Shown here: positions 1 through 64,000 of the stretch, in pieces
Layout: each line of letters starts with the position of its first letter
Numbering within the stretch: the stretch's first letter is position 1
Source: Ramlibacter sp.
Lineage (GTDB): Bacteria; Pseudomonadota; Gammaproteobacteria; Burkholderiales; Burkholderiaceae_C
Assembly (NCBI GenBank): GCA_021323335.1
Contig: JAJTCN010000053.1
Coordinates: 1 to 64,000, forward strand
DNA length: 64,000 nucleotides
Reading direction: 5' to 3'
Notes under the pieces: generated by a model
The model's database searches: none
The model's input: only the letters and a program-made list of their open reading frames with translations
Told to the model about the DNA's origin: nothing
Translations under genes and position numbers: made by a program

Positions 1-243
1 GGGCGCGCGCGTGATCCAGTTGCCCTCCGGCAGCATGCCGACGATCTCGGAATGCGCGTGCTGGCTGATCTGCCGCACCAGCGTCTTGCGGTAGTGCTCC
101 GGCATCCAGTCCTTGCCCTCGATGAATTCGCCGGCGGCGATGCGGGCCTCGAACTTCTCTTCCATCTGCAATTCGTCGGCCGAGCGCACCGGCTTGCGCG
201 CCTCGCCGTCACGGCCCTGGGTGTCCATGGCTTGGGTGTACAT
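1..243 (-). CDS. paaA: 1,2-phenylacetyl-CoA epoxidase subunit A (5' part only)
   Basis: PaaA is the catalytic di-iron subunit of the multicomponent epoxidase that converts phenylacetyl-CoA to its ring 1,2-epoxide in aerobic phenylacetate breakdown. Only the first 81 residues lie in the window; the gene runs off the left edge. They start [10 protein letters not shown] and contain the family blocks [20 protein letters not shown] and [18 protein letters not shown], which match PaaA N-termini closely. The di-iron ligands lie further downstream, outside the window. An AGGAGA ribosome site sits 5-6 nt before the ATG. The promoter side carries a perfect palindrome at 276-289. The rest of the paa operon presumably lies to the left. 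Confidence 0.93.
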
Positions 244-273
244 GCGGTCTCCTGGAGCGGGCGGCGGAGTTTT

Positions 274-291
274 ACCGACCGATCGGTCGAT
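274..291. promoter_or_regulatory. Palindromic operator candidate upstream of paaA (TetR/PaaR type)
   Basis: CGACCGATCGGTCG (276-289) is a perfect 14-bp palindrome, extended to 274-291 with one mismatched pair, about 33 nt upstream of the paaA start. TetR-family PaaR repressors control phenylacetate genes in betaproteobacteria and commonly use short G+C-rich palindromes of this shape. The assignment to PaaR is inference; the palindrome itself is seen directly. Confidence 0.6.
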
Positions 292-325
292 GATACGCAG
301 TCCGCGCGCCGCTGTCCATTCCGCG

Positions 326-343
326 AGGACGGCATGCCGTCCT
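326..343. repeat. Perfect 18-bp palindrome between paaA and the DUF4331 gene
   Basis: AGGACGGCATGCCGTCCT is identical to its own reverse complement. It lies in the divergent region, 83 nt before paaA and 94 nt before the DUF4331 start. No T-run follows on either strand, so it is not an obvious terminator. It could be a regulator site for the DUF4331 set or a small extragenic palindrome. Confidence 0.6.
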
Positions 344-437
344 ACAAACCGGTCGGACCCGGCCTGCGTACCACAGGGTGGCCGGACCAGCACTTCCGAC
401 CATGAAGCTTCAACCACCGCACTTTTCGGGAGTCGAA

Positions 438-1946
438 ATGAAACACCTGTCCGGGCTCACTGCCGCGCTCGTCGCGCTGTGCGCCGCCACCCTCTCGCAC
501 GCTTCCAGTCACCGCGAGGCGCCTTTCATTGCCGGGCTGCCCAAGGTCGATGCCACCGACTTCTACATGTTCCGAAGCTACGAGGCCGGCCGGGCAGGGT
601 TCGTGACCATGATCGCCAACTACATGCCGTTCCAGGATCCCCAGGGTGGACCGAATTTCCACATGTTCGACCCGAAAGCGCTCTACGAGATCCATGTCGA
701 CAACAACGGGGACGGCGCGGAAGACCTGACGCTTCAGTTCCAGTTCAACAACCGCTCGCTGGACCAGGCCCTCCCGGTCGGCAACCGCATGACCCCCATC
801 CCGCTGATCAACAGCGGGACGATCACCGACAGGAACGATCCGCAGCTGAATGTGCGCGAGACCTACTCGGTGCAGCTGGTCCGCGGAGACCGCCGCAGCG
901 GCACGCGCGCCGCCGTGACCGAGGTCGGCCCCGGCGACGGCAGGTTCGTCAAGCCGGTGGACAACATCGGCGAGAAGTCCTTCCCCTCCGGCTACGCGGC
1001 CTATGCGGCCCAGCATCTCTATGACGTCGCCCTGCCCGGTTGCACCGAACGAGGCCGCATGTTCGTCGGCCAGCGCAAGGAGTCGTTCTACATCGCCGTC
1101 GGCAGGACCTTCGACCTGTTGAACCTGAACCCTCTCGGGCCGGAGGTCAATGGCAACAACAACGATCTCGAGGCCAAGAACGTCAGCACGATCGCCGTCG
1201 AACTGCCGATCAGCTGCATCAGGGGCGCCGGCGCCGACCCCGTGATCGGCGCGTACACCACCGCGAGCGTGCGCCAGTCGCGCCTGATCAATCCCACTCC
1301 GGAAAGCGGCCTGGGCAACGCGTCCCAGGATGGCGGCGCCTGGACGCAGGTGTCGCGACTCGGCATGCCCCTGGTCAACGAGGTGGTGATCGGGCTGCCG
1401 GACAAGGACCGCTTCAACGCAGCCGAGCCGACGGGCGATGGCCAGTTCCTGAACTACGTGACCCATCCCGCGCTGCCGGAGCTGGTCGAAATACTGTTCC
1501 CGTCGGTACAGGCTCCGAACAACTTTCCGCGGACCGACCTCGTGGCTGCTTTCCTCACGGGCATCCGGGGCGTGAACCAGCCGAACAACGTCGTGGCGTC
1601 CGAGATGCTGAGACTGAACACCTCGACGCCGCCGGCCGCTGCCGCCCAGCAGAATCCCCTGGGGGTCATCGCCGGTGACGTGGCCGGGTTCCCGAACGGG
1701 CGCCGCCCCGCCGATGACGTCGTCGACGTGTCGCTGCGCGTCGCGATGGGCGTGCTGTGCAGGCTGACCACCAACGAAGACACTCTGGGCGTGGGTTGCC
1801 GGCCCGTGGACGCGCCGTCGGGCAGCCTGAATTACACGGACGGTGTCCGCAAGCAGGCCAGGGATTACGGCAGGGCGTTTCCGTACCTGGTGACGCCTCT
1901 TCCGGGCAACTTCAATCCTCCCCCGCCCCCCGGCTCCACCAACTGA
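438..1946 (+). CDS. DUF4331 family exported protein
   Basis: A 502-residue protein with a clear signal peptide (hydrophobic segment about residues 5-21, cleavage likely after SHA) and the DUF4331 hallmark start SSHREAPFI...[12 protein letters not shown]. The family has no established biochemical role; members are exported, probably beta-rich. The C-terminus ends in a proline-rich tail ([12 protein letters not shown]). I chose ATG 438 because GGGAG lies 5 nt upstream and it begins the signal peptide; an in-frame start at 378 would put 20 unrelated residues before it. It is followed after 15 nt by a lipoprotein gene and then a DUF4198 gene, so the three likely form one operon for an envelope function. 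A neighbouring ECF sigma/anti-sigma pair may control it (inference). Confidence 0.85.
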
Positions 1947-1961
1947 CGCGGAGGAGTCGCG

Positions 1962-2237
1962 ATGAAGAACCAGCTTTCCATGCGACCGGGATGCGTGGTG
2001 CTTGCCGCAGCCGCACTGCTGGCCGCTTGCGGCGGCGGCGGCGGCGAGGAGGGCGTGGCCCGTGCACCCCGCGGGGCCTCGGAGGTCCCCGCCTCGGCAT
2101 TGCAAAGTCCCGAAGGGTTGGTGGCGTTCCAGAAGAGCCTGGACAACAGCGGGGACGACGCGACGAACTCCCCGCTGATCCTGGGTGACGCCACGCTTCC
2201 GACAAGCGATGCGTCCGAACCCATTGCAGTGAACTGA
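1962..2237 (+). CDS. Small lipoprotein, function unknown
   Basis: A 91-residue protein starting MKNQLSMRPG with a hydrophobic stretch and a lipobox LLAAC followed by five glycines, so it should be processed by signal peptidase II and lipidated at about Cys20. The remaining 70 residues are polar and look mostly unstructured. It sits between the DUF4331 and DUF4198 genes, 15 nt after the first and 2 nt before the second, so co-translation is likely. I do not recognise a named family; the length and position suggest a small accessory to its two neighbours. Confidence 0.75.
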   Translation: MKNQLSMRPGCVVLAAAALLAACGGGGGEEGVARAPRGASEVPASALQSPEGLVAFQKSLDNSGDDATNSPLILGDATLPTSDASEPIAVN

Positions 2238-2239
2238 AG

Positions 2240-3118
2240 ATGAGCAGCAAGGCCGGAAGGTACTTGCGTGCTGCGTTGCTCGGCCTCGGCGCACTCGCGT
2301 GCGCCGGGGCCGGCGCGCATGAATTCTGGATGTGGCCGCAGTCGTTCCACCTGCCGGTTGGAGGCGCAGCAGTCCTGTCCTTGTCGGTGGGAGAAAACTT
2401 CGAAGGGGAGCCCATCGCCTTTTCGCGCCCCCTGGTGGCAAACCTGCGCCGCCTCGCCGCCGCCGACGAGGCGGATCTGCAGCACCTCACTCCCGATTCC
2501 GGCAGCGCCGACAGCATCCGGGTGGACCTGCCGCGTCCCGGCACCCATGTCATCGCCCTCGACACCCACCCCAGCCTCGTGGTGCTGGAGGCCGACAAGT
2601 TCAACGACTACCTGCGGGAGGACGGCCTGGTGGGCGCATTGCGGGCGCGGGAAGCGGCCGGCAAGTCGGCCACGCCGGGACGCGAAAGATTCCGCAGGAA
2701 CATCAAGACCATCCTGCATGCGGGGGGCCGGAGTGACGGCGCTTTCCGGCGGCGAACCGGGCAGAGGCTGGAGATCGTTCCGCTTCACGACCCGGCGCGG
2801 CTGGGACCCGCGCAGCCGATGGGTTTCCAGGTGTGGTTCGATGACCGCCCCCTGGCCGGCGCCCTGGTGAGACTTTGGCATGGCCGCGGTCCCGGTGTCC
2901 CGAAGCTCACGCTCACCCAGGTGTCGAACGCCCACGGCAAGGTCACGCTGGCGCTCCCACGCGAGGGCACCTGGATGGCCAGCGTCGTGCACATGGTGCC
3001 GGCTGACGCCGGCTGCGACTGCGACTGGGACAGCTACTGGGGCAACCTGACCTTTGCCGTGCCACGCGCGGCCGGCGGTCAGCCCGGCCGGCAGGCGCGC
3101 GGGGCGCCGCGGATGTAG
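2240..3118 (+). CDS. DUF4198 domain exported protein
   Basis: A 292-residue exported protein. The signal peptide (about residues 8-26) is followed directly by HEFWMWPQSF, the typical beginning of mature DUF4198 proteins, so cleavage after GAGA would leave an N-terminal histidine that could bind metal. DUF4198 proteins often accompany metal or nickel/cobalt uptake (NikM-like) or are orphan periplasmic proteins. A Cys-x-Cys pair (GCDCDWDSYW) lies near the C-terminus. The last 40 nt overlap the convergent cupin gene. Metal handling is suggested by family only, not shown here. Confidence 0.75.
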   Translation: MSSKAGRYLRAALLGLGALACAGAGAHEFWMWPQSFHLPVGGAAVLSLSVGENFEGEPIAFSRPLVANLRRLAAADEADLQHLTPDSGSADSIRVDLPRPGTHVIALDTHPSLVVLEADKFNDYLREDGLVGALRAREAAGKSATPGRERFRRNIKTILHAGGRSDGAFRRRTGQRLEIVPLHDPARLGPAQPMGFQVWFDDRPLAGALVRLWHGRGPGVPKLTLTQVSNAHGKVTLALPREGTWMASVVHMVPADAGCDCDWDSYWGNLTFAVPRAAGGQPGRQARGAPRM

Positions 3119-3555
3119 ACCACGGCGCCATCGTCCGTGGTCACCGCGTCGTGCATGCTGCCATGCGAGGCGACGTGGAAGTCCCCTGCGCGCAACAGGA
3201 GCGAAGTGCCGATGCGAAGGCTGCCCTCGATGACGACGCACTCCTCGTCCGTCGCGTGCAGGTGGGCAGGCACGACGGCGCCCGGGGCCAGCCGCAACAT
3301 CCAGGACTCCACCGAATCCGACACCCACAGCAACTTGCGCTCGACGCCCGGACCGATGACCTGCCAGCGGCCTTCGGAAGCCCGCACCGTCCGGTGCTGG
3401 GGATCGGCCTGCGCGCCGATCGCGCTCAACACGCGCGCCTTGACACGCGCAAGCAGGGCTTCGTCGGCGGCGGACGAACAGCCGAGGCCGTCGTCCAGGG
3501 CCTTGCGCGTCTCGGCGTCCAGGTCGCCCGCGGGCCCGAACTTGGGTCGCGTCAT
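3079..3555 (-). CDS. Cupin-type anti-sigma factor (ChrR-like)
   Basis: A 158-residue cytoplasmic protein whose C-terminal half is a cupin: PAHLHATDEE gives His98, His100 and Glu104, and His131 (ASHGSMH) supplies the fourth metal-ligand position. ChrR-type anti-sigma factors pair a zinc-binding N-terminal domain that holds the sigma factor with such a cupin sensor domain. Here the N-terminal H-x3-C-x2-C zinc motif of ChrR is not visible, so sigma binding would have to differ. The start ATG overlaps the sigma stop (ATGA). A longer reading frame starting at 3777 lies inside the sigma gene and was rejected. Confidence 0.75.
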   Translation of the reverse strand: MTRPKFGPAGDLDAETRKALDDGLGCSSAADEALLARVKARVLSAIGAQADPQHRTVRASEGRWQVIGPGVERKLLWVSDSVESWMLRLAPGAVVPAHLHATDEECVVIEGSLRIGTSLLLRAGDFHVASHGSMHDAVTTDDGAVVYIRGAPRACRPG

Positions 3556-4196
3556 GCCGCCGCTCCACGCGAGGAAACGTCGTTCCCGGCCATCCCGAGA
3601 TGCGCCTTCAGCTTGTCGCGCGCGCGAACCATGATCGCTTTCACCGTAGCCAGGGGCAAGCCCGTCAAATGTGAGATCTCCTGCTGCGTGCTCTCGCGGA
3701 AATACGCAAGCCCCAGCACCGTTCGCTCGTCTGAACTCAGTGGGGTGCCGGCCAGCGACAGGCGCAACAGGCGGCATTCTTCAGCGCGCGACAGCAACTG
3801 TTCCGGCCCGTCATCGACCCGCAGATCCATGGTGGCGATCAATTCAGGGCTGTCATTGGCCTGTCCCCGTCGCTTTTCCCGCCGCAAGTGGTCGAGGGCC
3901 CGCGTCCGGGCAATGACGGCCAGCCAGACACGGGGCGCAGCCCTGCCGGCATCGTAGGTCCCGAGCGTCTTCCATACCTGAAGATACACCTCGGCCAGCA
4001 CGTCTTCGGCCTGTCCATCGTCCACCATCCGCCGCACGACGGAAAGCAGCCAGCGCGCGGTGCAATCGTAGATCTGCTCGAAAGCTACCACGTCACCGGC
4101 CGCTGCCTGCGCGATGAGCTTCAGGAGGATTTCGTTCTCTTCTCGCCACTGCTCGTTGAATTCTGCATCCGGACTGCGATGTGATGAGGGATGCAT
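3552..4196 (-). CDS. ECF-family RNA polymerase sigma factor
   Basis: A 214-residue sigma-70 family factor with only regions 2 and 4. Region 2 is about residues 38-105 (EQIYDCTARW, AEDVLAEVYLQVWKT) and region 4 about 152-205 (LSSDERTVLGLAYF, TQQEISHLTGLPLATVKA). It is translationally coupled to the cupin anti-sigma gene, the standard two-gene ECF arrangement. The pair converges on the DUF4331/lipoprotein/DUF4198 set. That it drives those genes is likely from position but no matching promoter was recognised. Confidence 0.92.
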   Translation of the reverse strand: MHPSSHRSPDAEFNEQWREENEILLKLIAQAAAGDVVAFEQIYDCTARWLLSVVRRMVDDGQAEDVLAEVYLQVWKTLGTYDAGRAAPRVWLAVIARTRALDHLRREKRRGQANDSPELIATMDLRVDDGPEQLLSRAEECRLLRLSLAGTPLSSDERTVLGLAYFRESTQQEISHLTGLPLATVKAIMVRARDKLKAHLGMAGNDVSSRGAAA

Positions 4197-4259
4197 GAAC
4201 GTGCGTGAAGAGTCCGTTCAATGTAACGAGCAAGTTTCAGTTTTGTTGTAGGACAAGGG

Positions 4260-4775
4260 CTAGCGCCCGCGCCCTGCCCGCCGCGGCGACGCGGCAGGCG
4301 GCTCCTGGTCCTGCTCCAGCGGCAACCGCGTCTCCGCCTTCACCTCCTTCAGCACGACGCTGGAACGCACGTGCGTCACGCCCGGCAGCTTGAAGGCCGT
4401 CTCGTGCAGGAAGTTCTCGTAGCTCTTGATGTCCGGCACCAGCACCTTGAGCACATAGTCCGCCTGGCCCGTCGTCGCATGGCAGCTGACGATCTGCGGC
4501 GCCTCCAGCACCGCCCGCTCGAAGCGGCGCACGTCGTCCTCGTTGTGCCGCGTCAGGTTCACCTCCGCGAGCACGCACAGCGTGAGGCCCACCTTCTCGC
4601 GGTCCACCAGCGCCGTGTAGCCGCGGATGATGCCGCTGGCCTCCATTTCCTTCACCCGCTTCCAGCAAGGCGTGCTGGACAAGCCGACGGCGGCGGCGAG
4701 TTGCTGCACGGTCTGGCGGGCGTCGCGCTGCAATTCGGTGAGCAGCAGGATGTCGTGGCGGTCGAGCTGGTTCAT
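4260..4775 (-). CDS. Lrp/AsnC family transcriptional regulator
   Basis: A 171-residue regulator: N-terminal winged helix-turn-helix (DRHDILLLTELQRDARQT, residues 5-22; LAAAVGLSSTPCWKRVKEME) followed by the ligand-binding RAM domain (residues about 65-145). The C-terminal 25 residues are a basic/proline tail. It is divergent from the large indolepyruvate ferredoxin oxidoreductase gene across 102 bp, a frequent pairing in proteobacteria, so it probably responds to an amino acid and controls that gene. Confidence 0.92.
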   Translation of the reverse strand: MNQLDRHDILLLTELQRDARQTVQQLAAAVGLSSTPCWKRVKEMEASGIIRGYTALVDREKVGLTLCVLAEVNLTRHNEDDVRRFERAVLEAPQIVSCHATTGQADYVLKVLVPDIKSYENFLHETAFKLPGVTHVRSSVVLKEVKAETRLPLEQDQEPPAASPRRAGRGR

Positions 4776-4877
4776 TCTTCGATCACATCGATTTGAAGAA
4801 CCACATTCTCCTCCCCCTGAACCTCCGGGGAAAGAAAAGAAGCCTATTTCCAGCGACGCGCCCTAAGCTTCCTCTCC

Positions 4878-7800
4878 ATGGACGCCCTCGATTCGCCGGT
4901 CCGCCGGCCGGACTACCGCCTCGAACACAGCCTCTGGGCCACCGGAGGCCAGATCTTCCTGACCGGCACGCAGTCACTGGTGCGGCTGCTGGTGATGCAG
5001 CGCCAGCGCGATGCCGCCGCCGGCCTGGACACGCGCGGCTTCATCAGCGGCTACCGCGGCTCGCCGCTGGGCATGGTGGACCAGGCGGTGTGGAAAGCCG
5101 GCAGGAAGCTGGAGGAGAGCGGCGTGCGCTTCCTGCCGGCCATCAACGAGGAACTGGGCGCGACCGCGGTGCTGGGCACGCAGCGCGTGGAGGCCGACCC
5201 CGAGCGCACCTGCGGGGGCGTGTTCGCCATGTGGTACGGCAAGGGGCCGGGCGTGGACCGCGCCGGCGATGCGCTCAAGCACGGCAACGCCTACGGCTCG
5301 TCACCGCATGGCGGTGTGTTGATGGTGGCCGGAGACGACCACGGCTGCGTCTCGTCGTCCATGCCGCACCAGAGCGACCAGGTCTTCCAGTCGATGCACG
5401 CCCCCATCGTCTCCCCGGCCAGCGTGGCGGAGTACCTGGAGTTCGGGCTCTACGGCTGGGCGCTCTCGCGCTTCTCCGGCAACTGGGTCGGCTTCACCGC
5501 GCTGTCGGAGGTGGTGGAGAGCGCGTCGACGGTGGACCTCGACCTGGTGAACGCGCGGGTCGCCGCCTGGCAGGACGCCGACACGGTGCGGCAGGCCACC
5601 GGCTATGCGGCGCCTTCGGGCGGGCTGCACTACCGCTGGCCCGACCTGCCCTCGCTCACCATCGAGCAGCGCCTGCACGCCAAGCTGGACGCGGTGCGCG
5701 CGTTCGCCCGCGTGAACAGCATCGACCGCCACGTGGTGCAAAGCGAGCGCGCCACCGTCGGCATCGTCACGGCCGGCAAGGCGCACTACGACTTCATGGA
5801 AGTGCTGCGCCGGCTGGAGGTCACGCCGGAGACGCTGGCGCAGCATGGCGTGCGCATCTACAAGCTCGGGCTGACCTATCCCGTCGAGCCGACGCGCATG
5901 CAGGAGTTCGTGCAGGGCCTGCGCGAAGTCCTGGTGATCGAAGAGAAAGGGCCGGTGGTCGAGGACCAGCTGCGCTCGATGTTCTACAACCTGCCCGTGC
6001 GGCCCGCGATCGTCGGCAAGCGCGATGCGCAGGGGCGGCCGCTGATCTCCGAGCTGGGTGAACTGCGGCCCTCTCGCCTGATCGAGATCGTCGCCATCTG
6101 GCTCGCGGCCCACTTCCCCGACCTGGACCGGCGCCATCTCGTGCGCGACTTCACGCCGCCGGAGTTGCTGGCCAACGCCTCCGACAGCGTCAAGCGCGTG
6201 CCCTACTTCTGCGCCGGCTGTCCGCACAACACCAGCACCAAGGTGCCCGAGGGCTCGCACGCGCAGGCCGGCATCGGCTGCCACTTCATGGCCAGCTGGA
6301 TGGACCGCGACACCGAAGGGCTGATCCAGATGGGCGGCGAAGGCGTGGACTGGGTGTCGCACGCGATGTTCACGAAGATCCCGCATATCTTCCAGAACCT
6401 CGGCGACGGCACCTACTACCACTCGGGCTATCTCGCGATCCGCCAGGCCGTGGCGGCCCGCGCCACCCTCACCTACAAGATCCTCTTCAACGACGCGGTC
6501 GCCATGACGGGCGGCCAGCCGGTGGACGGCATCATCAGCGTGGACGGCATCGCAAGGCAGGTCGAAGCCGAAGGCGTGAAGAAGATGGTGGTGCTCTCGG
6601 ACGACATCGGCAAGTACGACGCCATCCACGACCGCTTCCCCGCCGGCACCGAGTTCCACGACCGCGCCGAACTCGACGCGGTGCAGCGCCGCCTGCGCGA
6701 CATGCCGGGCGTCACGGTGCTGATCTACGAACAGACCTGTGCCGCCGAAAAGCGCCGCCGCCGCAAGAAAGGCGAGCTGGTCGACCCGGACCGCCGCCTG
6801 TTCATCAACGACCGCGTCTGCGAAGGCTGCGGCGACTGCACGGTGCAGAGCAACTGCGTGGCGGTGCAGCCGTTGGAGACGGCGCTGGGGCGCAAGCGCA
6901 AGATCGACCAGAGCAGCTGCAACACGGACTACTCCTGCGCCAAGGGCTTCTGCCCCAGCTTCGTCGGCGTCACCGGCGGCAAGGTGCGCAAGCAGGCCGG
7001 CGCGCTGGCGGGCGGCTCGGGCGACTTCCTTTCGCGCGTGCACGCACTGCCGCTGCCGGCGGCGCATCGCTGGACGGGTCCGTACGACCTGCTCGTCACC
7101 GGCGTCGGCGGCACCGGCGTCGTCACCGTCGGCGCATTGATCACGATGGCGGCGCACCTGGAGGGCAAGAGCGCCAGCGTGCTGGACTTCATGGGCTTCG
7201 CGCAGAAGGGCGGCTCGGTGCTGAGCTACGTGCGCCTGGCCGACGTGCCGTCGCGCCTGAACCAGGTGCGCATCGACACCCAGCAGGCCGACGCCCTGCT
7301 GGCCTGCGACCTGGTGGTCGGCGCTTCCGCCGATGCACTGGTGACGGTGCGGCACGGCCGCACGCGCATCCTGGCCAACACGCACGAAGTGCCGGTGGCC
7401 GAGAGCCTGCGCAACCCGGATGCGAGCCTGAAGGTGCCGGAACTGCTGGCGAAGTTGCGCTTTGCCGCGGGCGCCGACCGCGTCGAGACGCTGGATGCGC
7501 AATCGCTCGCCGAGACCTTCCTCGGCGACACCATCTTCTCCAACATCGTCGCGCTCGGCTTCGCCTGGCAGCGCGGGCTGGTGCCGGTGGGACTGCAGGC
7601 GCTGCTGCGCGCGATCGAGCTCAATGGGGTGGGCGTCGACAACAACAAGATGGCGCTGTCGCTGGGCCGGCTGGCGGCGGCCGACGCCAAGGGCGTCACC
7701 TCGCTGCTGAGCGAGCCTGCCGCGCAAGTTCCCGCGCTGGAGAGCCTGGACGCGATCGTCGCGCGCGGCGTCGCGCACCTCACCGGCTACCAGGACGCCG

Positions 7801-8447
7801 CCTATGCGCGCCGCTTCGCGCAGGCGGTCGACAAGGTGCGCGAGCGGGAGCAGCAGATGGGCGCCGATGCCTCGCTGCCGTTGACCCGCACTTTCGCGCA
7901 GTCGCTCTTGAAGCTGATGGCGTACAAGGACGAGTACGAGGTGGCGCGCCTGTACACCGACGGCGAGTTCCTGCGTTCGCTGCGCCAGCAGTTCGAAGGC
8001 GACGTGGCGCTGGAGTTCTACATGGCGCCGCCGGTGATCAGCCGGTCCCGCGAAGGCCAGGCGCCGCGCAAGGTGCGGCTGGGCGGCTGGCTGCTGCCCG
8101 CGATGAAGTTGCTGGCCCAGGGTCGGCGCCTGCGCGGAACGTTCCTGGACGTGTTCGGCCGCACCGAGGAGCGCCGGCTGGAGCGCGCGCTGGTCGAAGG
8201 CTACCTGCAGCGCATCGACGCCCTGCTGCCCGCGCTGGCGCCGGAGCGCCTGAAGACGGCGTGCGAGATCGCGGCGCTGCCGCTGTCGATGCGCGGCTTC
8301 GGCCACGTGAAGCTGGCCAACGTGGCGCTGGCGCGCGCGCGCGAGGCGGAGTTGCTGCACCGCTTCGATCCGGAGGCTTATCCGCGGCCGGCGGCGTCGC
8401 GGGCGACGGGGCAGATTCGAGGAATTCGCGTAACGACAGCCGCCTGA
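4878..8447 (+). CDS. Indolepyruvate ferredoxin oxidoreductase family protein (fused subunits)
   Basis: A 1189-residue fused 2-oxoacid:ferredoxin oxidoreductase that oxidatively decarboxylates aryl-pyruvates (and perhaps branched-chain 2-oxoacids) to acyl-CoA with a low-potential acceptor. The N-terminal half carries the pyrimidine and TPP-binding domains; iron-sulfur ligands are visible as CEGCGDCTVQSNC and CNTDYSCAKGFC (residues about 650-695); the gamma-type domain follows at TGVGGTGVVTVG (about residue 740). The length fits the aerobic proteobacterial fused form. With paaA nearby, a route from phenylpyruvate through phenylacetyl-CoA to ring epoxidation is plausible (inference). The divergent Lrp/AsnC gene is the likely regulator. 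Confidence 0.93.
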   Translation: MDALDSPVRRPDYRLEHSLWATGGQIFLTGTQSLVRLLVMQRQRDAAAGLDTRGFISGYRGSPLGMVDQAVWKAGRKLEESGVRFLPAINEELGATAVLGTQRVEADPERTCGGVFAMWYGKGPGVDRAGDALKHGNAYGSSPHGGVLMVAGDDHGCVSSSMPHQSDQVFQSMHAPIVSPASVAEYLEFGLYGWALSRFSGNWVGFTALSEVVESASTVDLDLVNARVAAWQDADTVRQATGYAAPSGGLHYRWPDLPSLTIEQRLHAKLDAVRAFARVNSIDRHVVQSERATVGIVTAGKAHYDFMEVLRRLEVTPETLAQHGVRIYKLGLTYPVEPTRMQEFVQGLREVLVIEEKGPVVEDQLRSMFYNLPVRPAIVGKRDAQGRPLISELGELRPSRLIEIVAIWLAAHFPDLDRRHLVRDFTPPELLANASDSVKRVPYFCAGCPHNTSTKVPEGSHAQAGIGCHFMASWMDRDTEGLIQMGGEGVDWVSHAMFTKIPHIFQNLGDGTYYHSGYLAIRQAVAARATLTYKILFNDAVAMTGGQPVDGIISVDGIARQVEAEGVKKMVVLSDDIGKYDAIHDRFPAGTEFHDRAELDAVQRRLRDMPGVTVLIYEQTCAAEKRRRRKKGELVDPDRRLFINDRVCEGCGDCTVQSNCVAVQPLETALGRKRKIDQSSCNTDYSCAKGFCPSFVGVTGGKVRKQAGALAGGSGDFLSRVHALPLPAAHRWTGPYDLLVTGVGGTGVVTVGALITMAAHLEGKSASVLDFMGFAQKGGSVLSYVRLADVPSRLNQVRIDTQQADALLACDLVVGASADALVTVRHGRTRILANTHEVPVAESLRNPDASLKVPELLAKLRFAAGADRVETLDAQSLAETFLGDTIFSNIVALGFAWQRGLVPVGLQALLRAIELNGVGVDNNKMALSLGRLAAADAKGVTSLLSEPAAQVPALESLDAIVARGVAHLTGYQDAAYARRFAQAVDKVREREQQMGADASLPLTRTFAQSLLKLMAYKDEYEVARLYTDGEFLRSLRQQFEGDVALEFYMAPPVISRSREGQAPRKVRLGGWLLPAMKLLAQGRRLRGTFLDVFGRTEERRLERALVEGYLQRIDALLPALAPERLKTACEIAALPLSMRGFGHVKLANVALARAREAELLHRFDPEAYPRPAASRATGQIRGIRVTTAA

Positions 8448-8451
8448 ATTT

Positions 8452-8530
8452 GTCAATCCCGCGCAGGCGGGAATCCAGAGCTGCCGAATTCGCCTTGGAA
8501 GCCCTGGATCCCCGCCTTCGCGGGGATGAC
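8452..8530. repeat. REP-like palindromic pair
   Basis: Two imperfect inverted units: 8452-8481 (core TCCCGCGCAGGCGGGA) and 8501-8530 (core CCCCGCCTTCGCGGGG), separated by 19 nt. The second has the classic 'GGATCCCCGCCTTCGCGGGGATGAC' form of extragenic palindromes common in Burkholderiales. It fills the gap between the convergent IOR and GST genes and may act as a bidirectional terminator. Confidence 0.8.
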
Positions 8531-8531
8531 G

Positions 8532-9245
8532 CTATCTCGGCGGAATGTTCAACCCCCGCTGCACCGCCGGCCGCGCCACGAAAGCATCCAGCACCCGCTG
8601 CACCTCGGGGAATTCGCTGAACCCGACCAGCTCCCCCGCCCCGTAAAAACCCACCAGGTTGCGCACCCACGGGAAGATCGCGATGTCGGCGATGCTGTAG
8701 TCGTCGCCCATCACCCACTCGAGGCCCTTCAGGTGCCGCTCCAGCACGCCCAGCAGCCGCTTCGACTCCGCCACGTAACGGTCGCGCGGGCGCTTGTCCT
8801 CATAGTCCTTGCCGGCGAACTTGTGGAAGAAGCCGAGCTGGCCGAACATCGGCCCGATGCCGCCCATCTGGAACATCACCCACTGCAGCGTCTCGAAGCG
8901 CGCCGCGGTCTCCTGCGGCATCAGCTGGCCCGTCTTGCCCGCCAGGTAGACCAGGATGGCGCCCGATTCGAACAGCGCCAGCGGCTTGCCGCCGGGACCG
9001 TGCGGATCCAGGATCGCCGGGATCTTGTTGTTGGGGTTGAGTGAGAGGAATTCGGGCGTGGTCTGGTCGTTCTGGTCGAACGCCACCTTGTGCGGCTCAT
9101 AGGGCAGGCCGGTTTCCTCCAGCGCGATCGACACCTTCACGCCGTTGGGCGTGGGCAGCGAATAGAGCTGCAGCCGGTCGGGATGGCGCGCGGGCCACTT
9201 GCGGGTGATGGGGAAGACGGACAGGTCGGTCTGGGGTGCTGGCAT
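8532..9245 (-). CDS. Glutathione S-transferase family protein (YfcG/YghU-like)
   Basis: A 237-residue cytosolic protein with a thioredoxin-like N-terminal domain (LYSLPTPNGVKVSIALEE, PNNKIPAI, ESGAILVYLA) and an all-alpha C-terminal domain (GDDYSIADIAIFPW). The TPNG and NNKIPAI signatures match E. coli YfcG/YghU, glutathione-dependent disulfide oxidoreductases rather than classical transferases. ATG 9245 was chosen because no earlier ATG fits and the next gene diverges from 9294; the longer antisense reading through the type I ABC gene is spurious. No functional link with neighbours is evident. Confidence 0.9.
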   Translation of the reverse strand: MPAPQTDLSVFPITRKWPARHPDRLQLYSLPTPNGVKVSIALEETGLPYEPHKVAFDQNDQTTPEFLSLNPNNKIPAILDPHGPGGKPLALFESGAILVYLAGKTGQLMPQETAARFETLQWVMFQMGGIGPMFGQLGFFHKFAGKDYEDKRPRDRYVAESKRLLGVLERHLKGLEWVMGDDYSIADIAIFPWVRNLVGFYGAGELVGFSEFPEVQRVLDAFVARPAVQRGLNIPPR

Positions 9246-9293
9246 GCAGGCAGTGTGGCAGCGCTGCCGATTTCTTGCACAATCCCCCAACGG

Positions 9294-11072
9294 ATGGCCA
9301 CTCGCACGACAACAACGACACCCGAGCCCAGCGAGCTCAAGGCCGAACTCGTCGCCAGCATGCCCTGGCTGACCCGCGCCGCGGCCTTCGCCCTGGTGGG
9401 CGCCCTGCTCCTGCTCATGCCCAGCTGGTACATGCTGGAGGTGTACGACCGCGCCGTCGGCAGCCGCAGCGAGGCCACGCTGGCCATGCTGACCCTGCTG
9501 CTGCTCGCGGCCCTGGTGGTGATGGAAATGCTGGACTGGGTGGCGGGCCGCCTGCTGCACCACGCGGGCATGCGCTTCGAGCAGCGCCTGGCGCCGCGCG
9601 CCTTCGACGCCTGCTTCGGCGCCCGCCTGCGCGGCGTGGCGGCAGGCGCATTGCAGCCGCTGCAGGACTTGCGGACGCTGCGCGACTTCTTCCCCGGCGC
9701 CGCCGTGCGGGCGGTGCTGGAGGCGCCGATCTCGCTGATCTTCCTGCTGCTGGTGTTCGCCATCCATCCGTTCCTGGGCTGGCTGACCTTCGCGTTCGCC
9801 ATCCTGCAGACGCTGCTGGCGTGGCTGAACGAACGAAGCACCAAGAAGCCGATGGTGGAGGCGGCCCGGGCCGCGCGCGACGCCCAGTCGCACGCGGACG
9901 CCACGGTGCGCAATGCCGAAGTGATCGAGGCGATGGGCATGCTGCCTGCCATCCAGCGCCGCTGGCGCCAGCGCCAGGACGAATTCCTGCGGCTGCAGGC
10001 CACCGCGTCGGACCGCGCGGGCACCTTCCAGGCGGCCACCAAGATGATCCAGCTCATGCTGGGCTCCGCGCTGCTCGGCGCCGGCGCCCTGCTGCTGCTG
10101 CGGCAGGACCTGATCGATGACGGCGCCCTGATGATCGTGGCGTCGATCCTCGGCGCCCGCGTGCTGTCGCCGCTGGTTTCGCTGGTGATGCAGTGGCGCG
10201 GCGTGATCGCCGCGCGCGACGCCTGGGGCCGGCTGGAGCAGGCGCTGGCCGCCGTGCCCGCGCGCAGCCAGGCCACGTCGCTGCCGGCGCCGGTGGGACG
10301 CTTCGCCGCGGAAAGCCTGTCGGTCCCGGTCCCCGGCACCAACATCCCGATCCTGCGCAACGTGAGCTTCGCGCTCTCGCCCGGCGAAGTGCTGGCCGTG
10401 ATCGGCCCGTCGGCTGCCGGCAAGTCCACGCTCTCGCGCGCCCTGATCGGCGTGTGGCCCTCGATGGGCGGCAAGGCGCGCCTCGACGGCGCCGACGTCT
10501 TCACCTGGGACAAGTCCGAGCTGGGCGCCCACATCGGCTACCTGCCGCAAGGCGTGGAACTGTTCGATGGCAGCGTGGCCGACAACATCGCTCGCTTCGG
10601 CACGCCGGACCTGGCGAAGGTCGAGGCCGCGGCGCGCAAGGTGGGACTGCACGAGCTGATCCTCGGCTTGCCCGAGGGCTACGACACGGAGATCGGCAGC
10701 GAAGGCGCGCGCCTGTCCGGCGGGCAGCGGCAACGCCTGGCGCTGGCCCGGGCGCTGTACGGCGACCCGGTGTTCGTGGTGCTCGACGAGCCGAACGCCA
10801 GCCTCGACGAGGCGGGCGAGGCGGCGCTGGCCCAAGCCATCCTGGACGCCAAGAAGCAGGGCACCACCTTCGTCATCATCACCCACCGGCGCAGCGTGCT
10901 GGCGGTGACCGACAAGCTGCTGGTGCTGCGCGACGGTCAGGTGCAGGCCTTCGGGCCGCGCGACGAAGTTCTCAAGGCGCTGCAGGGTGGCGCCAAGGGC
11001 GCGGCGCCCAACCGCCCCGCCGGTGCGCCGGCGCGCATCGAGGCGGGCCCGCCGGGGGAGAAGCGCGCATGA
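9294..11072 (+). CDS. Type I secretion system permease/ATPase, first copy
   Basis: A 592-residue inner-membrane half-ABC exporter of the PrtD/LapB-like group without an N-terminal C39 peptidase domain. Transmembrane helices fill residues about 25-300. The nucleotide-binding domain has Walker A GPSAAGKS (about residue 371), signature LSGGQRQR (about 473), Walker B VFVVLDEPNASLD and the switch histidine in IITHR. The stop overlaps the start of a second ABC gene (ATGA). Two tandem, non-identical half-transporters suggest a heterodimeric pump. A polar proline/alanine tail follows the ATPase domain. It works with the HlyD and TolC proteins encoded next. Confidence 0.93.
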   Translation: MATRTTTTTPEPSELKAELVASMPWLTRAAAFALVGALLLLMPSWYMLEVYDRAVGSRSEATLAMLTLLLLAALVVMEMLDWVAGRLLHHAGMRFEQRLAPRAFDACFGARLRGVAAGALQPLQDLRTLRDFFPGAAVRAVLEAPISLIFLLLVFAIHPFLGWLTFAFAILQTLLAWLNERSTKKPMVEAARAARDAQSHADATVRNAEVIEAMGMLPAIQRRWRQRQDEFLRLQATASDRAGTFQAATKMIQLMLGSALLGAGALLLLRQDLIDDGALMIVASILGARVLSPLVSLVMQWRGVIAARDAWGRLEQALAAVPARSQATSLPAPVGRFAAESLSVPVPGTNIPILRNVSFALSPGEVLAVIGPSAAGKSTLSRALIGVWPSMGGKARLDGADVFTWDKSELGAHIGYLPQGVELFDGSVADNIARFGTPDLAKVEAAARKVGLHELILGLPEGYDTEIGSEGARLSGGQRQRLALARALYGDPVFVVLDEPNASLDEAGEAALAQAILDAKKQGTTFVIITHRRSVLAVTDKLLVLRDGQVQAFGPRDEVLKALQGGAKGAAPNRPAGAPARIEAGPPGEKRA

Positions 11073-12799
11073 CGAGTACCAGCTTGCGCAGCCGCGCCGC
11101 GCACGGCCTCGGCCCCATCCTGCTGTCGTTCCGCCGGGAGTTCATCGCCGTCGGCCTGTTCAGCGGCGTCGCCAACTTGCTGATGCTGACGCCCACCATC
11201 TACATGCTGCAGGTGTACGACCGGGTGCTGGTCAGCCACAGCGAGCTGACGCTGCTGGCCGTGTCGCTCATCGCCGTGTTCATGCTGGCGCTGATGGCCT
11301 TCACCGAATGGGTGCGCTCGCGGGTGCTGGTGCGCATCGGGCTGCGGCTGGACCAGCAACTCGGCGGCCGCGTCTTCGCCGCCGGCTTCAACGCATCGCT
11401 GGCCACCACGGAACAGACCCCCGCGCGGGCGGCCGCCGACATGCTGCAGGTACGCCAGTTCATCACCGGCCAGGGCGTGTTCGCCTTCTTCGACGCCCCC
11501 TGGATCCCGGTCTACCTGGCGGTCGCCTTCATCCTGCACCCGGTGCTGGGTTTCGTGGCGCTGGCGTTCGCCTGCGTGCAGGTGCTGCTGGCCTGGCTGG
11601 GGCACCAGCGCACGGCGGAGCCGACACAGCAAGCGACGCGCGCGGCGACCGATGCCAACATGTACCTGCAGGGCAAGTTGCGCCACGTCGAAACGCTGGA
11701 AGCGATGGGCATGCTGGGCGGCCTGCGCCGCCGCTGGCAGGAACGCCATGCGCTGGCCGTCGGCCGCCATTCCGCGGCGCAGGACCTGGTGCAGAAGGTG
11801 GCGGCGGCCAGCAAGTTCGTGCGCTACACGCAGCAGTCGCTGACGCTCGCGGCGGGCGCCATGCTGGTGATCGCGGGCGACCTCACGCCGGGCGCGATGA
11901 TCGCCGCCAACCTGCTGGTGGCGCGCGCGCTGGCGCCCATCGACGCGATCGTCACCAACTGGCGCGAATTCGTGCTGGCCCGCAGCGCCTATGGGCGACT
12001 GCGCGCCTTGCTGGAGGCCCATCCGGAAGCGGCCAGCCAGGGCGGCCGCGCCGCACCGCAAGGGGCCTTCCAGGTCCGCAAGCTGGTGGCCGCCGCACCG
12101 GGGCGCGCCGCGCCCATCCTCAAGGGCATCGACCTCGACATCCCCGCCGGCCACATGGTGGCGGTGGTCGGGCCCTCCGGCTCGGGCAAGAGCACCCTGG
12201 CCCGCTGCCTGATCGGCGTGTGGCCCGACGCGCAGGGCGAACTGCTGCTCGACGGCGCACCGCTGTCCGGCTGGAGCCGGGCCGACCTGGGCCCCTTCAT
12301 CGGCTACGTGCCGCAGGACGTGGAGCTGTTCGAAGGCACCATCGCGGAAAACATCGCGCGGATGGGTGTGCCAGATTCGCCGCAGGTGATCGCGGCGGCG
12401 CGGGCCACCGGCCTGCACGAAGACATCCTGCGGCTGCCGCGCGGCTACGACACCGCCATCGGCGACTCCGGCGGCGTGCTGTCGGCCGGCCAGCGCCAGC
12501 GCCTGGCGCTGGCCCGTGCGCTGTACGGCGACCCGCCGATCGTGGTGCTGGACGAGCCCAATGCCAGCCTGGACGAAGCGGGCGAGCGCGCCCTGGTGCA
12601 GGCCCTGCAGGAACTGCGGCGCCGCCGCCGCACCATCGTGCTGGTGACCCATCGCCACCCCGCCGTGCAGTTGGCCGACCTGGTGGTGGTGCTGCAGGAC
12701 GGCACGGTGGCCGCCATGGGCAAGCCCCCGGCCCTGGCGGCGCCCGGCGCGGCCGTGCCCCCGGCAGCCCCCGCCGGCGGCACTCCCCAGCCTGCCTGA
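11069..12799 (+). CDS. Type I secretion system permease/ATPase, second copy
   Basis: A 576-residue half-ABC exporter paralogous to the preceding gene. Membrane domain residues about 20-300; Walker A GPSGSGKS (about 368), signature LSAGQRQR (about 470; second Gly of the usual LSGGQ replaced by Ala at position 3), Walker B IVVLDEPNASLD, switch histidine in LVTHR. The ATG overlaps the previous stop by four bases, so the two are translated together. The altered signature could make the two ATP sites unequal. The C-terminus is a Pro/Ala-rich tail. Confidence 0.92.
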   Translation: MTSTSLRSRAAHGLGPILLSFRREFIAVGLFSGVANLLMLTPTIYMLQVYDRVLVSHSELTLLAVSLIAVFMLALMAFTEWVRSRVLVRIGLRLDQQLGGRVFAAGFNASLATTEQTPARAAADMLQVRQFITGQGVFAFFDAPWIPVYLAVAFILHPVLGFVALAFACVQVLLAWLGHQRTAEPTQQATRAATDANMYLQGKLRHVETLEAMGMLGGLRRRWQERHALAVGRHSAAQDLVQKVAAASKFVRYTQQSLTLAAGAMLVIAGDLTPGAMIAANLLVARALAPIDAIVTNWREFVLARSAYGRLRALLEAHPEAASQGGRAAPQGAFQVRKLVAAAPGRAAPILKGIDLDIPAGHMVAVVGPSGSGKSTLARCLIGVWPDAQGELLLDGAPLSGWSRADLGPFIGYVPQDVELFEGTIAENIARMGVPDSPQVIAAARATGLHEDILRLPRGYDTAIGDSGGVLSAGQRQRLALARALYGDPPIVVLDEPNASLDEAGERALVQALQELRRRRRTIVLVTHRHPAVQLADLVVVLQDGTVAAMGKPPALAAPGAAVPPAAPAGGTPQPA

Positions 12800-12826
12800 G
12801 TCGCCTCCGCGTTATCCTGCACCTTG

Positions 12827-14191
12827 ATGTTCCGCCTTCCTTCCAGCCAGACGCCCGAGACGGCGCCGCCCCGCCCGCCCGATGACACCGCCGATCCCGC
12901 CGGTCCGGACGACGCCCGCCGCATCGTGCGCATCGGCCTGTGGGTGCTGGGCATCGGCTTCGGCGGCTTCCTGCTGTGGGCCACGCTGGCCCCGCTGGAC
13001 GAGGGCGTGGCGGCGCCGGCCACCGTCTCCATCGACACCAACCGCAAGTCGGTGCAGCACCTCAGCGGCGGCATCGTGCGCGAACTGCTGGTGCGCGAGG
13101 GCGACCGGGTGCGCGAGGGGCAGCCCCTGCTGCGGCTGGACACGGCGGTGGCCAAGGCCAACTACGAAGGCTCGCGCCAGCGCTACCTGGGCCTGCGCGC
13201 CGTGCAGTCCCGCCTGCTCGCCGAGAAGGCGGGCCAGTCCACCATCACCTGGCCGCCGGAGCTGACGAGCGCCGCCGCGCAGGACCCGCTGATGCGGCAG
13301 ATGATGGACAACCAGCAGCAGTTGCTGGCGTCGCGGCGCGGCGCGCTGGCAGCGGACCTGCAGGGCATCCAGGAATCGATCCGCGGCTACGAGGGAATGA
13401 TCCAGTCGTACCAGGCCATGTCGGAAAGCCGCCGCAACCAGCTGGCGCTGCTGCAGGACGAGCTGAAGAACACCTCGGGGCTGGTGCAGGAAGGCTATGC
13501 GCCGCGCAACCGCATGCTGGAGCTGCAACGGATGGCCGCCGAACTCACGACCTCGCAGGCCGAACTGCAGGGCAACCTGATGCGCTCGCGCCAGGCGATC
13601 TCGGAGCAGCGGCAGCGCGCCATCGCGCGGCAGCAGGAATACCGCAAGGAGATCGAGCAGCAGCTGGCGGATGCCTCGCGCGACGTGATCTCGGAAGGCG
13701 AGAAGCTCCGGGCCGTGGAGAACGATCTCGCGCGCACCGACGTTCGCGCCCCCGCCACCGGGCAGGTGGTCGGGCTCGCCATCCACACCGTCGGCGGCGT
13801 CGTCCAGTCGGGCCAGAAGCTGATGGACATCGTGCCGTCCGGCGAGCTGCTGCTGCTGGATGCCAAGGTCGCCCCGCAGTTCGTCGACAGCGTGCGGCCC
13901 GGGCTGCCGGTGGACATCCGGTTCTCCGCCTTCGCGCATTCGCCGCAGCTGGTGGTGGAGGGCCAGGTGAAGTCGGTGTCGGGCGACCTGATCACCGACG
14001 CCCCGAACACGCCGCCCTACTACCTGGTGCGCGTGGCCGTCACGCCGGAGGGCCTGCGCAAGCTCGGCCAGCGGCAGCTGCAGCCCGGCATGCCCGCCGA
14101 AGTGGTCTTGAAGACCGGCGAGCGCTCGCTGCTGACCTACCTGCTGCACCCGCTGACCAAGCGGGTGGCGGCGTCGATGAATGAGCAATGA
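12827..14191 (+). CDS. HlyD family type I secretion periplasmic adaptor
   Basis: A 454-residue membrane fusion protein linking the ABC exporter to TolC. One transmembrane helix at about residues 37-57 (IGLWVLGIGFGGFLLWATL), a lipoyl/barrel-sandwich half (GGIVRELLVREGDRVREGQP), a long alpha hairpin about 95-290, then the second lipoyl half (DVRAPATGQVVGL) and a beta-barrel. ATG 12827 is preferred over the overlapping TTG three bases upstream. It overlaps the TolC gene by 11 nt. Confidence 0.93.
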   Translation: MFRLPSSQTPETAPPRPPDDTADPAGPDDARRIVRIGLWVLGIGFGGFLLWATLAPLDEGVAAPATVSIDTNRKSVQHLSGGIVRELLVREGDRVREGQPLLRLDTAVAKANYEGSRQRYLGLRAVQSRLLAEKAGQSTITWPPELTSAAAQDPLMRQMMDNQQQLLASRRGALAADLQGIQESIRGYEGMIQSYQAMSESRRNQLALLQDELKNTSGLVQEGYAPRNRMLELQRMAAELTTSQAELQGNLMRSRQAISEQRQRAIARQQEYRKEIEQQLADASRDVISEGEKLRAVENDLARTDVRAPATGQVVGLAIHTVGGVVQSGQKLMDIVPSGELLLLDAKVAPQFVDSVRPGLPVDIRFSAFAHSPQLVVEGQVKSVSGDLITDAPNTPPYYLVRVAVTPEGLRKLGQRQLQPGMPAEVVLKTGERSLLTYLLHPLTKRVAASMNEQ

Positions 14192-15554
14192 GTTGACCCT
14201 GCCGAGCCTGCGTTTCGGGCCGCTGCGCCGCCTGGCCCTCGTCTCCAGCCTGGCGTGCGGCGCCTTCGCGCCGGCGTGGGGCCTCGACCTGGCGCAGGCC
14301 TGGCAGGCTGCGCTGGCGAACGATCCGCAGTACCAGGCCGCGCGCGGCGCGGCCGACGCCACGCGCGAGCGGGTGCCGCAGGCGCGCGCGCAGCTGCTGC
14401 CGAAGCTGGGCGCCACCGCGCAGCTCAATCGCAACAACCTGCGTACGGACACCACCAACTTCTTCGGCCAGCCGGTCACTACCAAGGAGCGCTACACCAG
14501 CACCGCCGATGCGCTGACGTTGCGGCAGCCGCTGTTCCGCCCACAGCTGGCCGCGCAGTTGCGTCAAGCCAAGGCGCTGGTGGCGCAGGGTGACGCCCAG
14601 CTGGACATCGAGCGGCAGCGGCTGGTGATGCGGGTAACCGAGGCCTACCTGGAAGTGCTGCGCGCCGAGGAGCAGCAGCGGCTGCTGGCGGTGCAGCGGA
14701 CCTCGCTCGCCGCGCAACTGGACGCCGCCCGCAAGGGCTTCGCCGCCGGCAGCGGCACGCGCACCGACATCGACGAAGCGCAGGCCCGCCTGGACCTCCA
14801 GGTGGCGCAGGAGCTCGAGGGCCTGCAGGCGGTGGAACTGGGGCGGCGCCAGCTCTCCGCCATCGTCGGCCAGCCGGTCGGCGCGCTGTCCGCCATCGCG
14901 GTGGAACGGTTGCCGACCACGCCGCCGCGGGAAGGCCTGGAGGAGTGGATCGCCCGCGCCGAAGGCACCAGCCCGGAAGTCACCTCGGCGCGCGCGCAGG
15001 CTGCGGCCGCCCGTGAGGCGGTGGACATGGCCAAGGCGGAATTCCTGCCGACGCTGGACGGCACCGCGCAGCTCCTGCTGAGCGACAGTGAAACCCCTTC
15101 GCAGGTCAACAACCGGTACTACCAGAAGAGCATCGGCGTGCTGCTGACCGTGCCCCTGTTCGACGGCTTCGCGACGCGCTCGCGCGTGCGGCAGGCGCTC
15201 GCGGAAGTCGAGCGCGCGGAGGGGCTGCTGCGCGCCGCTTCGCTCGACCTGTCGAATCGCGTGCATCGCGAGTTCCGCGGCGTCACCGAGGGGCTGGCCC
15301 GCATCCGCGCGCTGGAGCAGGCGGTGCGATCGAGCGAGCAGCTGGTGCAGTCCAGCCGGCGCTCCTGGCAGGCCGGCGCGCGCACCTTGCTGGACATCCT
15401 GAACGCGGAGCAGCAACTGGGCACCGCGCGGCGCGACCTCGCCACCGCGCGCTTCAACTACCTGCTCTCGCTGATCCGCCTGCGGGCGCTGTCCGGCGAG
15501 CTGGCGGAGCCGAGCATCGCGGAAGTGAATGGGTGGCTGGTTCCCACGCCTTGA
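14181..15554 (+). CDS. TolC family outer membrane channel protein
   Basis: A 457-residue outer-membrane export duct component. Signal peptide about residues 14-35 (ALVSSLACGAFAPAWG), then two internally duplicated coiled-coil/beta units typical of TolC (AWQAALANDPQYQAAR; AEGTSPEVTSARAQAAAARE). The start overlaps the adaptor gene by 11 nt in another frame, so the four genes form one secretion operon. Downstream are tandem palindromic repeats instead of a simple terminator. Confidence 0.93.
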   Translation: MSNELTLPSLRFGPLRRLALVSSLACGAFAPAWGLDLAQAWQAALANDPQYQAARGAADATRERVPQARAQLLPKLGATAQLNRNNLRTDTTNFFGQPVTTKERYTSTADALTLRQPLFRPQLAAQLRQAKALVAQGDAQLDIERQRLVMRVTEAYLEVLRAEEQQRLLAVQRTSLAAQLDAARKGFAAGSGTRTDIDEAQARLDLQVAQELEGLQAVELGRRQLSAIVGQPVGALSAIAVERLPTTPPREGLEEWIARAEGTSPEVTSARAQAAAAREAVDMAKAEFLPTLDGTAQLLLSDSETPSQVNNRYYQKSIGVLLTVPLFDGFATRSRVRQALAEVERAEGLLRAASLDLSNRVHREFRGVTEGLARIRALEQAVRSSEQLVQSSRRSWQAGARTLLDILNAEQQLGTARRDLATARFNYLLSLIRLRALSGELAEPSIAEVNGWLVPTP

Positions 15555-15598
15555 ACGCGGGGGTCCCAACGCTGGCGGTGAGCGCCGGGAAGTGCCAC

Positions 15599-15679
15599 GT
15601 AGGCTGGCGGTGAGCCCGAAGGCGAACCCCAGCATCGCGCCAAGACCCAGCTGGGGTTCCTGGCGTCACCCCAGCCTAC
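15599..15679. repeat. 81-bp palindromic intergenic repeat, copy 1
   Basis: Starts GTAGGCTGGCGGTGAGCCCG and ends with the inverted CACCCCAGCCTAC; the inner arms CGAACCCCAGC and GCTGGGGTTCC also pair. Copy 2 starts exactly 100 bp later and has the same 81-bp length. Such elements are scattered in Burkholderiales intergenic regions. A partial third unit may precede it near 15570. Confidence 0.85.
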
Positions 15680-15698
15680 GAATACTGGTCACGGCGCC

Positions 15699-15779
15699 GT
15701 AGGCCGGAGGTGAGCCCGAAGGCGAACCCCGGTGACGCGCCACGGGCCCACCGGGGTTCCTCGCGTCACCCCGGCCTAC
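15699..15779. repeat. 81-bp palindromic intergenic repeat, copy 2
   Basis: Same architecture as copy 1 (GTAGGCCGGAGGTGAGCCCG ... CACCCCGGCCTAC) with compensating changes: CTGG in copy 1 is CCGG in both arms here, so pairing is kept. Its last CTAC supplies the TAG stop codon of pgi on the opposite strand. Confidence 0.85.
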
Positions 15780-17314
15780 GGGGAGGCCAGGAGACGGATC
15801 AACGCCGCCGTCGAGGCGTCCACCCCCTCCACATCCCCCGTCCCCAACCGCTTCGCGATCTCCCCCGCGAGCACCTTCCCCAGCTCCACCCCCCATTGGT
15901 CGAAGCTGTCGATGCCCCACACCGCGCCGCTGGTGAACACGCGATGCTCGTACAGCGCCAGCAAGGCGCCGAGCGAAGCGGGTCGCAGTTCATCCAGCAC
16001 GAAGAAGGTGCTCGGCCGGTTGCCCGGGAAGTTCCGGTGGCCCCCCGCATCCGCCTTGCCCTGCATCAGCGCCTGCGACTGCGCGATGGCGTTGGCGAGC
16101 AGCAGTGCGTGATGGCCATCGAGCGCATGGGCCGGCTGCCGCACGGCAATGAATTCCACCGGCACGCGGTCCGTTCCCTGGTGCAGCATCTGGAAATAGG
16201 CGTGCTGCCCATTGGTGCCAGGCTCGCCCCAGAGCACGGGTGAAGTGCCGAAGGCCAGGGGCTGCCCCTGCGCGTCCACGCCCTTGCCGTTGCTTTCCAT
16301 CTCCAGCTGCTGCAGGTAGGCCGGCAGCCGGCGCAGCGCGCTGTGGTACGGCGCGATGCTGCGGCTGCCGAAGCCGTGGAAGTTGCGGTACCAGACGTCC
16401 AGCAGACCCAGCCGCACCGGCAGGTTGCGTTCCAGGGGCTCGGCGCGGAAATGCTCGTCCATCGCATGCGCGCCGGCCAGCAGTTCGCGAAAGCCTTGCG
16501 CACCGATGGCGATGGCGATCGGCAGGCCGATCGCCGACCACAGCGAATAGCGGCCGCCCACCCAGTCCCAGAAACCGAAGGTGGTGGTGATGCCGAACTG
16601 GCGCGCGGCCTCCACGTTGGTCGTCAGCGCCGCGAAATGGCGCGCCACGTCCGTTCCGCCCTGCGCCTCGAACCATGCGCGAGCGGAGCGCGCATTGGTC
16701 ATCGTCTCCAGCGTCGTGAACGTCTTCGAGGCGATGAGGAACAGCGTGCCGGCGGGACGCACGCGCTGGAGCACCGCCGCCAGCTCGTGGCCGTCGATGT
16801 TGGAGACGAAGTGCAGGCGCTTGCCGGCCGCCGCAAAACCCTCCAGCGCGGCCACCGCCATCTGCGGGCCGAGGTCCGACCCGCCGATGCCGATGTTCAC
16901 CACGTCCGTGATCGCCGCGTCGCCACGCACCTGCTCCGCATAGCGCAGCATCGCGTCGAGCGTCTCGTGCACCGCCACCGAATCGGGGTCGGCGGCAACG
17001 CGCGGCGCGCGCAGCAGCCAGTGCTTGACCGCGCGGTCCTCGGTATTGTTGATGCGCTCGCCGGCGAACATCGCGTCGCGATGTGCCTCCAACCCGGTCT
17101 CGCGTGCCAGGGCGAACAGCAGCTGTTCGGTGCCGGCGTCGACGAGGTTCTTGGAGAGGTCCGCGAAAACGTGCGGCGCCTGCTGGCTGAACCGAGCGAC
17201 GCGGCCGGCGTCGCTCGCCATCGCCTCACGCAAATCGAAGGCGCGGCCGGATTGGCCAAACCGCTGTTGCAGCTGCCCCCAGGCAGCCGTCCGGTCGCAG
17301 CGCGTGCGCGTCAT
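15776..17314 (-). CDS. pgi: Glucose-6-phosphate isomerase
   Basis: A 512-residue cytosolic enzyme interconverting glucose 6-phosphate and fructose 6-phosphate. Family signatures are intact: FAGERINNTEDRAV, GIGGSDLGPQM, VGGRYSLWSAIGLPIA and the C-terminal GIDSFDQWGVELGK. ATG 17314 lies 4 nt after the tal stop, so tal-pgi are cotranscribed. The protein ends LLASP and its TAG stop is formed by an intergenic repeat, so the natural C-terminus may have been altered by a residue or more. Confidence 0.97.
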   Translation of the reverse strand: MTRTRCDRTAAWGQLQQRFGQSGRAFDLREAMASDAGRVARFSQQAPHVFADLSKNLVDAGTEQLLFALARETGLEAHRDAMFAGERINNTEDRAVKHWLLRAPRVAADPDSVAVHETLDAMLRYAEQVRGDAAITDVVNIGIGGSDLGPQMAVAALEGFAAAGKRLHFVSNIDGHELAAVLQRVRPAGTLFLIASKTFTTLETMTNARSARAWFEAQGGTDVARHFAALTTNVEAARQFGITTTFGFWDWVGGRYSLWSAIGLPIAIAIGAQGFRELLAGAHAMDEHFRAEPLERNLPVRLGLLDVWYRNFHGFGSRSIAPYHSALRRLPAYLQQLEMESNGKGVDAQGQPLAFGTSPVLWGEPGTNGQHAYFQMLHQGTDRVPVEFIAVRQPAHALDGHHALLLANAIAQSQALMQGKADAGGHRNFPGNRPSTFFVLDELRPASLGALLALYEHRVFTSGAVWGIDSFDQWGVELGKVLAGEIAKRLGTGDVEGVDASTAALIRLLASP

Positions 17315-17318
17315 CGGT

Positions 17319-18266
17319 TCACACCGCCTGCATCAGTTGCTCCAGCTTGACCGCATCGGCCCCGAAGGCGCGGATGCCTTCGGCCAGCTTCTCGGTCGCC
17401 ATCGCGTCCTCGTTGAGCGCCCAGCGGAAGGAAGCCTCGTCGTATTGCACGGCGCGGATGTCGGCGCCTTTCGCCTGCTGCGGATCCAGCGCGCGCTGCA
17501 GCGGCGCATCGGACGAGGCCAGTTGCGCCAGCAGCTCGGGGCTGATGGTCAGCAGGTCGCACCCTGCCAGGGCGAGGATCTGGCCGGTGTTGCGGAAGCT
17601 CGCGCCCATCACCTCGGTGGCGATGCCGAAGTGCTTGTAGTACTCGTAGATCTGCCGCACCGACTGCACGCCCGGGTCGTTGGGGCCGGCCTTGGCGGCT
17701 TCGTCCCAGCCCGCGCCCGCGCTCTTCTTGTACCAGTCGTAAATGCGGCCCACGAAGGGCGAGATCAGCTGCACCTTCGCCTGCCCGCACGCCACCGCCT
17801 GGCAGAACGAGAACAGCAGCGTCAGGTTGGTGTTGATGCCGCGCTGCTGCAGCTTCTTCGCCGCCTGGATGCCTTCCCACGTGCTGGCCACCTTGATCAG
17901 CACGCGGTCGATCGGCACGCCCTCGGCCTGGTACAGCTCGATGAGGCGCTCGCCGCGGCTGTAGGTGGCCATGGTGTCGAAGCTCAGGCGCGCATCCACC
18001 TCGGTGGAGACGCGGCCGGGGATGAGGCCCAGGATCTCGGTGCCGAAGCGCACCAGCAGCCGGTCCATCACCTCGTCGGTGTCCCGGCCGCGGAAGCGCG
18101 TGACCGTTTCCTTGAGCAACGGCGCGTACTCGGGCTTCTGCACGGCCTTGAGGATCAGCGACGGGTTGGTGGTGGCGTCCTGCGGCTGGTATTGCGCCAG
18201 CTGCTTGAAGTCGCCGGTGTCGGCCACGACGGTGGTGAACTGCTTGAGGGCTTCCAGTTGGTTCAT
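17319..18266 (-). CDS. tal: Transaldolase
   Basis: A 315-residue pentose-phosphate enzyme transferring a dihydroxyacetone unit between sedoheptulose 7-phosphate and glyceraldehyde 3-phosphate. Signatures: [21 protein letters not shown] and the Schiff-base lysine Lys125 in [11 protein letters not shown]. The length matches the TalB class. It starts 29 nt after the ABC ATPase stop and is followed 4 nt later by pgi, so an ABC-tal-pgi operon is likely. Confidence 0.97.
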
Positions 18267-18295
18267 GCCCTGATTATCCCGTCCCCGGGCCGTGC

Positions 18296-19342
18296 TCAGG
18301 CGACCTGGACCACGGACACGCCATGGCCGCCGAGCTGCAGGCCGACGTCGCTGCCAAGGCTGAGCACCGCGCCGACCTCCGGGGAGACGACGAAGATCGA
18401 CCCGAGTTCCGTCTCGAAGGTGTATTCGTAGTTGCTGCCCAGGTAGGCCAGCTTGGCCAGCCGCCCGTTCAGGCCATGCCCCGGCGGGCCCACGTGCCAG
18501 GCTTCGGGGCGCACCGCGACTTTCACCGCGCCTGGCTGTACCGGCTGGCGCGGTTCGATGCGCAGCGGCCCCAGCAGAACCATGCCCGCTTCGTCCGCCA
18601 TGGCGGGAAACAGCATGGCCTCGCCCATGAACCCGGCGACGAATTCGGTGGCGGGGGACTCGTACAGTTCCTGCGGCGAGCCGGCCTGGGCGATGACGCC
18701 GTGGTCCATGACGATGATGCGGTCGCTGACCGCCAGTGCCTCGCTCTGGTCGTGCGTGACGTAGGCCACGGTGAGCTGCAGGCGCTGCTGCAGCGCGCGG
18801 ATCTCCTCGCGCATCTCGCGCCGCAGCCGCGCGTCCAGGTTGGACAGCGGCTCGTCGAACAGCAGCACTGCCGGCTCCAGCACCAGGGCGCGCGCCAGCG
18901 CCACCCGCTGCTGCTGGCCGCCGGAGAGCTCGCTGGGCAGGCGCCGTTCGAAGTCCACCAACCCGACGTTGCGCAACGCATCGGCCGCGCGCCGGCGGGC
19001 GGCCTCCTTCGGCTCGCCGGACATGCGCAGGCCGTAGCTCACGTTCTCCAGCACGTCCATGTGCGGAAACAGCGCGTAGCTCTGGAACATCATGCTGACG
19101 TTGCGGTCCGACGGGCCCAGCGTGGTGACGTCGCGGCCGTCGATCAGGATCTGACCGCTGGTTGGCGCCTCCAGCCCCGCGATCATGCGCAGCGTCGTCG
19201 TCTTGCCGCAGCCGGAAGGACCGAGGATGGTGACCAGCGTGCCGCGCTCCACCGCGAAGCTGATGCCCTGGACGGCCAGCGGCGCCGCCGGGTCGGCGCC
19301 GTAGCGCTTGGTGACGTTGCGGAATTCGATGCCAGTGCTCAT
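18296..19342 (-). CDS. ABC importer ATP-binding protein (FbpC/AfuC-like)
   Basis: A 348-residue ATPase with Walker A GPSGCGKT (about residue 40), Q-loop, signature [15 protein letters not shown], Walker [13 protein letters not shown] and the switch His in [10 protein letters not shown], then a C-terminal TOBE/OB regulatory domain (about 250-348). It is immediately adjacent to the permease stop. Homology alone points to the ferric iron/2-aminoethylphosphonate/hexose-phosphate group; the sugar-phosphate context argues for the last. Confidence 0.9.
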
Positions 19343-21487
19343 TCACGCTCCGATGGTGATGGGTGTCGCGGCGCGGCGGCCCAGGCGGCGCTCGCCCACC
19401 AGCAGCTGGATCAGCGCGGTGGCGGCGCTCATGAGGAGGATCAGCACGGTGCAGTAGGCCAGGGCCACGCCGTAGTCGCCGTTGCCGACGCGCCCGATGA
19501 TGTAGGTGGTGGCCAGCTCGTTCTCCGCGGTCACCAGGAAGATGACCGCGGACACCGTGGTGATGGACCGCACGAAGCTGTAGACCAGCGCCGCCACCAG
19601 CGCCGGCTTCAGCAGCGGCAACGTGACGTGGCGCAGCGTCTGCACCGTGGAAGCACGCAGCATCAGCGACGCTTCATCGAGCGACTTGTCCAGCTGCTGG
19701 AAGGCGGCGGAGCCGGCGCGCACGCCCACCGGCAGGTTGCGGAACAGGAAGCACAGCACGATGATCAGGCCGGTGCCCGTCAGCTCGAAGGGCGGCACGT
19801 TGAAGGCCAGGATGTAGCTGACCCCCAGCACCGTGCCGGGGATGGCGAAGGCAAGCAGCGCCGAGAACTCGAACAGGTTCTGGCCGCGGAACTGCGTGCG
19901 CGCGAGCAGCCACGCGATCAGCAGCCCCATCGCCGCGGTGAGCGGCGCCGAGATGGCGGCGAGCTTGACGGTGGTGAAGAAGGAGTTCCAGGCGGTGCCG
20001 GACCACACGATGCCGAAGGCGCCCCACTCCAGCGAGAACGCGGTGGCGAAGTGGGCCAGCGTGGGCGTGTAGTCGCGGCCCCAGGTCTGCACGAAGCCGC
20101 CCACCAGCGCGAACAGGTAGACCACCAGCGTGAACGCCACCCACGGCAGGGCGATGGCGTTGACCAGCCGCCGCACGTTCTTCGGCAGCGGCATCGGCAC
20201 GCCGGAATCGCCCTTGCCGCTGACGGTGGTGTAGCCGCGCCGGCCCAGCACCCAGCGCTGCAAGGCGAACACCGCCAGCGCGAACAGCGTGAGCAGCCAG
20301 GCCAGCGACGCCGCGCGGCCCTGGTCGTACTGGGCGCCGACGATGGCGAAGAAGATCTCGGTGGAGAGCACGGAGAACTGGCCGCCGACGACGATCGGGT
20401 TGCCGAAGTCCGCCATGCTCTCGATGAAGCCGACCAGGAAGGCGTTGGCCAGCCCCGGGCGCAGCAGGGGCAGCGTGACGGTGGTGAAGGTGCGCTGCGC
20501 ATTCGCGCGCAGCGTCTGCGCCGCTTCCTCCAGGCTGGGCGCGATGCCCTGCACCACGCCCCAGACGCCGAAGCCGCCGTAGAACCAGCGGGTGGGCGTG
20601 ACGCCGAAGACGCTTTCGAGCAACTGGTTGACGATGCCCGCGCGTCCGAACAGCAGGATCAGCCCCAGCCCCACCACGAAGGGCGGCGTGATGATGGGCA
20701 GCATCGCCAGGATGTTCAGCGCGCGCGCGCCGCGGCGGCTGCCACGCTCGGCCATCAATGCCATCAGGGTGCCCAGCAGCGTGGTGCTGGCCGCGGTGGC
20801 GATGCCCAGGACGATGGTGTTCCATGCCACGCCGCAGCGCACGCCAGCGGACAGGCAGCCGACGCCGAAGTTGCGCTCGTTGAAGATGCGCCCGGCGAAG
20901 GAGGCCAGCGCGCCGCTCCCGTCTTCGCCGATGAAGGCGCCGCCGAGCGTCTTGGCCACCGGATACACGATGAACAGGGCCAGCAGGCCGCCGCAGGACA
21001 CCACCGCCGCGGCCACGAACAGGTCGCCGCGAAAGAGGCCGCGTCGCGCCAGGCCGAAGGCGCCGAGCACGACCAGGGCCGCCAGCGCCAGCGCGCCGCC
21101 CCAGCCGATGCCGAACTGCTGCTGCGAGAGATCGCCGAACAGCCTGCCCAGGATGTCGAAGCTCCAGCCCTTGGCGCCGATCGCGAAGCCGCTGGCGAGC
21201 AGCGCCAGCGCGCCGCCCAGGCCGCCGGCCAGCAACACCGTGCCCTGCCGGCGCCCCGGCGCCATGCCGGCCGCCACGGCGCACACCAGGAGGCCGGCGA
21301 GCCCGCACAGCAGCCACGGCTTGCCGAAGCGCGTGGCCTGCAGCAGGCCGTTGCCGGTCTCCGCTGCGCTCCAGGTGCGCGCGATCGCCAGCAGGCCGTT
21401 GGCGTCCTGCAGCGCGTACCAGGGGAAGAGAAGCCAGGCCGCGATGCCCACCGCGACCCACGCCCGCAGGGCGGCGTTCGGGCTCAC
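19343..21487 (-). CDS. ABC importer permease, two fused membrane domains (FbpB/AfuB-like)
   Basis: A 714-residue inner-membrane permease with two BPD_transp_1 modules, each with an EAA-type loop ([20 protein letters not shown] about residue 325; [20 protein letters not shown] near 625). About a dozen hydrophobic segments, with extra N-terminal helices (residues 5-200) before the first module. The start is GTG and overlaps the binding-protein stop (GTGA). It is the membrane part of the transporter whose ATPase and binding protein flank it. Confidence 0.9.
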
Positions 21488-22497
21488 CGTGGCAGGGAGT
21501 TCACTTCCTTCTCCCAGCGGGCGATGAGGCGGCGGCGTTCAGCGCTGGCGCCGTACTTGGCGTAGTCGTAGTTGATCAACTTGATCTTCTTGAAGTCCGG
21601 CACCCGCGGGTCGACCTTCGCCGCCTTGTTGCTGGGAAGCTGGAACTGCTTGGCCGCGGCCGCCATCTCCTGCGCCGCCGGCGTCAGCGCCCATTCATAG
21701 AACTTCTTCGCGGCCTCCAGGTTGCGCGAGCCCTTGATGATGCTCATGGAGCCGATCTCCGCGCCGGTGCCGTCGGCGGGCGTGATGGTCTCCACCGGGA
21801 AGCCCTGCATCTTCTCGCCCGGGCCGTCGTGCACGAAGCTGATGGACACCGCGGTCTCGCCCCGGGCCACTGCCTTGATGGGCGCGGTGCCCGAGCGCGG
21901 ATAGGCGCCGACGTTGCGGTGCAGCCCCTTCAGGTAGTCGAAGGCTTTGTCCTCTCCCATCAGCTGCACCAGCGTGGCGATCATCGTGTACGAGGTGCCG
22001 CTGGACGCCGGGTTCGCCACCTGCACCTCGCCCTTGTAGTCCGCCTTGGTCAGGTCGGCCCAGGTCCTGGGCACCGCCAGCTTCTTCTTGGCCAGCAGCT
22101 CGGGGTTGTAGCCGAACCCGAGCGGGCCCGAGTAGATGCCCACCGTCTTGTAGCCGGACTGCCTGGCCTGCTGCTGCGCCCAGTCGTGCAGTTGCGGCAT
22201 GGATGGCGATTTGTATTCGATGGTCAGGCCCTGCTCAGCGGCCTGCAGGTGCGGATCGCCCGTGCCGCCGAACCAGATGTCGGTCTTGGGGTTCTCCTTC
22301 TCCGCGATCAACTGCGCGAGAGCCTCCCCCGAGCCCTTCATCACCACGTTCACCTTGGTGCCAGTCGTGCGTGCGTACACGGTCGAAATCATGTTGCACC
22401 ATTCCGCCTGCACCGAGCAGATGACGTTGACCTGGCCCTGGGCGGCGGCACCGCCGGCGGCGGCGGCGAGCACCACCGCGATAGACAACTTGCGCAT
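21484..22497 (-). CDS. ABC importer substrate-binding protein (AfuA/FbpA-like)
   Basis: A 337-residue periplasmic binding protein with signal peptide (residues 1-19, MRKLSIAVVLAAAAGG). It belongs to the group usually labelled 'Fe(3+) ABC transporter substrate-binding'. The paired tyrosines that bind iron in FbpA are not seen at the corresponding place; instead His223-Asp224 and Glu247 occur with the 23-residue spacing that I recall for the hexose-phosphate binder AfuA (H205, D206, E229). With pgi, tal, zwf and hexR around it, sugar phosphate is a better guess than iron. GGGAG lies 8 nt before ATG 22497. Confidence 0.88.
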   Translation of the reverse strand: MRKLSIAVVLAAAAGGAAAQGQVNVICSVQAEWCNMISTVYARTTGTKVNVVMKGSGEALAQLIAEKENPKTDIWFGGTGDPHLQAAEQGLTIEYKSPSMPQLHDWAQQQARQSGYKTVGIYSGPLGFGYNPELLAKKKLAVPRTWADLTKADYKGEVQVANPASSGTSYTMIATLVQLMGEDKAFDYLKGLHRNVGAYPRSGTAPIKAVARGETAVSISFVHDGPGEKMQGFPVETITPADGTGAEIGSMSIIKGSRNLEAAKKFYEWALTPAAQEMAAAAKQFQLPSNKAAKVDPRVPDFKKIKLINYDYAKYGASAERRRLIARWEKEVNSLPR

Positions 22498-22513
22498 CAC
22501 ATTCGCTCCCGTA

Positions 22514-22528
22514 AGTAACGAAATTACA
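22514..22528. promoter_or_regulatory. HexR operator candidate
   Basis: AGTAACGAAATTACA reads as a near-perfect GTAA-N5-TTAC palindrome, matching the known proteobacterial HexR consensus TGTAA-N5-TTACA at all but one outer base. It lies 17 nt upstream of the binding-protein start and 144 nt upstream of zwf, in the divergent region of genes next to hexR. HexR responds to 2-keto-3-deoxy-6-phosphogluconate in characterised species. Confidence 0.65.
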
Positions 22529-22671
22529 CGTTCGCAGCTTAGCCGCGCCCGGCGGGATGTTTGTTGGGGGTAAACACCAGCGCCAATGAACACGCAAGTT
22601 CGCGCGGGGCCGCCCGCTGGCGCGGCGATGAAACCAAGTTACATTGCCGGAATGCAAATCCAAGGAGAGCC

Positions 22672-24126
22672 ATGAGCTTCGACCTCGTCCTCTTCGGCGG
22701 CACCGGCGACCTCGCGTGGCGCAAGCTGATGCCCGCGCTGTTCCAGGCGTTCCGCCACGGCACCCTGCCGGAGGGCGGCCGCATCATCGGCATCGGCCGC
22801 GACGACCTGAGCGACGCCCAGTACCGTGAATTGATCCGCGCCCGCTTCGACAACGTCGAACTGGCGAAACGCCCCAAGCCGGAGGAGTTCGAGCGGTTCG
22901 CGGGGCTGCTGCACTTCCTGCGGATGGACCTGACGCAGCCGCAGGACTATGGGCGCCTGGCAACGACGCTGCGCGACCGGAACGCCCAGACGGTGGTGAT
23001 GTACCTCGCGACCGCGCCGGACCTCTTCACGCGCGTGTGCGAGCAGCTGGCCGCCGCCGGCCTGAACCTGCCGAACACGCGGCTGGTGCTGGAGAAACCG
23101 CTCGGCCACGACCTCGCGTCCAATCGCGAGATCAACGACGTGGTCCGGGGGGTGCTGGACGAGCGCCAGATCTTCCGCATCGACCACTACCTGGGCAAGC
23201 CGGCGGTGCAGAACCTGTTCGCCATGCGCTTCGGCAACGCGCTGTTCGAGCCGCTGTGGCGGCGCGAGCACATCTCCAACATCCAGATCACCATCGCCGA
23301 GGACATGGGGGTGGAAAAGCGCGGCGCCTTCTACGACAAGACGGGCGCCCTGCGCGACATGGTGCAGAACCATGCGCTGCAGCTGCTGTGCGCGCTGGCG
23401 ATGGAGCCGCCGATCAACTCGCACGCCGACGCCATCCGCGACGAGAAGCTGAAGGTGCTGCGCTCGCTGGTGAAGTGGACGCCGGAGACGCTGGACCAGC
23501 ACGTCGTGCGCGGCCAGTACGCGGCCGGCAACGTCGGCGGCCAGCTGGTCCCCGGCTACCGCGAGGAGAAGGGCGTGGACCCGGAGAGCCGCACCGAGAC
23601 CTTCGTCGCGCTGCGCGCGGAGATCGCGAGCTGGCGCTGGGCTGGCGTGCCCTTCTACATCCGCACCGGCAAGCGCCTGGCGGCCCGCGAGGCGCACATC
23701 CTGGTGAACTTCCGCGAGGCGCCCCACCCGATCTACCAGGCCCCGCGCAACTCCTGGAACCGGCTGGTGATCAACCTGCAACCCCGCGACGGCGTGCAGC
23801 TGCACCTGCTGGCCCAGGGACAGGAGAATCGGCGAAACGGCGCGATGCTGGAGCCGGTGCACCTGGACCTGGACTTCGACAAGCGTTTCGGCTCGGAGCG
23901 CGTGGGCGCCTACGAGCGGCTGCTGCTGGACGTGATCGCCGGGCGGCTGAACCTGTTCGTGCGCAGCGACGAACAGGAGGCCGCGTGGCGCTGGGTGGAG
24001 CCGATCATGGAGCACTGGGCCGCCGACACGCACGGCCCGCGGCCGTACACCGCGGGCACCTGGGGCCCGAGCGCTTCCAGCGCCATGATCGCGCGCGACG
24101 GCTTCTGCTGGTCCGAGGAATGCTAG
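22672..24126 (+). CDS. zwf: Glucose-6-phosphate 1-dehydrogenase
   Basis: A 484-residue NAD(P)-dependent enzyme making 6-phosphogluconolactone, the entry to the pentose-phosphate and Entner-Doudoroff routes. The Rossmann motif GGTGDLAWRK opens the protein; the catalytic block RIDHYLGKPAVQN is at about residues 165-177. AAGGAGAG sits 6 nt before ATG 22672. A longer reading frame from 22561 adds unrelated residues and was not used. The stop overlaps the start of hexR by 7 nt. Confidence 0.97.
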   Translation: MSFDLVLFGGTGDLAWRKLMPALFQAFRHGTLPEGGRIIGIGRDDLSDAQYRELIRARFDNVELAKRPKPEEFERFAGLLHFLRMDLTQPQDYGRLATTLRDRNAQTVVMYLATAPDLFTRVCEQLAAAGLNLPNTRLVLEKPLGHDLASNREINDVVRGVLDERQIFRIDHYLGKPAVQNLFAMRFGNALFEPLWRREHISNIQITIAEDMGVEKRGAFYDKTGALRDMVQNHALQLLCALAMEPPINSHADAIRDEKLKVLRSLVKWTPETLDQHVVRGQYAAGNVGGQLVPGYREEKGVDPESRTETFVALRAEIASWRWAGVPFYIRTGKRLAAREAHILVNFREAPHPIYQAPRNSWNRLVINLQPRDGVQLHLLAQGQENRRNGAMLEPVHLDLDFDKRFGSERVGAYERLLLDVIAGRLNLFVRSDEQEAAWRWVEPIMEHWAADTHGPRPYTAGTWGPSASSAMIARDGFCWSEEC

Positions 24127-24968
24127 ACCGCATCAAGGCCTCCATGGCCTCGCTGGCGCCCGCGGAACAGCGGGTGGCCCGGCTGGTGCTGGGGGACCCG
24201 CGCGCCTTCGCCAACCTGCCGATCAGCGAGCTGGCGGACCGGTCGCACGTGAGCAAGCCGACCGTGGTGCGCTTTTGCCGCAGCATGGGCTACGACGGCC
24301 TGTCGGACTTCAAGCTCAAGCTCGCCGGCACCGTGAGCGAGGGCGTCCCCTTCATCCACCGCAACGTCGACGCCGACGACAAGACCGGCGACGTGCTGGT
24401 GAAGGTGATCGACAATGCGGTCGCCGCTTTCCTGAAGTACCGCAACGACGCCTCGACCTTCGCGATCGACAAGGCCGTGGAAGCCCTGGCCGCGACGTAC
24501 AAGACCGGGCGCCGCATCGAGTTCTACGGCGCCGGCAACTCCGGGGTGGTGGCGCTCGACGCGCAGCACAAGTTCTTCCGCCTGGGCGTGAACACCATCG
24601 CCTACAGCGACGGCCACATGCAGGTGATGAGCGCCACGCTGCTGGGGCCGGGCGACTGCCTGGTGGTGGTTTCGAACTCGGGCCGCACGCGCGACCTGAT
24701 GGATGCCTGCGACATCGCGCGGCGCAACGGCGCGACCACCATCGTCATCACGGCGACCGCTTCCCCCCTGGCCACCGCCGGCCACATCCACCTGGCCGCC
24801 GACCACCCGGAAGGCTATGACCGCTACAGCCCGATGGTGTCGCGGCTGCTGCACCTGATGATCATCGACGTGCTGGCCACCACCGTGGCCCTGCGCATCG
24901 GCGGCGGCAAGTTGCAGCCGCTGTTGCGGGAAATGAAGAACAATTTGCGGACCAAGCGGTACGCGTGA
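24120..24968 (+). CDS. hexR: RpiR-family transcriptional regulator HexR
   Basis: A 282-residue repressor: N-terminal RpiR helix-turn-helix (ISELADRSHVSKPTVVRFCR, residues 38-57) and a C-terminal SIS sugar-phosphate binding domain (about 120-250; IEFYGAGNSGVVA, VVSNSGRTRDL). HexR proteins control central sugar metabolism and are often encoded beside zwf, as here. ATG 24120 overlaps the zwf stop. A HexR-like site lies upstream of zwf, so autoregulation through the zwf promoter is likely. Confidence 0.92.
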   Translation: MLDRIKASMASLAPAEQRVARLVLGDPRAFANLPISELADRSHVSKPTVVRFCRSMGYDGLSDFKLKLAGTVSEGVPFIHRNVDADDKTGDVLVKVIDNAVAAFLKYRNDASTFAIDKAVEALAATYKTGRRIEFYGAGNSGVVALDAQHKFFRLGVNTIAYSDGHMQVMSATLLGPGDCLVVVSNSGRTRDLMDACDIARRNGATTIVITATASPLATAGHIHLAADHPEGYDRYSPMVSRLLHLMIIDVLATTVALRIGGGKLQPLLREMKNNLRTKRYA

Positions 24969-24989
24969 GGTGGGTGTCGGGGTCGCTGG

Positions 24990-25040
24990 CGCGAACCCGA
25001 CCTACCGTTGCCCTCGTAGCCCTCGTAGGTCGGGTTCGCG
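24990..25040. repeat. Perfect 16-bp inverted repeat, likely bidirectional terminator
   Basis: CGCGAACCCGACCTAC (24990-25005) pairs perfectly with 25025-25040, and the flanks GGGGTCG/CGACCCC extend the pairing. It sits between the convergent hexR and ABC ATPase genes. No T-run is present. The sequence is related in style to the GTAGG...CGAACCC repeats at 15.6-15.8 kb. Confidence 0.75.
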
Positions 25041-25056
25041 CATGCGACCCCGGCGC

Positions 25057-26051
<995 letters not shown>

Positions 26052-26055
<4 letters not shown>

Positions 26056-27029
26056 GCGAGGGCCTCCGCGTTGGCGTCGTGCAGCCAGCAAGCGGCGCGG
26101 GTGGCGCCGGCGTCCAGCAGGTCGGGCCGCTCGCGCGTGCAGCGGTCGAACGCGCGCGGGCAGCGCGGGTTGTACGCGCAGCCGGTCGGGATGGCGTTCA
26201 GGCGCGGCATCGCGCCGTCGATCTGGTGCAGGCGCTCGCGGTCCACGGTGATGTCGGGAATGGCTGCCATGAGGCCCATCGTGTAGGGATGCGCCGGCTG
26301 GTTGATGACTTCGTGCACGGGCCCGATCTCGGCGATGCGGCCGGCGTACATGACCGCGACGCGGTCGCAGGTTTCGGCGATCACGCCCATGTCGTGCGTG
26401 ATCAGCATGACGGCCGCGCCCCTGTCCTTGCAGACGCGCTTGAGCAGCTGGATGATCTGCGCCTGGATGGACACGTCCAGCGCGGTGGTCGGCTCGTCGG
26501 CGACGATCAGCTTGGGCTCGGCCGCCAGCGCCAGGGCGATGACGACGCGCTGGCGCATGCCGCCGGAGAACTGGTGCGGGAAGTGGTCGATGCGTTCGGC
26601 GGCCCCCGGGATGCCGGTGTCTTCGAGCAGGCGCACCGCGCGCTGGCGAGCCTCCTCGTTGCTCACCGGCAGGTGCGCCTGGATCGTTTCGGTGAGCTGC
26701 CGGCCGATCGTGTACAGCGGGTTCAGCGAGGTCAGCGGGTCCTGGAAGATCGCGCCGATCTTGCGGCCGCGGATGTGGCGCATCTGGTCGGATGAAAGAT
26801 TGTCGATGCGCTGGCCTTCCAGCACCACCTGGCCGGACGCGATGCGCCCCGGCGGCTCGAGCAGGCCGATGATGGCGGCCCCGGTCAGCGACTTGCCAGC
26901 GCCGGACTCGCCGACCACGCCGAGGATTTCGCCGGGCGCGATGTCGAAGGAGATGTGGTCCAGCGCGCGCAGCGTGCCGCGGCGCGTGGGGAATTCGACC
27001 ACGAGGTCCTGGACTTGAAGGAGGGTCAT
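26052..27029 (-). CDS. Di/oligopeptide-type ABC importer ATP-binding protein (DppD/OppD-like)
   Basis: A 325-residue ATPase with Walker A GESGAGKS, signature SGGMRQRVVIALAL, Walker B LIVADEPTTALDVS and the terminal Cys motif CAYNPRCPRAFDRC. It forms the heterodimeric motor with the next gene's product. The start overlaps the permease stop (ATGA). Confidence 0.93.
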
Positions 27030-27937
27030 CTGAGTCGGGGGTTCAATGCGTCACGCAGCCAGTCGCCCAGCAGGTTCACGGACAGGGCGATCAGGACCAG
27101 CATGACGCCGGGCCAGACGGTGATCCACCACTCACCCGAGAACAGGTAGTCGTTGCCCACGCGGATCAGCGTGCCGAGCGAAGGAGAGGTGGGCGGCACG
27201 CCCACGCCCAGGAACGACAGCGTGGCCTCGGTGATGATGGCCGTGGCGACGTGGATGGTCGCCAGCACCAGCACCGGGCCCATCACGTTGGGCATCACGT
27301 GCCGGAACATGATGCGCAGCGGCGCGACGCCGGTGACGCGGGCCGCCTGCACGTATTCCTTGTTGCGCTCCACGAGGGTGGACCCCCGCACGGTGCGCGC
27401 GTACTGCACCCAGCCGGTGAGGGTGATGGCGACGATCAGCACGCCGAACGCCACCGTATCGTGCGCGTTCGGGAACATCGCGCGGCCGACGCCGGCGATC
27501 AGCAGCGCCACCAGGATGGCCGGGAAGCTGAGCATCACGTCGCACAAGCGCATCAGGAAGGCGTCGATCCATCCTCCGCGGAATCCGGCCAGCAGCCCCA
27601 GGCCGACGCCGATCAGCATCGACAGCAGGACCGACACGACACCGACCACCAGCGAGATGCGGGCGCCGTACATCAGGGCCGACAGGATGTCCCGGCCCTG
27701 GTCGTCCGTGCCGAGCAGGTACTTGGAGCTGCCTTCGGCCTCCCAGGCGGGCGGCTTGCGCGCGTCGCTGAGCTCCAGCGTGGTCAGGTCGAAGGGATTG
27801 TGGGGCGCGACGAAGCCGGCGAAAACGGCGCAGAAGACGCAGATGGCGGCGATGCTCGCCGCCAGGATCGCCATGGGCGACGTGCGGAAGCTGTGGCCGA
27901 CATCGCTGTCGAACCAGCGGAACAAGGCTTGTTTCAT
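27026..27937 (-). CDS. Di/oligopeptide-type ABC importer permease (DppC/OppC-like)
   Basis: A 303-residue inner-membrane protein with an OppC N-terminal segment (TSPMAILAASIAAICVF), six predicted helices and the EAA loop YVQAARVTGVAPLRIMFRHV. The family tag LLGTDDQGRDILSALMYGAR is present. ATG 27937 is preferred to an in-frame TTG 12 nt upstream. Its partner permease lies four genes upstream, split off by a binding protein and an amidohydrolase gene. Confidence 0.92.
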   Translation of the reverse strand: MKQALFRWFDSDVGHSFRTSPMAILAASIAAICVFCAVFAGFVAPHNPFDLTTLELSDARKPPAWEAEGSSKYLLGTDDQGRDILSALMYGARISLVVGVVSVLLSMLIGVGLGLLAGFRGGWIDAFLMRLCDVMLSFPAILVALLIAGVGRAMFPNAHDTVAFGVLIVAITLTGWVQYARTVRGSTLVERNKEYVQAARVTGVAPLRIMFRHVMPNVMGPVLVLATIHVATAIITEATLSFLGVGVPPTSPSLGTLIRVGNDYLFSGEWWITVWPGVMLVLIALSVNLLGDWLRDALNPRLR

Positions 27938-27986
27938 GGGGGGTTGCAATGGCGCCGCGGGGCTTGCCCGCGGCGCGTCCGATGGC

Positions 27987-29558
27987 TTACTTCTTGACCG
28001 AGATCCACTTGAACGGCATGAAGTTGTCGGCGAGCTGGACCAGGTCCACCTTCTTCGACACCCCCCAGGCCAGCGACTGCTGGTGCAGCGGCAGGTGGCC
28101 GACGTCGGCCGCGTGCGCGTCGAACGCTTCCTTGATCATGGCGGCGCGCTTGCCCTTGTCCGTTTCGGACTGGATCGCGCGCGTCAGCTGGTCCACCTTG
28201 GGATTGCAGTAGCTGCCCAGGTTGAACTGGCCGGTGCCCTTGTCGTCCGGGCAGGCCATGAGCGCGTTCAGCGCGTTGTGCGCGTCGTACGTGCCCGGCG
28301 TCCAGCCCAGCAGGTAGAAGCTGGTGTCGCGGCGCAGGATCTTCGGGAAGTAGGTTCCCTTGGTCTCGGCGGCCAGGTTGATCTTGACGCCGACGCGCGA
28401 CAGGTTCGCCGCCACCGCCTGGCAGATCCGCGCGTCGTTGACGTAGCGGTCGTTCGGGCAGTTCATGGTGACTTCGAAGCCGTTGGGGTAGCCGGCTTCG
28501 GCCAGCAGCTTCTTGGAGGCTTCGGGATCATGCGGCAGGCGCTTGTTCTGGCCGTCGTCGAAGCCGTTGATGCCGGGGCCGACCATCAGCGCGGTCGGCT
28601 TGGAGGCGCCGCGCATCACGGTCTTCTGGATGCCCTCGATGTCGATGGCCTGGTAGAAGGCCTGGCGCACGCGCTTGTCCTTGAAGGGGTTCTTGCCCTT
28701 CACGCTGGAATACAGCAGCTCGTTGCGCGACTGGTCCATGCCCAGGAAGATGGTGCGCAGCTCCGGGCCGACCATCACCCTGGCGTTGGCGGAGCCGTTG
28801 ACGCGGTCGATGTCCTGCACCGGCACCGGCTCCATCACGTCGACCTCGCCGGACAGCAGCGCGGCCACGCGCGTGGCGTCGTTGCCGATCGGCGTGAAGA
28901 TGACCTCCTGCACGTTGCCGTCGATCTTGCCCCAGTAGCTGCCGTTGCGCACGAAGGTGGTGCGCACGCTCGGCTGGCGCTCGCGCAGGCGGAACGGGCC
29001 GGTGCCGTTGGCGCGGAAGGACGCCGCGTTCTCGATGCCCTTGCGGCGGTCCACGGGGCGCGTGGCCTGGTTGTCCTCCGACCACTTCTTGCTCATGATG
29101 TAAACGAGCGAGATCACGTCCGGCAGGATGGGGAACGGCGCCTTGGTCTCGATCTCGACGACGTGGTCATTGACCTTGCGCACTTCCTTCACGTCGTTGG
29201 TGTAGCTCTTCATGTCGGAGCCTTCCACCTGCGTGCGCGCGAACGAATACAGCACGTCGTCCGCCGTGAACGGCGTGCCGTCATGGAAACGCACCCCCTT
29301 GCGCAGCTCGAACCGCCACACTGTGGGCGAGGTCTGGCGCCAGGAGGTCGCCAGGGCCGGCGCGACCGTCAGGTCCTTGTTGCGGCCGATCAGGCCTTCG
29401 TACACGTTCCCGGTGACCGACAGCTGCAGCGACTCGTTGAGCGAGTGCGGATCCATCGAAAGCGAATCGCCCTGGTTGGCGATTCGCACGGTCTGCGCCT
29501 GGGCGCCGGCGGCGGCGGCGCACAGCGCGGCAACGAGCAGGTGGGTCTTGAATTGCAT
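27987..29558 (-). CDS. ABC importer substrate-binding protein, SBP_bac_5 family (copy 1)
   Basis: A 523-residue periplasmic binding protein of the DppA/OppA/NikA family. Signal peptide residues 1-21 (MQFKTHLLVAALCAAAAGAQ). Family features: VRFHDGTPFTADDVLYSF, GTGPFRL, VRQAFYQAIDIEGI. It lies between the amidohydrolase and permease genes of the same operon. A second binding protein heads the operon, so the transporter may take two ligand classes. The ligand cannot be read from sequence. Confidence 0.9.
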   Translation of the reverse strand: MQFKTHLLVAALCAAAAGAQAQTVRIANQGDSLSMDPHSLNESLQLSVTGNVYEGLIGRNKDLTVAPALATSWRQTSPTVWRFELRKGVRFHDGTPFTADDVLYSFARTQVEGSDMKSYTNDVKEVRKVNDHVVEIETKAPFPILPDVISLVYIMSKKWSEDNQATRPVDRRKGIENAASFRANGTGPFRLRERQPSVRTTFVRNGSYWGKIDGNVQEVIFTPIGNDATRVAALLSGEVDVMEPVPVQDIDRVNGSANARVMVGPELRTIFLGMDQSRNELLYSSVKGKNPFKDKRVRQAFYQAIDIEGIQKTVMRGASKPTALMVGPGINGFDDGQNKRLPHDPEASKKLLAEAGYPNGFEVTMNCPNDRYVNDARICQAVAANLSRVGVKINLAAETKGTYFPKILRRDTSFYLLGWTPGTYDAHNALNALMACPDDKGTGQFNLGSYCNPKVDQLTRAIQSETDKGKRAAMIKEAFDAHAADVGHLPLHQQSLAWGVSKKVDLVQLADNFMPFKWISVKK

Positions 29559-29613
29559 GAACGGAACTCCTTTTGGAAGTGTGGTGTCGCGGTGGACCTG
29601 GAGACGCCGCGGG

Positions 29614-30840
29614 TCAATCGCCCGCGAGCGGCATGGCTTGCTCCACCAGGCTCGCGTGCATCGCGGAGCCGAGGGGCAGGATGTCGTCGTTGAAGTCGTA
29701 GCGGCTCATGTGCAGCATGCAGCTGCCCTCGCCGCCCTGGCCGATGCGCAGGTAGGCGCCGGGCTTGGCCTGCAGCATGAAGGAGAAGTCCTCGGCGCCC
29801 ATGCTGGGCTCCATGTCGCGCACGACGTGCTCGGCGCCCACCAGCGACTCGGCGACGTCGGCCGCGAATTCGGTCTCGCGCGGGGTGTTGATGGTGGCCG
29901 GGTAGATGCGCTCGTAGTGCACCGTGGCGGTAGCGCCGAAGCCCAGCGCCACCGCGCTGCACAGCTCGTTGAGGCGGCGCTCCACCACGTCCTGCACTTC
30001 GGCGCGGAAAGTGCGCACCGTGCCGACCAGCGTGGCCTTGCCGGGGATCACGCTCATCGCGTGCACGTCGCCGGCGTGCATGGCGCACAGGCTGATCACC
30101 GCGCCGTCCACCGCCTTGATGTTGCGCGAGACGATGCTCTGCACCGCCGTGATGATGTGCGCCGCGACCAGCACCGGGTCCACGGCCAGGTAGGGATGCG
30201 CCCCGTGCCCGCCCTTGCCGGTGATCTCGATGGTCACCCGGTCCGCCGACGCCATCATGGCCTCGTGGCGGATGCCGAAGCGGCCCGGCTTGAGGCCCGG
30301 CCAGTTGTGCATGGCATAGACCGCATCGACATCGAAGCGCTGGAACAGGCCGTCCTCGATCATCGCCTTGGCGCCGGCGAAGCCTTCCTCGCCCGGCTGG
30401 AAGACCAGCACCGCCGTGCCGTCGAAATTGCGGGTCTCGGCCAGGTAGCGCGCGGCGCCCACCAGCATGGCGGTGTGGCCGTCGTGGCCGCAGCCGTGCA
30501 TCATCCCCGCCCGCGTCGACTTCCACGGGAAGTCGTTGCTTTCCGTCATCGTCAGCGCATCCATGTCGGCGCGCAGGCCGATCATCCGGCCCGAAGCCGT
30601 CGAGCGGCCGCGGATCACCCCGACCACGCCGGTCTTGCCGATGCCGGCGTGCACTTCATCCACGCCGCAGACGCGCAGCGCTTCCTGCACCCGCGCGGCC
30701 GTGTAGACCTCCTCGAAACCCAGTTCGGGATGCGCATGCAGGTCGCGCCGGAAGGCCGTGATCTCGGGGTGGTACTGCGCGATCCGCGAGAACGCGCGCC
30801 CGTGGACGTTCAGCCGCGACGCATTGCCCGGGGCGAGCAT
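29614..30840 (-). CDS. M20 family amidohydrolase (hippurate hydrolase-like)
   Basis: A 408-residue metal-dependent hydrolase with M20 signatures: DLHAHPELGFEE, GLRADMDAL, the metal site MHGCGHDGHTAML and the catalytic QPGEEG, plus the dimerisation domain about residues 190-300 and a final MGAEDFSFML block. The subfamily removes acyl groups from N-acyl amino acids or cleaves small peptides in the cytoplasm. Its TGATG overlap with the permease gene places it inside the importer operon, so the imported ligand is probably an N-acylated amino acid or peptide that it cleaves (inference). Confidence 0.92.
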   Translation of the reverse strand: MLAPGNASRLNVHGRAFSRIAQYHPEITAFRRDLHAHPELGFEEVYTAARVQEALRVCGVDEVHAGIGKTGVVGVIRGRSTASGRMIGLRADMDALTMTESNDFPWKSTRAGMMHGCGHDGHTAMLVGAARYLAETRNFDGTAVLVFQPGEEGFAGAKAMIEDGLFQRFDVDAVYAMHNWPGLKPGRFGIRHEAMMASADRVTIEITGKGGHGAHPYLAVDPVLVAAHIITAVQSIVSRNIKAVDGAVISLCAMHAGDVHAMSVIPGKATLVGTVRTFRAEVQDVVERRLNELCSAVALGFGATATVHYERIYPATINTPRETEFAADVAESLVGAEHVVRDMEPSMGAEDFSFMLQAKPGAYLRIGQGGEGSCMLHMSRYDFNDDILPLGSAMHASLVEQAMPLAGD

Positions 30841-31820
30841 CAGTGGCCTCCAGCGGTGCCGACGCGCAGCCGCGGGTCGACGGCGAAGTACAGCAGGTCC
30901 ACCACCAGGTTGATGACCACGAAGATCAGCGCGATGAGGCACAGGTACGCGGCCATGACGGGAATGTCGGCGAAGGTCACGGCCTGGATGAAGAGCAGCC
31001 CCATGCCGGGCCACTGGAAGACCGTCTCGGTGATGATGGCGAAGGCGATCAGGCCGCCCAGCTGCAGGCCGGTGATCGTCATCACCGGCACCAAGGTGTT
31101 CTTCAGGGCGTGCCCGAAGTGGACCGCGCGGTTCGACAGGCCGCGGGCGCGCGCGAACTTGATGTAGTCGGTGCGCAGCACCTCCAGCATCTCCGCGCGC
31201 ACCAGCCGCATGATCAGCGTGAGCTGGAAGATGGCCAGCGTCACGGCGGGCAGCACGATGTGGTGCCAGCCCTTGGGCGTCAGCAGCCCCGAGCTCCACC
31301 AGCCTATCTGCACCGTGTCGCCGCGGCCGAAGCTCGGGAACCAGCCCAGCGAGACGGCGAACACGAGGATCAGCAGGATGCCGATCAGGAACGTGGGCAG
31401 CGACACGCCGAGCAGCGAGATCGTCATGAAGACCTGGCTCAGGAAGGTGCCGCGGCGCAATGCCGCGTACACGCCCATCGGGATGCCGATGGCCAGCGCC
31501 AGGAAGGCGGCGACCAGGGCGAGCTCGAGGGTGGCGGGAAAGCGCTCGCCGATCAGTCGCGAGACCTTGGCGCCCTGGCGCAGGCTCAGGCCGAATTCGC
31601 CCTGGACCGCGTTGGCCAGGAAATGCCAGAACTGCACGAAAAAGGGCTTGTCCAGCCCCAGGTCGGACCGCAGCTCGCGGATCTGCTGCGGCGTGGCGTC
31701 CTGCCCGAGCAGGAAGACGACGGGGTCGCCGACGTACTGGAACAGCAGGAAGGCAATGAAGGCGACCGCGACCATGACGACCATGGCCTGGATCAGGCGG
31801 CGCAGGATGAAAGCAAACAT
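30840..31820 (-). CDS. Di/oligopeptide-type ABC importer permease (DppB/OppB-like)
   Basis: A 326-residue inner-membrane permease: N-terminal helix MFAFILRRLIQAMVVMVAVA, the large periplasmic loop (DLGLDKPFFVQFWHFLAN), and the EAA loop KFARARGLSNRAVHFGHALK. The stop shares one base with the amidohydrolase start. It follows the second binding-protein gene across a 162-bp gap with a strong inverted repeat. Confidence 0.93.
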   Translation of the reverse strand: MFAFILRRLIQAMVVMVAVAFIAFLLFQYVGDPVVFLLGQDATPQQIRELRSDLGLDKPFFVQFWHFLANAVQGEFGLSLRQGAKVSRLIGERFPATLELALVAAFLALAIGIPMGVYAALRRGTFLSQVFMTISLLGVSLPTFLIGILLILVFAVSLGWFPSFGRGDTVQIGWWSSGLLTPKGWHHIVLPAVTLAIFQLTLIMRLVRAEMLEVLRTDYIKFARARGLSNRAVHFGHALKNTLVPVMTITGLQLGGLIAFAIITETVFQWPGMGLLFIQAVTFADIPVMAAYLCLIALIFVVINLVVDLLYFAVDPRLRVGTAGGH

Positions 31821-31914
31821 TCTGTAGGGCGCTAAAGGGCTGCCGATGCTAGCAGAGCAAACTGCGTGCCGACACGGGGGTTTCCTTTAGGCTTAAAGCA
31901 AAGGGCGGCCCAAG

Positions 31915-31974
31915 GACAAGGCCACCGAGCCGAGGTGCCGCCGGAGCGGGATGCCTCGTCGAGGTGGCCTTGTC
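31915..31974 (-). repeat. Long stem-loop between binding-protein and permease genes
   Basis: GACAAGGCCACC (31915-31926) pairs perfectly with GGTGGCCTTGTC (31963-31974); inside, CGAGG/CCTCG gives a second stem. It starts 9 nt after the binding-protein stop. Stem-loops here commonly protect or partially terminate the message so that the binding protein is made in excess over the membrane parts. Confidence 0.7.
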
Positions 31975-31982
31975 TTGTCCGT

Positions 31983-33332
31983 TCAGTTCACTTTGATCAA
32001 TCGCCAGTCGAGGCGGTTGTCCGGACGGTGGACCAGCTCGATGTTGCGCTTCATCGCCCAGGGGATGACCTGGTTGTGCAGCGGGATGTGCGAGACGTCG
32101 TCGTTGCTCATCTGGAGCGCGTCGGTCAGCAGGCGGTTGCGCACCAGCAGGTCCGTCTCCACCTTGGCGCGGTCGATCACGGCGTCGACCTTCGGGTTGC
32201 TGTAGCGGCCCACGTTGTAGTTGCCGTCACCGTCGGATCCGGGGGTGCGCACCAGCGACTGCAGGCTGTACATGGCATCGAAGGTGGGCACGCCCCAGCC
32301 CAGCATGTAGATGCTGGCTTCGAAGCGCTGGATCATCGGGAAGTAGGTCACCAGCGGCATGGTGCGCAGCTTGGCGCGCACGCCGATGCGCGACCACATG
32401 GCGGTCACGGCCTGGCAGATCTCTTCGTCGTTGATGTAGCGGTTGTTGGGGCAGGCGAAGTCCACCTCGAAGCCCTGCGGATAGCCGGCTTCGGCGAGCA
32501 GCTTCTTGGCGCCTTCCACGTCGTAGGGCATGCGCTTGTGGATGGACTCCTTCCAGCCATTCACCTGCGGCGCGACCAGCGCGCCGGTGGCCTGGCCCAG
32601 GCCGCGCATCGTCACCCGCATCAGCGAATCGATGTCGATCGCCTGGTACAGGGCCTTGCGCACGCGCAGGTCCTTCAGCGGGTTCTTGCCCTTCACGTTG
32701 GAGCCGGGCAGCTCGTCGCGGTGCTGGTCCATGCCGAAGAAGATGGTGCGGCTCTCGACGCCGTCCATCACCTTGAGGTTCGGGCTCTGGCGCAGGCGCG
32801 GCAGGTCCTGCGGGCTGTTGGCGGCCATCACCATGCGCTGGTCCGGCACCCACTGGCGCAGGATGAACGGGCCGGTGCCCATCGCGTTGCGGTTGGCGAA
32901 GGTTTCCAGCGTGACGTTGCGGATGTCCTTGGGCTCGACGGAGTTGTTCTTCTCCGCCCAGGCCTTGCTCATCATGCGCAGCTCGGTCAGCTGGTTCAGC
33001 AGCACCATCGAGTACGCGGCGTCGTCGGCGGTGAACGCGCTGCCGTCGTGGAACTTGACGTTCTGGCGCAGGTTCAGGCGCATCTGCGTGGGCGAGACCT
33101 GGGTCCACGACGTGGCCAGCACCGGCTCGATCTTGAAGGTGCGGCTGTTGTAGTAGACCAGCGACTCGTAGACCGCGGCATGGATGCCGTTCTGCAGCGC
33201 GTTGTTCTGGGAGTGGATGTCCCAGGTGGAGATTTCCCCGGCGCTCGCCCAGCGGAAGGGCTTGGCCTGGAGCGCCGGTGCGGCCAGCGCGGTGGCGGCC
33301 GCTGCACAGACCAGTGCGTACTTGATCCTCAT
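31983..33332 (-). CDS. ABC importer substrate-binding protein, SBP_bac_5 family (copy 2)
   Basis: A 449-residue periplasmic binding protein with signal peptide (MRIKYALVCAAAATALAAPA). Family blocks: VKFHDGSAFTADDAAYSM, GTGPFIL, VRKALYQAIDIDSL. It is clearly paralogous to copy 1 over most of its length (GYPQGFEV/GYPNGFEV; NNRYINDEEICQAV/NDRYVNDARICQAV) but some 75 residues shorter. I use ATG 33332, preceded by GAGG at 7-8 nt; 19 in-frame residues further upstream lack signal character. It heads the operon binding protein-permease-M20-binding protein-permease-two ATPases. Confidence 0.9.
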   Translation of the reverse strand: MRIKYALVCAAAATALAAPALQAKPFRWASAGEISTWDIHSQNNALQNGIHAAVYESLVYYNSRTFKIEPVLATSWTQVSPTQMRLNLRQNVKFHDGSAFTADDAAYSMVLLNQLTELRMMSKAWAEKNNSVEPKDIRNVTLETFANRNAMGTGPFILRQWVPDQRMVMAANSPQDLPRLRQSPNLKVMDGVESRTIFFGMDQHRDELPGSNVKGKNPLKDLRVRKALYQAIDIDSLMRVTMRGLGQATGALVAPQVNGWKESIHKRMPYDVEGAKKLLAEAGYPQGFEVDFACPNNRYINDEEICQAVTAMWSRIGVRAKLRTMPLVTYFPMIQRFEASIYMLGWGVPTFDAMYSLQSLVRTPGSDGDGNYNVGRYSNPKVDAVIDRAKVETDLLVRNRLLTDALQMSNDDVSHIPLHNQVIPWAMKRNIELVHRPDNRLDWRLIKVN

Positions 33333-33431
33333 CTCGATCCTCGTGAATTTGGAAAGCGGAACTATGCAGTACCCGTGCCGGGGGGTCAAAAGGGCTTTCC
33401 CCAGCGGCCTGCCGCCCGCGCGACAGCCGCT

Positions 33432-34202
33432 TCAGCGCGCCGCGCCGCCGGCGGGCACCAGGCGCACCGGCCCGTACCAGGCCTGGGCATTGGAGCGGGT
33501 GTTGTCGCTGTCGGTCATGATCCCGATGCCGACCAGCGCCCCGGGCTTCTCCCCGAAGGCCCGCTCGAAGTCGGCCCGGACGTCGCGCTCGTACTCCAGC
33601 CACTGGTTCAGCCGCCGCGGGCCGGACTCCACCACCAGCTTGCGGACGCGATCGGTGCGCGGGTTGACGATGACGCTGCCCGGTTCACGCTGGTTGCACC
33701 AGACGTACATCAGGGTGGCATAGGGCATCTCCTCGCCCGTCAGCGCGCGCGCCAGCTCGTTCAGCGCGGCGTTGCGCGGCGAGAAGCGGGAACGGTCGCC
33801 CTCGAAGGCGAGCACGACGCGCACCGGCGCATCGTCCTTTTCGCGCAAGGCCATGTCGGCCAGCGGAATCAGCCCGGGGACCTTCCAGGAAAAACGCAAC
33901 CGTGCGAGGTCGGCGGGTTCGACGCGCACCTGCTGGCGCAACATGCTCGCCGATGCTTCGGCGAGCGCGGAAATCGTGTCGCGCCCGTCCAGGCGCGCAT
34001 AGCGAAACCGGCTGGCGGCCTTGCCGGGAAAGGTCTTGTGCTGCCAGGGTTGCGGGGCCGCGCGGCCCGGCTCGCCCGACTTCTCGGCCCAGGCCGAGAC
34101 CGCCACGTCCGCCGGCGGCGCCACGGCGCAGCCCGCCAGCAGGAGCATGGCAGTGGCGGCGGCGGCCACGCGAAGGCGCGGCGGGAGTCCCGGCGACGTC
34201 AT
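33432..34202 (-). CDS. DUF3047 domain lipoprotein
   Basis: A 256-residue protein with lipobox LLAGCAV (Cys25) and a DUF3047 body: RYARLDGRDTISALAEASAS, LRFSWKVPGLIP, NPRTDRVRKLVVESG, IGIMTDSDNTRSNAQAWYG. DUF3047 proteins are envelope lipoproteins without known activity; the aspartates in TDSDNT are strongly conserved in my recollection. It stands alone between a binding-protein gene and the porin terminator. Confidence 0.85.
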   Translation of the reverse strand: MTSPGLPPRLRVAAAATAMLLLAGCAVAPPADVAVSAWAEKSGEPGRAAPQPWQHKTFPGKAASRFRYARLDGRDTISALAEASASMLRQQVRVEPADLARLRFSWKVPGLIPLADMALREKDDAPVRVVLAFEGDRSRFSPRNAALNELARALTGEEMPYATLMYVWCNQREPGSVIVNPRTDRVRKLVVESGPRRLNQWLEYERDVRADFERAFGEKPGALVGIGIMTDSDNTRSNAQAWYGPVRLVPAGGAAR

Positions 34203-34213
34203 CTGGAGTTCTC

Positions 34214-34240
34214 AAAAAAAAAGCCGCCCGAAGGCGGCTT
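34214..34240 (-). terminator. Rho-independent terminator of the porin gene
   Basis: On the minus strand an 8-bp stem (AAGCCGCC, 34221-34228, with GGCGGCTT, 34233-34240) with a 4-nt loop is followed by nine T residues. It lies 48 nt after the porin stop and just before the DUF3047 start. Confidence 0.93.
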
Positions 34241-34287
34241 TTCAAGTTTCTTGTTTCCTGCACCGGCCCAGGGGGCCGGTTCGAAAA

Positions 34288-35367
34288 TCAGAAGCTGTGG
34301 CGAATGCCGAGGTCGACAGCGGACGACGAGTCGTTCGCGGCGCCGACGGCGTTGCCGTTGACGGCCTGAGCAGCGCCACCGCTGTTCTTCAGGTGAGCCA
34401 GCGTGGCGTACACGGCGGTACGCTTGGACAGGTTGTGCACGTAGCCGACAGCCATCTTCTTGACCTTGGGGTCGCCCAGGGGGGTGTCGAACTTGTACTG
34501 CGAGTAGGCCAGGCGGATTTCGCCGGCGCCCACGGGCACCAGGCCACCGATCAGGAAGCCCTTGCCGTCGTTGGTGTCGACACCGGCGGTGTTGCGGTCC
34601 ATCACCAGCTGACCCATCAGCTTGAGGAAGCCGAAGTCCCACGAGCCACCCAGGTTCATCGCCAGGATGTTGTCGGCGCCGACGACGTCCGGCACATCGG
34701 TGCGGCCGGCGGCGAAGGCGACGTTGAACGGGCCGGAAGCGTAGCCGACGCGGAAGCCGAGGTAACGGCCGGAGTCGATCAGGGGACCGGTGTTGTTCGG
34801 CAGTTCGTTTTCAGCGTACTGGACCTGGCCGTACACGCCGCCGATGTTGGCGGGCATGAAGTAGCCGATGCTGTTGGAAGCGCGGACCGTGTTCACGCCG
34901 GTGGCGCCGCCCTGCAGGGTGGCGGTGGTGCCGGAGCCGTTGGTGCCGAACGGGTCGAACACGGTCAGGTTCCAGAAGGACGGCGTGTAGTCACGGCCGA
35001 TGCGCAGTTCACCCCAGCCGCCCGACAGGCTGACCGTGGAACGACGGTTGAAGGTCAGGCCGCCACCGGACAGGGCGTTGTTCAGGCCGCTGTTGCCGAC
35101 GGTGTTCTGGCCCGAGCCGTTGTCGTTGTTGACACCGGCTTCCAGCCAGAAGGAGGCAGCCATGCCGCCACCCAGGTCTTCCGTGCCACGGAAGCCGAGG
35201 CGCGAGCTGTTGTAGCCGGAGTTGATGACGGCAAAGCGCACGTCGCCAGAGGAGCCCTTGCTCCATTGCAGGCCGGCGTCAACGATACCGAACAGGGTGA
35301 CCGACGACTGGGCGGAAGCCGCACCGGCGGCAGCCATCACAGCCAGCGCAATCAGGGATTTCTTCAT
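34288..35367 (-). CDS. Gram-negative general porin (Omp32-like)
   Basis: A 359-residue outer-membrane trimeric diffusion porin of the betaproteobacterial 16-strand family. Signal peptide [20 protein letters not shown], then [39 protein letters not shown] for the constriction loop L3 region; the last residues DLGIRHSF end in the C-terminal Phe needed for BAM insertion. It has a single-gene unit with a strong terminator. Codon use is more biased and lower in G+C than its neighbours, as expected for a highly expressed protein. Confidence 0.95.
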
Positions 35368-35599
35368 GCAAGTGAAGTTGTCGCTATTGCACCAGACGAC
35401 CTTTTCCTACGCAAAGGATTTAGTCCTTCACCGGCCCTTTCGTTGTGGACCGACAACAAGGCGGCCACGGCTGAGTGGAATGTGCACAACATCGCCGTTC
35501 GTCGTTTCGCATGCCAAAACGAGGCTGTCATCCAGCTGTCAGTCAAGGGCCCCGGGCGCCGTTCGCACGCCCCAACGCGCCGCTCGTAAACTCCGGTGC

Positions 35600-36217
35600 A
35601 TGGACCGCTTCCTCGGCGCACTCGACCAGACCCTGCGCACCCTCTTCGCCACCCCGCGCGGCACGCGGCCCTGTCCCGTGGTCCCGAACGAGGCGACGCA
35701 CCTCGGCGCCGACGAGCGCCGGCACGCCGGCGCGCTGATGCGGGTCAACCACGTCGGCGAGATCTGCGCCCAGGCGCTGTACACGGCCCAGGCCATGGCC
35801 ACCCGCAACGAAGGGCTGCGGCTGCAGCTGGAACAGGCCGCCCGCGAGGAGACCGACCACCTGGCCTGGACCAAGGCCAGGCTGGACGAACTGGGCGCGC
35901 GTCCCTCGCTGCTCAATCCGCTCTGGTATGCCGGCGCCTTCGGGCTGGGGCTGGTGGCGGGCCGCTTCGGCGACCCCGTCAGCCTGGGTTTCCTGGTGGA
36001 GACGGAACGCCAGGTGGAAGCCCACCTCCAGGGCCACCTGGACCGCCTGCCGGCCGCCGACCATGCATCGCGGGCGATCGTGGCGCAGATGAAGGACGAC
36101 GAGGCGGCGCACGCGAACCTGGCGCTGGCCAGCGGCGCGGCGGAACTGCCGGCCGTGGTGAAGGCGGCGATGCGGACGGCGGCCAGGGTGATGACCACCA
36201 CCGCGCATTACATCTAA
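35600..36217 (+). CDS. coq7: 2-octaprenyl-3-methyl-6-methoxy-1,4-benzoquinol hydroxylase (Coq7 type)
   Basis: A 205-residue di-iron hydroxylase for a late ring hydroxylation in ubiquinone synthesis. Di-iron ligands are visible in two E...ExxH repeats: [31 protein letters not shown] and MKDDEAAHA. Coq7 replaces UbiF in many betaproteobacteria, consistent with an aerobic respirer. ATG 35600 was chosen as the start of conserved sequence; further upstream in-frame codons have no homology. The stop overlaps the convergent osmC gene by 4 nt. Confidence 0.95.
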
Positions 36218-36666
36218 GCGTCCTCGACCACCTCGAAGCTGGTCGTCATCTCCGCCGTCTTCGCCAGCATCGCGCTCGCCGAGCAGTACTTCTCGTGGCT
36301 CATGGCGATGGCGCGTTCCACCGCCTGCGCGGGCAGCTTGCGTCCGCGCACGGTGAAGTGCATGTGGATCTTCGTGAACACCTTCGGGTCGGTCGTCGCT
36401 CGGTCCGACGTGAGCTTGACGGAGCAGCCGCGCACGTCGTGGCGCCCCCGCTTGAGGATCAGCACCACGTCGTAGGCGGTGCAGCCGCCGGTGCCGGCCA
36501 GCACCGTCTCCATCGGGCGCGGCGCCAGGTTGCGCCCGCCGTTCTCGGGCTTCGCCTCATCCGGCGCGCCATCCATGACGAGCACGTGCCCACTTCCCGT
36601 CTCGGCGACGAACCCCATCCCGGACCGGGCGCCGGTGGCTCCCGTCCAGCTCACTGTGCATTCCAT
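36214..36666 (-). CDS. OsmC family peroxiredoxin-like protein
   Basis: A 150-residue cytosolic protein of the OsmC/YhfA group. The two family cysteines are present in [17 protein letters not shown] (Cys62) and [13 protein letters not shown] (Cys127). OsmC proteins reduce organic hydroperoxides; the YhfA branch is less well characterised. AGAG lies about 5 nt before ATG 36666. It converges with coq7, overlapping by four bases, and diverges from the small-RNA candidate. Confidence 0.92.
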
Positions 36667-36720
36667 GGCTCTCTTTTCCTTTGACGCAACACGCTTGGTG
36701 CAATGCAACAAATAGCGGGC

Positions 36721-36726
36721 TATACT
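36721..36726 (+). promoter_or_regulatory. Minus-10 element of the small-RNA candidate
   Basis: TATACT lies 7 bp before the predicted RNA start at about 36733. A TTGGTG at 36695 could be a minus-35 box, but the 20-bp spacing is longer than ideal, so this is moderate evidence only. Confidence 0.45.
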
Positions 36727-36732
36727 GGCTTC

Positions 36733-36827
36733 GCAGCATAGCGATTCCGCTACGCGTGACGATTGTCTCCTCCACCCTCCAACGGTGGATTCAGCCCCTG
36801 GATCGCAAGGTCCGGGGGCTTTTTTAT
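36733..36827 (+). ncRNA. Small RNA candidate with CUCC (anti-Shine-Dalgarno) loop
   Basis: A ~95-nt transcript is suggested by a TATACT minus-10 box, three local hairpins and a strong terminator. Hairpin 1: TAGCG-ATTC-CGCTA (36739-36752). Between them lies GTCTCCTCC. Hairpin 2: TCCACC (36771-36776) with GGTGGA (36784-36789), loop CTCCAAC. Terminator: 10-bp stem with one U-G pair (36793-36820) then TTTTTAT. CCUCC-rich single strands can pair with ribosome binding sites, as in alphaproteobacterial CcsR RNAs and a betaproteobacterial toxic small-RNA family I recall from Rfam. The class assignment is uncertain; no protein frame is apparent. Confidence 0.65.
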
Positions 36828-36855
36828 AGCCCCCGGACCTTGCGATCCAGGGGCT
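36793..36855. repeat. Perfect 28-bp inverted repeat around a terminator
   Basis: Arms 36793-36820 and 36828-36855 are exact reverse complements over 28 bp with a 7-nt spacer (TTTTTAT). Each arm alone folds as a terminator hairpin, and the whole can form one very long stem. It separates the small-RNA candidate from ilvA. Confidence 0.95.
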
Positions 36856-36860
36856 TTTTT
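36828..36860 (+). terminator. Second, mirrored terminator before ilvA
   Basis: The right arm folds as AGCCCC...GGGGCT with an inner GGA/TCC (one C-A mismatch) and is followed by six T residues at 36855-36860, so it would stop any readthrough 25 nt before ilvA. Confidence 0.8.
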
Positions 36861-36885
36861 CTGCGCCACTTATGATGCCCGCGCC

Positions 36886-38430
36886 ATGAAGAAACACCTG
36901 CAGCCGGAGGATTACCTCAAGAAGATCCTCACCGCGCGCGTCTACGACGTCGCGGTGGAGTCGGCGCTGGAGCCGGCGCGCAACCTCAGCCGGCGCCTGC
37001 ACAACAAGGTGCTCCTCAAGCGGGAGGACCAGCAGCCGGTGTTCAGTTTCAAGCTGCGCGGCGCGTACAACAAGATGGCGCACCTGTCGCCCGGGCAGCT
37101 GGAACGCGGCGTGATCTGCGCCTCCGCCGGCAACCATGCCCAGGGCGTGGCGCTGGCCGCGCACAAGATGGGGGCGCGCGCCGTCATCGTGATGCCGGTC
37201 ACCACCCCGCAGGTGAAGATCGACGCGGTCAAGGCCCTGGGCGGCGAGGTGGTGCTGCACGGCGACAGCTACTCCGATGCCCATGGCCATGCCACGGAGC
37301 TGTGCGAGAAGCAGCAGCTCACCTTCGTCCACCCCTTCGACGACCCCGACGTGATCGCCGGCCAGGGCACCATCGCCATGGAGATCCTGCGCCAGCACCA
37401 GGGCCCGCTCGATGCCGTGTTCGTCGCCATCGGCGGCGGCGGCCTGATCGCCGGCGTCGCCAGCTACATCAAGTCGGTGCGCCCGGAGATCAAGGTGATC
37501 GGCGTGCAGATGAGCGATTCCGACGCGATGACGCGCTCGGTGGCCGCGAAGAAGCGCGTCACGCTGGGGGACGTGGGCCTGTTTTCCGACGGCACCGCGG
37601 TCAAGCTGGTGGGCGAGGAAACCTTCCGCCTGGCGCGCGAGCTGGTCGACGACTACATCCTGGTGGACACCGACGCCGTGTGCGCCGCCATCAAGGACGT
37701 GTTCGTGGACACGCGCAGCATCGTCGAGCCCGCCGGCGCGCTGGCCGTGGCCGCCATCAAGCAGTACGTCGCGCAGCACAAGACGCGCGGCGAGACCTAT
37801 GCCGCGATCCTGTGCGGCGCCAACATGAACTTCGACCGCCTGCGCTTCGTCGCCGAACGGGCCGAGGTGGGCGAGGAACGCGAGGCGCTGTTCGCCGTGA
37901 CCATCCCCGAGGAGCGCGGCAGCTTCCGCCGCTTCTGCGAGGTGATCGGCACGCTGCCCGGCGGCGCGCGCAACGTGACCGAATTCAACTACCGCATCAG
38001 CGACGCGCGGCAGGCCCACGTGTTCGTCGGCCTCACCACGCACGGCAAGGGCGAATCCACGCGCATCGCGGCCAACTTCACGCGGCACGGCTTCGAGGCC
38101 CTGGACCTCACGCACGACGAACTCGCCAAGGAGCACGTGCGCCACATGGTGGGCGGCCCCTCCCCGCTGGCGAACGACGAGCGCCTGCTGCGCTTCATCT
38201 TCCCCGAGCGGCCCGGCGCGCTGATGAAGTTCCTGTCGCACATGCGGCCGAACTGGAACATCTCCCTGTTCCACTACCGCAACCAGGGCGCCGATTACGG
38301 CCGCATCCTGGTCGGCCTGCAGGTGCCCTCCAGCGAGGACAAGGCCTTCCAGTCGTTCCTGGACGAACTCGGCTACCCGCACGTGGACGAGACCGCCAAC
38401 CCGGTCTACCGGCTGTTCCTGCGCAGCTGA
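36886..38430 (+). CDS. ilvA: Threonine ammonia-lyase, biosynthetic
   Basis: A 514-residue PLP enzyme converting threonine to 2-oxobutanoate, the first step of isoleucine synthesis. PLP lysine is Lys56 in SFKLRGAYNKM; SAGNHAQGVA and the glycine loop IGGGGLIAGVA follow; two ACT-like regulatory domains fill residues about 340-514 (ALFAVTIPEERGSFRRF, LLRFIFPERPGALMKF), so isoleucine feedback is expected. The length equals E. coli IlvA. ATG 36886 was chosen; an in-frame extension to 36763 would run through the terminators. A TATGAT sits 10 nt before the ATG, so a very short or absent leader is possible. Confidence 0.96.
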   Translation: MKKHLQPEDYLKKILTARVYDVAVESALEPARNLSRRLHNKVLLKREDQQPVFSFKLRGAYNKMAHLSPGQLERGVICASAGNHAQGVALAAHKMGARAVIVMPVTTPQVKIDAVKALGGEVVLHGDSYSDAHGHATELCEKQQLTFVHPFDDPDVIAGQGTIAMEILRQHQGPLDAVFVAIGGGGLIAGVASYIKSVRPEIKVIGVQMSDSDAMTRSVAAKKRVTLGDVGLFSDGTAVKLVGEETFRLARELVDDYILVDTDAVCAAIKDVFVDTRSIVEPAGALAVAAIKQYVAQHKTRGETYAAILCGANMNFDRLRFVAERAEVGEEREALFAVTIPEERGSFRRFCEVIGTLPGGARNVTEFNYRISDARQAHVFVGLTTHGKGESTRIAANFTRHGFEALDLTHDELAKEHVRHMVGGPSPLANDERLLRFIFPERPGALMKFLSHMRPNWNISLFHYRNQGADYGRILVGLQVPSSEDKAFQSFLDELGYPHVDETANPVYRLFLRS

Positions 38431-38442
38431 GGGCGAATTCGC

Positions 38443-39195
38443 ATGACCGCCCTGCGCAACACCTTCGAACCCTTCGTGCGCGACTGCGCGCTCGCGCTGG
38501 CGCGCTTCACGCGGCTGCGTCCCCCGCTGCCGGACCGGGCGGCGCCCGCCGCCGCGTCCGGCCCCGCGGCCCTGGCGCAGGTGCCCGGCGTGGGCTGGCT
38601 GGTCGGCATGGTGGCCTGCCTGGTGTTCGCGCTGGTCTCGGTGCTGCTGCGCGGCAACCCCTGGTCTCCCGCCGTCGCGGCGGTGTTCAGCACCCTGGCG
38701 ACGGTGATGCTGACGGGCGCGCTGCACGAGGGCGCATTGTTCCGCACCGCCGACCGGCTGGATGCCGCGCAGCCCGGCGCCTCGGGGTCGGCGCTGGGCG
38801 TGATCGCTTCGCTGCTGCTGATCGCCGGCAAGCTGGCGCTGCTCGCGGCCCTGGCCGCGGCCTCGGAAATCGCGCTGATGTCGGCGCTGTTCGCGGCCCA
38901 CGTGGTGTCGCGCTACCTGCCGCTGGTGGTGGCGCACCGGCTCGCGCCCGCCACCCTCGAACCGCGGGCGCTGGGCCTGGCGGCCCTGTGGTGCCTGGTG
39001 CCGCTGCTACTGATGGTGCCGGCCGGCGGCGCGGCATTCCTGGGCACCGCATTGCTGTTCTCGGTGGCGGCGGCCTTCGCCATGCTGCACTACGTGCGCC
39101 GGCGCGGCGCGCCTTTCGACGACGGCGTGCTCGGCGCCGTGCAGCAGGTCTGCGAAGCCGGCTTCTACCTGGGCGCGGCGATCGCGGCGGGCTGA
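38443..39195 (+). CDS. CobS-like (adenosylcobinamide-GDP ribazoletransferase) homologue lacking the Asp motif
   Basis: A 250-residue polytopic membrane protein with the CobS layout: ALARFTRLRPP (cf. QFFTRVP), VPGVGWLVGM, TLATVMLTGALHE, RYLPLVVAHRL, and C-terminal QQVCEAGFYLG. The catalytic DGLADxxDG motif after LHE is replaced by GALFRTADR, and the following KDSRxGxxG block is missing (AQPGASGSALG). Two of three conserved Asp are therefore gone, so synthesis of adenosylcobalamin by this copy is doubtful. No other cob gene or cobalamin riboswitch lies nearby. It starts 12 nt after ilvA and overlaps gspC at its 3' end by 31 nt. Confidence 0.7.
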   Translation: MTALRNTFEPFVRDCALALARFTRLRPPLPDRAAPAAASGPAALAQVPGVGWLVGMVACLVFALVSVLLRGNPWSPAVAAVFSTLATVMLTGALHEGALFRTADRLDAAQPGASGSALGVIASLLLIAGKLALLAALAAASEIALMSALFAAHVVSRYLPLVVAHRLAPATLEPRALGLAALWCLVPLLLMVPAGGAAFLGTALLFSVAAAFAMLHYVRRRGAPFDDGVLGAVQQVCEAGFYLGAAIAAG

Positions 39196-39662
39196 GCGGG
39201 CAGGTCGGCGCGCGCCTGCGGCGGCAATTCGAGCGTGAGCAGCGGCGGCGTCGACATGCTTGCGGCGATCGACGCGGTCCGGCCCCGCACCGACTGCAGC
39301 ACCAGCCCCTGGTCGAGCGCGGTGCCCACGCGATAGGGCCGCGCCGGCCGGCCGTCGACGGCGATCACCGCAGCGCCGCCGCCCGATCGCTCACCCGCCA
39401 CGACGCCCACCAGCTGGAAGCGGCTGGCCAGGGTCGGCTGGGGGGCGCCGGCCGACGCCACGGCCGGCGCGCTGCCGAGCAATCGCGCGATCGCGCCGGG
39501 ATCTGCCGAGAGCACGGGCCGCGCGGGCGGCAGCGGCGCCAGCACCGGCGCCGAGCTGCCGCCGAGCTTGAGCGCCCAGAACGCGGCGCTCGCGGCCGCC
39601 AGCCCCCACAGCGCGAAGGTCGCGCCGCGAACCGTCCACGTCGCGGGAGTCGGGCTGAGCAT
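39165..39662 (-). CDS. gspC: Type II secretion system protein C
   Basis: A 165-residue inner-membrane protein: one helix at about residues 10-32 (TFALWGLAAASAAFWALKLG), a Pro/Ala linker, then the HR domain (about 75-145: LASRFQLVGVVAG, AVIAVDGRPARPYRVG, VLQSVRGRTASI). GspC links the inner-membrane platform to the secretin GspD. No PDZ or coiled-coil follows, which is the short form frequent in Burkholderiales. It is divergent from the pseudopilin genes by only 9 nt. Confidence 0.85.
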   Translation of the reverse strand: MLSPTPATWTVRGATFALWGLAAASAAFWALKLGGSSAPVLAPLPPARPVLSADPGAIARLLGSAPAVASAGAPQPTLASRFQLVGVVAGERSGGGAAVIAVDGRPARPYRVGTALDQGLVLQSVRGRTASIAASMSTPPLLTLELPPQARADLPAQPAAIAAPR

Positions 39663-39671
39663 GCGGCGATT

Positions 39672-40553
39672 ATGATGGAACGAATGTGGTCGACCTCCCC
39701 CTCCCGCCGCCCCCTTTGCGCCCTGCCGCGCAAGCTGGCACACGCCGGCTTCACGCTGATCGAACTGATGGTGGTGCTCGTCATCATCGGCGTGCTTGCC
39801 GCCCTGATCGTCCCCAACGTGCTGGACCGCGCCGATGACGCGCGCGTCACCGCGGCGCGCACCGACGTCAACAACGTGATGCAGGCGCTCAAGCTGTACA
39901 AGCTGGACAACCAGCGCTACCCGACCGGCGAGCAAGGCCTGGCGGCGCTGATCGCCCGCCCGACTTCCGGGCCGCCGGCGCCCAACTGGAAGCCGTACCT
40001 GGAGAAGCTGCCCAACGATCCCTGGGGCCGGCCCTACCAGTACCTGAACCCCGGCGTGAAGGGCGAGATCGACGTGATGTCCTTCGGCGCGGACGGCCAG
40101 GCCGGCGGCACCCGGCCGGGCGCGCCGCACCGCGCGCGCCGCGCGGGCTTCACCCTGATCGAGCTGATGGTGGTGGTGGCGATCATCGCCATCGCCTCCG
40201 CCGGCGTGGCCTTCGCCCTGCGCGATGCGGCCGGCGCCCCGCTGGACCGCGACGCGCTGCGGCTGGCGGCGCTGCTCGAATCCGCCCGCGCCCGCTCGCG
40301 CCTGAGCGGGCAGCCGGTGCGCTGGGTGGCCACCGAAGCCGGCTTCCGCTTCGAGGGCCTGCCGGGCGAGGCCCTGCCGGATCGCTGGCTGGCCGACGAC
40401 ACCCGCGTGGCCGGCAACGCGGTGCTGGTACTGGGCCCCGAGCCTGTGATCGGCCCGCAGGCGCTGGTGCTGACGAGCGCTTCGCGGCCCGAACTGTTCG
40501 TGCGCATCGCCACCGACGGCGTGCGGCCTTTCGGCGTGGCCGCCCCGCCATGA
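39672..40553 (+). CDS. gspG-gspH: Fused major pseudopilin GspG and minor pseudopilin GspH in one frame
   Basis: One uninterrupted 293-residue frame holds two pseudopilins. GspG part: leader ending KLAHAG, then FTLIELMVVLVIIGVLAA, and the GspG body (TDVNNVMQALKLYKLDNQRY, KLPNDPWGRPYQYL, SFGADGQAGG). The usual C-terminal Ca-binding end (EGxxxDIGxW) and stop are missing; instead TRPGAPHRARRAG leads into a second prepilin helix FTLIELMVVVAIIAIASAG and a GspH body. An internal ATG at 40078 in the same frame could make GspH separately with a 27-residue leader. Start could be 39672, 39675 or 39684. The stop overlaps gspI (ATGA). True fusion, deletion, or assembly error cannot be told apart here. Confidence 0.8.
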   Translation: MMERMWSTSPSRRPLCALPRKLAHAGFTLIELMVVLVIIGVLAALIVPNVLDRADDARVTAARTDVNNVMQALKLYKLDNQRYPTGEQGLAALIARPTSGPPAPNWKPYLEKLPNDPWGRPYQYLNPGVKGEIDVMSFGADGQAGGTRPGAPHRARRAGFTLIELMVVVAIIAIASAGVAFALRDAAGAPLDRDALRLAALLESARARSRLSGQPVRWVATEAGFRFEGLPGEALPDRWLADDTRVAGNAVLVLGPEPVIGPQALVLTSASRPELFVRIATDGVRPFGVAAPP

Positions 40554-40906
40554 CCCGCAGCCGCGGCTTCACGCTGATCGAGGTGCTGGTGTCGCTGGGC
40601 ATCGTCGCCATCGCGCTGGTCGCCGGCGTGCAGGCCACCGCGTCCCTGACCCTCAATGCGCAGCGCCAGTCCGACGTCCTGCTGGCGCACATCTGCGCCG
40701 AGAACGAGCTGGGCCGCCTGCGGCTGGCGCGCCAGTTGCCGCCGGTGGGCGACAGCGACCAGACGTGCGAGCAGGCCGGGCTGGCCTTCCGCGTGCACCT
40801 GACGGTGGCGCCGACGCCCAATCCCAGCTTCCGCCGCGTCGACGCGCAGGTGCTCTCGGGCGACTCGCCGATCGTGCGGGTGTCCACCGTGATGGGACGG
40901 TACTGA
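40550..40906 (+). CDS. gspI: Type II secretion minor pseudopilin GspI
   Basis: A 118-residue minor pseudopilin with a 6-residue leader MTRSRG, cleavage before FTLIEVLVSLGIVAIALVAG, and the GspI-type core (ENELGRLRLARQLP, DQTCEQAGLAFRV). It is thought to start the pilus tip with GspJ and GspK. ATGA overlap with the upstream frame and TGATG with gspJ. Confidence 0.93.
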   Translation: MTRSRGFTLIEVLVSLGIVAIALVAGVQATASLTLNAQRQSDVLLAHICAENELGRLRLARQLPPVGDSDQTCEQAGLAFRVHLTVAPTPNPSFRRVDAQVLSGDSPIVRVSTVMGRY

Positions 40907-41586
40907 TGCGGCGCGCGCGCGGCTTCACCCTGGTCGAACTGCTGGTGTCGCTGTTCGCCATGGCCTTGCTCGCGGGCCTGAGCTGGCGCGGGCTCGACGG
41001 CATGATGCGGGCGCGCCAGATCACCGAGGCCCGCGCCGACGAAGTGCTGGCGCTGCAGACCGGCCTGGCCCAGTGGACGGCCGACCTCGACGCGATCGAG
41101 GAGTATCCGCCGGCTCGCGCGCTCGAGTGGAACGGCCGCGTGCTGCGCCTCACCCGCCGCAGCAGCCTGTCGCCCACCGACGGCGTGCGCGTGGTGGGCT
41201 GGGCGCGGCGCGAAGGCCGCTGGCTGCGCTGGGAGTCCCCGCCCGTGCTGCTGCGCGGCGACCTCGACACCGCGTGGCAGCAGGCCGACCTGTGGGCCCA
41301 GAACCCGAGCGACGAGATGCGCGCGCGCGAGGTGGCCATCACGCCGATGATGGACTGGCAGATCTTCTTCTACCGCGGCAACAGCTGGACCAACCCGCTG
41401 TCCAGCGCCGATGCGACCGAGGTGGAAGAGGGGCAGACGGGCGAGGTCGCCGGCGCCGGGACCCAGAACGCCAGCACGCTGCCCGACGGCGTGCGGCTGA
41501 TCCTGCTGCTGCCGCCGGACCGCGCCATCGGCGGGCGCCTGCAGCGCGACTGGGTGCGTCCTACCTTGAGCGGATCGCGGTCATGA
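40906..41586 (+). CDS. gspJ: Type II secretion minor pseudopilin GspJ
   Basis: A 226-residue minor pseudopilin: leader MRRARG, helix FTLVELLVSLFAMALLAGLS, body with QWTADLDAIEEYPPARALEW and a C-terminal SLPDG-like block (TLPDGVRLILLLP). It shares one base with gspI and four with gspK. A loop rich in Glu/Thr/Ala (about residues 170-195) is longer than in the E. coli protein. Confidence 0.93.
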   Translation: MRRARGFTLVELLVSLFAMALLAGLSWRGLDGMMRARQITEARADEVLALQTGLAQWTADLDAIEEYPPARALEWNGRVLRLTRRSSLSPTDGVRVVGWARREGRWLRWESPPVLLRGDLDTAWQQADLWAQNPSDEMRAREVAITPMMDWQIFFYRGNSWTNPLSSADATEVEEGQTGEVAGAGTQNASTLPDGVRLILLLPPDRAIGGRLQRDWVRPTLSGSRS

Positions 41587-42548
41587 AGCGGCGAGTCCAC
41601 CGGGGCGCGGCGCTGCTGGCCGCCATGCTGACCGTGACCCTGGTGGCGACGTTCGCCGCCGCCTCGCTGTGGCAGCAATGGCGCAGCGTCGAAGTGGAAG
41701 GCGCCGACCGCATGCGGGTGCAATCGGGCTGGATCCTCGGCGGCGCGCTGGACTGGGCGCGCCTGATCCTGCGCGAGGATGCCCGGGCCGGCAATGCCGA
41801 CCACCTGGCCGAACCCTGGGCCGTGCCGCTGCAGGAGGCGCGGCTGGGGACCTTCCTGGCCGCCGACCGCAACGTCAGCGTGGAAGGCAGCGACGCCGAC
41901 AACATCTTCCTGTCGGGGCAGATCACCGACCTGCAGGCCAAGCTGAACGTGACCAGCCTGGTGCAGGCGGCCGTGGTGCAGCCAAGACAATACGAGGTCT
42001 TCCGCCGGCTGTTCGCCGCGCTCGGCCTGCCGGAACAGCAGCTCGCCAGGATGGCCGACACCCTGCGCTTCGCCTCCGACATCAGCACCGAGAACCTGTC
42101 GGCCCCCCAGGCTCCCCTGCTGCCGCACCGGCTGGAGCAACTGCAGTGGCTGGGCCTCGCGCCGGAGACGATCGCGGCGCTCGAGCCCCACGTGACGATC
42201 CTCCCCAGGGCGACCCCCCTGAACCTCAACACCGCCAGCGCGGAAGCGATCTACGCCGTGGCGCAGGGCATCAACATGGCGGACGCGCAGCTGCTGGTGG
42301 CCAGGCGACAGGGACAATACTTCCGCTCCCTGGCCGACGTCCAGGCGCTGCTGCCGGGCGGCGCCGCCTTCCCCAGCGGCACGGTGGCGATGAACTCGCA
42401 GTACTTCGAGGTGCGCGGCAAGCTGCGCATCGACAAGGTGGTGATCGAGGAACGCTCGATCGTGCACCGCAACGGCCTGGACATCCGCATCCTGACGCGC
42501 GAGCGCGGCGCCGCCGAAAGCCCCGCGCAGGTCGCGGGCAAGCGGTAG
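41583..42548 (+). CDS. gspK: Type II secretion minor pseudopilin GspK
   Basis: A 321-residue minor pseudopilin of the tip complex. N-terminal helix GAALLAAMLTVTLVATFAAA; the expected large alpha-helical insertion with a SAM-like fold (about 120-260: TSLVQAAVVQPRQYEVFRRL; PLNLNTASAEAIYAVA). The Glu5-equivalent of other pseudopilins is absent, as is normal for GspK. Spacing to gspL is 25 nt. Confidence 0.92.
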   Translation: MKRRVHRGAALLAAMLTVTLVATFAAASLWQQWRSVEVEGADRMRVQSGWILGGALDWARLILREDARAGNADHLAEPWAVPLQEARLGTFLAADRNVSVEGSDADNIFLSGQITDLQAKLNVTSLVQAAVVQPRQYEVFRRLFAALGLPEQQLARMADTLRFASDISTENLSAPQAPLLPHRLEQLQWLGLAPETIAALEPHVTILPRATPLNLNTASAEAIYAVAQGINMADAQLLVARRQGQYFRSLADVQALLPGGAAFPSGTVAMNSQYFEVRGKLRIDKVVIEERSIVHRNGLDIRILTRERGAAESPAQVAGKR

Positions 42549-42573
42549 CGACACCTACAATGCCCCGCAATCC

Positions 42574-43782
42574 ATGAGCTCCCTCATCGTCTCGCTGCCT
42601 CTCGAGCCGGCCACCAGCGCCACGGAATGGGCGTACGCGCTGACGCCGGATGGCCGCACGCTCGCCGACCACGGCAAGTCGCCGGCCGCCCTGCTGCCCA
42701 TGCCGCGCGGCGCCGGCGCCGAGATCGTGGCGCTGGTGCCGGTGCAGGCGATCGCCTGGCACCGGGTCGACCTGCCCAAGGGCATGACACCCGGCACGCC
42801 GCGCCTGCGCTCCGCGCTGGAGGGCCTGCTGGAAGAGCAACTGCTGGACGACACTCAGGCCGTGCACCTGGCGCTGGCGCCGGATGCGCGCGCCGGCGCA
42901 CCGGCCTGGGTGGCCGCCTGCGACCGTCAATGGCTGCGCAACGCCATGCAGCTGCTGGAAGCGGCGGGCCGGCCCGCCACGCGCATCGTCCCGGAGTTCG
43001 CGCCGGAAGGCGCGCTGGCGCTGGTGGTGATGGGCGACGCCGAGCAGCCGGTGGCGGTGGCGAGCAGCGACGACGGCGTGCTGGTCCTGCCGCTGACGGC
43101 GGCCGCCCTGCCGCTGCTGCCGGTGCTGCCGGAGGACGCCCAGCGGCTGGCGGAACCCGCCGTCGCCGCGGTGGCGGAGCAGTTGCTGAATGCCAAGGTG
43201 GTGCTGCAGCAGGCGCCGCAGCGCTGGATGGAGGCGACCCGCACGCGCTGGGACCTGGCGCAGTTCGACCTGGCGAGCTCGTCGCGCGCCCGGGCGCTGA
43301 AGAAGCTGGCCACCGGCTGGGGCGAAGTACTGCACGGCGCGCCCTGGCGGCCGGCGCGCTGGGCAGCCGCGGTGCTCGTCGCCGCCAACCTGCTCGGTCT
43401 CAACGCCTGGGCATGGAAGGAACGCGCCGCGCTGGACAGCAAGCGCGAGGCCGTGCGCCAGACGCTCGCCGAGAGCTTCCCGCAGGTCAAGGTGATCGTC
43501 GATGCGCCGGTACAGATGGAGCGCGAAGTCGCCACGCTGCGCCAGCAGACCGGCGTGGCGTCGCCGCGCGACCTGGACGCGCTGCTCGGCGCGCTGGCCG
43601 CGGCCCTGCCCGCCGACCGCGCGCCCACCGCGCTGGAATACGCCGCAGGCGAGCTGCGGGCCATGGGCCTGGCGCTGTCGCCTGACGAACTGCGCAGCGT
43701 CGCGACCCGGCTCAAGACGGTGGGCTACGCCATCGCGGCCCAGGGCCCGGCGCTGGTCGTATCGCCGGAGGACACCCGATGA
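42574..43782 (+). CDS. gspL: Type II secretion system protein L
   Basis: A 402-residue platform protein: cytoplasmic actin-like domain (residues about 1-250) that recruits GspE, one membrane helix at about 265-285 (WAAAVLVAANLLGLNAWAW), and a periplasmic ferredoxin-like domain (about 325-402). It is followed by gspM with an ATGA overlap. Confidence 0.9.
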   Translation: MSSLIVSLPLEPATSATEWAYALTPDGRTLADHGKSPAALLPMPRGAGAEIVALVPVQAIAWHRVDLPKGMTPGTPRLRSALEGLLEEQLLDDTQAVHLALAPDARAGAPAWVAACDRQWLRNAMQLLEAAGRPATRIVPEFAPEGALALVVMGDAEQPVAVASSDDGVLVLPLTAAALPLLPVLPEDAQRLAEPAVAAVAEQLLNAKVVLQQAPQRWMEATRTRWDLAQFDLASSSRARALKKLATGWGEVLHGAPWRPARWAAAVLVAANLLGLNAWAWKERAALDSKREAVRQTLAESFPQVKVIVDAPVQMEREVATLRQQTGVASPRDLDALLGALAAALPADRAPTALEYAAGELRAMGLALSPDELRSVATRLKTVGYAIAAQGPALVVSPEDTR

Positions 43783-44258
43783 CGGCGCAGGAACTGCGGG
43801 CGCGCTGGGCCGGACTGGCGCCGCGCGAACAGGCGCTGGTGGCCGCGGCCGCGGCGCTGGTGCTGCTGGCGCTGCTCTGGTGGGTGGCCATCGGCCCGGC
43901 CGTGTCGACGCTGCGCTCTGCCGAAAGCCAGCATCGCGAGCTGGATGTCCAGTTGCAGCAGATGCGCAGGCTGCAGGCGCAGGCCCGCGCGATGCAGGCG
44001 CAGCCCAGGCTGAACCATGACGAAGCGATGCGCCAGCTGGAAGCGGCGATCCGCCAGCAGCTGGGCACCAGCGCGCGCTACGCCATCGCCGGCGACCGCG
44101 TCACCCTCACCCTCACCAACACGCCGGCGCAGGCGCTGGCGCAATGGCTGTCGCAAGTGCGCACCAATGCGCGGGCGATCCCCGGCGAGGCCAAACTGGC
44201 GCGCAATGCCGCCGGCGGCTGGGACGGCAGCCTGGTGCTGACACTGCCCCCGCGGTAG
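43779..44258 (+). CDS. gspM: Type II secretion system protein M
   Basis: A 159-residue inner-membrane partner of GspL: short cytoplasmic start with LAPREQALVAAAAALVLLAL, one helix at about residues 18-40, a coiled-coil (LRSAESQHRELDVQLQQMRR), and a small periplasmic domain. Order and overlap with gspL confirm the call. Confidence 0.9.
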   Translation: MTAQELRARWAGLAPREQALVAAAAALVLLALLWWVAIGPAVSTLRSAESQHRELDVQLQQMRRLQAQARAMQAQPRLNHDEAMRQLEAAIRQQLGTSARYAIAGDRVTLTLTNTPAQALAQWLSQVRTNARAIPGEAKLARNAAGGWDGSLVLTLPPR

Positions 44259-44269
44259 GCCGCGCACCC

Positions 44270-45070
44270 GTGGCCCGCCCGCCCCGCACACGCCGTCCTG
44301 CCCGCGAAGCGCCCTGGTCCTGGGCAGCGGCGGGCGCCGCCTTGGGAATCGTCGGCGCGCTGGTCTTCTTCGCACCGGCGCGGTGGCTCGCCGCCGGCGT
44401 CGCGCAGGCCACCGGCGGCCACGTGCTGCTGGCGGAAGCCCGCGGCACCGTCTGGAACGGCTCCGCCCGGCTGGTGCTGACCGGCGGGGCCGGGAGTTCG
44501 GACGCGGCGGCCTTGCCGGGCCGCGTGACGTGGACGCTGCGGCCGCGCTGGGACGGCCTGCAGGCGCGCCTGCGGCCGGAATGCTGCAGCCGGGAGCCGA
44601 TCGACGTGCGGGCGCACTGGCGCGTGGGCGGCATGCGCGCGGTGGTGGGCGACGGCCTGTCGCAGTGGCCGGCCCAGGTGACGGCCGGCCTCGGCACGCC
44701 CTGGAACACTTTACAACTCGACGGCGACCTGCAGCTGAGAACGCAGGGCCTTTCAGTAGAATGGGTCGAAGGCCGCCTGGCCGTCGCCGGGCGGGCCGAA
44801 CTGATGGCGTCGAGCATGGCGTCGCGCCTGTCTACCCTGAGGCCCATGGGCAGCTACCGCATTACCTTGCAAGGTGGGACGCCGGCCACGCTGGCGGTGG
44901 ACACCGTCGAGGGCAGCCTGCAGCTGTCCGGCACCGGGCAGTGGGTGGGTTCCCGCCTGCGTTTTCGCGGCGAGGCCAGCGCGGCCCCCGAGCGCGAAGC
45001 GGCGCTGGCCAACCTCCTGAACATCATCGGGCGCCGCAGCGGCACCCGGTCCCTCATCTCCATTGGCTGA
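44270..45070 (+). CDS. gspN: Type II secretion system protein N
   Basis: A 266-residue single-pass inner-membrane protein with a helix at about residues 18-40 and a periplasmic body containing the GspN-type LLAEARGTVWNGSARL block. No ATG fits; I chose GTG 44270, 11 nt after gspM. GspN is not needed in all systems. A CCS motif (RPECCSREPID) is visible. The stop is 3 nt before gspD. Confidence 0.85.
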   Translation: MARPPRTRRPAREAPWSWAAAGAALGIVGALVFFAPARWLAAGVAQATGGHVLLAEARGTVWNGSARLVLTGGAGSSDAAALPGRVTWTLRPRWDGLQARLRPECCSREPIDVRAHWRVGGMRAVVGDGLSQWPAQVTAGLGTPWNTLQLDGDLQLRTQGLSVEWVEGRLAVAGRAELMASSMASRLSTLRPMGSYRITLQGGTPATLAVDTVEGSLQLSGTGQWVGSRLRFRGEASAAPEREAALANLLNIIGRRSGTRSLISIG

Positions 45071-45073
45071 CCC

Positions 45074-47266
45074 ATGAATTTCCGTCTCGCCGCCGCCTCG
45101 ATCGCAGCCAGCATCCTGCTGGCCGGCGCACCCGGCGTGCTGCACGCGCAGCGGGCCAACGAGCCGATCACCCTGAACTTCGTCAACGCCGAGATCGAGG
45201 CTGTGGCCCGCACGATGGCGGCCATCACCGGCCGCAACATCGTGGTGGACCCGCGGGTGAAGGGCGCGATCACGCTGTCCACCGACCGCCCGGTGACGCC
45301 GGCGGCGGCCTTCAACCAGTTCGTGGCGACGCTGCGCCTGTCCGGCTTCACGGTGGTCGACTCCGGCGGCCTGTGGAAGGTGGTGCCGGAGGCCGAAGCC
45401 AAGCTGCAGGGCGGCGCGGTCACGGTGACCGGCGTCGGCGGCAACCAGATCGTCACGCAGATCTTCCGGCTGAATTTCGAGAACGCCGCCAACCTGGTGC
45501 CGATCCTGCGGCCCCTGATCAGCCCGAACAACACCATCAACGTCAATCCCGGCAACAACTCGCTGGTGATCACCGACTACGCCGACAACCTGCAGCGCAT
45601 CGGCCGCATCATCTCGGCGCTGGACATCTCCAACGCCACCGACGTCGAGGTGATCAACCTTCGCAACGCGCTGGCGACCGACCTCGCCCCCATCGTGCAG
45701 CGGCTGGTGGACTCCAGTGGCGGCGGCAGCGCCGGCTTGCCGGCCGGGGCGGCGCCGCAGGGGGGCCAGTCCGACACGTCGTTCCGCACCACCGTCATCG
45801 CCGAGCCGCGCAGCAACTCGCTGATCGTGCGTGCCGCCAACCCGGCTCGGCTGAACCTGGTGCGCACCGTGGTGGCCCGCCTGGACCAGCCGGCCGCCGC
45901 CACGGCGTCGGGCAACATCTACGTCGTCTACCTGCGCAACGCGGACGCCACCAAGCTGGCGACGGTGCTGCGGGCCGCGCTGGCGAGCATGAGCTCCGGC
46001 ACCGCCGGCGTCGGCGTCGGCGGCACCAGCATCCCGACCACGGCGGGGCTTTCCAGCGCGCCCGCCACCACCAGCGGCCTCAGCGGAGCCGGCACCGGCA
46101 CGGGCACCAGCGCGTCCACCTCCCCCATCACGCCCTCGGCGCAGCCCTCCACCGGCGGCCAGATCCAGGCCGACCCGTCCACCAACTCGCTGATCATCAC
46201 GGCGCCGGAGCCGCAGTACCGCCAGTTGCGCGCGGTGATCGACCAGCTCGATGGCCGCCGCGCGCAGGTGATGGTGGAAAGCCTGATCGTCGAAGTGAAC
46301 GCCGACAAGGCGGCGGAATTCGGCATCCAGTGGCAGAACCTGCTGGGCAGCACCAGCAGCAGCGTCGTGGGTGTCCTGGGCACCAACTTCAGCGCCGGCA
46401 GCGGCGCCGGCGCCAACATCATCAGCCTGGCGCTCCAGGCCGCGACCAGCACCGCCGGAACGGCGGCGAGCAGCGCCACCCTGCCCGCGACGGGATTCAA
46501 TTTCGGCGTTGCGCGCAACATCGGCGGGACCCCCGTGCTGGCCTTCCTGGCGCGCTTCCTGGAGAGCAATGCCGAGGCCAACGTGCTGTCCACGCCCAAC
46601 CTGCTGACGCTGGACAACGAGGAAGCCAAGATCGTCATCGGCCAGAACGTGCCCTTCATCACGGGGCAGTTCACCAACACCGGCACCACCGGCAGTTCCG
46701 TGAGCCCGTTCACGACCGTCGAGCGCCGCGACGTCGGCCTGACGCTGCGCGTGAAGCCCCAGATCAACGAGAACGGCACGGTGCGACTGACGATCTACCA
46801 GGAAGCGTCGGCGGTGCAGGCCGGCACGGAGAGGGACCCGAACGGGCCCACCACCAACAAGCGGACCATCGAATCCAACGTGCTGGTGGATGACGGAGCG
46901 ATCGTGGTGCTCGGCGGGCTGCTGGAAGACCGCTACGGCGGCAGCCAGGAGAAAGTGCCCGGCCTGGGCGACGTGCCGGTGTTCGGCAACCTGTTCCGCA
47001 GCGAACAGCGCAGGCGGGTGAAGAGCAACTTGATGGTGTTCCTGCGGCCCATCGTGATCCGCGACGCGGCCCAGAGCGACGCCCTGTCGCTGGACCGCTA
47101 CGACCTGATGCGCGTCAAGCAGCAGAACACGCAGCCGCTGCCCAGCGCGCTGGTGCCGGTGGAAGGCGCGCCGGTGCTGCCGGAAGCGCCCCGGTCCCTG
47201 CTGCCGGCGGAAGGCTGGAAACCGCTGGTCCCCCCGCCCGCCCTGTCCGCGCCCAGCGCGCAGTAA
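45074..47266 (+). CDS. gspD: Type II secretion outer-membrane secretin GspD
   Basis: A 730-residue secretin with signal peptide (residues 1-25, cleavage after LHA), N0 domain (ITLNFVNAEIEAVARTMAAI), N1-N3 domains (DNLQRIGRIISALDI; TVVARLDQPAAA; RAVIDQLDGRRAQVMVESLI) and the secretin barrel (about 420-660; VPFITGQFTNTGTT, VDDGAIVVLGGL, VPGLGDVPVFGNLF). A Ser/Thr/Gly-rich linker lies between N2 and N3 (about residues 300-360). It appears complete. Confidence 0.95.
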   Translation: MNFRLAAASIAASILLAGAPGVLHAQRANEPITLNFVNAEIEAVARTMAAITGRNIVVDPRVKGAITLSTDRPVTPAAAFNQFVATLRLSGFTVVDSGGLWKVVPEAEAKLQGGAVTVTGVGGNQIVTQIFRLNFENAANLVPILRPLISPNNTINVNPGNNSLVITDYADNLQRIGRIISALDISNATDVEVINLRNALATDLAPIVQRLVDSSGGGSAGLPAGAAPQGGQSDTSFRTTVIAEPRSNSLIVRAANPARLNLVRTVVARLDQPAAATASGNIYVVYLRNADATKLATVLRAALASMSSGTAGVGVGGTSIPTTAGLSSAPATTSGLSGAGTGTGTSASTSPITPSAQPSTGGQIQADPSTNSLIITAPEPQYRQLRAVIDQLDGRRAQVMVESLIVEVNADKAAEFGIQWQNLLGSTSSSVVGVLGTNFSAGSGAGANIISLALQAATSTAGTAASSATLPATGFNFGVARNIGGTPVLAFLARFLESNAEANVLSTPNLLTLDNEEAKIVIGQNVPFITGQFTNTGTTGSSVSPFTTVERRDVGLTLRVKPQINENGTVRLTIYQEASAVQAGTERDPNGPTTNKRTIESNVLVDDGAIVVLGGLLEDRYGGSQEKVPGLGDVPVFGNLFRSEQRRRVKSNLMVFLRPIVIRDAAQSDALSLDRYDLMRVKQQNTQPLPSALVPVEGAPVLPEAPRSLLPAEGWKPLVPPPALSAPSAQ

Positions 47267-47271
47267 CCGCC

Positions 47272-48627
47272 ATGCGCTACCCCCTGCCCTACGCGTTCGC
47301 GCGCAGCCAGCAGTTGCTGCTCGAGGACGATGGCGAGCAGCTCGTGCTGTGGCATGCAGGCACCCCCGCGCCGGGCTGGACCGAGGTGATGCGCAAGTAC
47401 CAGGTGCGCACGCTGCAGCAACTCGAAGCCCCGGCGCTGGCCCAGCGCATCAGCGCGGCCTATGCGCAGGGCGAGTCGAGCGCGGCCACGGTGGTGAGCG
47501 AGGTGCAGAACGACGCCGACCTCACCCGCATGATGCAGGAGTTGCCGGCGGTGGAAGACCTGCTGGAAGCCAGCGACGACGCGCCCATCATCCGCATGCT
47601 CAACGCGCTGCTCACGCAGGCCGCGCGCGACGGCGCCAGCGACATCCACATCGAGCCCTACGAGCGCCACTCCAGCGTGCGCTTCCGCGTCGACGGCGCG
47701 CTGCGCGAAGTGGTGCAGCCCAATCGCGCGCTGCATGCCGCCCTGATCTCGCGCCTGAAGATCATGGCGGAGCTGGACATCGCCGAAAAGCGGATGCCGC
47801 AGGACGGGCGCATCTCGCTGCGCATCGGCACCCGCGCGGTGGACGTGCGCGTCTCCACACTGCCCAGCGCGCACGGGGAGCGCGCGGTGCTGCGACTGCT
47901 GGACAAGAGCGAAAGCCGCATCAGCCTGGAGTCCGTCGGCATGACGGGCGCCACGCTGGAGCGCTTCCTGAAGCTGATCGAGCAGCCGCACGGGATCATC
48001 CTGGTGACGGGGCCGACGGGCTCCGGCAAGACCACCACGCTCTACGCTGCGCTCAGTCGGCTCGACGCATCCACCAGCAACATCATGACGGTGGAAGACC
48101 CGATCGAGTACGAGCTGCCCGGCATCGGGCAGACGCAGGTGAACCCGAAGATCGACCTGGACTTCGCCAAGGCCCTGCGCGCGATCCTGCGGCAGGACCC
48201 GGACATCATCATGATCGGCGAGATCCGCGACTACGAAACCGCGCAGATCGCCATCCAGGCCTCGCTGACCGGCCACCTCGTGCTGGCGACGCTGCACACC
48301 CCCTTTCTCCTGAGTTCGTCGTTGCTCGGAGTGCTCGCGCAACGCCTCGTGCGCAGGTTGTGCGAGCACTGCAAGGCGAACGCGCAAGGCGTCACGCGCG
48401 GCTGCGCGCATTGCGGCTATACGGGCTACCAGGGTCGCACGGGCATCTTCGAGCTGATGACGGCGGACGAGAAGACCCGCACGCTGATCCACAACCGCGC
48501 CGGCGAGCAGGAACTCCGCGCGACCGCGCTGGCGAGCGGCATGCGGCTGATGCGCGAGGACGGCGAACGTCTGGTGCGCGAAGGCATCACCTCGCGCGAG
48601 GAAGTGTTGCGCGTGACGCGGGACTAG
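47272..48627 (+). CDS. gspE: Type II secretion ATPase GspE, with an internal in-frame deletion
   Basis: A 451-residue hexameric ATPase that drives pseudopilus assembly. N1E-like residues 1-90, then SDIHIEPYERHSSVRFRVDG, Walker A GPTGSGKTTTLYA (about 246), Asp box IMTVEDPIEYELPG, Walker B PDIIMIGEIRDYETA and His box LATLHT (ends at residue 343). Directly after HT the protein continues with PFLLSSSLLGVLAQRLVRR; the invariant NDAxxAxxRLxxMGxE segment, about 16 residues, is missing. The tetra-Cys zinc site (CEHC...CAHC) is present with a short loop. Function is questionable. The stop overlaps a minus-strand small gene; gspF does not follow. Confidence 0.9.
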   Translation: MRYPLPYAFARSQQLLLEDDGEQLVLWHAGTPAPGWTEVMRKYQVRTLQQLEAPALAQRISAAYAQGESSAATVVSEVQNDADLTRMMQELPAVEDLLEASDDAPIIRMLNALLTQAARDGASDIHIEPYERHSSVRFRVDGALREVVQPNRALHAALISRLKIMAELDIAEKRMPQDGRISLRIGTRAVDVRVSTLPSAHGERAVLRLLDKSESRISLESVGMTGATLERFLKLIEQPHGIILVTGPTGSGKTTTLYAALSRLDASTSNIMTVEDPIEYELPGIGQTQVNPKIDLDFAKALRAILRQDPDIIMIGEIRDYETAQIAIQASLTGHLVLATLHTPFLLSSSLLGVLAQRLVRRLCEHCKANAQGVTRGCAHCGYTGYQGRTGIFELMTADEKTRTLIHNRAGEQELRATALASGMRLMREDGERLVREGITSREEVLRVTRD

Positions 48628-48857
48628 CGCTCGTTGGCGCGCTGGGGCTCGCTGGGCGGCCCGGGCAGCTTCACCGGCGCCTGCGGGCCCTGCTCCTTCT
48701 CGATGGGCGGGGCCTTTTCGTCTTCCTGCGGTGCCGGCTGCGGGGTCGGCTGCGGCTGCTGCTGTTGCTGCTTCTGCAGCTTGTGCAGCCTGTCGCCGGC
48801 GCTGGCGGACGGTTTGTCCGCCCCCATCGGCTTGAACCTGGCCTTGAACATCACCAT
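48624..48857 (-). CDS. Small Pro/Gln-rich hypothetical protein
   Basis: A 77-residue basic-to-acidic polar protein (MVMFKARFKPMGADKPSASA...) with a run of five glutamines and many prolines (PQPTPQPAPQ). It appears disordered and has no recognised family. The ATG is 5 nt after the stop of the next small gene, so translation is probably coupled. The 3' end overlaps the gspE stop by four bases. Confidence 0.5.
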   Translation of the reverse strand: MVMFKARFKPMGADKPSASAGDRLHKLQKQQQQQPQPTPQPAPQEDEKAPPIEKEQGPQAPVKLPGPPSEPQRANER

Positions 48858-48862
48858 GGCGT

Positions 48863-49048
48863 TCAATCCGGTTGCTGCACGAAATCGGCGTTGCCGCCGA
48901 CGCCGTCCTGTTGCGGCCTGGAGGCGGGCTGGTTCGGCACCAGTTCGCGCTCGTCGTCGTCGGCCTGCGGCTTGGGCTGGGGAATGCGGCCGCGTTCCGG
49001 CTGCGGGTGCGCCAGGCCGTGGTCTTGCGGGGTGCGGTCTTCGGGCAT
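48863..49048 (-). CDS. Small polar hypothetical protein
   Basis: A 61-residue hydrophilic protein (MPEDRTPQDHGLAHPQPERG...) with no hydrophobic segment and no recognised family. A good AGGAG site lies 7 nt before the ATG, which supports it as real. With the 77-residue gene it may form a two-gene unit. Both are unlike the T2SS genes next door. Confidence 0.55.
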   Translation of the reverse strand: MPEDRTPQDHGLAHPQPERGRIPQPKPQADDDERELVPNQPASRPQQDGVGGNADFVQQPD

Positions 49049-49165
49049 GGATCGCTCCTTTCGACACCATCGTGCCGCCGGGGCGTGCCTGGACGGCTAG
49101 GAGCGCCGCCCGCGCTGGCCTCAGCCCTGCCCGCGCGCGGCTGTCAGCACCTGACTACAGCTTGC

Positions 49166-49870
49166 TCAGCAGCCCAGTTGGTCGGCCAGTGCCAGCAGGT
49201 CCCTTGCATGCAGGTCGTTCTGCGCGCGCGGGCTCACGTCCTTCGGCCGCGCCGCGCCGAACTCGAGCGGCCGCTCGATGTAGGCGGTGCGCAGGCCGCA
49301 GCCGCGGGCGCCTTCCAGGTCGTCGTGGTGCGCCGCCACCAGCATCACCTGCCGCGGCGGCAGGTCGAACACCCTGGCGACGCCGAGATAGGTGGCGGGG
49401 TCGGGCTTGTACGCGCGGAAGACTTCCGCCGAGAGGATGCAATCCCATGGGAGCCCTGCCCGCTTGGCCATGCGCGTGAGCAGGCCGATGTTGCCGTTGG
49501 ACAGCGTGCACAGGATGTACCTGCGCTTCAGCCGCTGCAGTCCTTCCACCGCGTCGGGCCAGGGGTCGAGGCGGTGCCAAACCCGGTTCAATTCCCGGCG
49601 CGCACCTTCGTCGAGATGTTCCAGCCCGAACTGCGGCAGGATGCCGTCGAGGATCATCCGGTGCAGGTCGTCGATCAGCGTCCAGCCAAGCTCGCCCGAC
49701 ATGACGCGTGCCATCGCCGGCCGGTAGCCCGCGCGCCAGGCCGTCGCGAAAGCGTCGCCGTCGACTTGCGGATGCGCGCGCGCCATCTCGCGCACGATGC
49801 TGCCGTGCCAGTCGACGACGGTGCCGAAGATGTCGAAGGCGAGGACTTCGACGCCGCTGGCGCTGTTCAC
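49166..49870 (-). CDS. Haloacid dehalogenase, type II
   Basis: A 234-residue HAD-superfamily hydrolase resembling L-2-haloacid dehalogenases. Motif I FDIFGTVVDW gives the nucleophile Asp14; motif II LSNGN; motif III Lys in YKPDP; motif IV VAAHHDDLEGARGCGL. Such enzymes hydrolyse 2-haloacids or phosphate esters; the Y/F-D-x-Y/F-G-T pattern favours dehalogenase type. The start is GTG overlapping the stop of the RTX gene (GTGA), so the two are cotranscribed although no functional link is obvious. Confidence 0.88.
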   Translation of the reverse strand: MNSASGVEVLAFDIFGTVVDWHGSIVREMARAHPQVDGDAFATAWRAGYRPAMARVMSGELGWTLIDDLHRMILDGILPQFGLEHLDEGARRELNRVWHRLDPWPDAVEGLQRLKRRYILCTLSNGNIGLLTRMAKRAGLPWDCILSAEVFRAYKPDPATYLGVARVFDLPPRQVMLVAAHHDDLEGARGCGLRTAYIERPLEFGAARPKDVSPRAQNDLHARDLLALADQLGC

Positions 49871-50925
49871 AGGATCAGGTCGCCGGCTTCGAGGGCGTCC
49901 ACGCCCGCGAGATAGATCGCGAATTCGGGGTCGAAGTCGTCGTCGGTGTTTCCGTACAGCACGATGCCGGCGGCCAGGACCTCGAAGCGCAGCACGCCAT
50001 CTCCCGCGGCTCCGACGCCCCAGGACCCCGAACCCGCGAACATGAAGGACTGGTTGCCGTCTTCGAGGGAACTGGCATCCATCGTCGACAGGTCGATCTT
50101 GTCGACGCCACTGACGAAATCCTTGACGATGTCCCAGGTGGTGCGCGTCGCGCCGCTGTCCGTGACGGCGTTGTAGTCGAAGCTGTCCGCGCCGGCGCCG
50201 CCGGTCAGGGTGTCCCGGCCGGCGCCGCCGCGCAGTTCGTCGTTGCCGCCGCCGCCCAGGACCAGGTCTGCGCCGGCGCCACCCGACAGGACGTTGGCGG
50301 CGGAATTGCCGACGAGGGTGTTGTCGCCGCCGTTGCCGGTGCCGTTGATGGCTGCCGTGCCGGTCAGCGTCAGCTTCTCGATGAAGTCGCCGATCTTGAA
50401 CGTCACGTCGGCACGGACGACGTCGATGCCGCCCGCATCCACGCCGGAATTCCGGGTCGTCGTTTCGTAGACCCGGTCCAGCACGTCGTCAACGACGTAG
50501 GAGTCGTTGCCCGCGCCGCCCAGCATGCCGTCGCCACCCGCGCCGCCATTGATCTTGTCGTTGCCGCCGTAGCCGGCCAGGATGTCGGCGCCGCCGCTGC
50601 CCGTCACCACGTCGTTGCCGGACAGCACGAAGGCGTAGGTTTCCTGCGTGTCGCCGCTGGTCTCGGCAAAGGTCTGCAAGGCCGCGGCGTCATGGTTCAT
50701 GCCGGTGACCCGGTAGACCAGCTCGCCGTTCTCGTAGAACGCCGTGGCGGTGGCGGTGCCGTTCACGTCGGGGCCCACGTAGGTGAACTCTCCCGTGAAG
50801 GTCTGCTTCTTGCCGGCGCCGACATCCTGGATCACCAGCGAGGTGGCGGTGGCTTCGGTGACCTCCCAGTCCCAATCCTGTGCCTGGAGCATGTTGAAGG
50901 CGGTAAAGACGCGGATGGTGGCCAT
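49867..50925 (-). CDS. RTX calcium-binding protein, likely type I secretion substrate
   Basis: A 352-residue acidic protein without a signal peptide. Two clusters of glycine-rich nonapeptides (GGxGxDxUx) are visible: residues about 108-145 (GSGGADILAGYGGNDKI, GGAGNDSYVV) and 213-250 (SGGAGADLVLGGGGNDEL, GGAGRDTLTGGAGADSFD). The C-terminal ~100 residues resemble the serralysin-type domain that carries the uncleaved secretion signal, ending DLIL. The N-terminal 100 residues are unrecognised. It is divergent from a second RTX gene across 192 bp. The only type I exporter in the window is at 9.3-15.6 kb. Confidence 0.87.
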   Translation of the reverse strand: MATIRVFTAFNMLQAQDWDWEVTEATATSLVIQDVGAGKKQTFTGEFTYVGPDVNGTATATAFYENGELVYRVTGMNHDAAALQTFAETSGDTQETYAFVLSGNDVVTGSGGADILAGYGGNDKINGGAGGDGMLGGAGNDSYVVDDVLDRVYETTTRNSGVDAGGIDVVRADVTFKIGDFIEKLTLTGTAAINGTGNGGDNTLVGNSAANVLSGGAGADLVLGGGGNDELRGGAGRDTLTGGAGADSFDYNAVTDSGATRTTWDIVKDFVSGVDKIDLSTMDASSLEDGNQSFMFAGSGSWGVGAAGDGVLRFEVLAAGIVLYGNTDDDFDPEFAIYLAGVDALEAGDLIL

Positions 50926-51117
50926 GGGGGTCTCCTGATGAAGCGGAGGCCGAGGTTACGTTCTGATACTTCGGATCGTCAAGGCCTCGGTCCCTGAAGG
51001 CGGCGGAGCCGACATGGTGAAGTGCAGCACGGTTTGGCTCATCCGCCGGATGGGCGGTATCCGAATGCAGGCCGAAACGGCACAGTATCCGGCACCCCAC
51101 ACCCCAGGAGCCCTTGC

Positions 51118-53355
51118 ATGGACTTTTCCTTTTCCTCGCTGGCGGATGGCCAGCACGTGGCCTTCGACGCGGCCGCGGACAGGTTGATGTTCGCGGCGGC
51201 GGTGAACGCAGGTCTCGTCAAGTTGAACCAGGTCGGCACCGCCGTCACGGCGACCTACCTGGCAAAGACCGTGTTCCTCGACGACACGACGCTCGCGGAA
51301 CTCCGGATCGATGCCCTGAACTTCGCCAATGGCGGACTGGTTGCCCTGGGCGACGGTGAGGTCGGCCAGCTGGCCGACTGGTACGGACAGAACATCGACC
51401 TGTCCACGGCCACGGCAAGCAACCAGCTCCAGGGGTTGGGCGGCGCCGACTACCTGCAGGGTGGCTCGGGCAACGACCTGCTGGTCGGCAACACCGCGGT
51501 TACGCCGTTCAACCACATCTCGCGCGTGGGCCAGACCGGCGCCCCGACCGCGACCTTCGACCCCACCCTCTCCGCCGACGGCAACTTTGTCGGCTTCAGG
51601 GGCGGCTGGACCAGCTTCGGCAGCGTGAACAACAACGCGACCGACGTGCTGGTGAAGGACCTCTTGAACAACACCGTCAGCAACGAACACAAGAGCGCCA
51701 CCGGCACCCTGGGCAACAGTGGCTCCGGCGCGCCGGTGGTGAGCGCGGACGGGCGTTCGCTGGTCTTCCTCAGCGCCTCGTCCAACCTGGTCGAAGGATC
51801 GCAGCCCGTTTCCTCCTATTCCATCTACCTGGCCAGCATCGACGGCCCCGGCATCGACCTCGTCTCCACCGGCACCGGCGGGGTGCTGGCCACGGACGGC
51901 TCGTCCGTGAACCCGGACATTTCCGGCAACGGACGCTGGGTCGTGTTCGAGAGCACCACCAGCAACTGGGCGGCCGGCGGCAGCACCTCCACCAGCGACA
52001 TCTTCCTGAAGGACTTGAACAACGGGAACCTGACCCGGATCTCCACCAGCACCACCGGAGGGGACGGCAATGGCGACAGCGAGGATGTGCAGATCTCCAA
52101 CGACGGCCGCCTGGTGGTGTTCGAGAGCGCGGCCAGCAACCTGACGGTCGGGGACACCAACGGGCGCACCGACGTCTTCGTATGGGACCGCGTCGGCGGC
52201 GACATCACGAACCTCAGCGACTTGATGGTGGGGCGCGACATGGCGAACGCCGTCCTGAACCCCGACGTCGCCTATGACGCGGGCTGGGGCGGCGTCATCG
52301 TCTTCGAAACCGCCAAGGAGCTGGTCGACGCCGACGACAACAACACGACGGATGTCTACGCGTACAACATCTTCGACGAGACCTTTTCGCTGGTGTCGAG
52401 CAAGGCCAACGGCGCCGGCGTGGCGCTTTCCAGCGGCAACGCCTCCATCTCCGGCGACGGCCGTTTCGTCGTCTTCACCAGCTTTTCGGACAGCCTGGTG
52501 GCCGGCGACAACAACGGCTTCGCCGACGTCTTCGTGAAGGACCTCTTCACCGGGCAGATCGCGCTGGTGTCGCGGACCGCGGGCGGCGGCTCCGCCAACC
52601 AGTCCAGCGACATGGGGCAGATCTCGCTGGGTGGCGACTGGATCGTGTTCGAGAGCTCGGCCTCCAACCTGGCGGGTACCGACGACAACGGCGGTTTGTC
52701 GGACGTGTTCCGCGTGTCCAATCCGTTCCTGCGCGACACGCTGGAGGGCGGCGGCGGCAACGACACCTACGTGATCAACCGCGACGACCTGATCATCGAG
52801 GCGGCCGGGGGCGGCACCGACCTCGTGCAAAGCAGCATCACGTACCGCCTTGTCGCCAACGTCGAAGACCTGGAGCTCACCGGCACGGCCAAGCTCAATG
52901 GCACCGGCAACACGGGCAACAACGGGATGACCGGCAACAGCGGCAACAACAAGCTGTCGGGGCTGGGCGGCAACGACTTCCTGTCGGGCGGCCAGGGCAA
53001 CGACATCCTGGTCGGCGGCACCGGCCGGGACATCCTGCTGGGCGGCGGCGGCAACGACACCTTCGACTTCAACGCGTTGTCGGAGCTGGGGCTCGGCACC
53101 GCGCGCGACACCATCCGCGGCTGGGACGGCGGCGACGTGATCGACCTGCGCACGATCGATGCCAACCGCACGCTCGCGGGCGACCAGGCCTTCACGTTCC
53201 GCGGCAGCAACGCCTTCACCGCGTCCGGCCAGGTGCGTTACGAAAACGGGGTGCTGCAGTTCAACACCGACGCCGACGCCGCCGCGGACTTCGAGATCGT
53301 GATCACGGGCACGCCGCCGGCGAGCCTGGTGGTGGGGAACGACCTGCTGCTTTGA
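51118..53355 (+). CDS. RTX protein with seven-bladed beta-propeller
   Basis: A 745-residue acidic protein, no signal peptide. A short RTX pair at about residues 103-125 (GLGGADYLQGGSGNDLLVGN), then seven TolB/PD40-like repeats of ~55 residues, each with a core like ISGDGRFVVFTS and a later DVFVKDL (about 140-545), then a C-terminal RTX block (about 550-660; GGGGNDTYVI, GLGGNDFLSGGQGNDILVGG) and a serralysin-type tail ending DLLL. Seven repeats fit a closed propeller. CAGGAG precedes ATG 51118. Surface or released binding role is inferred; no catalytic motif is visible. Confidence 0.87.
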   Translation: MDFSFSSLADGQHVAFDAAADRLMFAAAVNAGLVKLNQVGTAVTATYLAKTVFLDDTTLAELRIDALNFANGGLVALGDGEVGQLADWYGQNIDLSTATASNQLQGLGGADYLQGGSGNDLLVGNTAVTPFNHISRVGQTGAPTATFDPTLSADGNFVGFRGGWTSFGSVNNNATDVLVKDLLNNTVSNEHKSATGTLGNSGSGAPVVSADGRSLVFLSASSNLVEGSQPVSSYSIYLASIDGPGIDLVSTGTGGVLATDGSSVNPDISGNGRWVVFESTTSNWAAGGSTSTSDIFLKDLNNGNLTRISTSTTGGDGNGDSEDVQISNDGRLVVFESAASNLTVGDTNGRTDVFVWDRVGGDITNLSDLMVGRDMANAVLNPDVAYDAGWGGVIVFETAKELVDADDNNTTDVYAYNIFDETFSLVSSKANGAGVALSSGNASISGDGRFVVFTSFSDSLVAGDNNGFADVFVKDLFTGQIALVSRTAGGGSANQSSDMGQISLGGDWIVFESSASNLAGTDDNGGLSDVFRVSNPFLRDTLEGGGGNDTYVINRDDLIIEAAGGGTDLVQSSITYRLVANVEDLELTGTAKLNGTGNTGNNGMTGNSGNNKLSGLGGNDFLSGGQGNDILVGGTGRDILLGGGGNDTFDFNALSELGLGTARDTIRGWDGGDVIDLRTIDANRTLAGDQAFTFRGSNAFTASGQVRYENGVLQFNTDADAAADFEIVITGTPPASLVVGNDLLL

Positions 53356-53403
53356 GCGGGTGCCGCCCAAAAGCACCTGTCGGCAAACCGAGGGCCGCCG
53401 CAA

Positions 53404-54708
53404 CTACAGCTGGCTATGCAGCAGCGTGGCCAGCCGCTCCAGCACACGCTCGCTCCAGGGCCGGTCCTGCCACTCGGCCAGCGTGATCCGCCGGGACCGC
53501 GCCCAGTCCTGGTCGAACACCCGTTGCTGGATGGCCCCGAACTCGGGACTGAGCACGTTGAGGTTGGCCTCGTCGTTCAGGCGGAACGAGCGGTTGTCGA
53601 AGTTCGTCGAGCCGACCGACGAGAACATGCCGTCGACGACCAGGCCCTTGACGTGGAACATCGTCGGCTGGTATTCGGCGATCTCGACGCCCGCCTGCAG
53701 CAACGGGCCCCAGCTGCCGCGCGAGGCCTTGCGCACGACCTCCGAATCGATGTGGCCGCTGGGCAGGATCACACGGACCTTGACGCCGCGGCGCGCCGCC
53801 TCGATCAGCGTGCGGATGGTCATGTCGTCGGGCACGAAGTACGAATTCGCCAGGTCGATCCTGCGCCGGGCCGCGGTGATCGCCAGCTGGTACATCAGCT
53901 GCATGCTCTCGCTGCCGCCGCTGGGCGAGCTGCTGAACATCTGCGCCGCGTAATCGCCGGCGGGCTTGAGCGCCGGGAAATAGGCATCGCCGTGCAGCAC
54001 GGCGCCGGTGGCACGCATCCAGTTGTCCAGGAAGACGGATTGCATCTGCGCCACCACCGGGCCTTCGACGCGGAAGTGGCTGTCGCGCCATTCCTCCGGA
54101 TTGCGGGCCTGTCCGCGCCATTGGTCGGCGATCCCCACGCCGCCGGTGAAGCCGACGCGGCCGTCCACCACCAGCAGCTTGCGATGGGTGCGATTGTTGA
54201 GTTTGTTCCAGTTGGTCCAGTGGGGTTCGTGGAAACGCTCCACCTGGATCCCCGCGGCCTTCATCTCGTCGATCATCGCCTGGTCCATCTTCAGGCTGCC
54301 GACCCAGTCCAGCAGGACGTGCACGCGCACCCCCGCGCGGGCGCGCTCGTTGAGGGCGTCGACGAATTCGCGGCCGATGCTGCCCGACCAGTAGATGTAG
54401 GTCTCGAAGGTGATGGTCGAACGCGCGGCACGGATCGCGGCCAGCATCGACGGGAAGATCTGGTCGCCGTTCAGCAGCGTCTCGACCTTGTTGCCGTCGA
54501 CGATCTGCGGGCCGAGCAGGGAGCTCAGGGACCTTCGGAACTCCCGGTCGTCGCTCTCGTACAGGCGGGGCAGCTGCTGCTCGATCTTCTTCTCGGTGCC
54601 CACCCAGTTCTGCACCAGCAACACGGCCGCCAGCGTGGCCAGCGCCGTCAACACGACGAGTCCTGCCTTGGACGTCACGACGGACCACACCCTGGATTTT
54701 CCTGTCAT
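53404..54708 (-). CDS. Cardiolipin synthase-like phospholipase D protein
   Basis: A 434-residue inner-membrane enzyme with one N-terminal helix (residues about 12-34) and two HKD motifs: THRKLLVVDGRVGFTGG (about 190) and FHVKGLVVDGMFSSVGSTNFDNRS (about 360). It matches ClsB/ClsC-type enzymes that make cardiolipin from phosphatidylglycerol and a second lipid. ATG 54708 is used; a TTG 6 nt upstream is an alternative. It lies 3' of the RTX propeller gene, convergent with it. Confidence 0.9.
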   Translation of the reverse strand: MTGKSRVWSVVTSKAGLVVLTALATLAAVLLVQNWVGTEKKIEQQLPRLYESDDREFRRSLSSLLGPQIVDGNKVETLLNGDQIFPSMLAAIRAARSTITFETYIYWSGSIGREFVDALNERARAGVRVHVLLDWVGSLKMDQAMIDEMKAAGIQVERFHEPHWTNWNKLNNRTHRKLLVVDGRVGFTGGVGIADQWRGQARNPEEWRDSHFRVEGPVVAQMQSVFLDNWMRATGAVLHGDAYFPALKPAGDYAAQMFSSSPSGGSESMQLMYQLAITAARRRIDLANSYFVPDDMTIRTLIEAARRGVKVRVILPSGHIDSEVVRKASRGSWGPLLQAGVEIAEYQPTMFHVKGLVVDGMFSSVGSTNFDNRSFRLNDEANLNVLSPEFGAIQQRVFDQDWARSRRITLAEWQDRPWSERVLERLATLLHSQL

Positions 54709-54785
54709 CGGCAAGCTGCTTTCAGTGTGTGCCCGGGGGCGGGACGGATGCCTGCAGTCTAGGGGCGCGCGCGCTCCCCTGAAGC

Positions 54786-54820
54786 AAAACGCCCCAGAAC
54801 CCGAATCGGGCGCTGGGGCG
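54786..54820 (-). terminator. Rho-independent terminator of tRNA-Phe
   Basis: On the minus strand CGCCCCAG (54813-54820) pairs with CTGGGGCG (54790-54797), with an inner CCCG/CGGG stem, followed by four T residues (54786-54789). It starts 10 nt after the tRNA 3' end. Confidence 0.88.
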
Positions 54821-54829
54821 CATGAACAC

Positions 54830-54905
54830 TGGTGGCCTGGGGCGGAATCGAACCACCGACACGCGGATTTTCAATCCGCTGCTCTACCAACTGAGCTACC
54901 GGGCC
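54830..54905 (-). tRNA. tRNA-Phe (anticodon GAA), CCA encoded
   Basis: A complete 76-nt cloverleaf: acceptor 5' GGCCCGG, D-arm GCTCAGTTGGTAGAGC, anticodon stem GCGGA/TCCGC with loop TTGAAAA (anticodon GAA), T-arm GGTGG-TTCGATT-CCGCC, 3' strand CCAGGCC, discriminator A and CCA. Pair 5-68 is C-A, a mismatch; the other six acceptor pairs are Watson-Crick. Everything else is canonical. Confidence 0.96.
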
Positions 54906-54916
54906 AGAGAGGGGAA

Positions 54917-54925
54917 ATTATAGCA
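54917..54925 (-). promoter_or_regulatory. Extended minus-10 promoter of tRNA-Phe
   Basis: On the minus strand TGCTATAAT (54925-54917) is a perfect minus-10 with the TGn extension, 11 bp before the mature tRNA 5' end. No good minus-35 is visible at 16-18 bp. Confidence 0.75.
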
Positions 54926-55025
54926 GCGCGGAGGACCGTGCTTGCGGGGGAGCCTCAGCGCCCCCGGCGCCCCCAGCGCCCCCACCCCGGCCCTCCCCCA
55001 GTGGGGGAGGGAGGAAGAAAAAACG

Positions 55026-55726
55026 TCACGCCGCCGGATTGCTGTTGCTGCTGCGCTTGCCGCGCGAGAGGTCCACGCCCAGTTGCTTGAGCTTGCGATA
55101 CAGGTGCGTACGCTCCAGGCCGGTCTTTTCGGCAACGCGCGTCATCGAGCCGCCTTCCTTGGCGAGGTGGAACTCGAAGTAGCACTTCTCGAACTCGTCG
55201 CGCGCATCGCGCAGCGGCTTGTCCAGCTCGAACTCTCCACGGCCGCGGGGATCGTCTGGCCGCCGGTCATGGCGGCTTCGACGGTCAGCTCGATCGGCTG
55301 CATGGGCACCACGCCGGCCATGCCGGGCTTGCGCATGGGCACCGACGCGACCGCCGACCCCGAGTTACGCGCCAGCCCCGCCTCCACCGCCTTCAACAGC
55401 TTCTGCATGGTGATCGGCTTTTCCAGGAAGGACTGCGCGCCGATCTTGGTGGCCTCCACGGCGGTCTCGATGGTGGCGTGGCCACTCATCATCACCACCG
55501 GCATGCTCAGGAGGCCCGTGGTGGACCATTCCTTCAACAGCGTGACGCCGTCCGTGTCCGGCATCCAGATGTCCAGCAGCACCAGGTCGGGCCGCATGCG
55601 CTGGCGCGCCGCCCGGGCCTGCGCCGCGTTCTCCGCCAGTTCGACGGTGTGTCCTTCGTCGTTGAGGATTTCGGAAAGCAGGTCCCGGATCCCGAGCTCG
55701 TCGTCCACCACCAGTATGTTTGCCAT
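55026..55726 (-). pseudogene. NtrX-like response regulator, 1-nt frameshift before the Fis-type HTH
   Basis: The N-terminal frame (MANILVVDDELGIRDLLSEI...) is a full receiver domain: phospho-Asp in VLLDIWMPD, Thr/Lys in VMMSGHA and EKPITM. Around 55245 the frame breaks: it continues as out-of-frame residues to a stop at 55142, while the true end (LDKPLRDARDEFEKCYFEFH, MTRVAEKTGLERTHLYRKLK) lies in another frame to 55026. Restoring one base gives 233 residues, the length of this short NtrX-like class without AAA domain. As read, DNA binding is lost. A base-call error is possible. The gene follows the ntrY-like kinase by 41 nt. Confidence 0.85.
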
Positions 55727-55767
55727 CAGCTCTCTTCTGTGAGGGGCTCTCGGCTAGAGGGCCGTTG

Positions 55768-58041
55768 TCAATTCGCAACTCCAAATGATAACGACACTTG
55801 AGCTCCGTGGAGTACGCCGTTTTCCACCCGGTTCTTCAGGTCAATGCGCGCGCCATGCTCATCCGCGATTTTTTTCACGACCGCCAGCCCCAGCCCCGTT
55901 CCCTTGACCTTGGTGGTCACGTAGGGCTCGAAGGCGCGCTTGAGGATGTGCTCCGGGAACCCGGCGCCGCTGTCCTGCACCACCAGCCGCACCCGCCGGG
56001 ATGCCTCGTTCCACTGGGTGCGCACCAGGACGTCGCGGGTCGGCCGGCCCTCGGTCGCGTCCTGGGCGTTCTGCAGCAGGTTGTGGATCACCTGCCGCAG
56101 CTGCTGGGCGTCGCCCAGGATGCGCGGCGCCGCCGGGTCCAGCTCCACCCGCACGGGCACCTGCGCCGCGGTGCGCGCCGGGTCGTCTTCGCGCGCGTAG
56201 AGGTGCAGCACGTCGTTGACCAGCCCGTTCAGGTCCACCGGCTTCAGCTCCGCCGCCGGCAGGCGGGCGTAGTCGCGGAACTCGTTGACCAGCCGCTTCA
56301 TCGCGTCGACCTGGTCGACGATGGTGTGCACCGACTTGGCAAGGATGGCCCGCTCGGGGTCCGCCAGCTTGCCGGCCAGCTTCATCTCCAGCCGTTCGGC
56401 CGAGAGCTGGATGGGCGTCAGCGGGTTCTTGATCTCGTGCGCCAGGCGCCGGGCGACCTCGCCCCAGGCCTGCGCGCGCTGGGCCGAGACAATCTCCGAG
56501 ATGTCGTCGAACACCAGCAGGTGCGCATCCCCCGGCATGGGCGCGCCGCGCGCGACCAGCGTCACGATGTTGGCCTGCGCCTCGCCGGCCTGCGCCGTGT
56601 TCAGCTCGAAGGATTGCTGCCAATGGTCCGCGCCCTGCTGCGCGCGCTCGTTCAGCAAGTCGTTGAAGCGCTGCTGCACCGAAGCGCCGAACTCCGCCAG
56701 CCCGGGCACCTCGGACAGCGGCCGGCCGCGATACGGCTCCAGCTGCAGCCGCAGGATGCGTTCGGCGCCGGGGTTGGCCGTCTGCAGGCGGCCCTGCGCG
56801 TCCAGCACCATGACGCCGGCGGTCAGGTTGTCCAGGATGGTCTGCAGGTTCGCCCGCGCGGCGCTCACCTCGCCCATGCTCTTTTCGACGGTGGCGCGCG
56901 CATCCGCGAGCTGCTGCGTCATGTCGGCGAACGAGCGGGTCAGGCCGCCGAGTTCGTCCTTGCCCTGCAGCGCCGGCTTGGGTGACAGGTCGCCCGCCGC
57001 CACCTCGCTCACGCCCGCGGCCAGCAGCAGCAGCGGCCGGGCGAGCTGGTTGCCCAGGATGATGGCCAGCAGCACGGCCCCGAACACCGCCAGGAACAGG
57101 CTGAGCGTCAGCGTGCCGATGTACATGCGGCGCAGGCCGTCGCGGCCCAGCGCGCGCTCCTGGTACTCGCGGTTGGCCTCCTGCACCGCGATGGCATTGG
57201 CCACCAGTGTCGGCGGGATGGTCACGGTGGCCTGCAGGAATCGCGTCTCCGCCAGCAGGCCCAGGCTGGGCTGCGGGACCACCACGATCGCCTTGATGCG
57301 CGCCGCCGGCGTGGTGGCCACGCCGAGGTCGTCCAGGCCCTCCACCACGGTGAAGCTGCGCTGGGTGCGCGCGGTGCGCAGCTGCTGCGCGTTGGGCCGG
57401 TCGGGATGGAGCTGGAAGCGCGACTGGCCCGCGCTGGCGATCATCTGCCCGTTGCCGCTCCACAGCACCACGTCCACCGCGGACAGCTGTTCGCGGATAC
57501 GTTCCAGCGCCAGGCCCGCGGACGTTTCGGGCGTCTGCGCCAGCTGGCCGGCGGCGGAGCGCGTCTTGTTGGCCAGGTCGCTGGACAAGGTGTCCAGCGT
57601 CGCCCTTCCCAGGTTGAGGCCGGCGTCCAGCGCGCCTTCCACCTTGACGTCGAACCAGCTCTCGATGGAGCGCGACACGAACTGGTAGGACACCACGTAG
57701 ATCAGCAGGCCCGGCACCAGGCCGGTCAGCGCGAAGATGGCGGCCAGCTTCACCAGCAGCCGGCTGCCGAACTTGCCGCGCCGCAGCCGCGACGCCAGGC
57801 GGACGAAGACCCAGAGGATCACCGCGAACAGCACGCCGGCCACCACCATGTTCAGGGCGAACAGGCGGCCGTAGTTGCGCTCGTACAGCTCGCGGTTGTT
57901 GGTGGCCTGCGTCAGCAGGAACATCAGCACGATGCCGATGCCGACGATCACCGCGATGGCCACCGCCACGGCCCAGCGCAGGGCGCGCGAGCTCTCGATC
58001 AGCTTGCGCGGCGGGCCTTCGGGCGGGCGTGGCAGGTTCAC
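55768..58041 (-). CDS. NtrY-like sensor histidine kinase
   Basis: A 757-residue inner-membrane sensor kinase. Two N-terminal helices about 22-45 and 62-85, more near 95-120, a periplasmic region to about 295, another helix, HAMP (about 325-380), PAS (NLQTILDNLTAGVMVLDAQG), HisKA with phospho-His in RRLAHEIKNPLTPIQLSAER, and HATPase_c (VIHNLLQNAQDATEG, DSGAGFPEHI, GTGLGLAVVKKI). It pairs with the downstream ntrX-like gene. The start is GTG 58041, overlapping the DUF4390 stop (GTGA). rsmB-DUF4390-ntrY-ntrX is a conserved Burkholderiales order. Confidence 0.92.
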   Translation of the reverse strand: MNLPRPPEGPPRKLIESSRALRWAVAVAIAVIVGIGIVLMFLLTQATNNRELYERNYGRLFALNMVVAGVLFAVILWVFVRLASRLRRGKFGSRLLVKLAAIFALTGLVPGLLIYVVSYQFVSRSIESWFDVKVEGALDAGLNLGRATLDTLSSDLANKTRSAAGQLAQTPETSAGLALERIREQLSAVDVVLWSGNGQMIASAGQSRFQLHPDRPNAQQLRTARTQRSFTVVEGLDDLGVATTPAARIKAIVVVPQPSLGLLAETRFLQATVTIPPTLVANAIAVQEANREYQERALGRDGLRRMYIGTLTLSLFLAVFGAVLLAIILGNQLARPLLLLAAGVSEVAAGDLSPKPALQGKDELGGLTRSFADMTQQLADARATVEKSMGEVSAARANLQTILDNLTAGVMVLDAQGRLQTANPGAERILRLQLEPYRGRPLSEVPGLAEFGASVQQRFNDLLNERAQQGADHWQQSFELNTAQAGEAQANIVTLVARGAPMPGDAHLLVFDDISEIVSAQRAQAWGEVARRLAHEIKNPLTPIQLSAERLEMKLAGKLADPERAILAKSVHTIVDQVDAMKRLVNEFRDYARLPAAELKPVDLNGLVNDVLHLYAREDDPARTAAQVPVRVELDPAAPRILGDAQQLRQVIHNLLQNAQDATEGRPTRDVLVRTQWNEASRRVRLVVQDSGAGFPEHILKRAFEPYVTTKVKGTGLGLAVVKKIADEHGARIDLKNRVENGVLHGAQVSLSFGVAN

Positions 58042-58637
58042 TTGGCCTGCTCGAACGCGAGGCGCTGGTTGCGCACCGCCACGATGTACCAGTCGGCCTG
58101 GCCGACCGCGCCGATCTGGAAGGGCCGCGGCAGCTGCGACACGTCCAGCCGGAAGCGGAAGTCCACGTTGTGCACGGCCTCCGGGTCCACGTCGCCGGCC
58201 TCGGCGATGCGCCAGCGGGACACGCGCTGCACCGCGGCCAGCGCCTCGTCGCGGCTGTCGAACATCTGCCCGAGCACCAGCCCGGAGTTGCCGATCGGCG
58301 CGGACGAAACCTGCAGCCGCCAGCGCCGCGTGAGCGGCTGGAAGGCCAGGCGCATGTGCCGCTCCGCATGGGCCACGCGCTTGTCATACCAGTACCAGCG
58401 GTCGCGCAGGATCGTCGCCTCGGCGACGAAGAACATCGGGATGCCCTTGGCGAGCGCGTCGTCCACGGCCTGCGGCAGCTCGAAGCGCACCGTCGCACTC
58501 AGCAGGACGCCTTCGTCCGTGCGCTCCACCTGCAGCTGCGTCACCTCGGCCGGCGTGACCTGGGCCCATGCCGCGGCGCTGCTGCCAGACAGCAGCAGGA
58601 AGGCGAAAAACCAGGACCAGCCAATCCGCTCAAACAT
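58038..58637 (-). CDS. DUF4390 exported protein
   Basis: A 199-residue protein with a signal peptide or membrane anchor (WSWFFAFLLLSGSSAAAWAQ, residues 7-26) and a DUF4390 body (VLLSATVRFELPQAVDDALA, KGIPMFFVAEATILRDRWYW). Function unknown; the family is almost always beside ntrY in betaproteobacteria, perhaps as a periplasmic partner of the sensor. ATG 58637 was chosen, overlapping rsmB by 8 nt; an upstream in-frame start at 58706 lies deep within rsmB. Confidence 0.87.
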   Translation of the reverse strand: MFERIGWSWFFAFLLLSGSSAAAWAQVTPAEVTQLQVERTDEGVLLSATVRFELPQAVDDALAKGIPMFFVAEATILRDRWYWYDKRVAHAERHMRLAFQPLTRRWRLQVSSAPIGNSGLVLGQMFDSRDEALAAVQRVSRWRIAEAGDVDPEAVHNVDFRFRLDVSQLPRPFQIGAVGQADWYIVAVRNQRLAFEQAK

Positions 58638-59919
58638 CCGGGCGGGCGGCTGGTGCATCCAGTGCACTCTTTTGCAGCACCGCATAGAAGAACCCGTCGT
58701 GGTCACTGGGTTGATTGTCCGGGAGGGCCCCTACGTCCACCTTGCTGCGGGGCCATAAATGGCCGGGGCCGGGCCGCAAAAGGGCCGTGCTGTTGTGTGC
58801 AAGAAACGCGACGATCTGGGCCTCGCCCTCGGCGCGGAACACCGAGCAGGTGCAATAGACGAGATGGCCCCCAGGCTTGAGCAGGGGCCATAGCGCAGTG
58901 AGCAACCGCTTTTGTTGCGCCGCCAGCTGCGCCACGTCGCTCTCCCGGCGCAGCCAGCGCACGTCCGGGTGCCGCCGAACGATGCCGGAGGCGGTGCACG
59001 GCGCATCCAGCAGGATCGCGTCGTAGGGCTTGCCCTCCCACCAGGACGCCGGGTCACCGGCGTCGGCGGCATGCACTTCGGCGTGCAGGTCCAGCCGCTG
59101 CAGGTTCTGGTGGATGCGTTCGCAGCGCAGCGGGTCCACGTCCAGCGCCAGCACCTGCGCGTCCGGCTTCAGCTCGCACAGGTGGGCCGTCTTGCCGCCG
59201 GGCGCCGCGCACGCGTCCAGCACCCGCGCCCGTGGTGGCAGCCCGGGGACCATCAGCTGCGCGGCCAGCTGGGCGCCGGCATCCTGCACCGACCACAGGC
59301 CCTCCCGGAAGCCGGGGATGGACTCCACCGGCAGGCCCCGCTCGAGCATCAGGCCGTGCAACCCAACCGGCTCCGCGGCGATGTGGGCCGCGGCCAGCAG
59401 CTCGCGCAGCGGCTCGCGGGAGATGCGGCGCGTGTTCACGCGCAGCGTCATCGGCGCCGGCCGGTTGCTGGCGGCGAGGATCGCCTCCCAGCCTTCCGGA
59501 TGGTCCTGCCGCAGCCGCTCGATCCACCAGCGCGGGTGGTTCCAGCGCGCCACGAGGTCGGCGTCGGTGGCGGCGACCAGGGCGTCGCGCTCGCGCAGGA
59601 AGCGCCGCAGGCAGGCATTGACGAACGCCTGCTGGTTGCGCGTTTCGGGCGACCGCTTCGCGGCCTCCACGGCCTGGTCGACCAGCGTGAAGGGTGGATA
59701 GGGCGCGCCCTCCTCCTGCCATGCCAGCGCCAGGGCCGTGCACAGCAGCGCATCGGCCGCCGGGGGCGGCGCCCGCCTGGCCAGCTGCGAGCGCAGGGCC
59801 TCCGCGCGCCCGAGCTGGCGCAGCACGTGGAAGGCGAGCGCCTGCGCGGCCGGCCGCAGGTCCGCCGGCACCCGCGCAATCGCCGGCGTGGCCGATTCGC
59901 CGCGGCGCACGGCAGCCAA
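58630..59919 (-). CDS. rsmB: 16S rRNA (cytosine-967-C5)-methyltransferase
   Basis: A SAM-dependent methyltransferase for m5C967 of 16S rRNA. N-terminal NusB-like domain (about residues 20-140), SAM site DACAAPGGKTAHLCEL, catalytic DAPCTASG and YCTCSV cysteines. The call starts at TTG 59919 (429 residues). In-frame sequence further upstream (PLWRQLQAAASV) looks like the true N-terminus of relatives, but no ATG is left there because an intergenic palindromic repeat begins at that point; CTG 59970 or ATT 59958 are alternatives. Confidence 0.93.
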   Translation of the reverse strand: MAAVRRGESATPAIARVPADLRPAAQALAFHVLRQLGRAEALRSQLARRAPPPAADALLCTALALAWQEEGAPYPPFTLVDQAVEAAKRSPETRNQQAFVNACLRRFLRERDALVAATDADLVARWNHPRWWIERLRQDHPEGWEAILAASNRPAPMTLRVNTRRISREPLRELLAAAHIAAEPVGLHGLMLERGLPVESIPGFREGLWSVQDAGAQLAAQLMVPGLPPRARVLDACAAPGGKTAHLCELKPDAQVLALDVDPLRCERIHQNLQRLDLHAEVHAADAGDPASWWEGKPYDAILLDAPCTASGIVRRHPDVRWLRRESDVAQLAAQQKRLLTALWPLLKPGGHLVYCTCSVFRAEGEAQIVAFLAHNSTALLRPGPGHLWPRSKVDVGALPDNQPSDHDGFFYAVLQKSALDAPAARPDV

Positions 59920-59953
59920 AACGGAAGCGGCAGCCTGCAGCTGCCGCCAGAGT

Positions 59954-60034
59954 GGAATGACGGATGACAGGATGACCTCGCTACGCTCGATGACGGAATG
60001 ACCGGGTCATTCTGTCATCCCGTCATTCCGTCAT
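59954..60034. repeat. Palindromic repeat of GTCAT/ATGAC units over the rsmB 5' end
   Basis: Arm 59954-59976 (GGAATGACGGATGACAGG...) pairs almost perfectly with 60006-60029, with a further ATGAC/GTCAT array inside (CTCGCTACGCTCGATGACGG). The element fills the whole gap between the flavocytochrome stop and rsmB and runs into rsmB coding sequence. Confidence 0.85.
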
Positions 60035-60043
60035 GCGAAGCGA

Positions 60044-61318
60044 TCAGCCGAGCGAGTCGGCCCAGATGTTCTGCGCCCAGTTCCAGGCGTACACGCCCTC
60101 GGTCTCGTTCGGCGCGGGGCTGAGGCCACCGGAGCCGGCCACGGTCTTGAAGGTTTTTTCCGCCGCCACGTACTCGTGCACGCTCGCCACGTGGACCACG
60201 TTGCGGTTGTCGACGTAGCTGTAGCAGGTGTTGGTGAGCATCGGCGCCGGGTTGACGGGCCAGCCGGCCAGCTGTGCCACCACCGCGGCCGCCGCCACCT
60301 TGCCGTGCGCATTGGCCATGTGGCCGCTCTTGGGCATGCCCGGGGCGATCTGGATGGAGTCGCCGATGACGTGCACGTCCCGCGCCGCGGTGGAGGTGAA
60401 CGTCTGGTAGTCGACGCCGCACCAGCGGTTGTTGGCGACGTTGGCCAGGCCGGCCTGCTGCGCGATCGTGCCGGCGCGCATCGGCGGCAGCACGTTCAGC
60501 ACGTTGGCCTTCACGTCGTCGTGCACCTCGAACTTGATGACGCCGTTGCGCGCATCGACGGCCTGCACCGCGTGCTGCGGCCGGTACTCGAGGATGCCGG
60601 CGTACTGCTCGGCCCACACCTTCTTGAACAGGGCGCCCTTGGACGTGACGTCCTGGTTCGCGTCCAGCACCAGCACCTTGCTGCGCGGCTTGGCGTTCTT
60701 GAAGTACCAGGCCACCTGGCAGGCCCGCTCGTAGGGGCCGGGGGGGCAGCGGTAGGGCTGCACGGGGATGGTGATGGCGTAGACGCCGCCGTCCGGCATG
60801 GACTCGAGCTGGCGGCGCAGCGCCACCGTCTCGGGGCCGGCCTTCCAGGCCTGCAGGACCTGGCCGCTGGCATTGGCCGCCGCCAGGCCTTCGATGGCAC
60901 CGAGCTGCAGGTCCACGCCGGGCGAGACGATCAGCTTGTCGTAGCCGATGCTGGCGCCGCGCGCGAGCGTGACCACCTTGCGCTGCGTGTCCACGGAAGT
61001 CGCCAGGTCGCGCACGACCTGCACGCCGTGGTTGCGCGCCAGGCCCGAATACGGCGTGGTGATCTCGGCCAGCTGCCGGCTGCCGCCGATCACCAGGTTC
61101 GACATCGGACAGGAGACGAAGGCCTCGTTCGGCTCGATCAGAACCACGTTGACCTTGTGGTCGGACAGCAGGCGCACGTACTTGGCCGCGGTCGCGCCGC
61201 CATAGCCGCCGCCGATCACGACGACCTGGGCGCGCGCCGGCACGCTGGTGGTGGCGCAGCCGGCCAGGCCCAGCAAGCCCAGCGCGGCGGACGACTGGAG
61301 GAAGGAGCGTCTTTGCAT
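60044..61318 (-). CDS. fccB: Flavocytochrome c sulfide dehydrogenase, flavoprotein subunit
   Basis: A 424-residue FAD protein exported as a folded unit: twin-arginine signal MQRRSFLQSSAALGLLGLAG. FAD Rossmann motif VVVIGGGYGGATAAKYV; CPMSNLVIGG, with the redox-active Cys, and C-terminal FCSD domain with WCGVDYQTF. It oxidises sulfide and passes electrons to the small cytochrome encoded just upstream (8 nt away). Family members in heterotrophs detoxify sulfide or feed SOX. The second Cys of the pair is in YRCPPGPYERACQ or NRWCGVDY; both regions are intact. Confidence 0.92.
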   Translation of the reverse strand: MQRRSFLQSSAALGLLGLAGCATTSVPARAQVVVIGGGYGGATAAKYVRLLSDHKVNVVLIEPNEAFVSCPMSNLVIGGSRQLAEITTPYSGLARNHGVQVVRDLATSVDTQRKVVTLARGASIGYDKLIVSPGVDLQLGAIEGLAAANASGQVLQAWKAGPETVALRRQLESMPDGGVYAITIPVQPYRCPPGPYERACQVAWYFKNAKPRSKVLVLDANQDVTSKGALFKKVWAEQYAGILEYRPQHAVQAVDARNGVIKFEVHDDVKANVLNVLPPMRAGTIAQQAGLANVANNRWCGVDYQTFTSTAARDVHVIGDSIQIAPGMPKSGHMANAHGKVAAAAVVAQLAGWPVNPAPMLTNTCYSYVDNRNVVHVASVHEYVAAEKTFKTVAGSGGLSPAPNETEGVYAWNWAQNIWADSLG

Positions 61319-61326
61319 GGCGGGCC

Positions 61327-61644
61327 TCACTTCGGTTGCGCGGCGAAGTAGCCGGCGATCTGCTCGAGCTGGGTGGGCGAGAAGCCCTTGGTGATCTGGT
61401 GCATCACCGTGGCGGGCCGGCTGCCGTCGCGGAAAGCCTGCAGCTGGCGCAGCATGTATTCGCGCGGCATGCCGGCCAGCGCCGGCACGGCGGAGGTCGC
61501 GACCGCGCGGCCGCTGGTGCCGTGGCAATTGGAGCAGTTCGCAGCGAGGCTGCGGACATACAACGCGTCGGCCGACTGGGCCTGCGCGGCCAGCGGTGCG
61601 GCCGCGGCCAAGCCGCCGGCCAAAAGGAAAGTCTGGATCTTCAT
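61327..61644 (-). CDS. Class I cytochrome c, electron partner of the flavocytochrome
   Basis: A 105-residue periplasmic monohaem cytochrome c: signal peptide MKIQTFLLAGGLAAAAPLAA, haem site CSNCH, and axial Met probably in ATVMHQITKGFS. It matches the small cytochrome subunit (FccA/SoxE type) always paired with the flavoprotein. ATG 61644 is supported by GAGGAG 5 nt upstream; an ATG 12 nt earlier is inferior. Confidence 0.92.
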   Translation of the reverse strand: MKIQTFLLAGGLAAAAPLAAQAQSADALYVRSLAANCSNCHGTSGRAVATSAVPALAGMPREYMLRQLQAFRDGSRPATVMHQITKGFSPTQLEQIAGYFAAQPK

Positions 61645-61713
61645 GGTGCTCCTCATCGCGTCGTGCCTCGACTATACGAACCCCCCGACACCCTCACAAC
61701 CTACCCGTTGGGG

Positions 61714-62277
61714 CTATGCACGGGCACGCAGCCCGCGTGCCGGCTGGAAGCCGAACAGCCATGCCAGCAACACGGCGGGAAACTGGGCGATGGCGTGGTT
61801 GTAGTTGGCGACGGCCTGGTTGAAGTGTTCGGTGGCCGCCTGCGCCATGCGCACCAGTTGCGCGCGCTCGCCGTTCAGGTTGTCCGGCAGGCGCGGGCCC
61901 GCCAGGTCGTGGGCGTCGTCGCGCTCCGCGCGGTCCCAGGCCATGGCCAGCACCTCCTGGGCGGCGCCCAGCGCCGCGATGCGGTCCGGGTCGAGCGGCC
62001 GGGTCCTGGCCGAAGCCAGCGAAGCGGCGAGCTGCGCCGCCGCGCCCTGCAGGCCGCCCCAGAAGGCGCTGCCGCCGGCGAACTGCGACTGGCCCTGGTC
62101 TTCCTCCGGCGGAATGCAGGCATGCACCAGCTGCACCTGCCGCGACAGCTCGGTTTCCAGCGCCGCGAAGGCGGCGTTGGCGTCCGAGCGCAGGCGCACC
62201 AGCCGGTTGTAGGCACCGACCATCCAGAACACCACGACGGCGGCGATGACCCAGGGAAGGAACGACGACGTTTGCAT
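61714..62277 (-). CDS. LemA family protein
   Basis: A 187-residue protein with one N-terminal helix (LPWVIAAVVVFWMVGAYNRL, residues 7-26) followed by a long helical cytoplasmic or periplasmic part. The segment YNRLVRLRSDANAAFAALET and the end ATEHFNQAVANYNHAIAQFPAVLLAWLFGF match LemA (final WLFGF typical). LemA proteins are envelope proteins of unclear role. The middle of the domain diverges from LemA norm. Confidence 0.82.
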   Translation of the reverse strand: MQTSSFLPWVIAAVVVFWMVGAYNRLVRLRSDANAAFAALETELSRQVQLVHACIPPEEDQGQSQFAGGSAFWGGLQGAAAQLAASLASARTRPLDPDRIAALGAAQEVLAMAWDRAERDDAHDLAGPRLPDNLNGERAQLVRMAQAATEHFNQAVANYNHAIAQFPAVLLAWLFGFQPARGLRARA

Positions 62278-62286
62278 CAGGCTCGC

Positions 62287-62325
62287 AAAAAGATACGGGC
62301 GCCACCCCGTGAAGGGTGGCGCCCG
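62287..62325 (-). terminator. Rho-independent terminator after the Gly/Ala/Thr-repeat protein
   Basis: Perfect 12-bp stem CGGGCGCCACCC (62296-62307) / GGGTGGCGCCCG (62314-62325), 6-nt loop, then a T-rich tract on the minus strand (five Ts at 62287-62291). It is 40 nt after the stop at 62366 and just before the LemA start. Confidence 0.92.
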
Positions 62326-62365
62326 CAGTTTAGGGGCAAACCGGGCTTTCGATGACGTCTTCCTG

Positions 62366-64000
62366 TCAGCCCGCCACGCGCGCGCATTCCGCGACGTCCT
62401 CGCCGCCGACGACCGCAAGGACCGGCACGGGGGACGAGCGCGCCAGCTTGTCGGCCGCCGCACGCAGGACCGGCAGCGTCGGCAGCAGCCGCGCGTCCAC
62501 CTCCGCCCTGGCGAGGTTCTCGTGCAGGCTCGCGATCATCGCGTCGAGCATCGACCTGCCGACATCGTCGACCAGGCCGATCTCTTCGGCGGAGGAGAAC
62601 GGCGCGCTCGCGAACAGTTTCGCTGCCCGCTCCTTGTCGAAGCTCGGCTGCCCTACGAGCCGCGCGAGGCGCACCGCATCGCCCGCGCTGGCCATTCGGT
62701 TGACCACGCTGACCAGCATGTCCGCCTTGCCGGGCGCCGCGGGCTCAGGGGCTGCCGTCGCTGGAAGGAAGGCGCCGATCTCGCTTTCGCTCACGAAGCG
62801 CGTGAGCACGGCGAGCGCGGCGCCCGCGATCGGACGGTTCTTCTCGGAGGCAACGAGCTGCTTGAGGATCGTGACGCCGGCGTCGATCGCGCCCTGCGGC
62901 CCCGTAGCCGGGAGCGCGAGCGACAGCGCATACACGGCACCGAGGCGCGCGGCGTTGTCACCCGACCGGGCGGCTGCCGCCGCATGCGCGAGCAGCGGCT
63001 TCCTCCGCGCGCCGTCCTTGCTCGCGATCGAGCCGAGGACTTCCCACGCGAACACGCGCACGAGCGGGTCGCGGTCTTCGCGAGCGATGCGCAGCACGAA
63101 CTCCCAGGCCATGGGGTGGTCGCAGCCGAAGCAAGCGATCACCGCCTGCTTGCGCGCGAACGCGTCGGATGGCGCACCGGCATGGACGCCTTGCCAGAAT
63201 TCCAGCGCCGCTTCGTTCACCGGGGCCCCGTAGTAGCGCGCGGCGCGCAGGCAGACCTGCCGATAGGCGTCCGGATAGGACTGCTCCTGCCACTGCTCCT
63301 GGAAAAACGCGAATGCCGGCCGCACCGCGGCGGGGGCGGTGGCACGGCGAAGCTCCGCAAGCTCCTGCGGCGCCAACGCGCAGTCCGGCTGCTGGAGGAG
63401 CGTGGCGAACCGTTCCGTGACCTGGCCGAGCGTCAGCGGGTCCGCCGCCACCAGCCTGGAGGTCGTCACGGGGACCTCGAGGTGCTGCGTCTTCGTGTTC
63501 GTTTCGCCGTAGAACCACTCGCCGATGTTGATGAGGATGTTGTCGTCGAGCTCGTCCTGCAGGGCGTTGTTCGCCGCGTCGATCTGTACCTGCGCCCTGA
63601 TGAAGGCGTCGATGACCTGCTGCAACTGCTGCTGGAACTCCGCCTCCGTCATCCGGCCCGCGGCGCGCGCGGCGCGCAGGCGCCCGATCCCCTGCATGAC
63701 GACCGTGTTGAGCCTGGCGAGCATCACCTGGAGCTTGCCCTTCTCGCTGAGTGCGCTGATCGCATTGATCAACGAGACGATCTCGATCGCGAGCACTGCG
63801 ATGGCAGCGACGACCGCCACGTTGATCGCCACTGCGCCCGCGCCCCCGCCTGCCGTCGTGGTGCCGGCGCCGGTGGCGGTGCCGCCCGCACCGCCGGCAG
63901 TGCCACCGGCCGCAGTTCCGCCGGCGGCAGTTCCGCCCGCCGCAGTTCCGCCCGCCGCAGTTCCGCCCGCAGTTCCGCCCGCCACCGCGGTGCCCCCGGC
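62366..64000 (-). CDS. Large repeat-bearing protein with HEAT-like region, N-terminus beyond the window
   Basis: The visible 544 residues start in a low-complexity tract of AAGGT/AGGT pentapeptides (about residues 1-45), then a single hydrophobic helix (AVAINVAVVAAIAVLAIEIV), a helical/coiled segment (LQVMLARLNTVVMQGIGRLR; EFQQQLQQVIDAFIRAQVQI) and a long alpha-helical part with HEAT-like units (VRVFAWEVLGSIASKDG; ARLGAVYALSLALPA; GAALAVLTRF). No enzymatic motif is recognised. The frame is open to the edge, so the start and length are unknown. A secreted or membrane-anchored scaffold is only a guess. Confidence 0.7.
   Translation of the reverse strand, partial: AGGTAVAGGTAGGTAAGGTAAGGTAAGGTAAGGTAGGAGGTATGAGTTTAGGGAGAVAINVAVVAAIAVLAIEIVSLINAISALSEKGKLQVMLARLNTVVMQGIGRLRAARAAGRMTEAEFQQQLQQVIDAFIRAQVQIDAANNALQDELDDNILINIGEWFYGETNTKTQHLEVPVTTSRLVAADPLTLGQVTERFATLLQQPDCALAPQELAELRRATAPAAVRPAFAFFQEQWQEQSYPDAYRQVCLRAARYYGAPVNEAALEFWQGVHAGAPSDAFARKQAVIACFGCDHPMAWEFVLRIAREDRDPLVRVFAWEVLGSIASKDGARRKPLLAHAAAAARSGDNAARLGAVYALSLALPATGPQGAIDAGVTILKQLVASEKNRPIAGAALAVLTRFVSESEIGAFLPATAAPEPAAPGKADMLVSVVNRMASAGDAVRLARLVGQPSFDKERAAKLFASAPFSSAEEIGLVDDVGRSMLDAMIASLHENLARAEVDARLLPTLPVLRAAADKLARSSPVPVLAVVGGEDVAECARVAG
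63885..64000 (-). repeat. Tandem 15-bp coding repeat (AAGGT pentapeptide)
   Basis: Units of the form GCCGCAGTTCCGCCC on the plus strand repeat with small changes at least five times and continue over the right edge. They encode Ala-Ala-Gly-Gly-Thr repeats. Variable copy number between strains would be expected. Confidence 0.85.

Follow-up and report, generated by a model that had tools for sequence, protein, structure and literature searches.

The locus described here raises the question of what is carried by an ABC importer whose transporter group bears iron-uptake labels in its PDB molecule names and whose genes lie among those of sugar-phosphate metabolism. The window (a stretch of 64,000 nucleotides) came from the genome of a Ramlibacter-like betaproteobacterium (4,488,344 bases, 4.49 Mb, in 165 contigs, 89.7% complete), and the closest copies of its AfuA were in genomes named Ramlibacter. 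An initial inspection (the sequence-only reading) had placed the importer genes between pgi/tal and zwf/hexR; ORF positions and family scans upheld both the coordinates and the order (Table 1). In the minus-strand run afuA-afuB-afuC-tal-pgi the genes overlapped or were separated by gaps of at most 29 bp (the start of afuB overlaps the stop of afuA by 4 bp), and zwf-hexR diverged from this run across an intergenic zwf-afuA gap of 174 bp. Adjacent permease (afuB) and ATPase (afuC) genes were found beside afuA, as in AfuABC-type systems. The best NCBIfam match of AfuB was PhnU2 (227.7 bits, well under its cut-off of 593.25), and the window regulator scored 248.2 bits against the NCBIfam HexR model PRK11302, below the cut-off of 296.

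Table 1. Features of the afuABC-tal-pgi and zwf-hexR locus, in window coordinates.
Feature	Position	Strand	Basis or remark
pgi, glucose-6-phosphate isomerase (F6P to G6P)	15776-17314	minus	PRK00179, 702.8 bits, over cut-off of 492
tal, transaldolase (S7P + GAP to E4P + F6P)	17319-18266	minus	TIGR00874 and TAL_FSA over cut-off
afuC, ATPase with TOBE domain	18296-19342	minus	PRK11432 ferric ABC ATPase, 368.1 bits, below cut-off of 496
afuB, fused two-domain permease, 714 aa	19343-21487	minus	Two BPD_transp_1 stretches
afuA, 337 aa, first in the operon, predicted periplasmic binding protein for sugar phosphates	21484-22497	minus	Nearest solved relatives 4r72-4r75 (AfuA) and 8x1a (VcA0625); H223, D224 and E247 kept
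Predicted HexR-type operator of afuABC-tal-pgi, AGTAACGAAATTACA	22514-22528	none	16 nt before afuA ATG; present in many HexR-bearing relatives
Second predicted HexR-type operator, TGAAACCAAGTTACA	22629-22643	none	28 nt before zwf ATG; present in relatives
zwf, glucose-6-phosphate dehydrogenase	22672-24126	plus	TIGR00871 over cut-off
hexR, RpiR-family regulator	24120-24968	plus	HTH_6 and SIS domains over cut-off

The closest solved relatives of the window AfuA were the G6P binders AfuA and VcA0625 (E about 1e-85), with ferric-binding proteins reaching 3e-12 at best, and in fold searches the protein grouped with the same two binders, well apart from ferric-binding proteins. Identity was 43-44% to AfuA and to VcA0625 (a Vibrio cholerae protein), 44-45% to the Actinobacillus AfuA taken by itself and 15-22% to iron binders. 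By alignment, the sugar-clamp residues H205, D206 and E229 of AfuA correspond to H223, D224 and E247; the sequence-only reading had matched this set through the 23-residue Asp-Glu spacing of D206-E229, and the match proved to be one of alignment as well as of spacing. Mutation of each of the three AfuA residues abolishes G6P binding, according to the excerpted text of the AfuA study (PMC4546632). The phosphate pocket of AfuA (S37, G38, T60, S148-T150, G185) was identical at 7 of 7 positions (S56, G57, T79, S166-T168, G203), and 17 of the 19 published pocket residues were kept, the differences being T11 to Q30 and I186 to T204. The Tyr preceding Glu229 in AfuA aligned with Ala246. Q30, T204 and A246 were fixed in all 80 best copies (one per locus), and the His-Asp-Glu set was intact in 91 of the 108 copies aligned and, at 80 of 80 loci, in the best copy.

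A second AfuA-like protein was encoded in the window genome (contig C22, L086 6081-7103; 48% identity), with Phe-Gly in place of His-Asp and the Glu kept, so the His-Asp-Glu set is not a property of every family member; the ORF list, read by eye, showed no transporter gene beside it. Relatives (L113, L114, L115, L040) have a clade of proteins of this kind. In another Burkholderiales family (L107-L112, L116-L120) several AfuA-like binding proteins were observed, some in tandem and several without an afuB or afuC found alongside.

Operators were sought starting from a presumed HexR consensus. The palindrome ahead of afuA was located where the sequence-only reading had put it, although its distance from the start codon is 16 nt and not 17 nt as first given. 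Searches with TGTAAYNNNRTTACA at up to one mismatch returned 2 sites in the window where 0.01 would be expected, a pair that none of 100 shuffles reproduced; in the whole assembly TGTAAY-N3-RTTACA at up to one mismatch was found at these 2 sites only, both inside the zwf-afuA gap. The perfect core GTAAYNNNRTTAC (GTAAY-N3-RTTAC) occurred at 2 places in the genome, before afuA and before edd, and the reversed control at none. The edd-side core lies about 10 nt before the ATG of edd (TIGR01196 over cut-off), with eda (TIGR01182 over cut-off) as downstream neighbour; this site and the zwf-side operator are additions to the single palindrome reported earlier. Two-mismatch sites elsewhere were rejected as a HexR regulon, being at chance level (26 per strand in the whole genome, versus 38 for the reversed control pattern). 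Among ten genus genomes the edd operator (up to two mismatches) was present in 3 of 7 with HexR and 0 of 3 without. The P. putida HexR consensus, given as TTGT-N7/8-ACAA in the excerpted text of PMC5902321, is fitted only loosely by the window operators. No sigma-70-like promoter was found in 22480-22700. Several Ramlibacter genomes (L127, L128-L130, L135) share a further conserved stretch, resembling GGTAACCGGTTCGTAACC, some 60-70 bp ahead of the edd operator region.

Presence of the operators was then compared with presence of HexR among relatives. The AfuA search found 80 loci, 66 of them with zwf within 1.5 kb, and 47 of the 80 AfuA-locus genomes (43 zwf-linked, 4 unlinked) were covered by a whole-genome HexR search in which HexR was called at 68% identity or above; RpiR-family matches in HexR-less genomes were at most about 35% identical or absent. 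Operators (up to two mismatches in the zwf-afuA gap) were present in 11 of 11 linked genomes with HexR and 1 of 32 without (Fisher p = 2e-9, ignoring shared descent, with the near-duplicates L079 and L081, both of isolate E41, in the set). The gap was 1.06-1.24 kb, with another gene inside, in three of these 11 (L059, L072, L073), so that more sequence was scanned there than in the HexR-less gaps (77-195 bp); it was 89-231 bp in the other eight. The operator was in none of the four unlinked genomes (two with HexR, two without), and unlinked afuABC without an operator thus accounts for 2 of 13 HexR-bearing genomes. In a second set, from the genus, all 11 loci with HexR had operators and the 3 loci lacking HexR had none; the AfuA row of one of these three (L147) is the same as that of L025 in the first set. 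Among 29 loci whose stretch includes hexR, one (L068) had no operator, and the afuA-side core was perfect in 13 of 21 short-gap loci. The sole HexR-less genome keeping an operator was L009, where the zwf-side site stays and hexR is gone from between its usual neighbours (5400-5500), which looks like a recent loss of hexR. On the AfuA tree the HexR-less state was spread over several lineages, as by several separate changes, some HexR-less rows being stretches that end early. Operators and HexR were jointly missing from a large clade of Variovorax, from Caenimonas koreensis (L025/L147), and from L148 and L149, two loci that group with others carrying both HexR and operators.

Several features of individual loci were recorded in the course of this comparison. 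L059 and L062 have their hexR placed between zwf and afuA; it shares just 72% identity with that of the window, and the two loci sit near HexR-less ones in the AfuA tree, so a regain is possible. L069:6907 and L072:6991 are second, tandem AfuA copies (67-68% identity) with His-Glu-Glu for His-Asp-Glu, placed between zwf and the main afuA, and L073:6862-7920 is an extra ORF between the zwf-side operator and afuA that resembles, by eye, a PhnD-type binding protein. In HexR-less Variovorax loci (L029, L034, L041) a terminator-like GC hairpin and T run was seen by eye just before afuA, in the position of the Ramlibacter operator, and a conserved TGTACTAAAGCTACG was present further upstream of afuA.

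What the transporter carries was weighed against the other substrates that its relatives suggest. Ferric-binding proteins of the FbpA type use a pair of tyrosines (YY) as iron ligands. The sequence-only reading had found this pair missing, and in the alignment to 7li0 (a Moraxella ferric-binding protein by its PDB title), the sole one to cover the region and of low identity and moderate weight, H223-D224 align with the two leading tyrosines of a TYYYG stretch, in keeping with that observation. With the sugar-clamp residues in that position, with the identities to iron binders far below those to AfuA and VcA0625, and with sugar-phosphate enzymes as gene neighbours, an FbpABC-type ferric iron importer, as the family labels have it, is extremely improbable and was rejected; AfuA itself was once misassigned as an iron binder (PMC4546632, as excerpted). 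Uptake of pyridoxal phosphate or of 2-aminoethylphosphonate is suggested by the close match to P5PA (E 9e-77, 41% identity), a pyridoxal 5-phosphate binder (PDB 6wce) of the same family with a similar phosphate pocket, and by matches to the PhnU2 model and the PhnS2 aminoethylphosphonate binder model (TIGR03261), each below its cut-off. Both substrates were rejected as very improbable: P5PA has Ala at the positions of both Asp206 and Glu229, where the window protein carries both acids, just 13 of 19 pocket residues agree, and PhnS2 scored 198 bits against a cut-off of 392.75. The identity to P5PA is also under the 65% or more that its authors set for membership of the vitamin B6 binder group (PMC8427247, as excerpted). 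It is rather unlikely, in turn, that the same transporter family and regulator serve a sugar outside the AfuA set, for example another phosphorylated sugar or a sugar acid of the pentose-phosphate or Entner-Doudoroff routes. The three substitutions fixed in all best copies (Q30, T204, A246) do mean that the preferred sugar may differ from that of AfuA, but no residue whose mutation abolished G6P binding is altered, and G6P, F6P and S7P are precisely the substrates of the enzymes encoded alongside. Sequence and fold searches and the kept determinant residues support the earlier proposal that the "iron" importer is an AfuABC-like hexose-phosphate transporter, and as judged from these the Ramlibacter transporter is very probably an importer of ready-phosphorylated sugars such as G6P.

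The operators raise a corresponding doubt, namely that the palindromes are real and belong to another regulator, HexR being nearby by coincidence. The link between HexR and operator is a prediction from the DNA, afuABC occurs without HexR, and some HexR-bearing genomes have no edd site. Against this, the operators vanish with HexR in the several separate lineages named above (the Variovorax clade, C. koreensis, L148, L149), L009 retains one site in the absence of hexR, and the other perfect core in the genome is at edd-eda; a coincidence of this kind is very improbable. The prediction that the palindrome is a HexR-type operator was strengthened by its rarity in the genome, by the further sites at zwf and edd-eda and by its absence where HexR is missing, and the afuABC-tal-pgi operon is apparently under a HexR switch. 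As afuABC is also found in genomes that lack HexR and at places remote from zwf, control by HexR does not define the transporter.

The distribution of the genes was examined in 41 genomes of the genus, with AfuA called at 65% identity or above. AfuA and HexR were both present in 18, AfuA only in 5, HexR only in 7 and neither in 11; where both were present they lay on one contig in 17 of 18 cases, 1.6-2.7 kb apart. In 6 of the 7 HexR-only genomes, and in G456 (afuABC elsewhere), hexR-zwf was followed by the operator(s) and then by tal-pgi, and the search found no intervening gene; the stretch examined for the seventh (L143) yielded neither tal nor pgi. Since the same operators precede zwf and tal-pgi in HexR genomes without afuABC there, afuABC looks like an optional cassette heading a tal-pgi operon that has HexR-type operators anyway. 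Among the 80 loci, tal was beside afuABC in at least 50 and pgi in at least 54, both lower bounds as many stretches end early. An order-wide survey at 1e-60 found AfuA in 11 of 399 genomes, one being that of the window itself; the family is patchy across the order.

The locus is therefore best read, with a probability of roughly 0.77, as an AfuABC sugar-phosphate uptake and entry module that feeds Zwf, Pgi and Tal under HexR repression. Homology, the conserved residues, the scarcity of the operators, their covariation with HexR and the gene order are what the sequences show; the ligand, HexR binding, KDPG as effector, the direction of control and the physiological role are inferred. In this reading AfuABC would be powered by ATP and import phosphorylated hexoses and heptoses, of which G6P, F6P and S7P are the likeliest; AfuA would catch them in the periplasm, holding the phosphate through S56, G57, T79, S166-T168 and G203 while H223-D224-E247 clamp the sugar. 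These three sugars are the high-affinity ligands of AfuA in the excerpted text of PMC4546632 and the substrates of Zwf (G6P), Pgi (F6P) and Tal (S7P), all encoded in the operon or its divergent partner, so import would feed the oxidative pentose-phosphate and Entner-Doudoroff routes directly, with onward flow to Edd-Eda. HexR would repress afuABC-tal-pgi, zwf-hexR and edd-eda through the palindromic operators. In Pseudomonas, zwf, edd and gap-1 are under HexR repression, which KDPG relieves (PMC5902321, as excerpted); by analogy KDPG formed by Edd may lift repression here, and if so an imported sugar phosphate would induce its own importer by positive feedback.

Glk (PF02685) was missing from 38 of the 41 genus genomes, that of the window included, PTS_EIIC reached cut-off in 0 of 41, and edd was over cut-off in 38 of 41. 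One ROK-family kinase, matching no NCBIfam model, is present in the window genome, so internal phosphorylation of sugar to G6P is possible. A broader proposition, to which we give even odds, is that many Comamonadaceae and Sphaerotilaceae scavenge environmental phosphorylated sugars as a regular carbon route, with the AfuABC cassette, placed between HexR operator and tal-pgi, making the HexR divergon a sugar-phosphate utilisation unit that induces itself and needs neither a Glk-type glucokinase nor PTS uptake.

The AfuABC family and its betaproteobacterial members are already known, Sit et al. (2015) having counted 121 alpha- and betaproteobacterial AfuA homologues with the motif (PMC4546632, as excerpted). 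The AfuABC systems of Actinobacillus pleuropneumoniae and Citrobacter rodentium in that study share the H-D-E clamp, the phosphate pocket and the grouping of binding protein, permease and ATPase genes; the Ramlibacter-like genes, unlike these, head an operon that continues into tal and pgi, runs divergently from zwf-hexR and has HexR-type operators ahead of it, and differ in Q30, T204 and A246 and in their betaproteobacterial host. The likeness to VcA0625 (PDB 8x1a, titled a periplasmic G6P binding protein) is one of sequence and fold, and the term VCA0625 was not found in the literature matches. Pseudomonas HexR regulons share an RpiR-family HexR beside zwf and zwf and edd as targets (PMC5902321, as excerpted); the predicted targets in the window also include tal, pgi and the ABC importer proposed for sugar phosphates, and the operator is of the TGTAAY-N3-RTTACA type. 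The antiporter UhpT also imports G6P and F6P and is UhpABC-regulated, not an ABC system (PMC4546632, as excerpted). HexR-controlled afuABC, its tie to tal, pgi and zwf, and its cassette behaviour were not found in the literature searched (titles and starts of abstracts); comparative work on HexR or RegPrecise may already list the operon.

If this interpretation is true, a transporter group labelled as iron uptake would have to be reassigned to sugar-phosphate uptake in many Burkholderiales genomes, and G6P-like compounds would seem to serve as a genuine nutrient away from animal hosts as well. Close relatives differ in whether they have afuABC, and in whether they have hexR and its operators, and so provide a natural test system.
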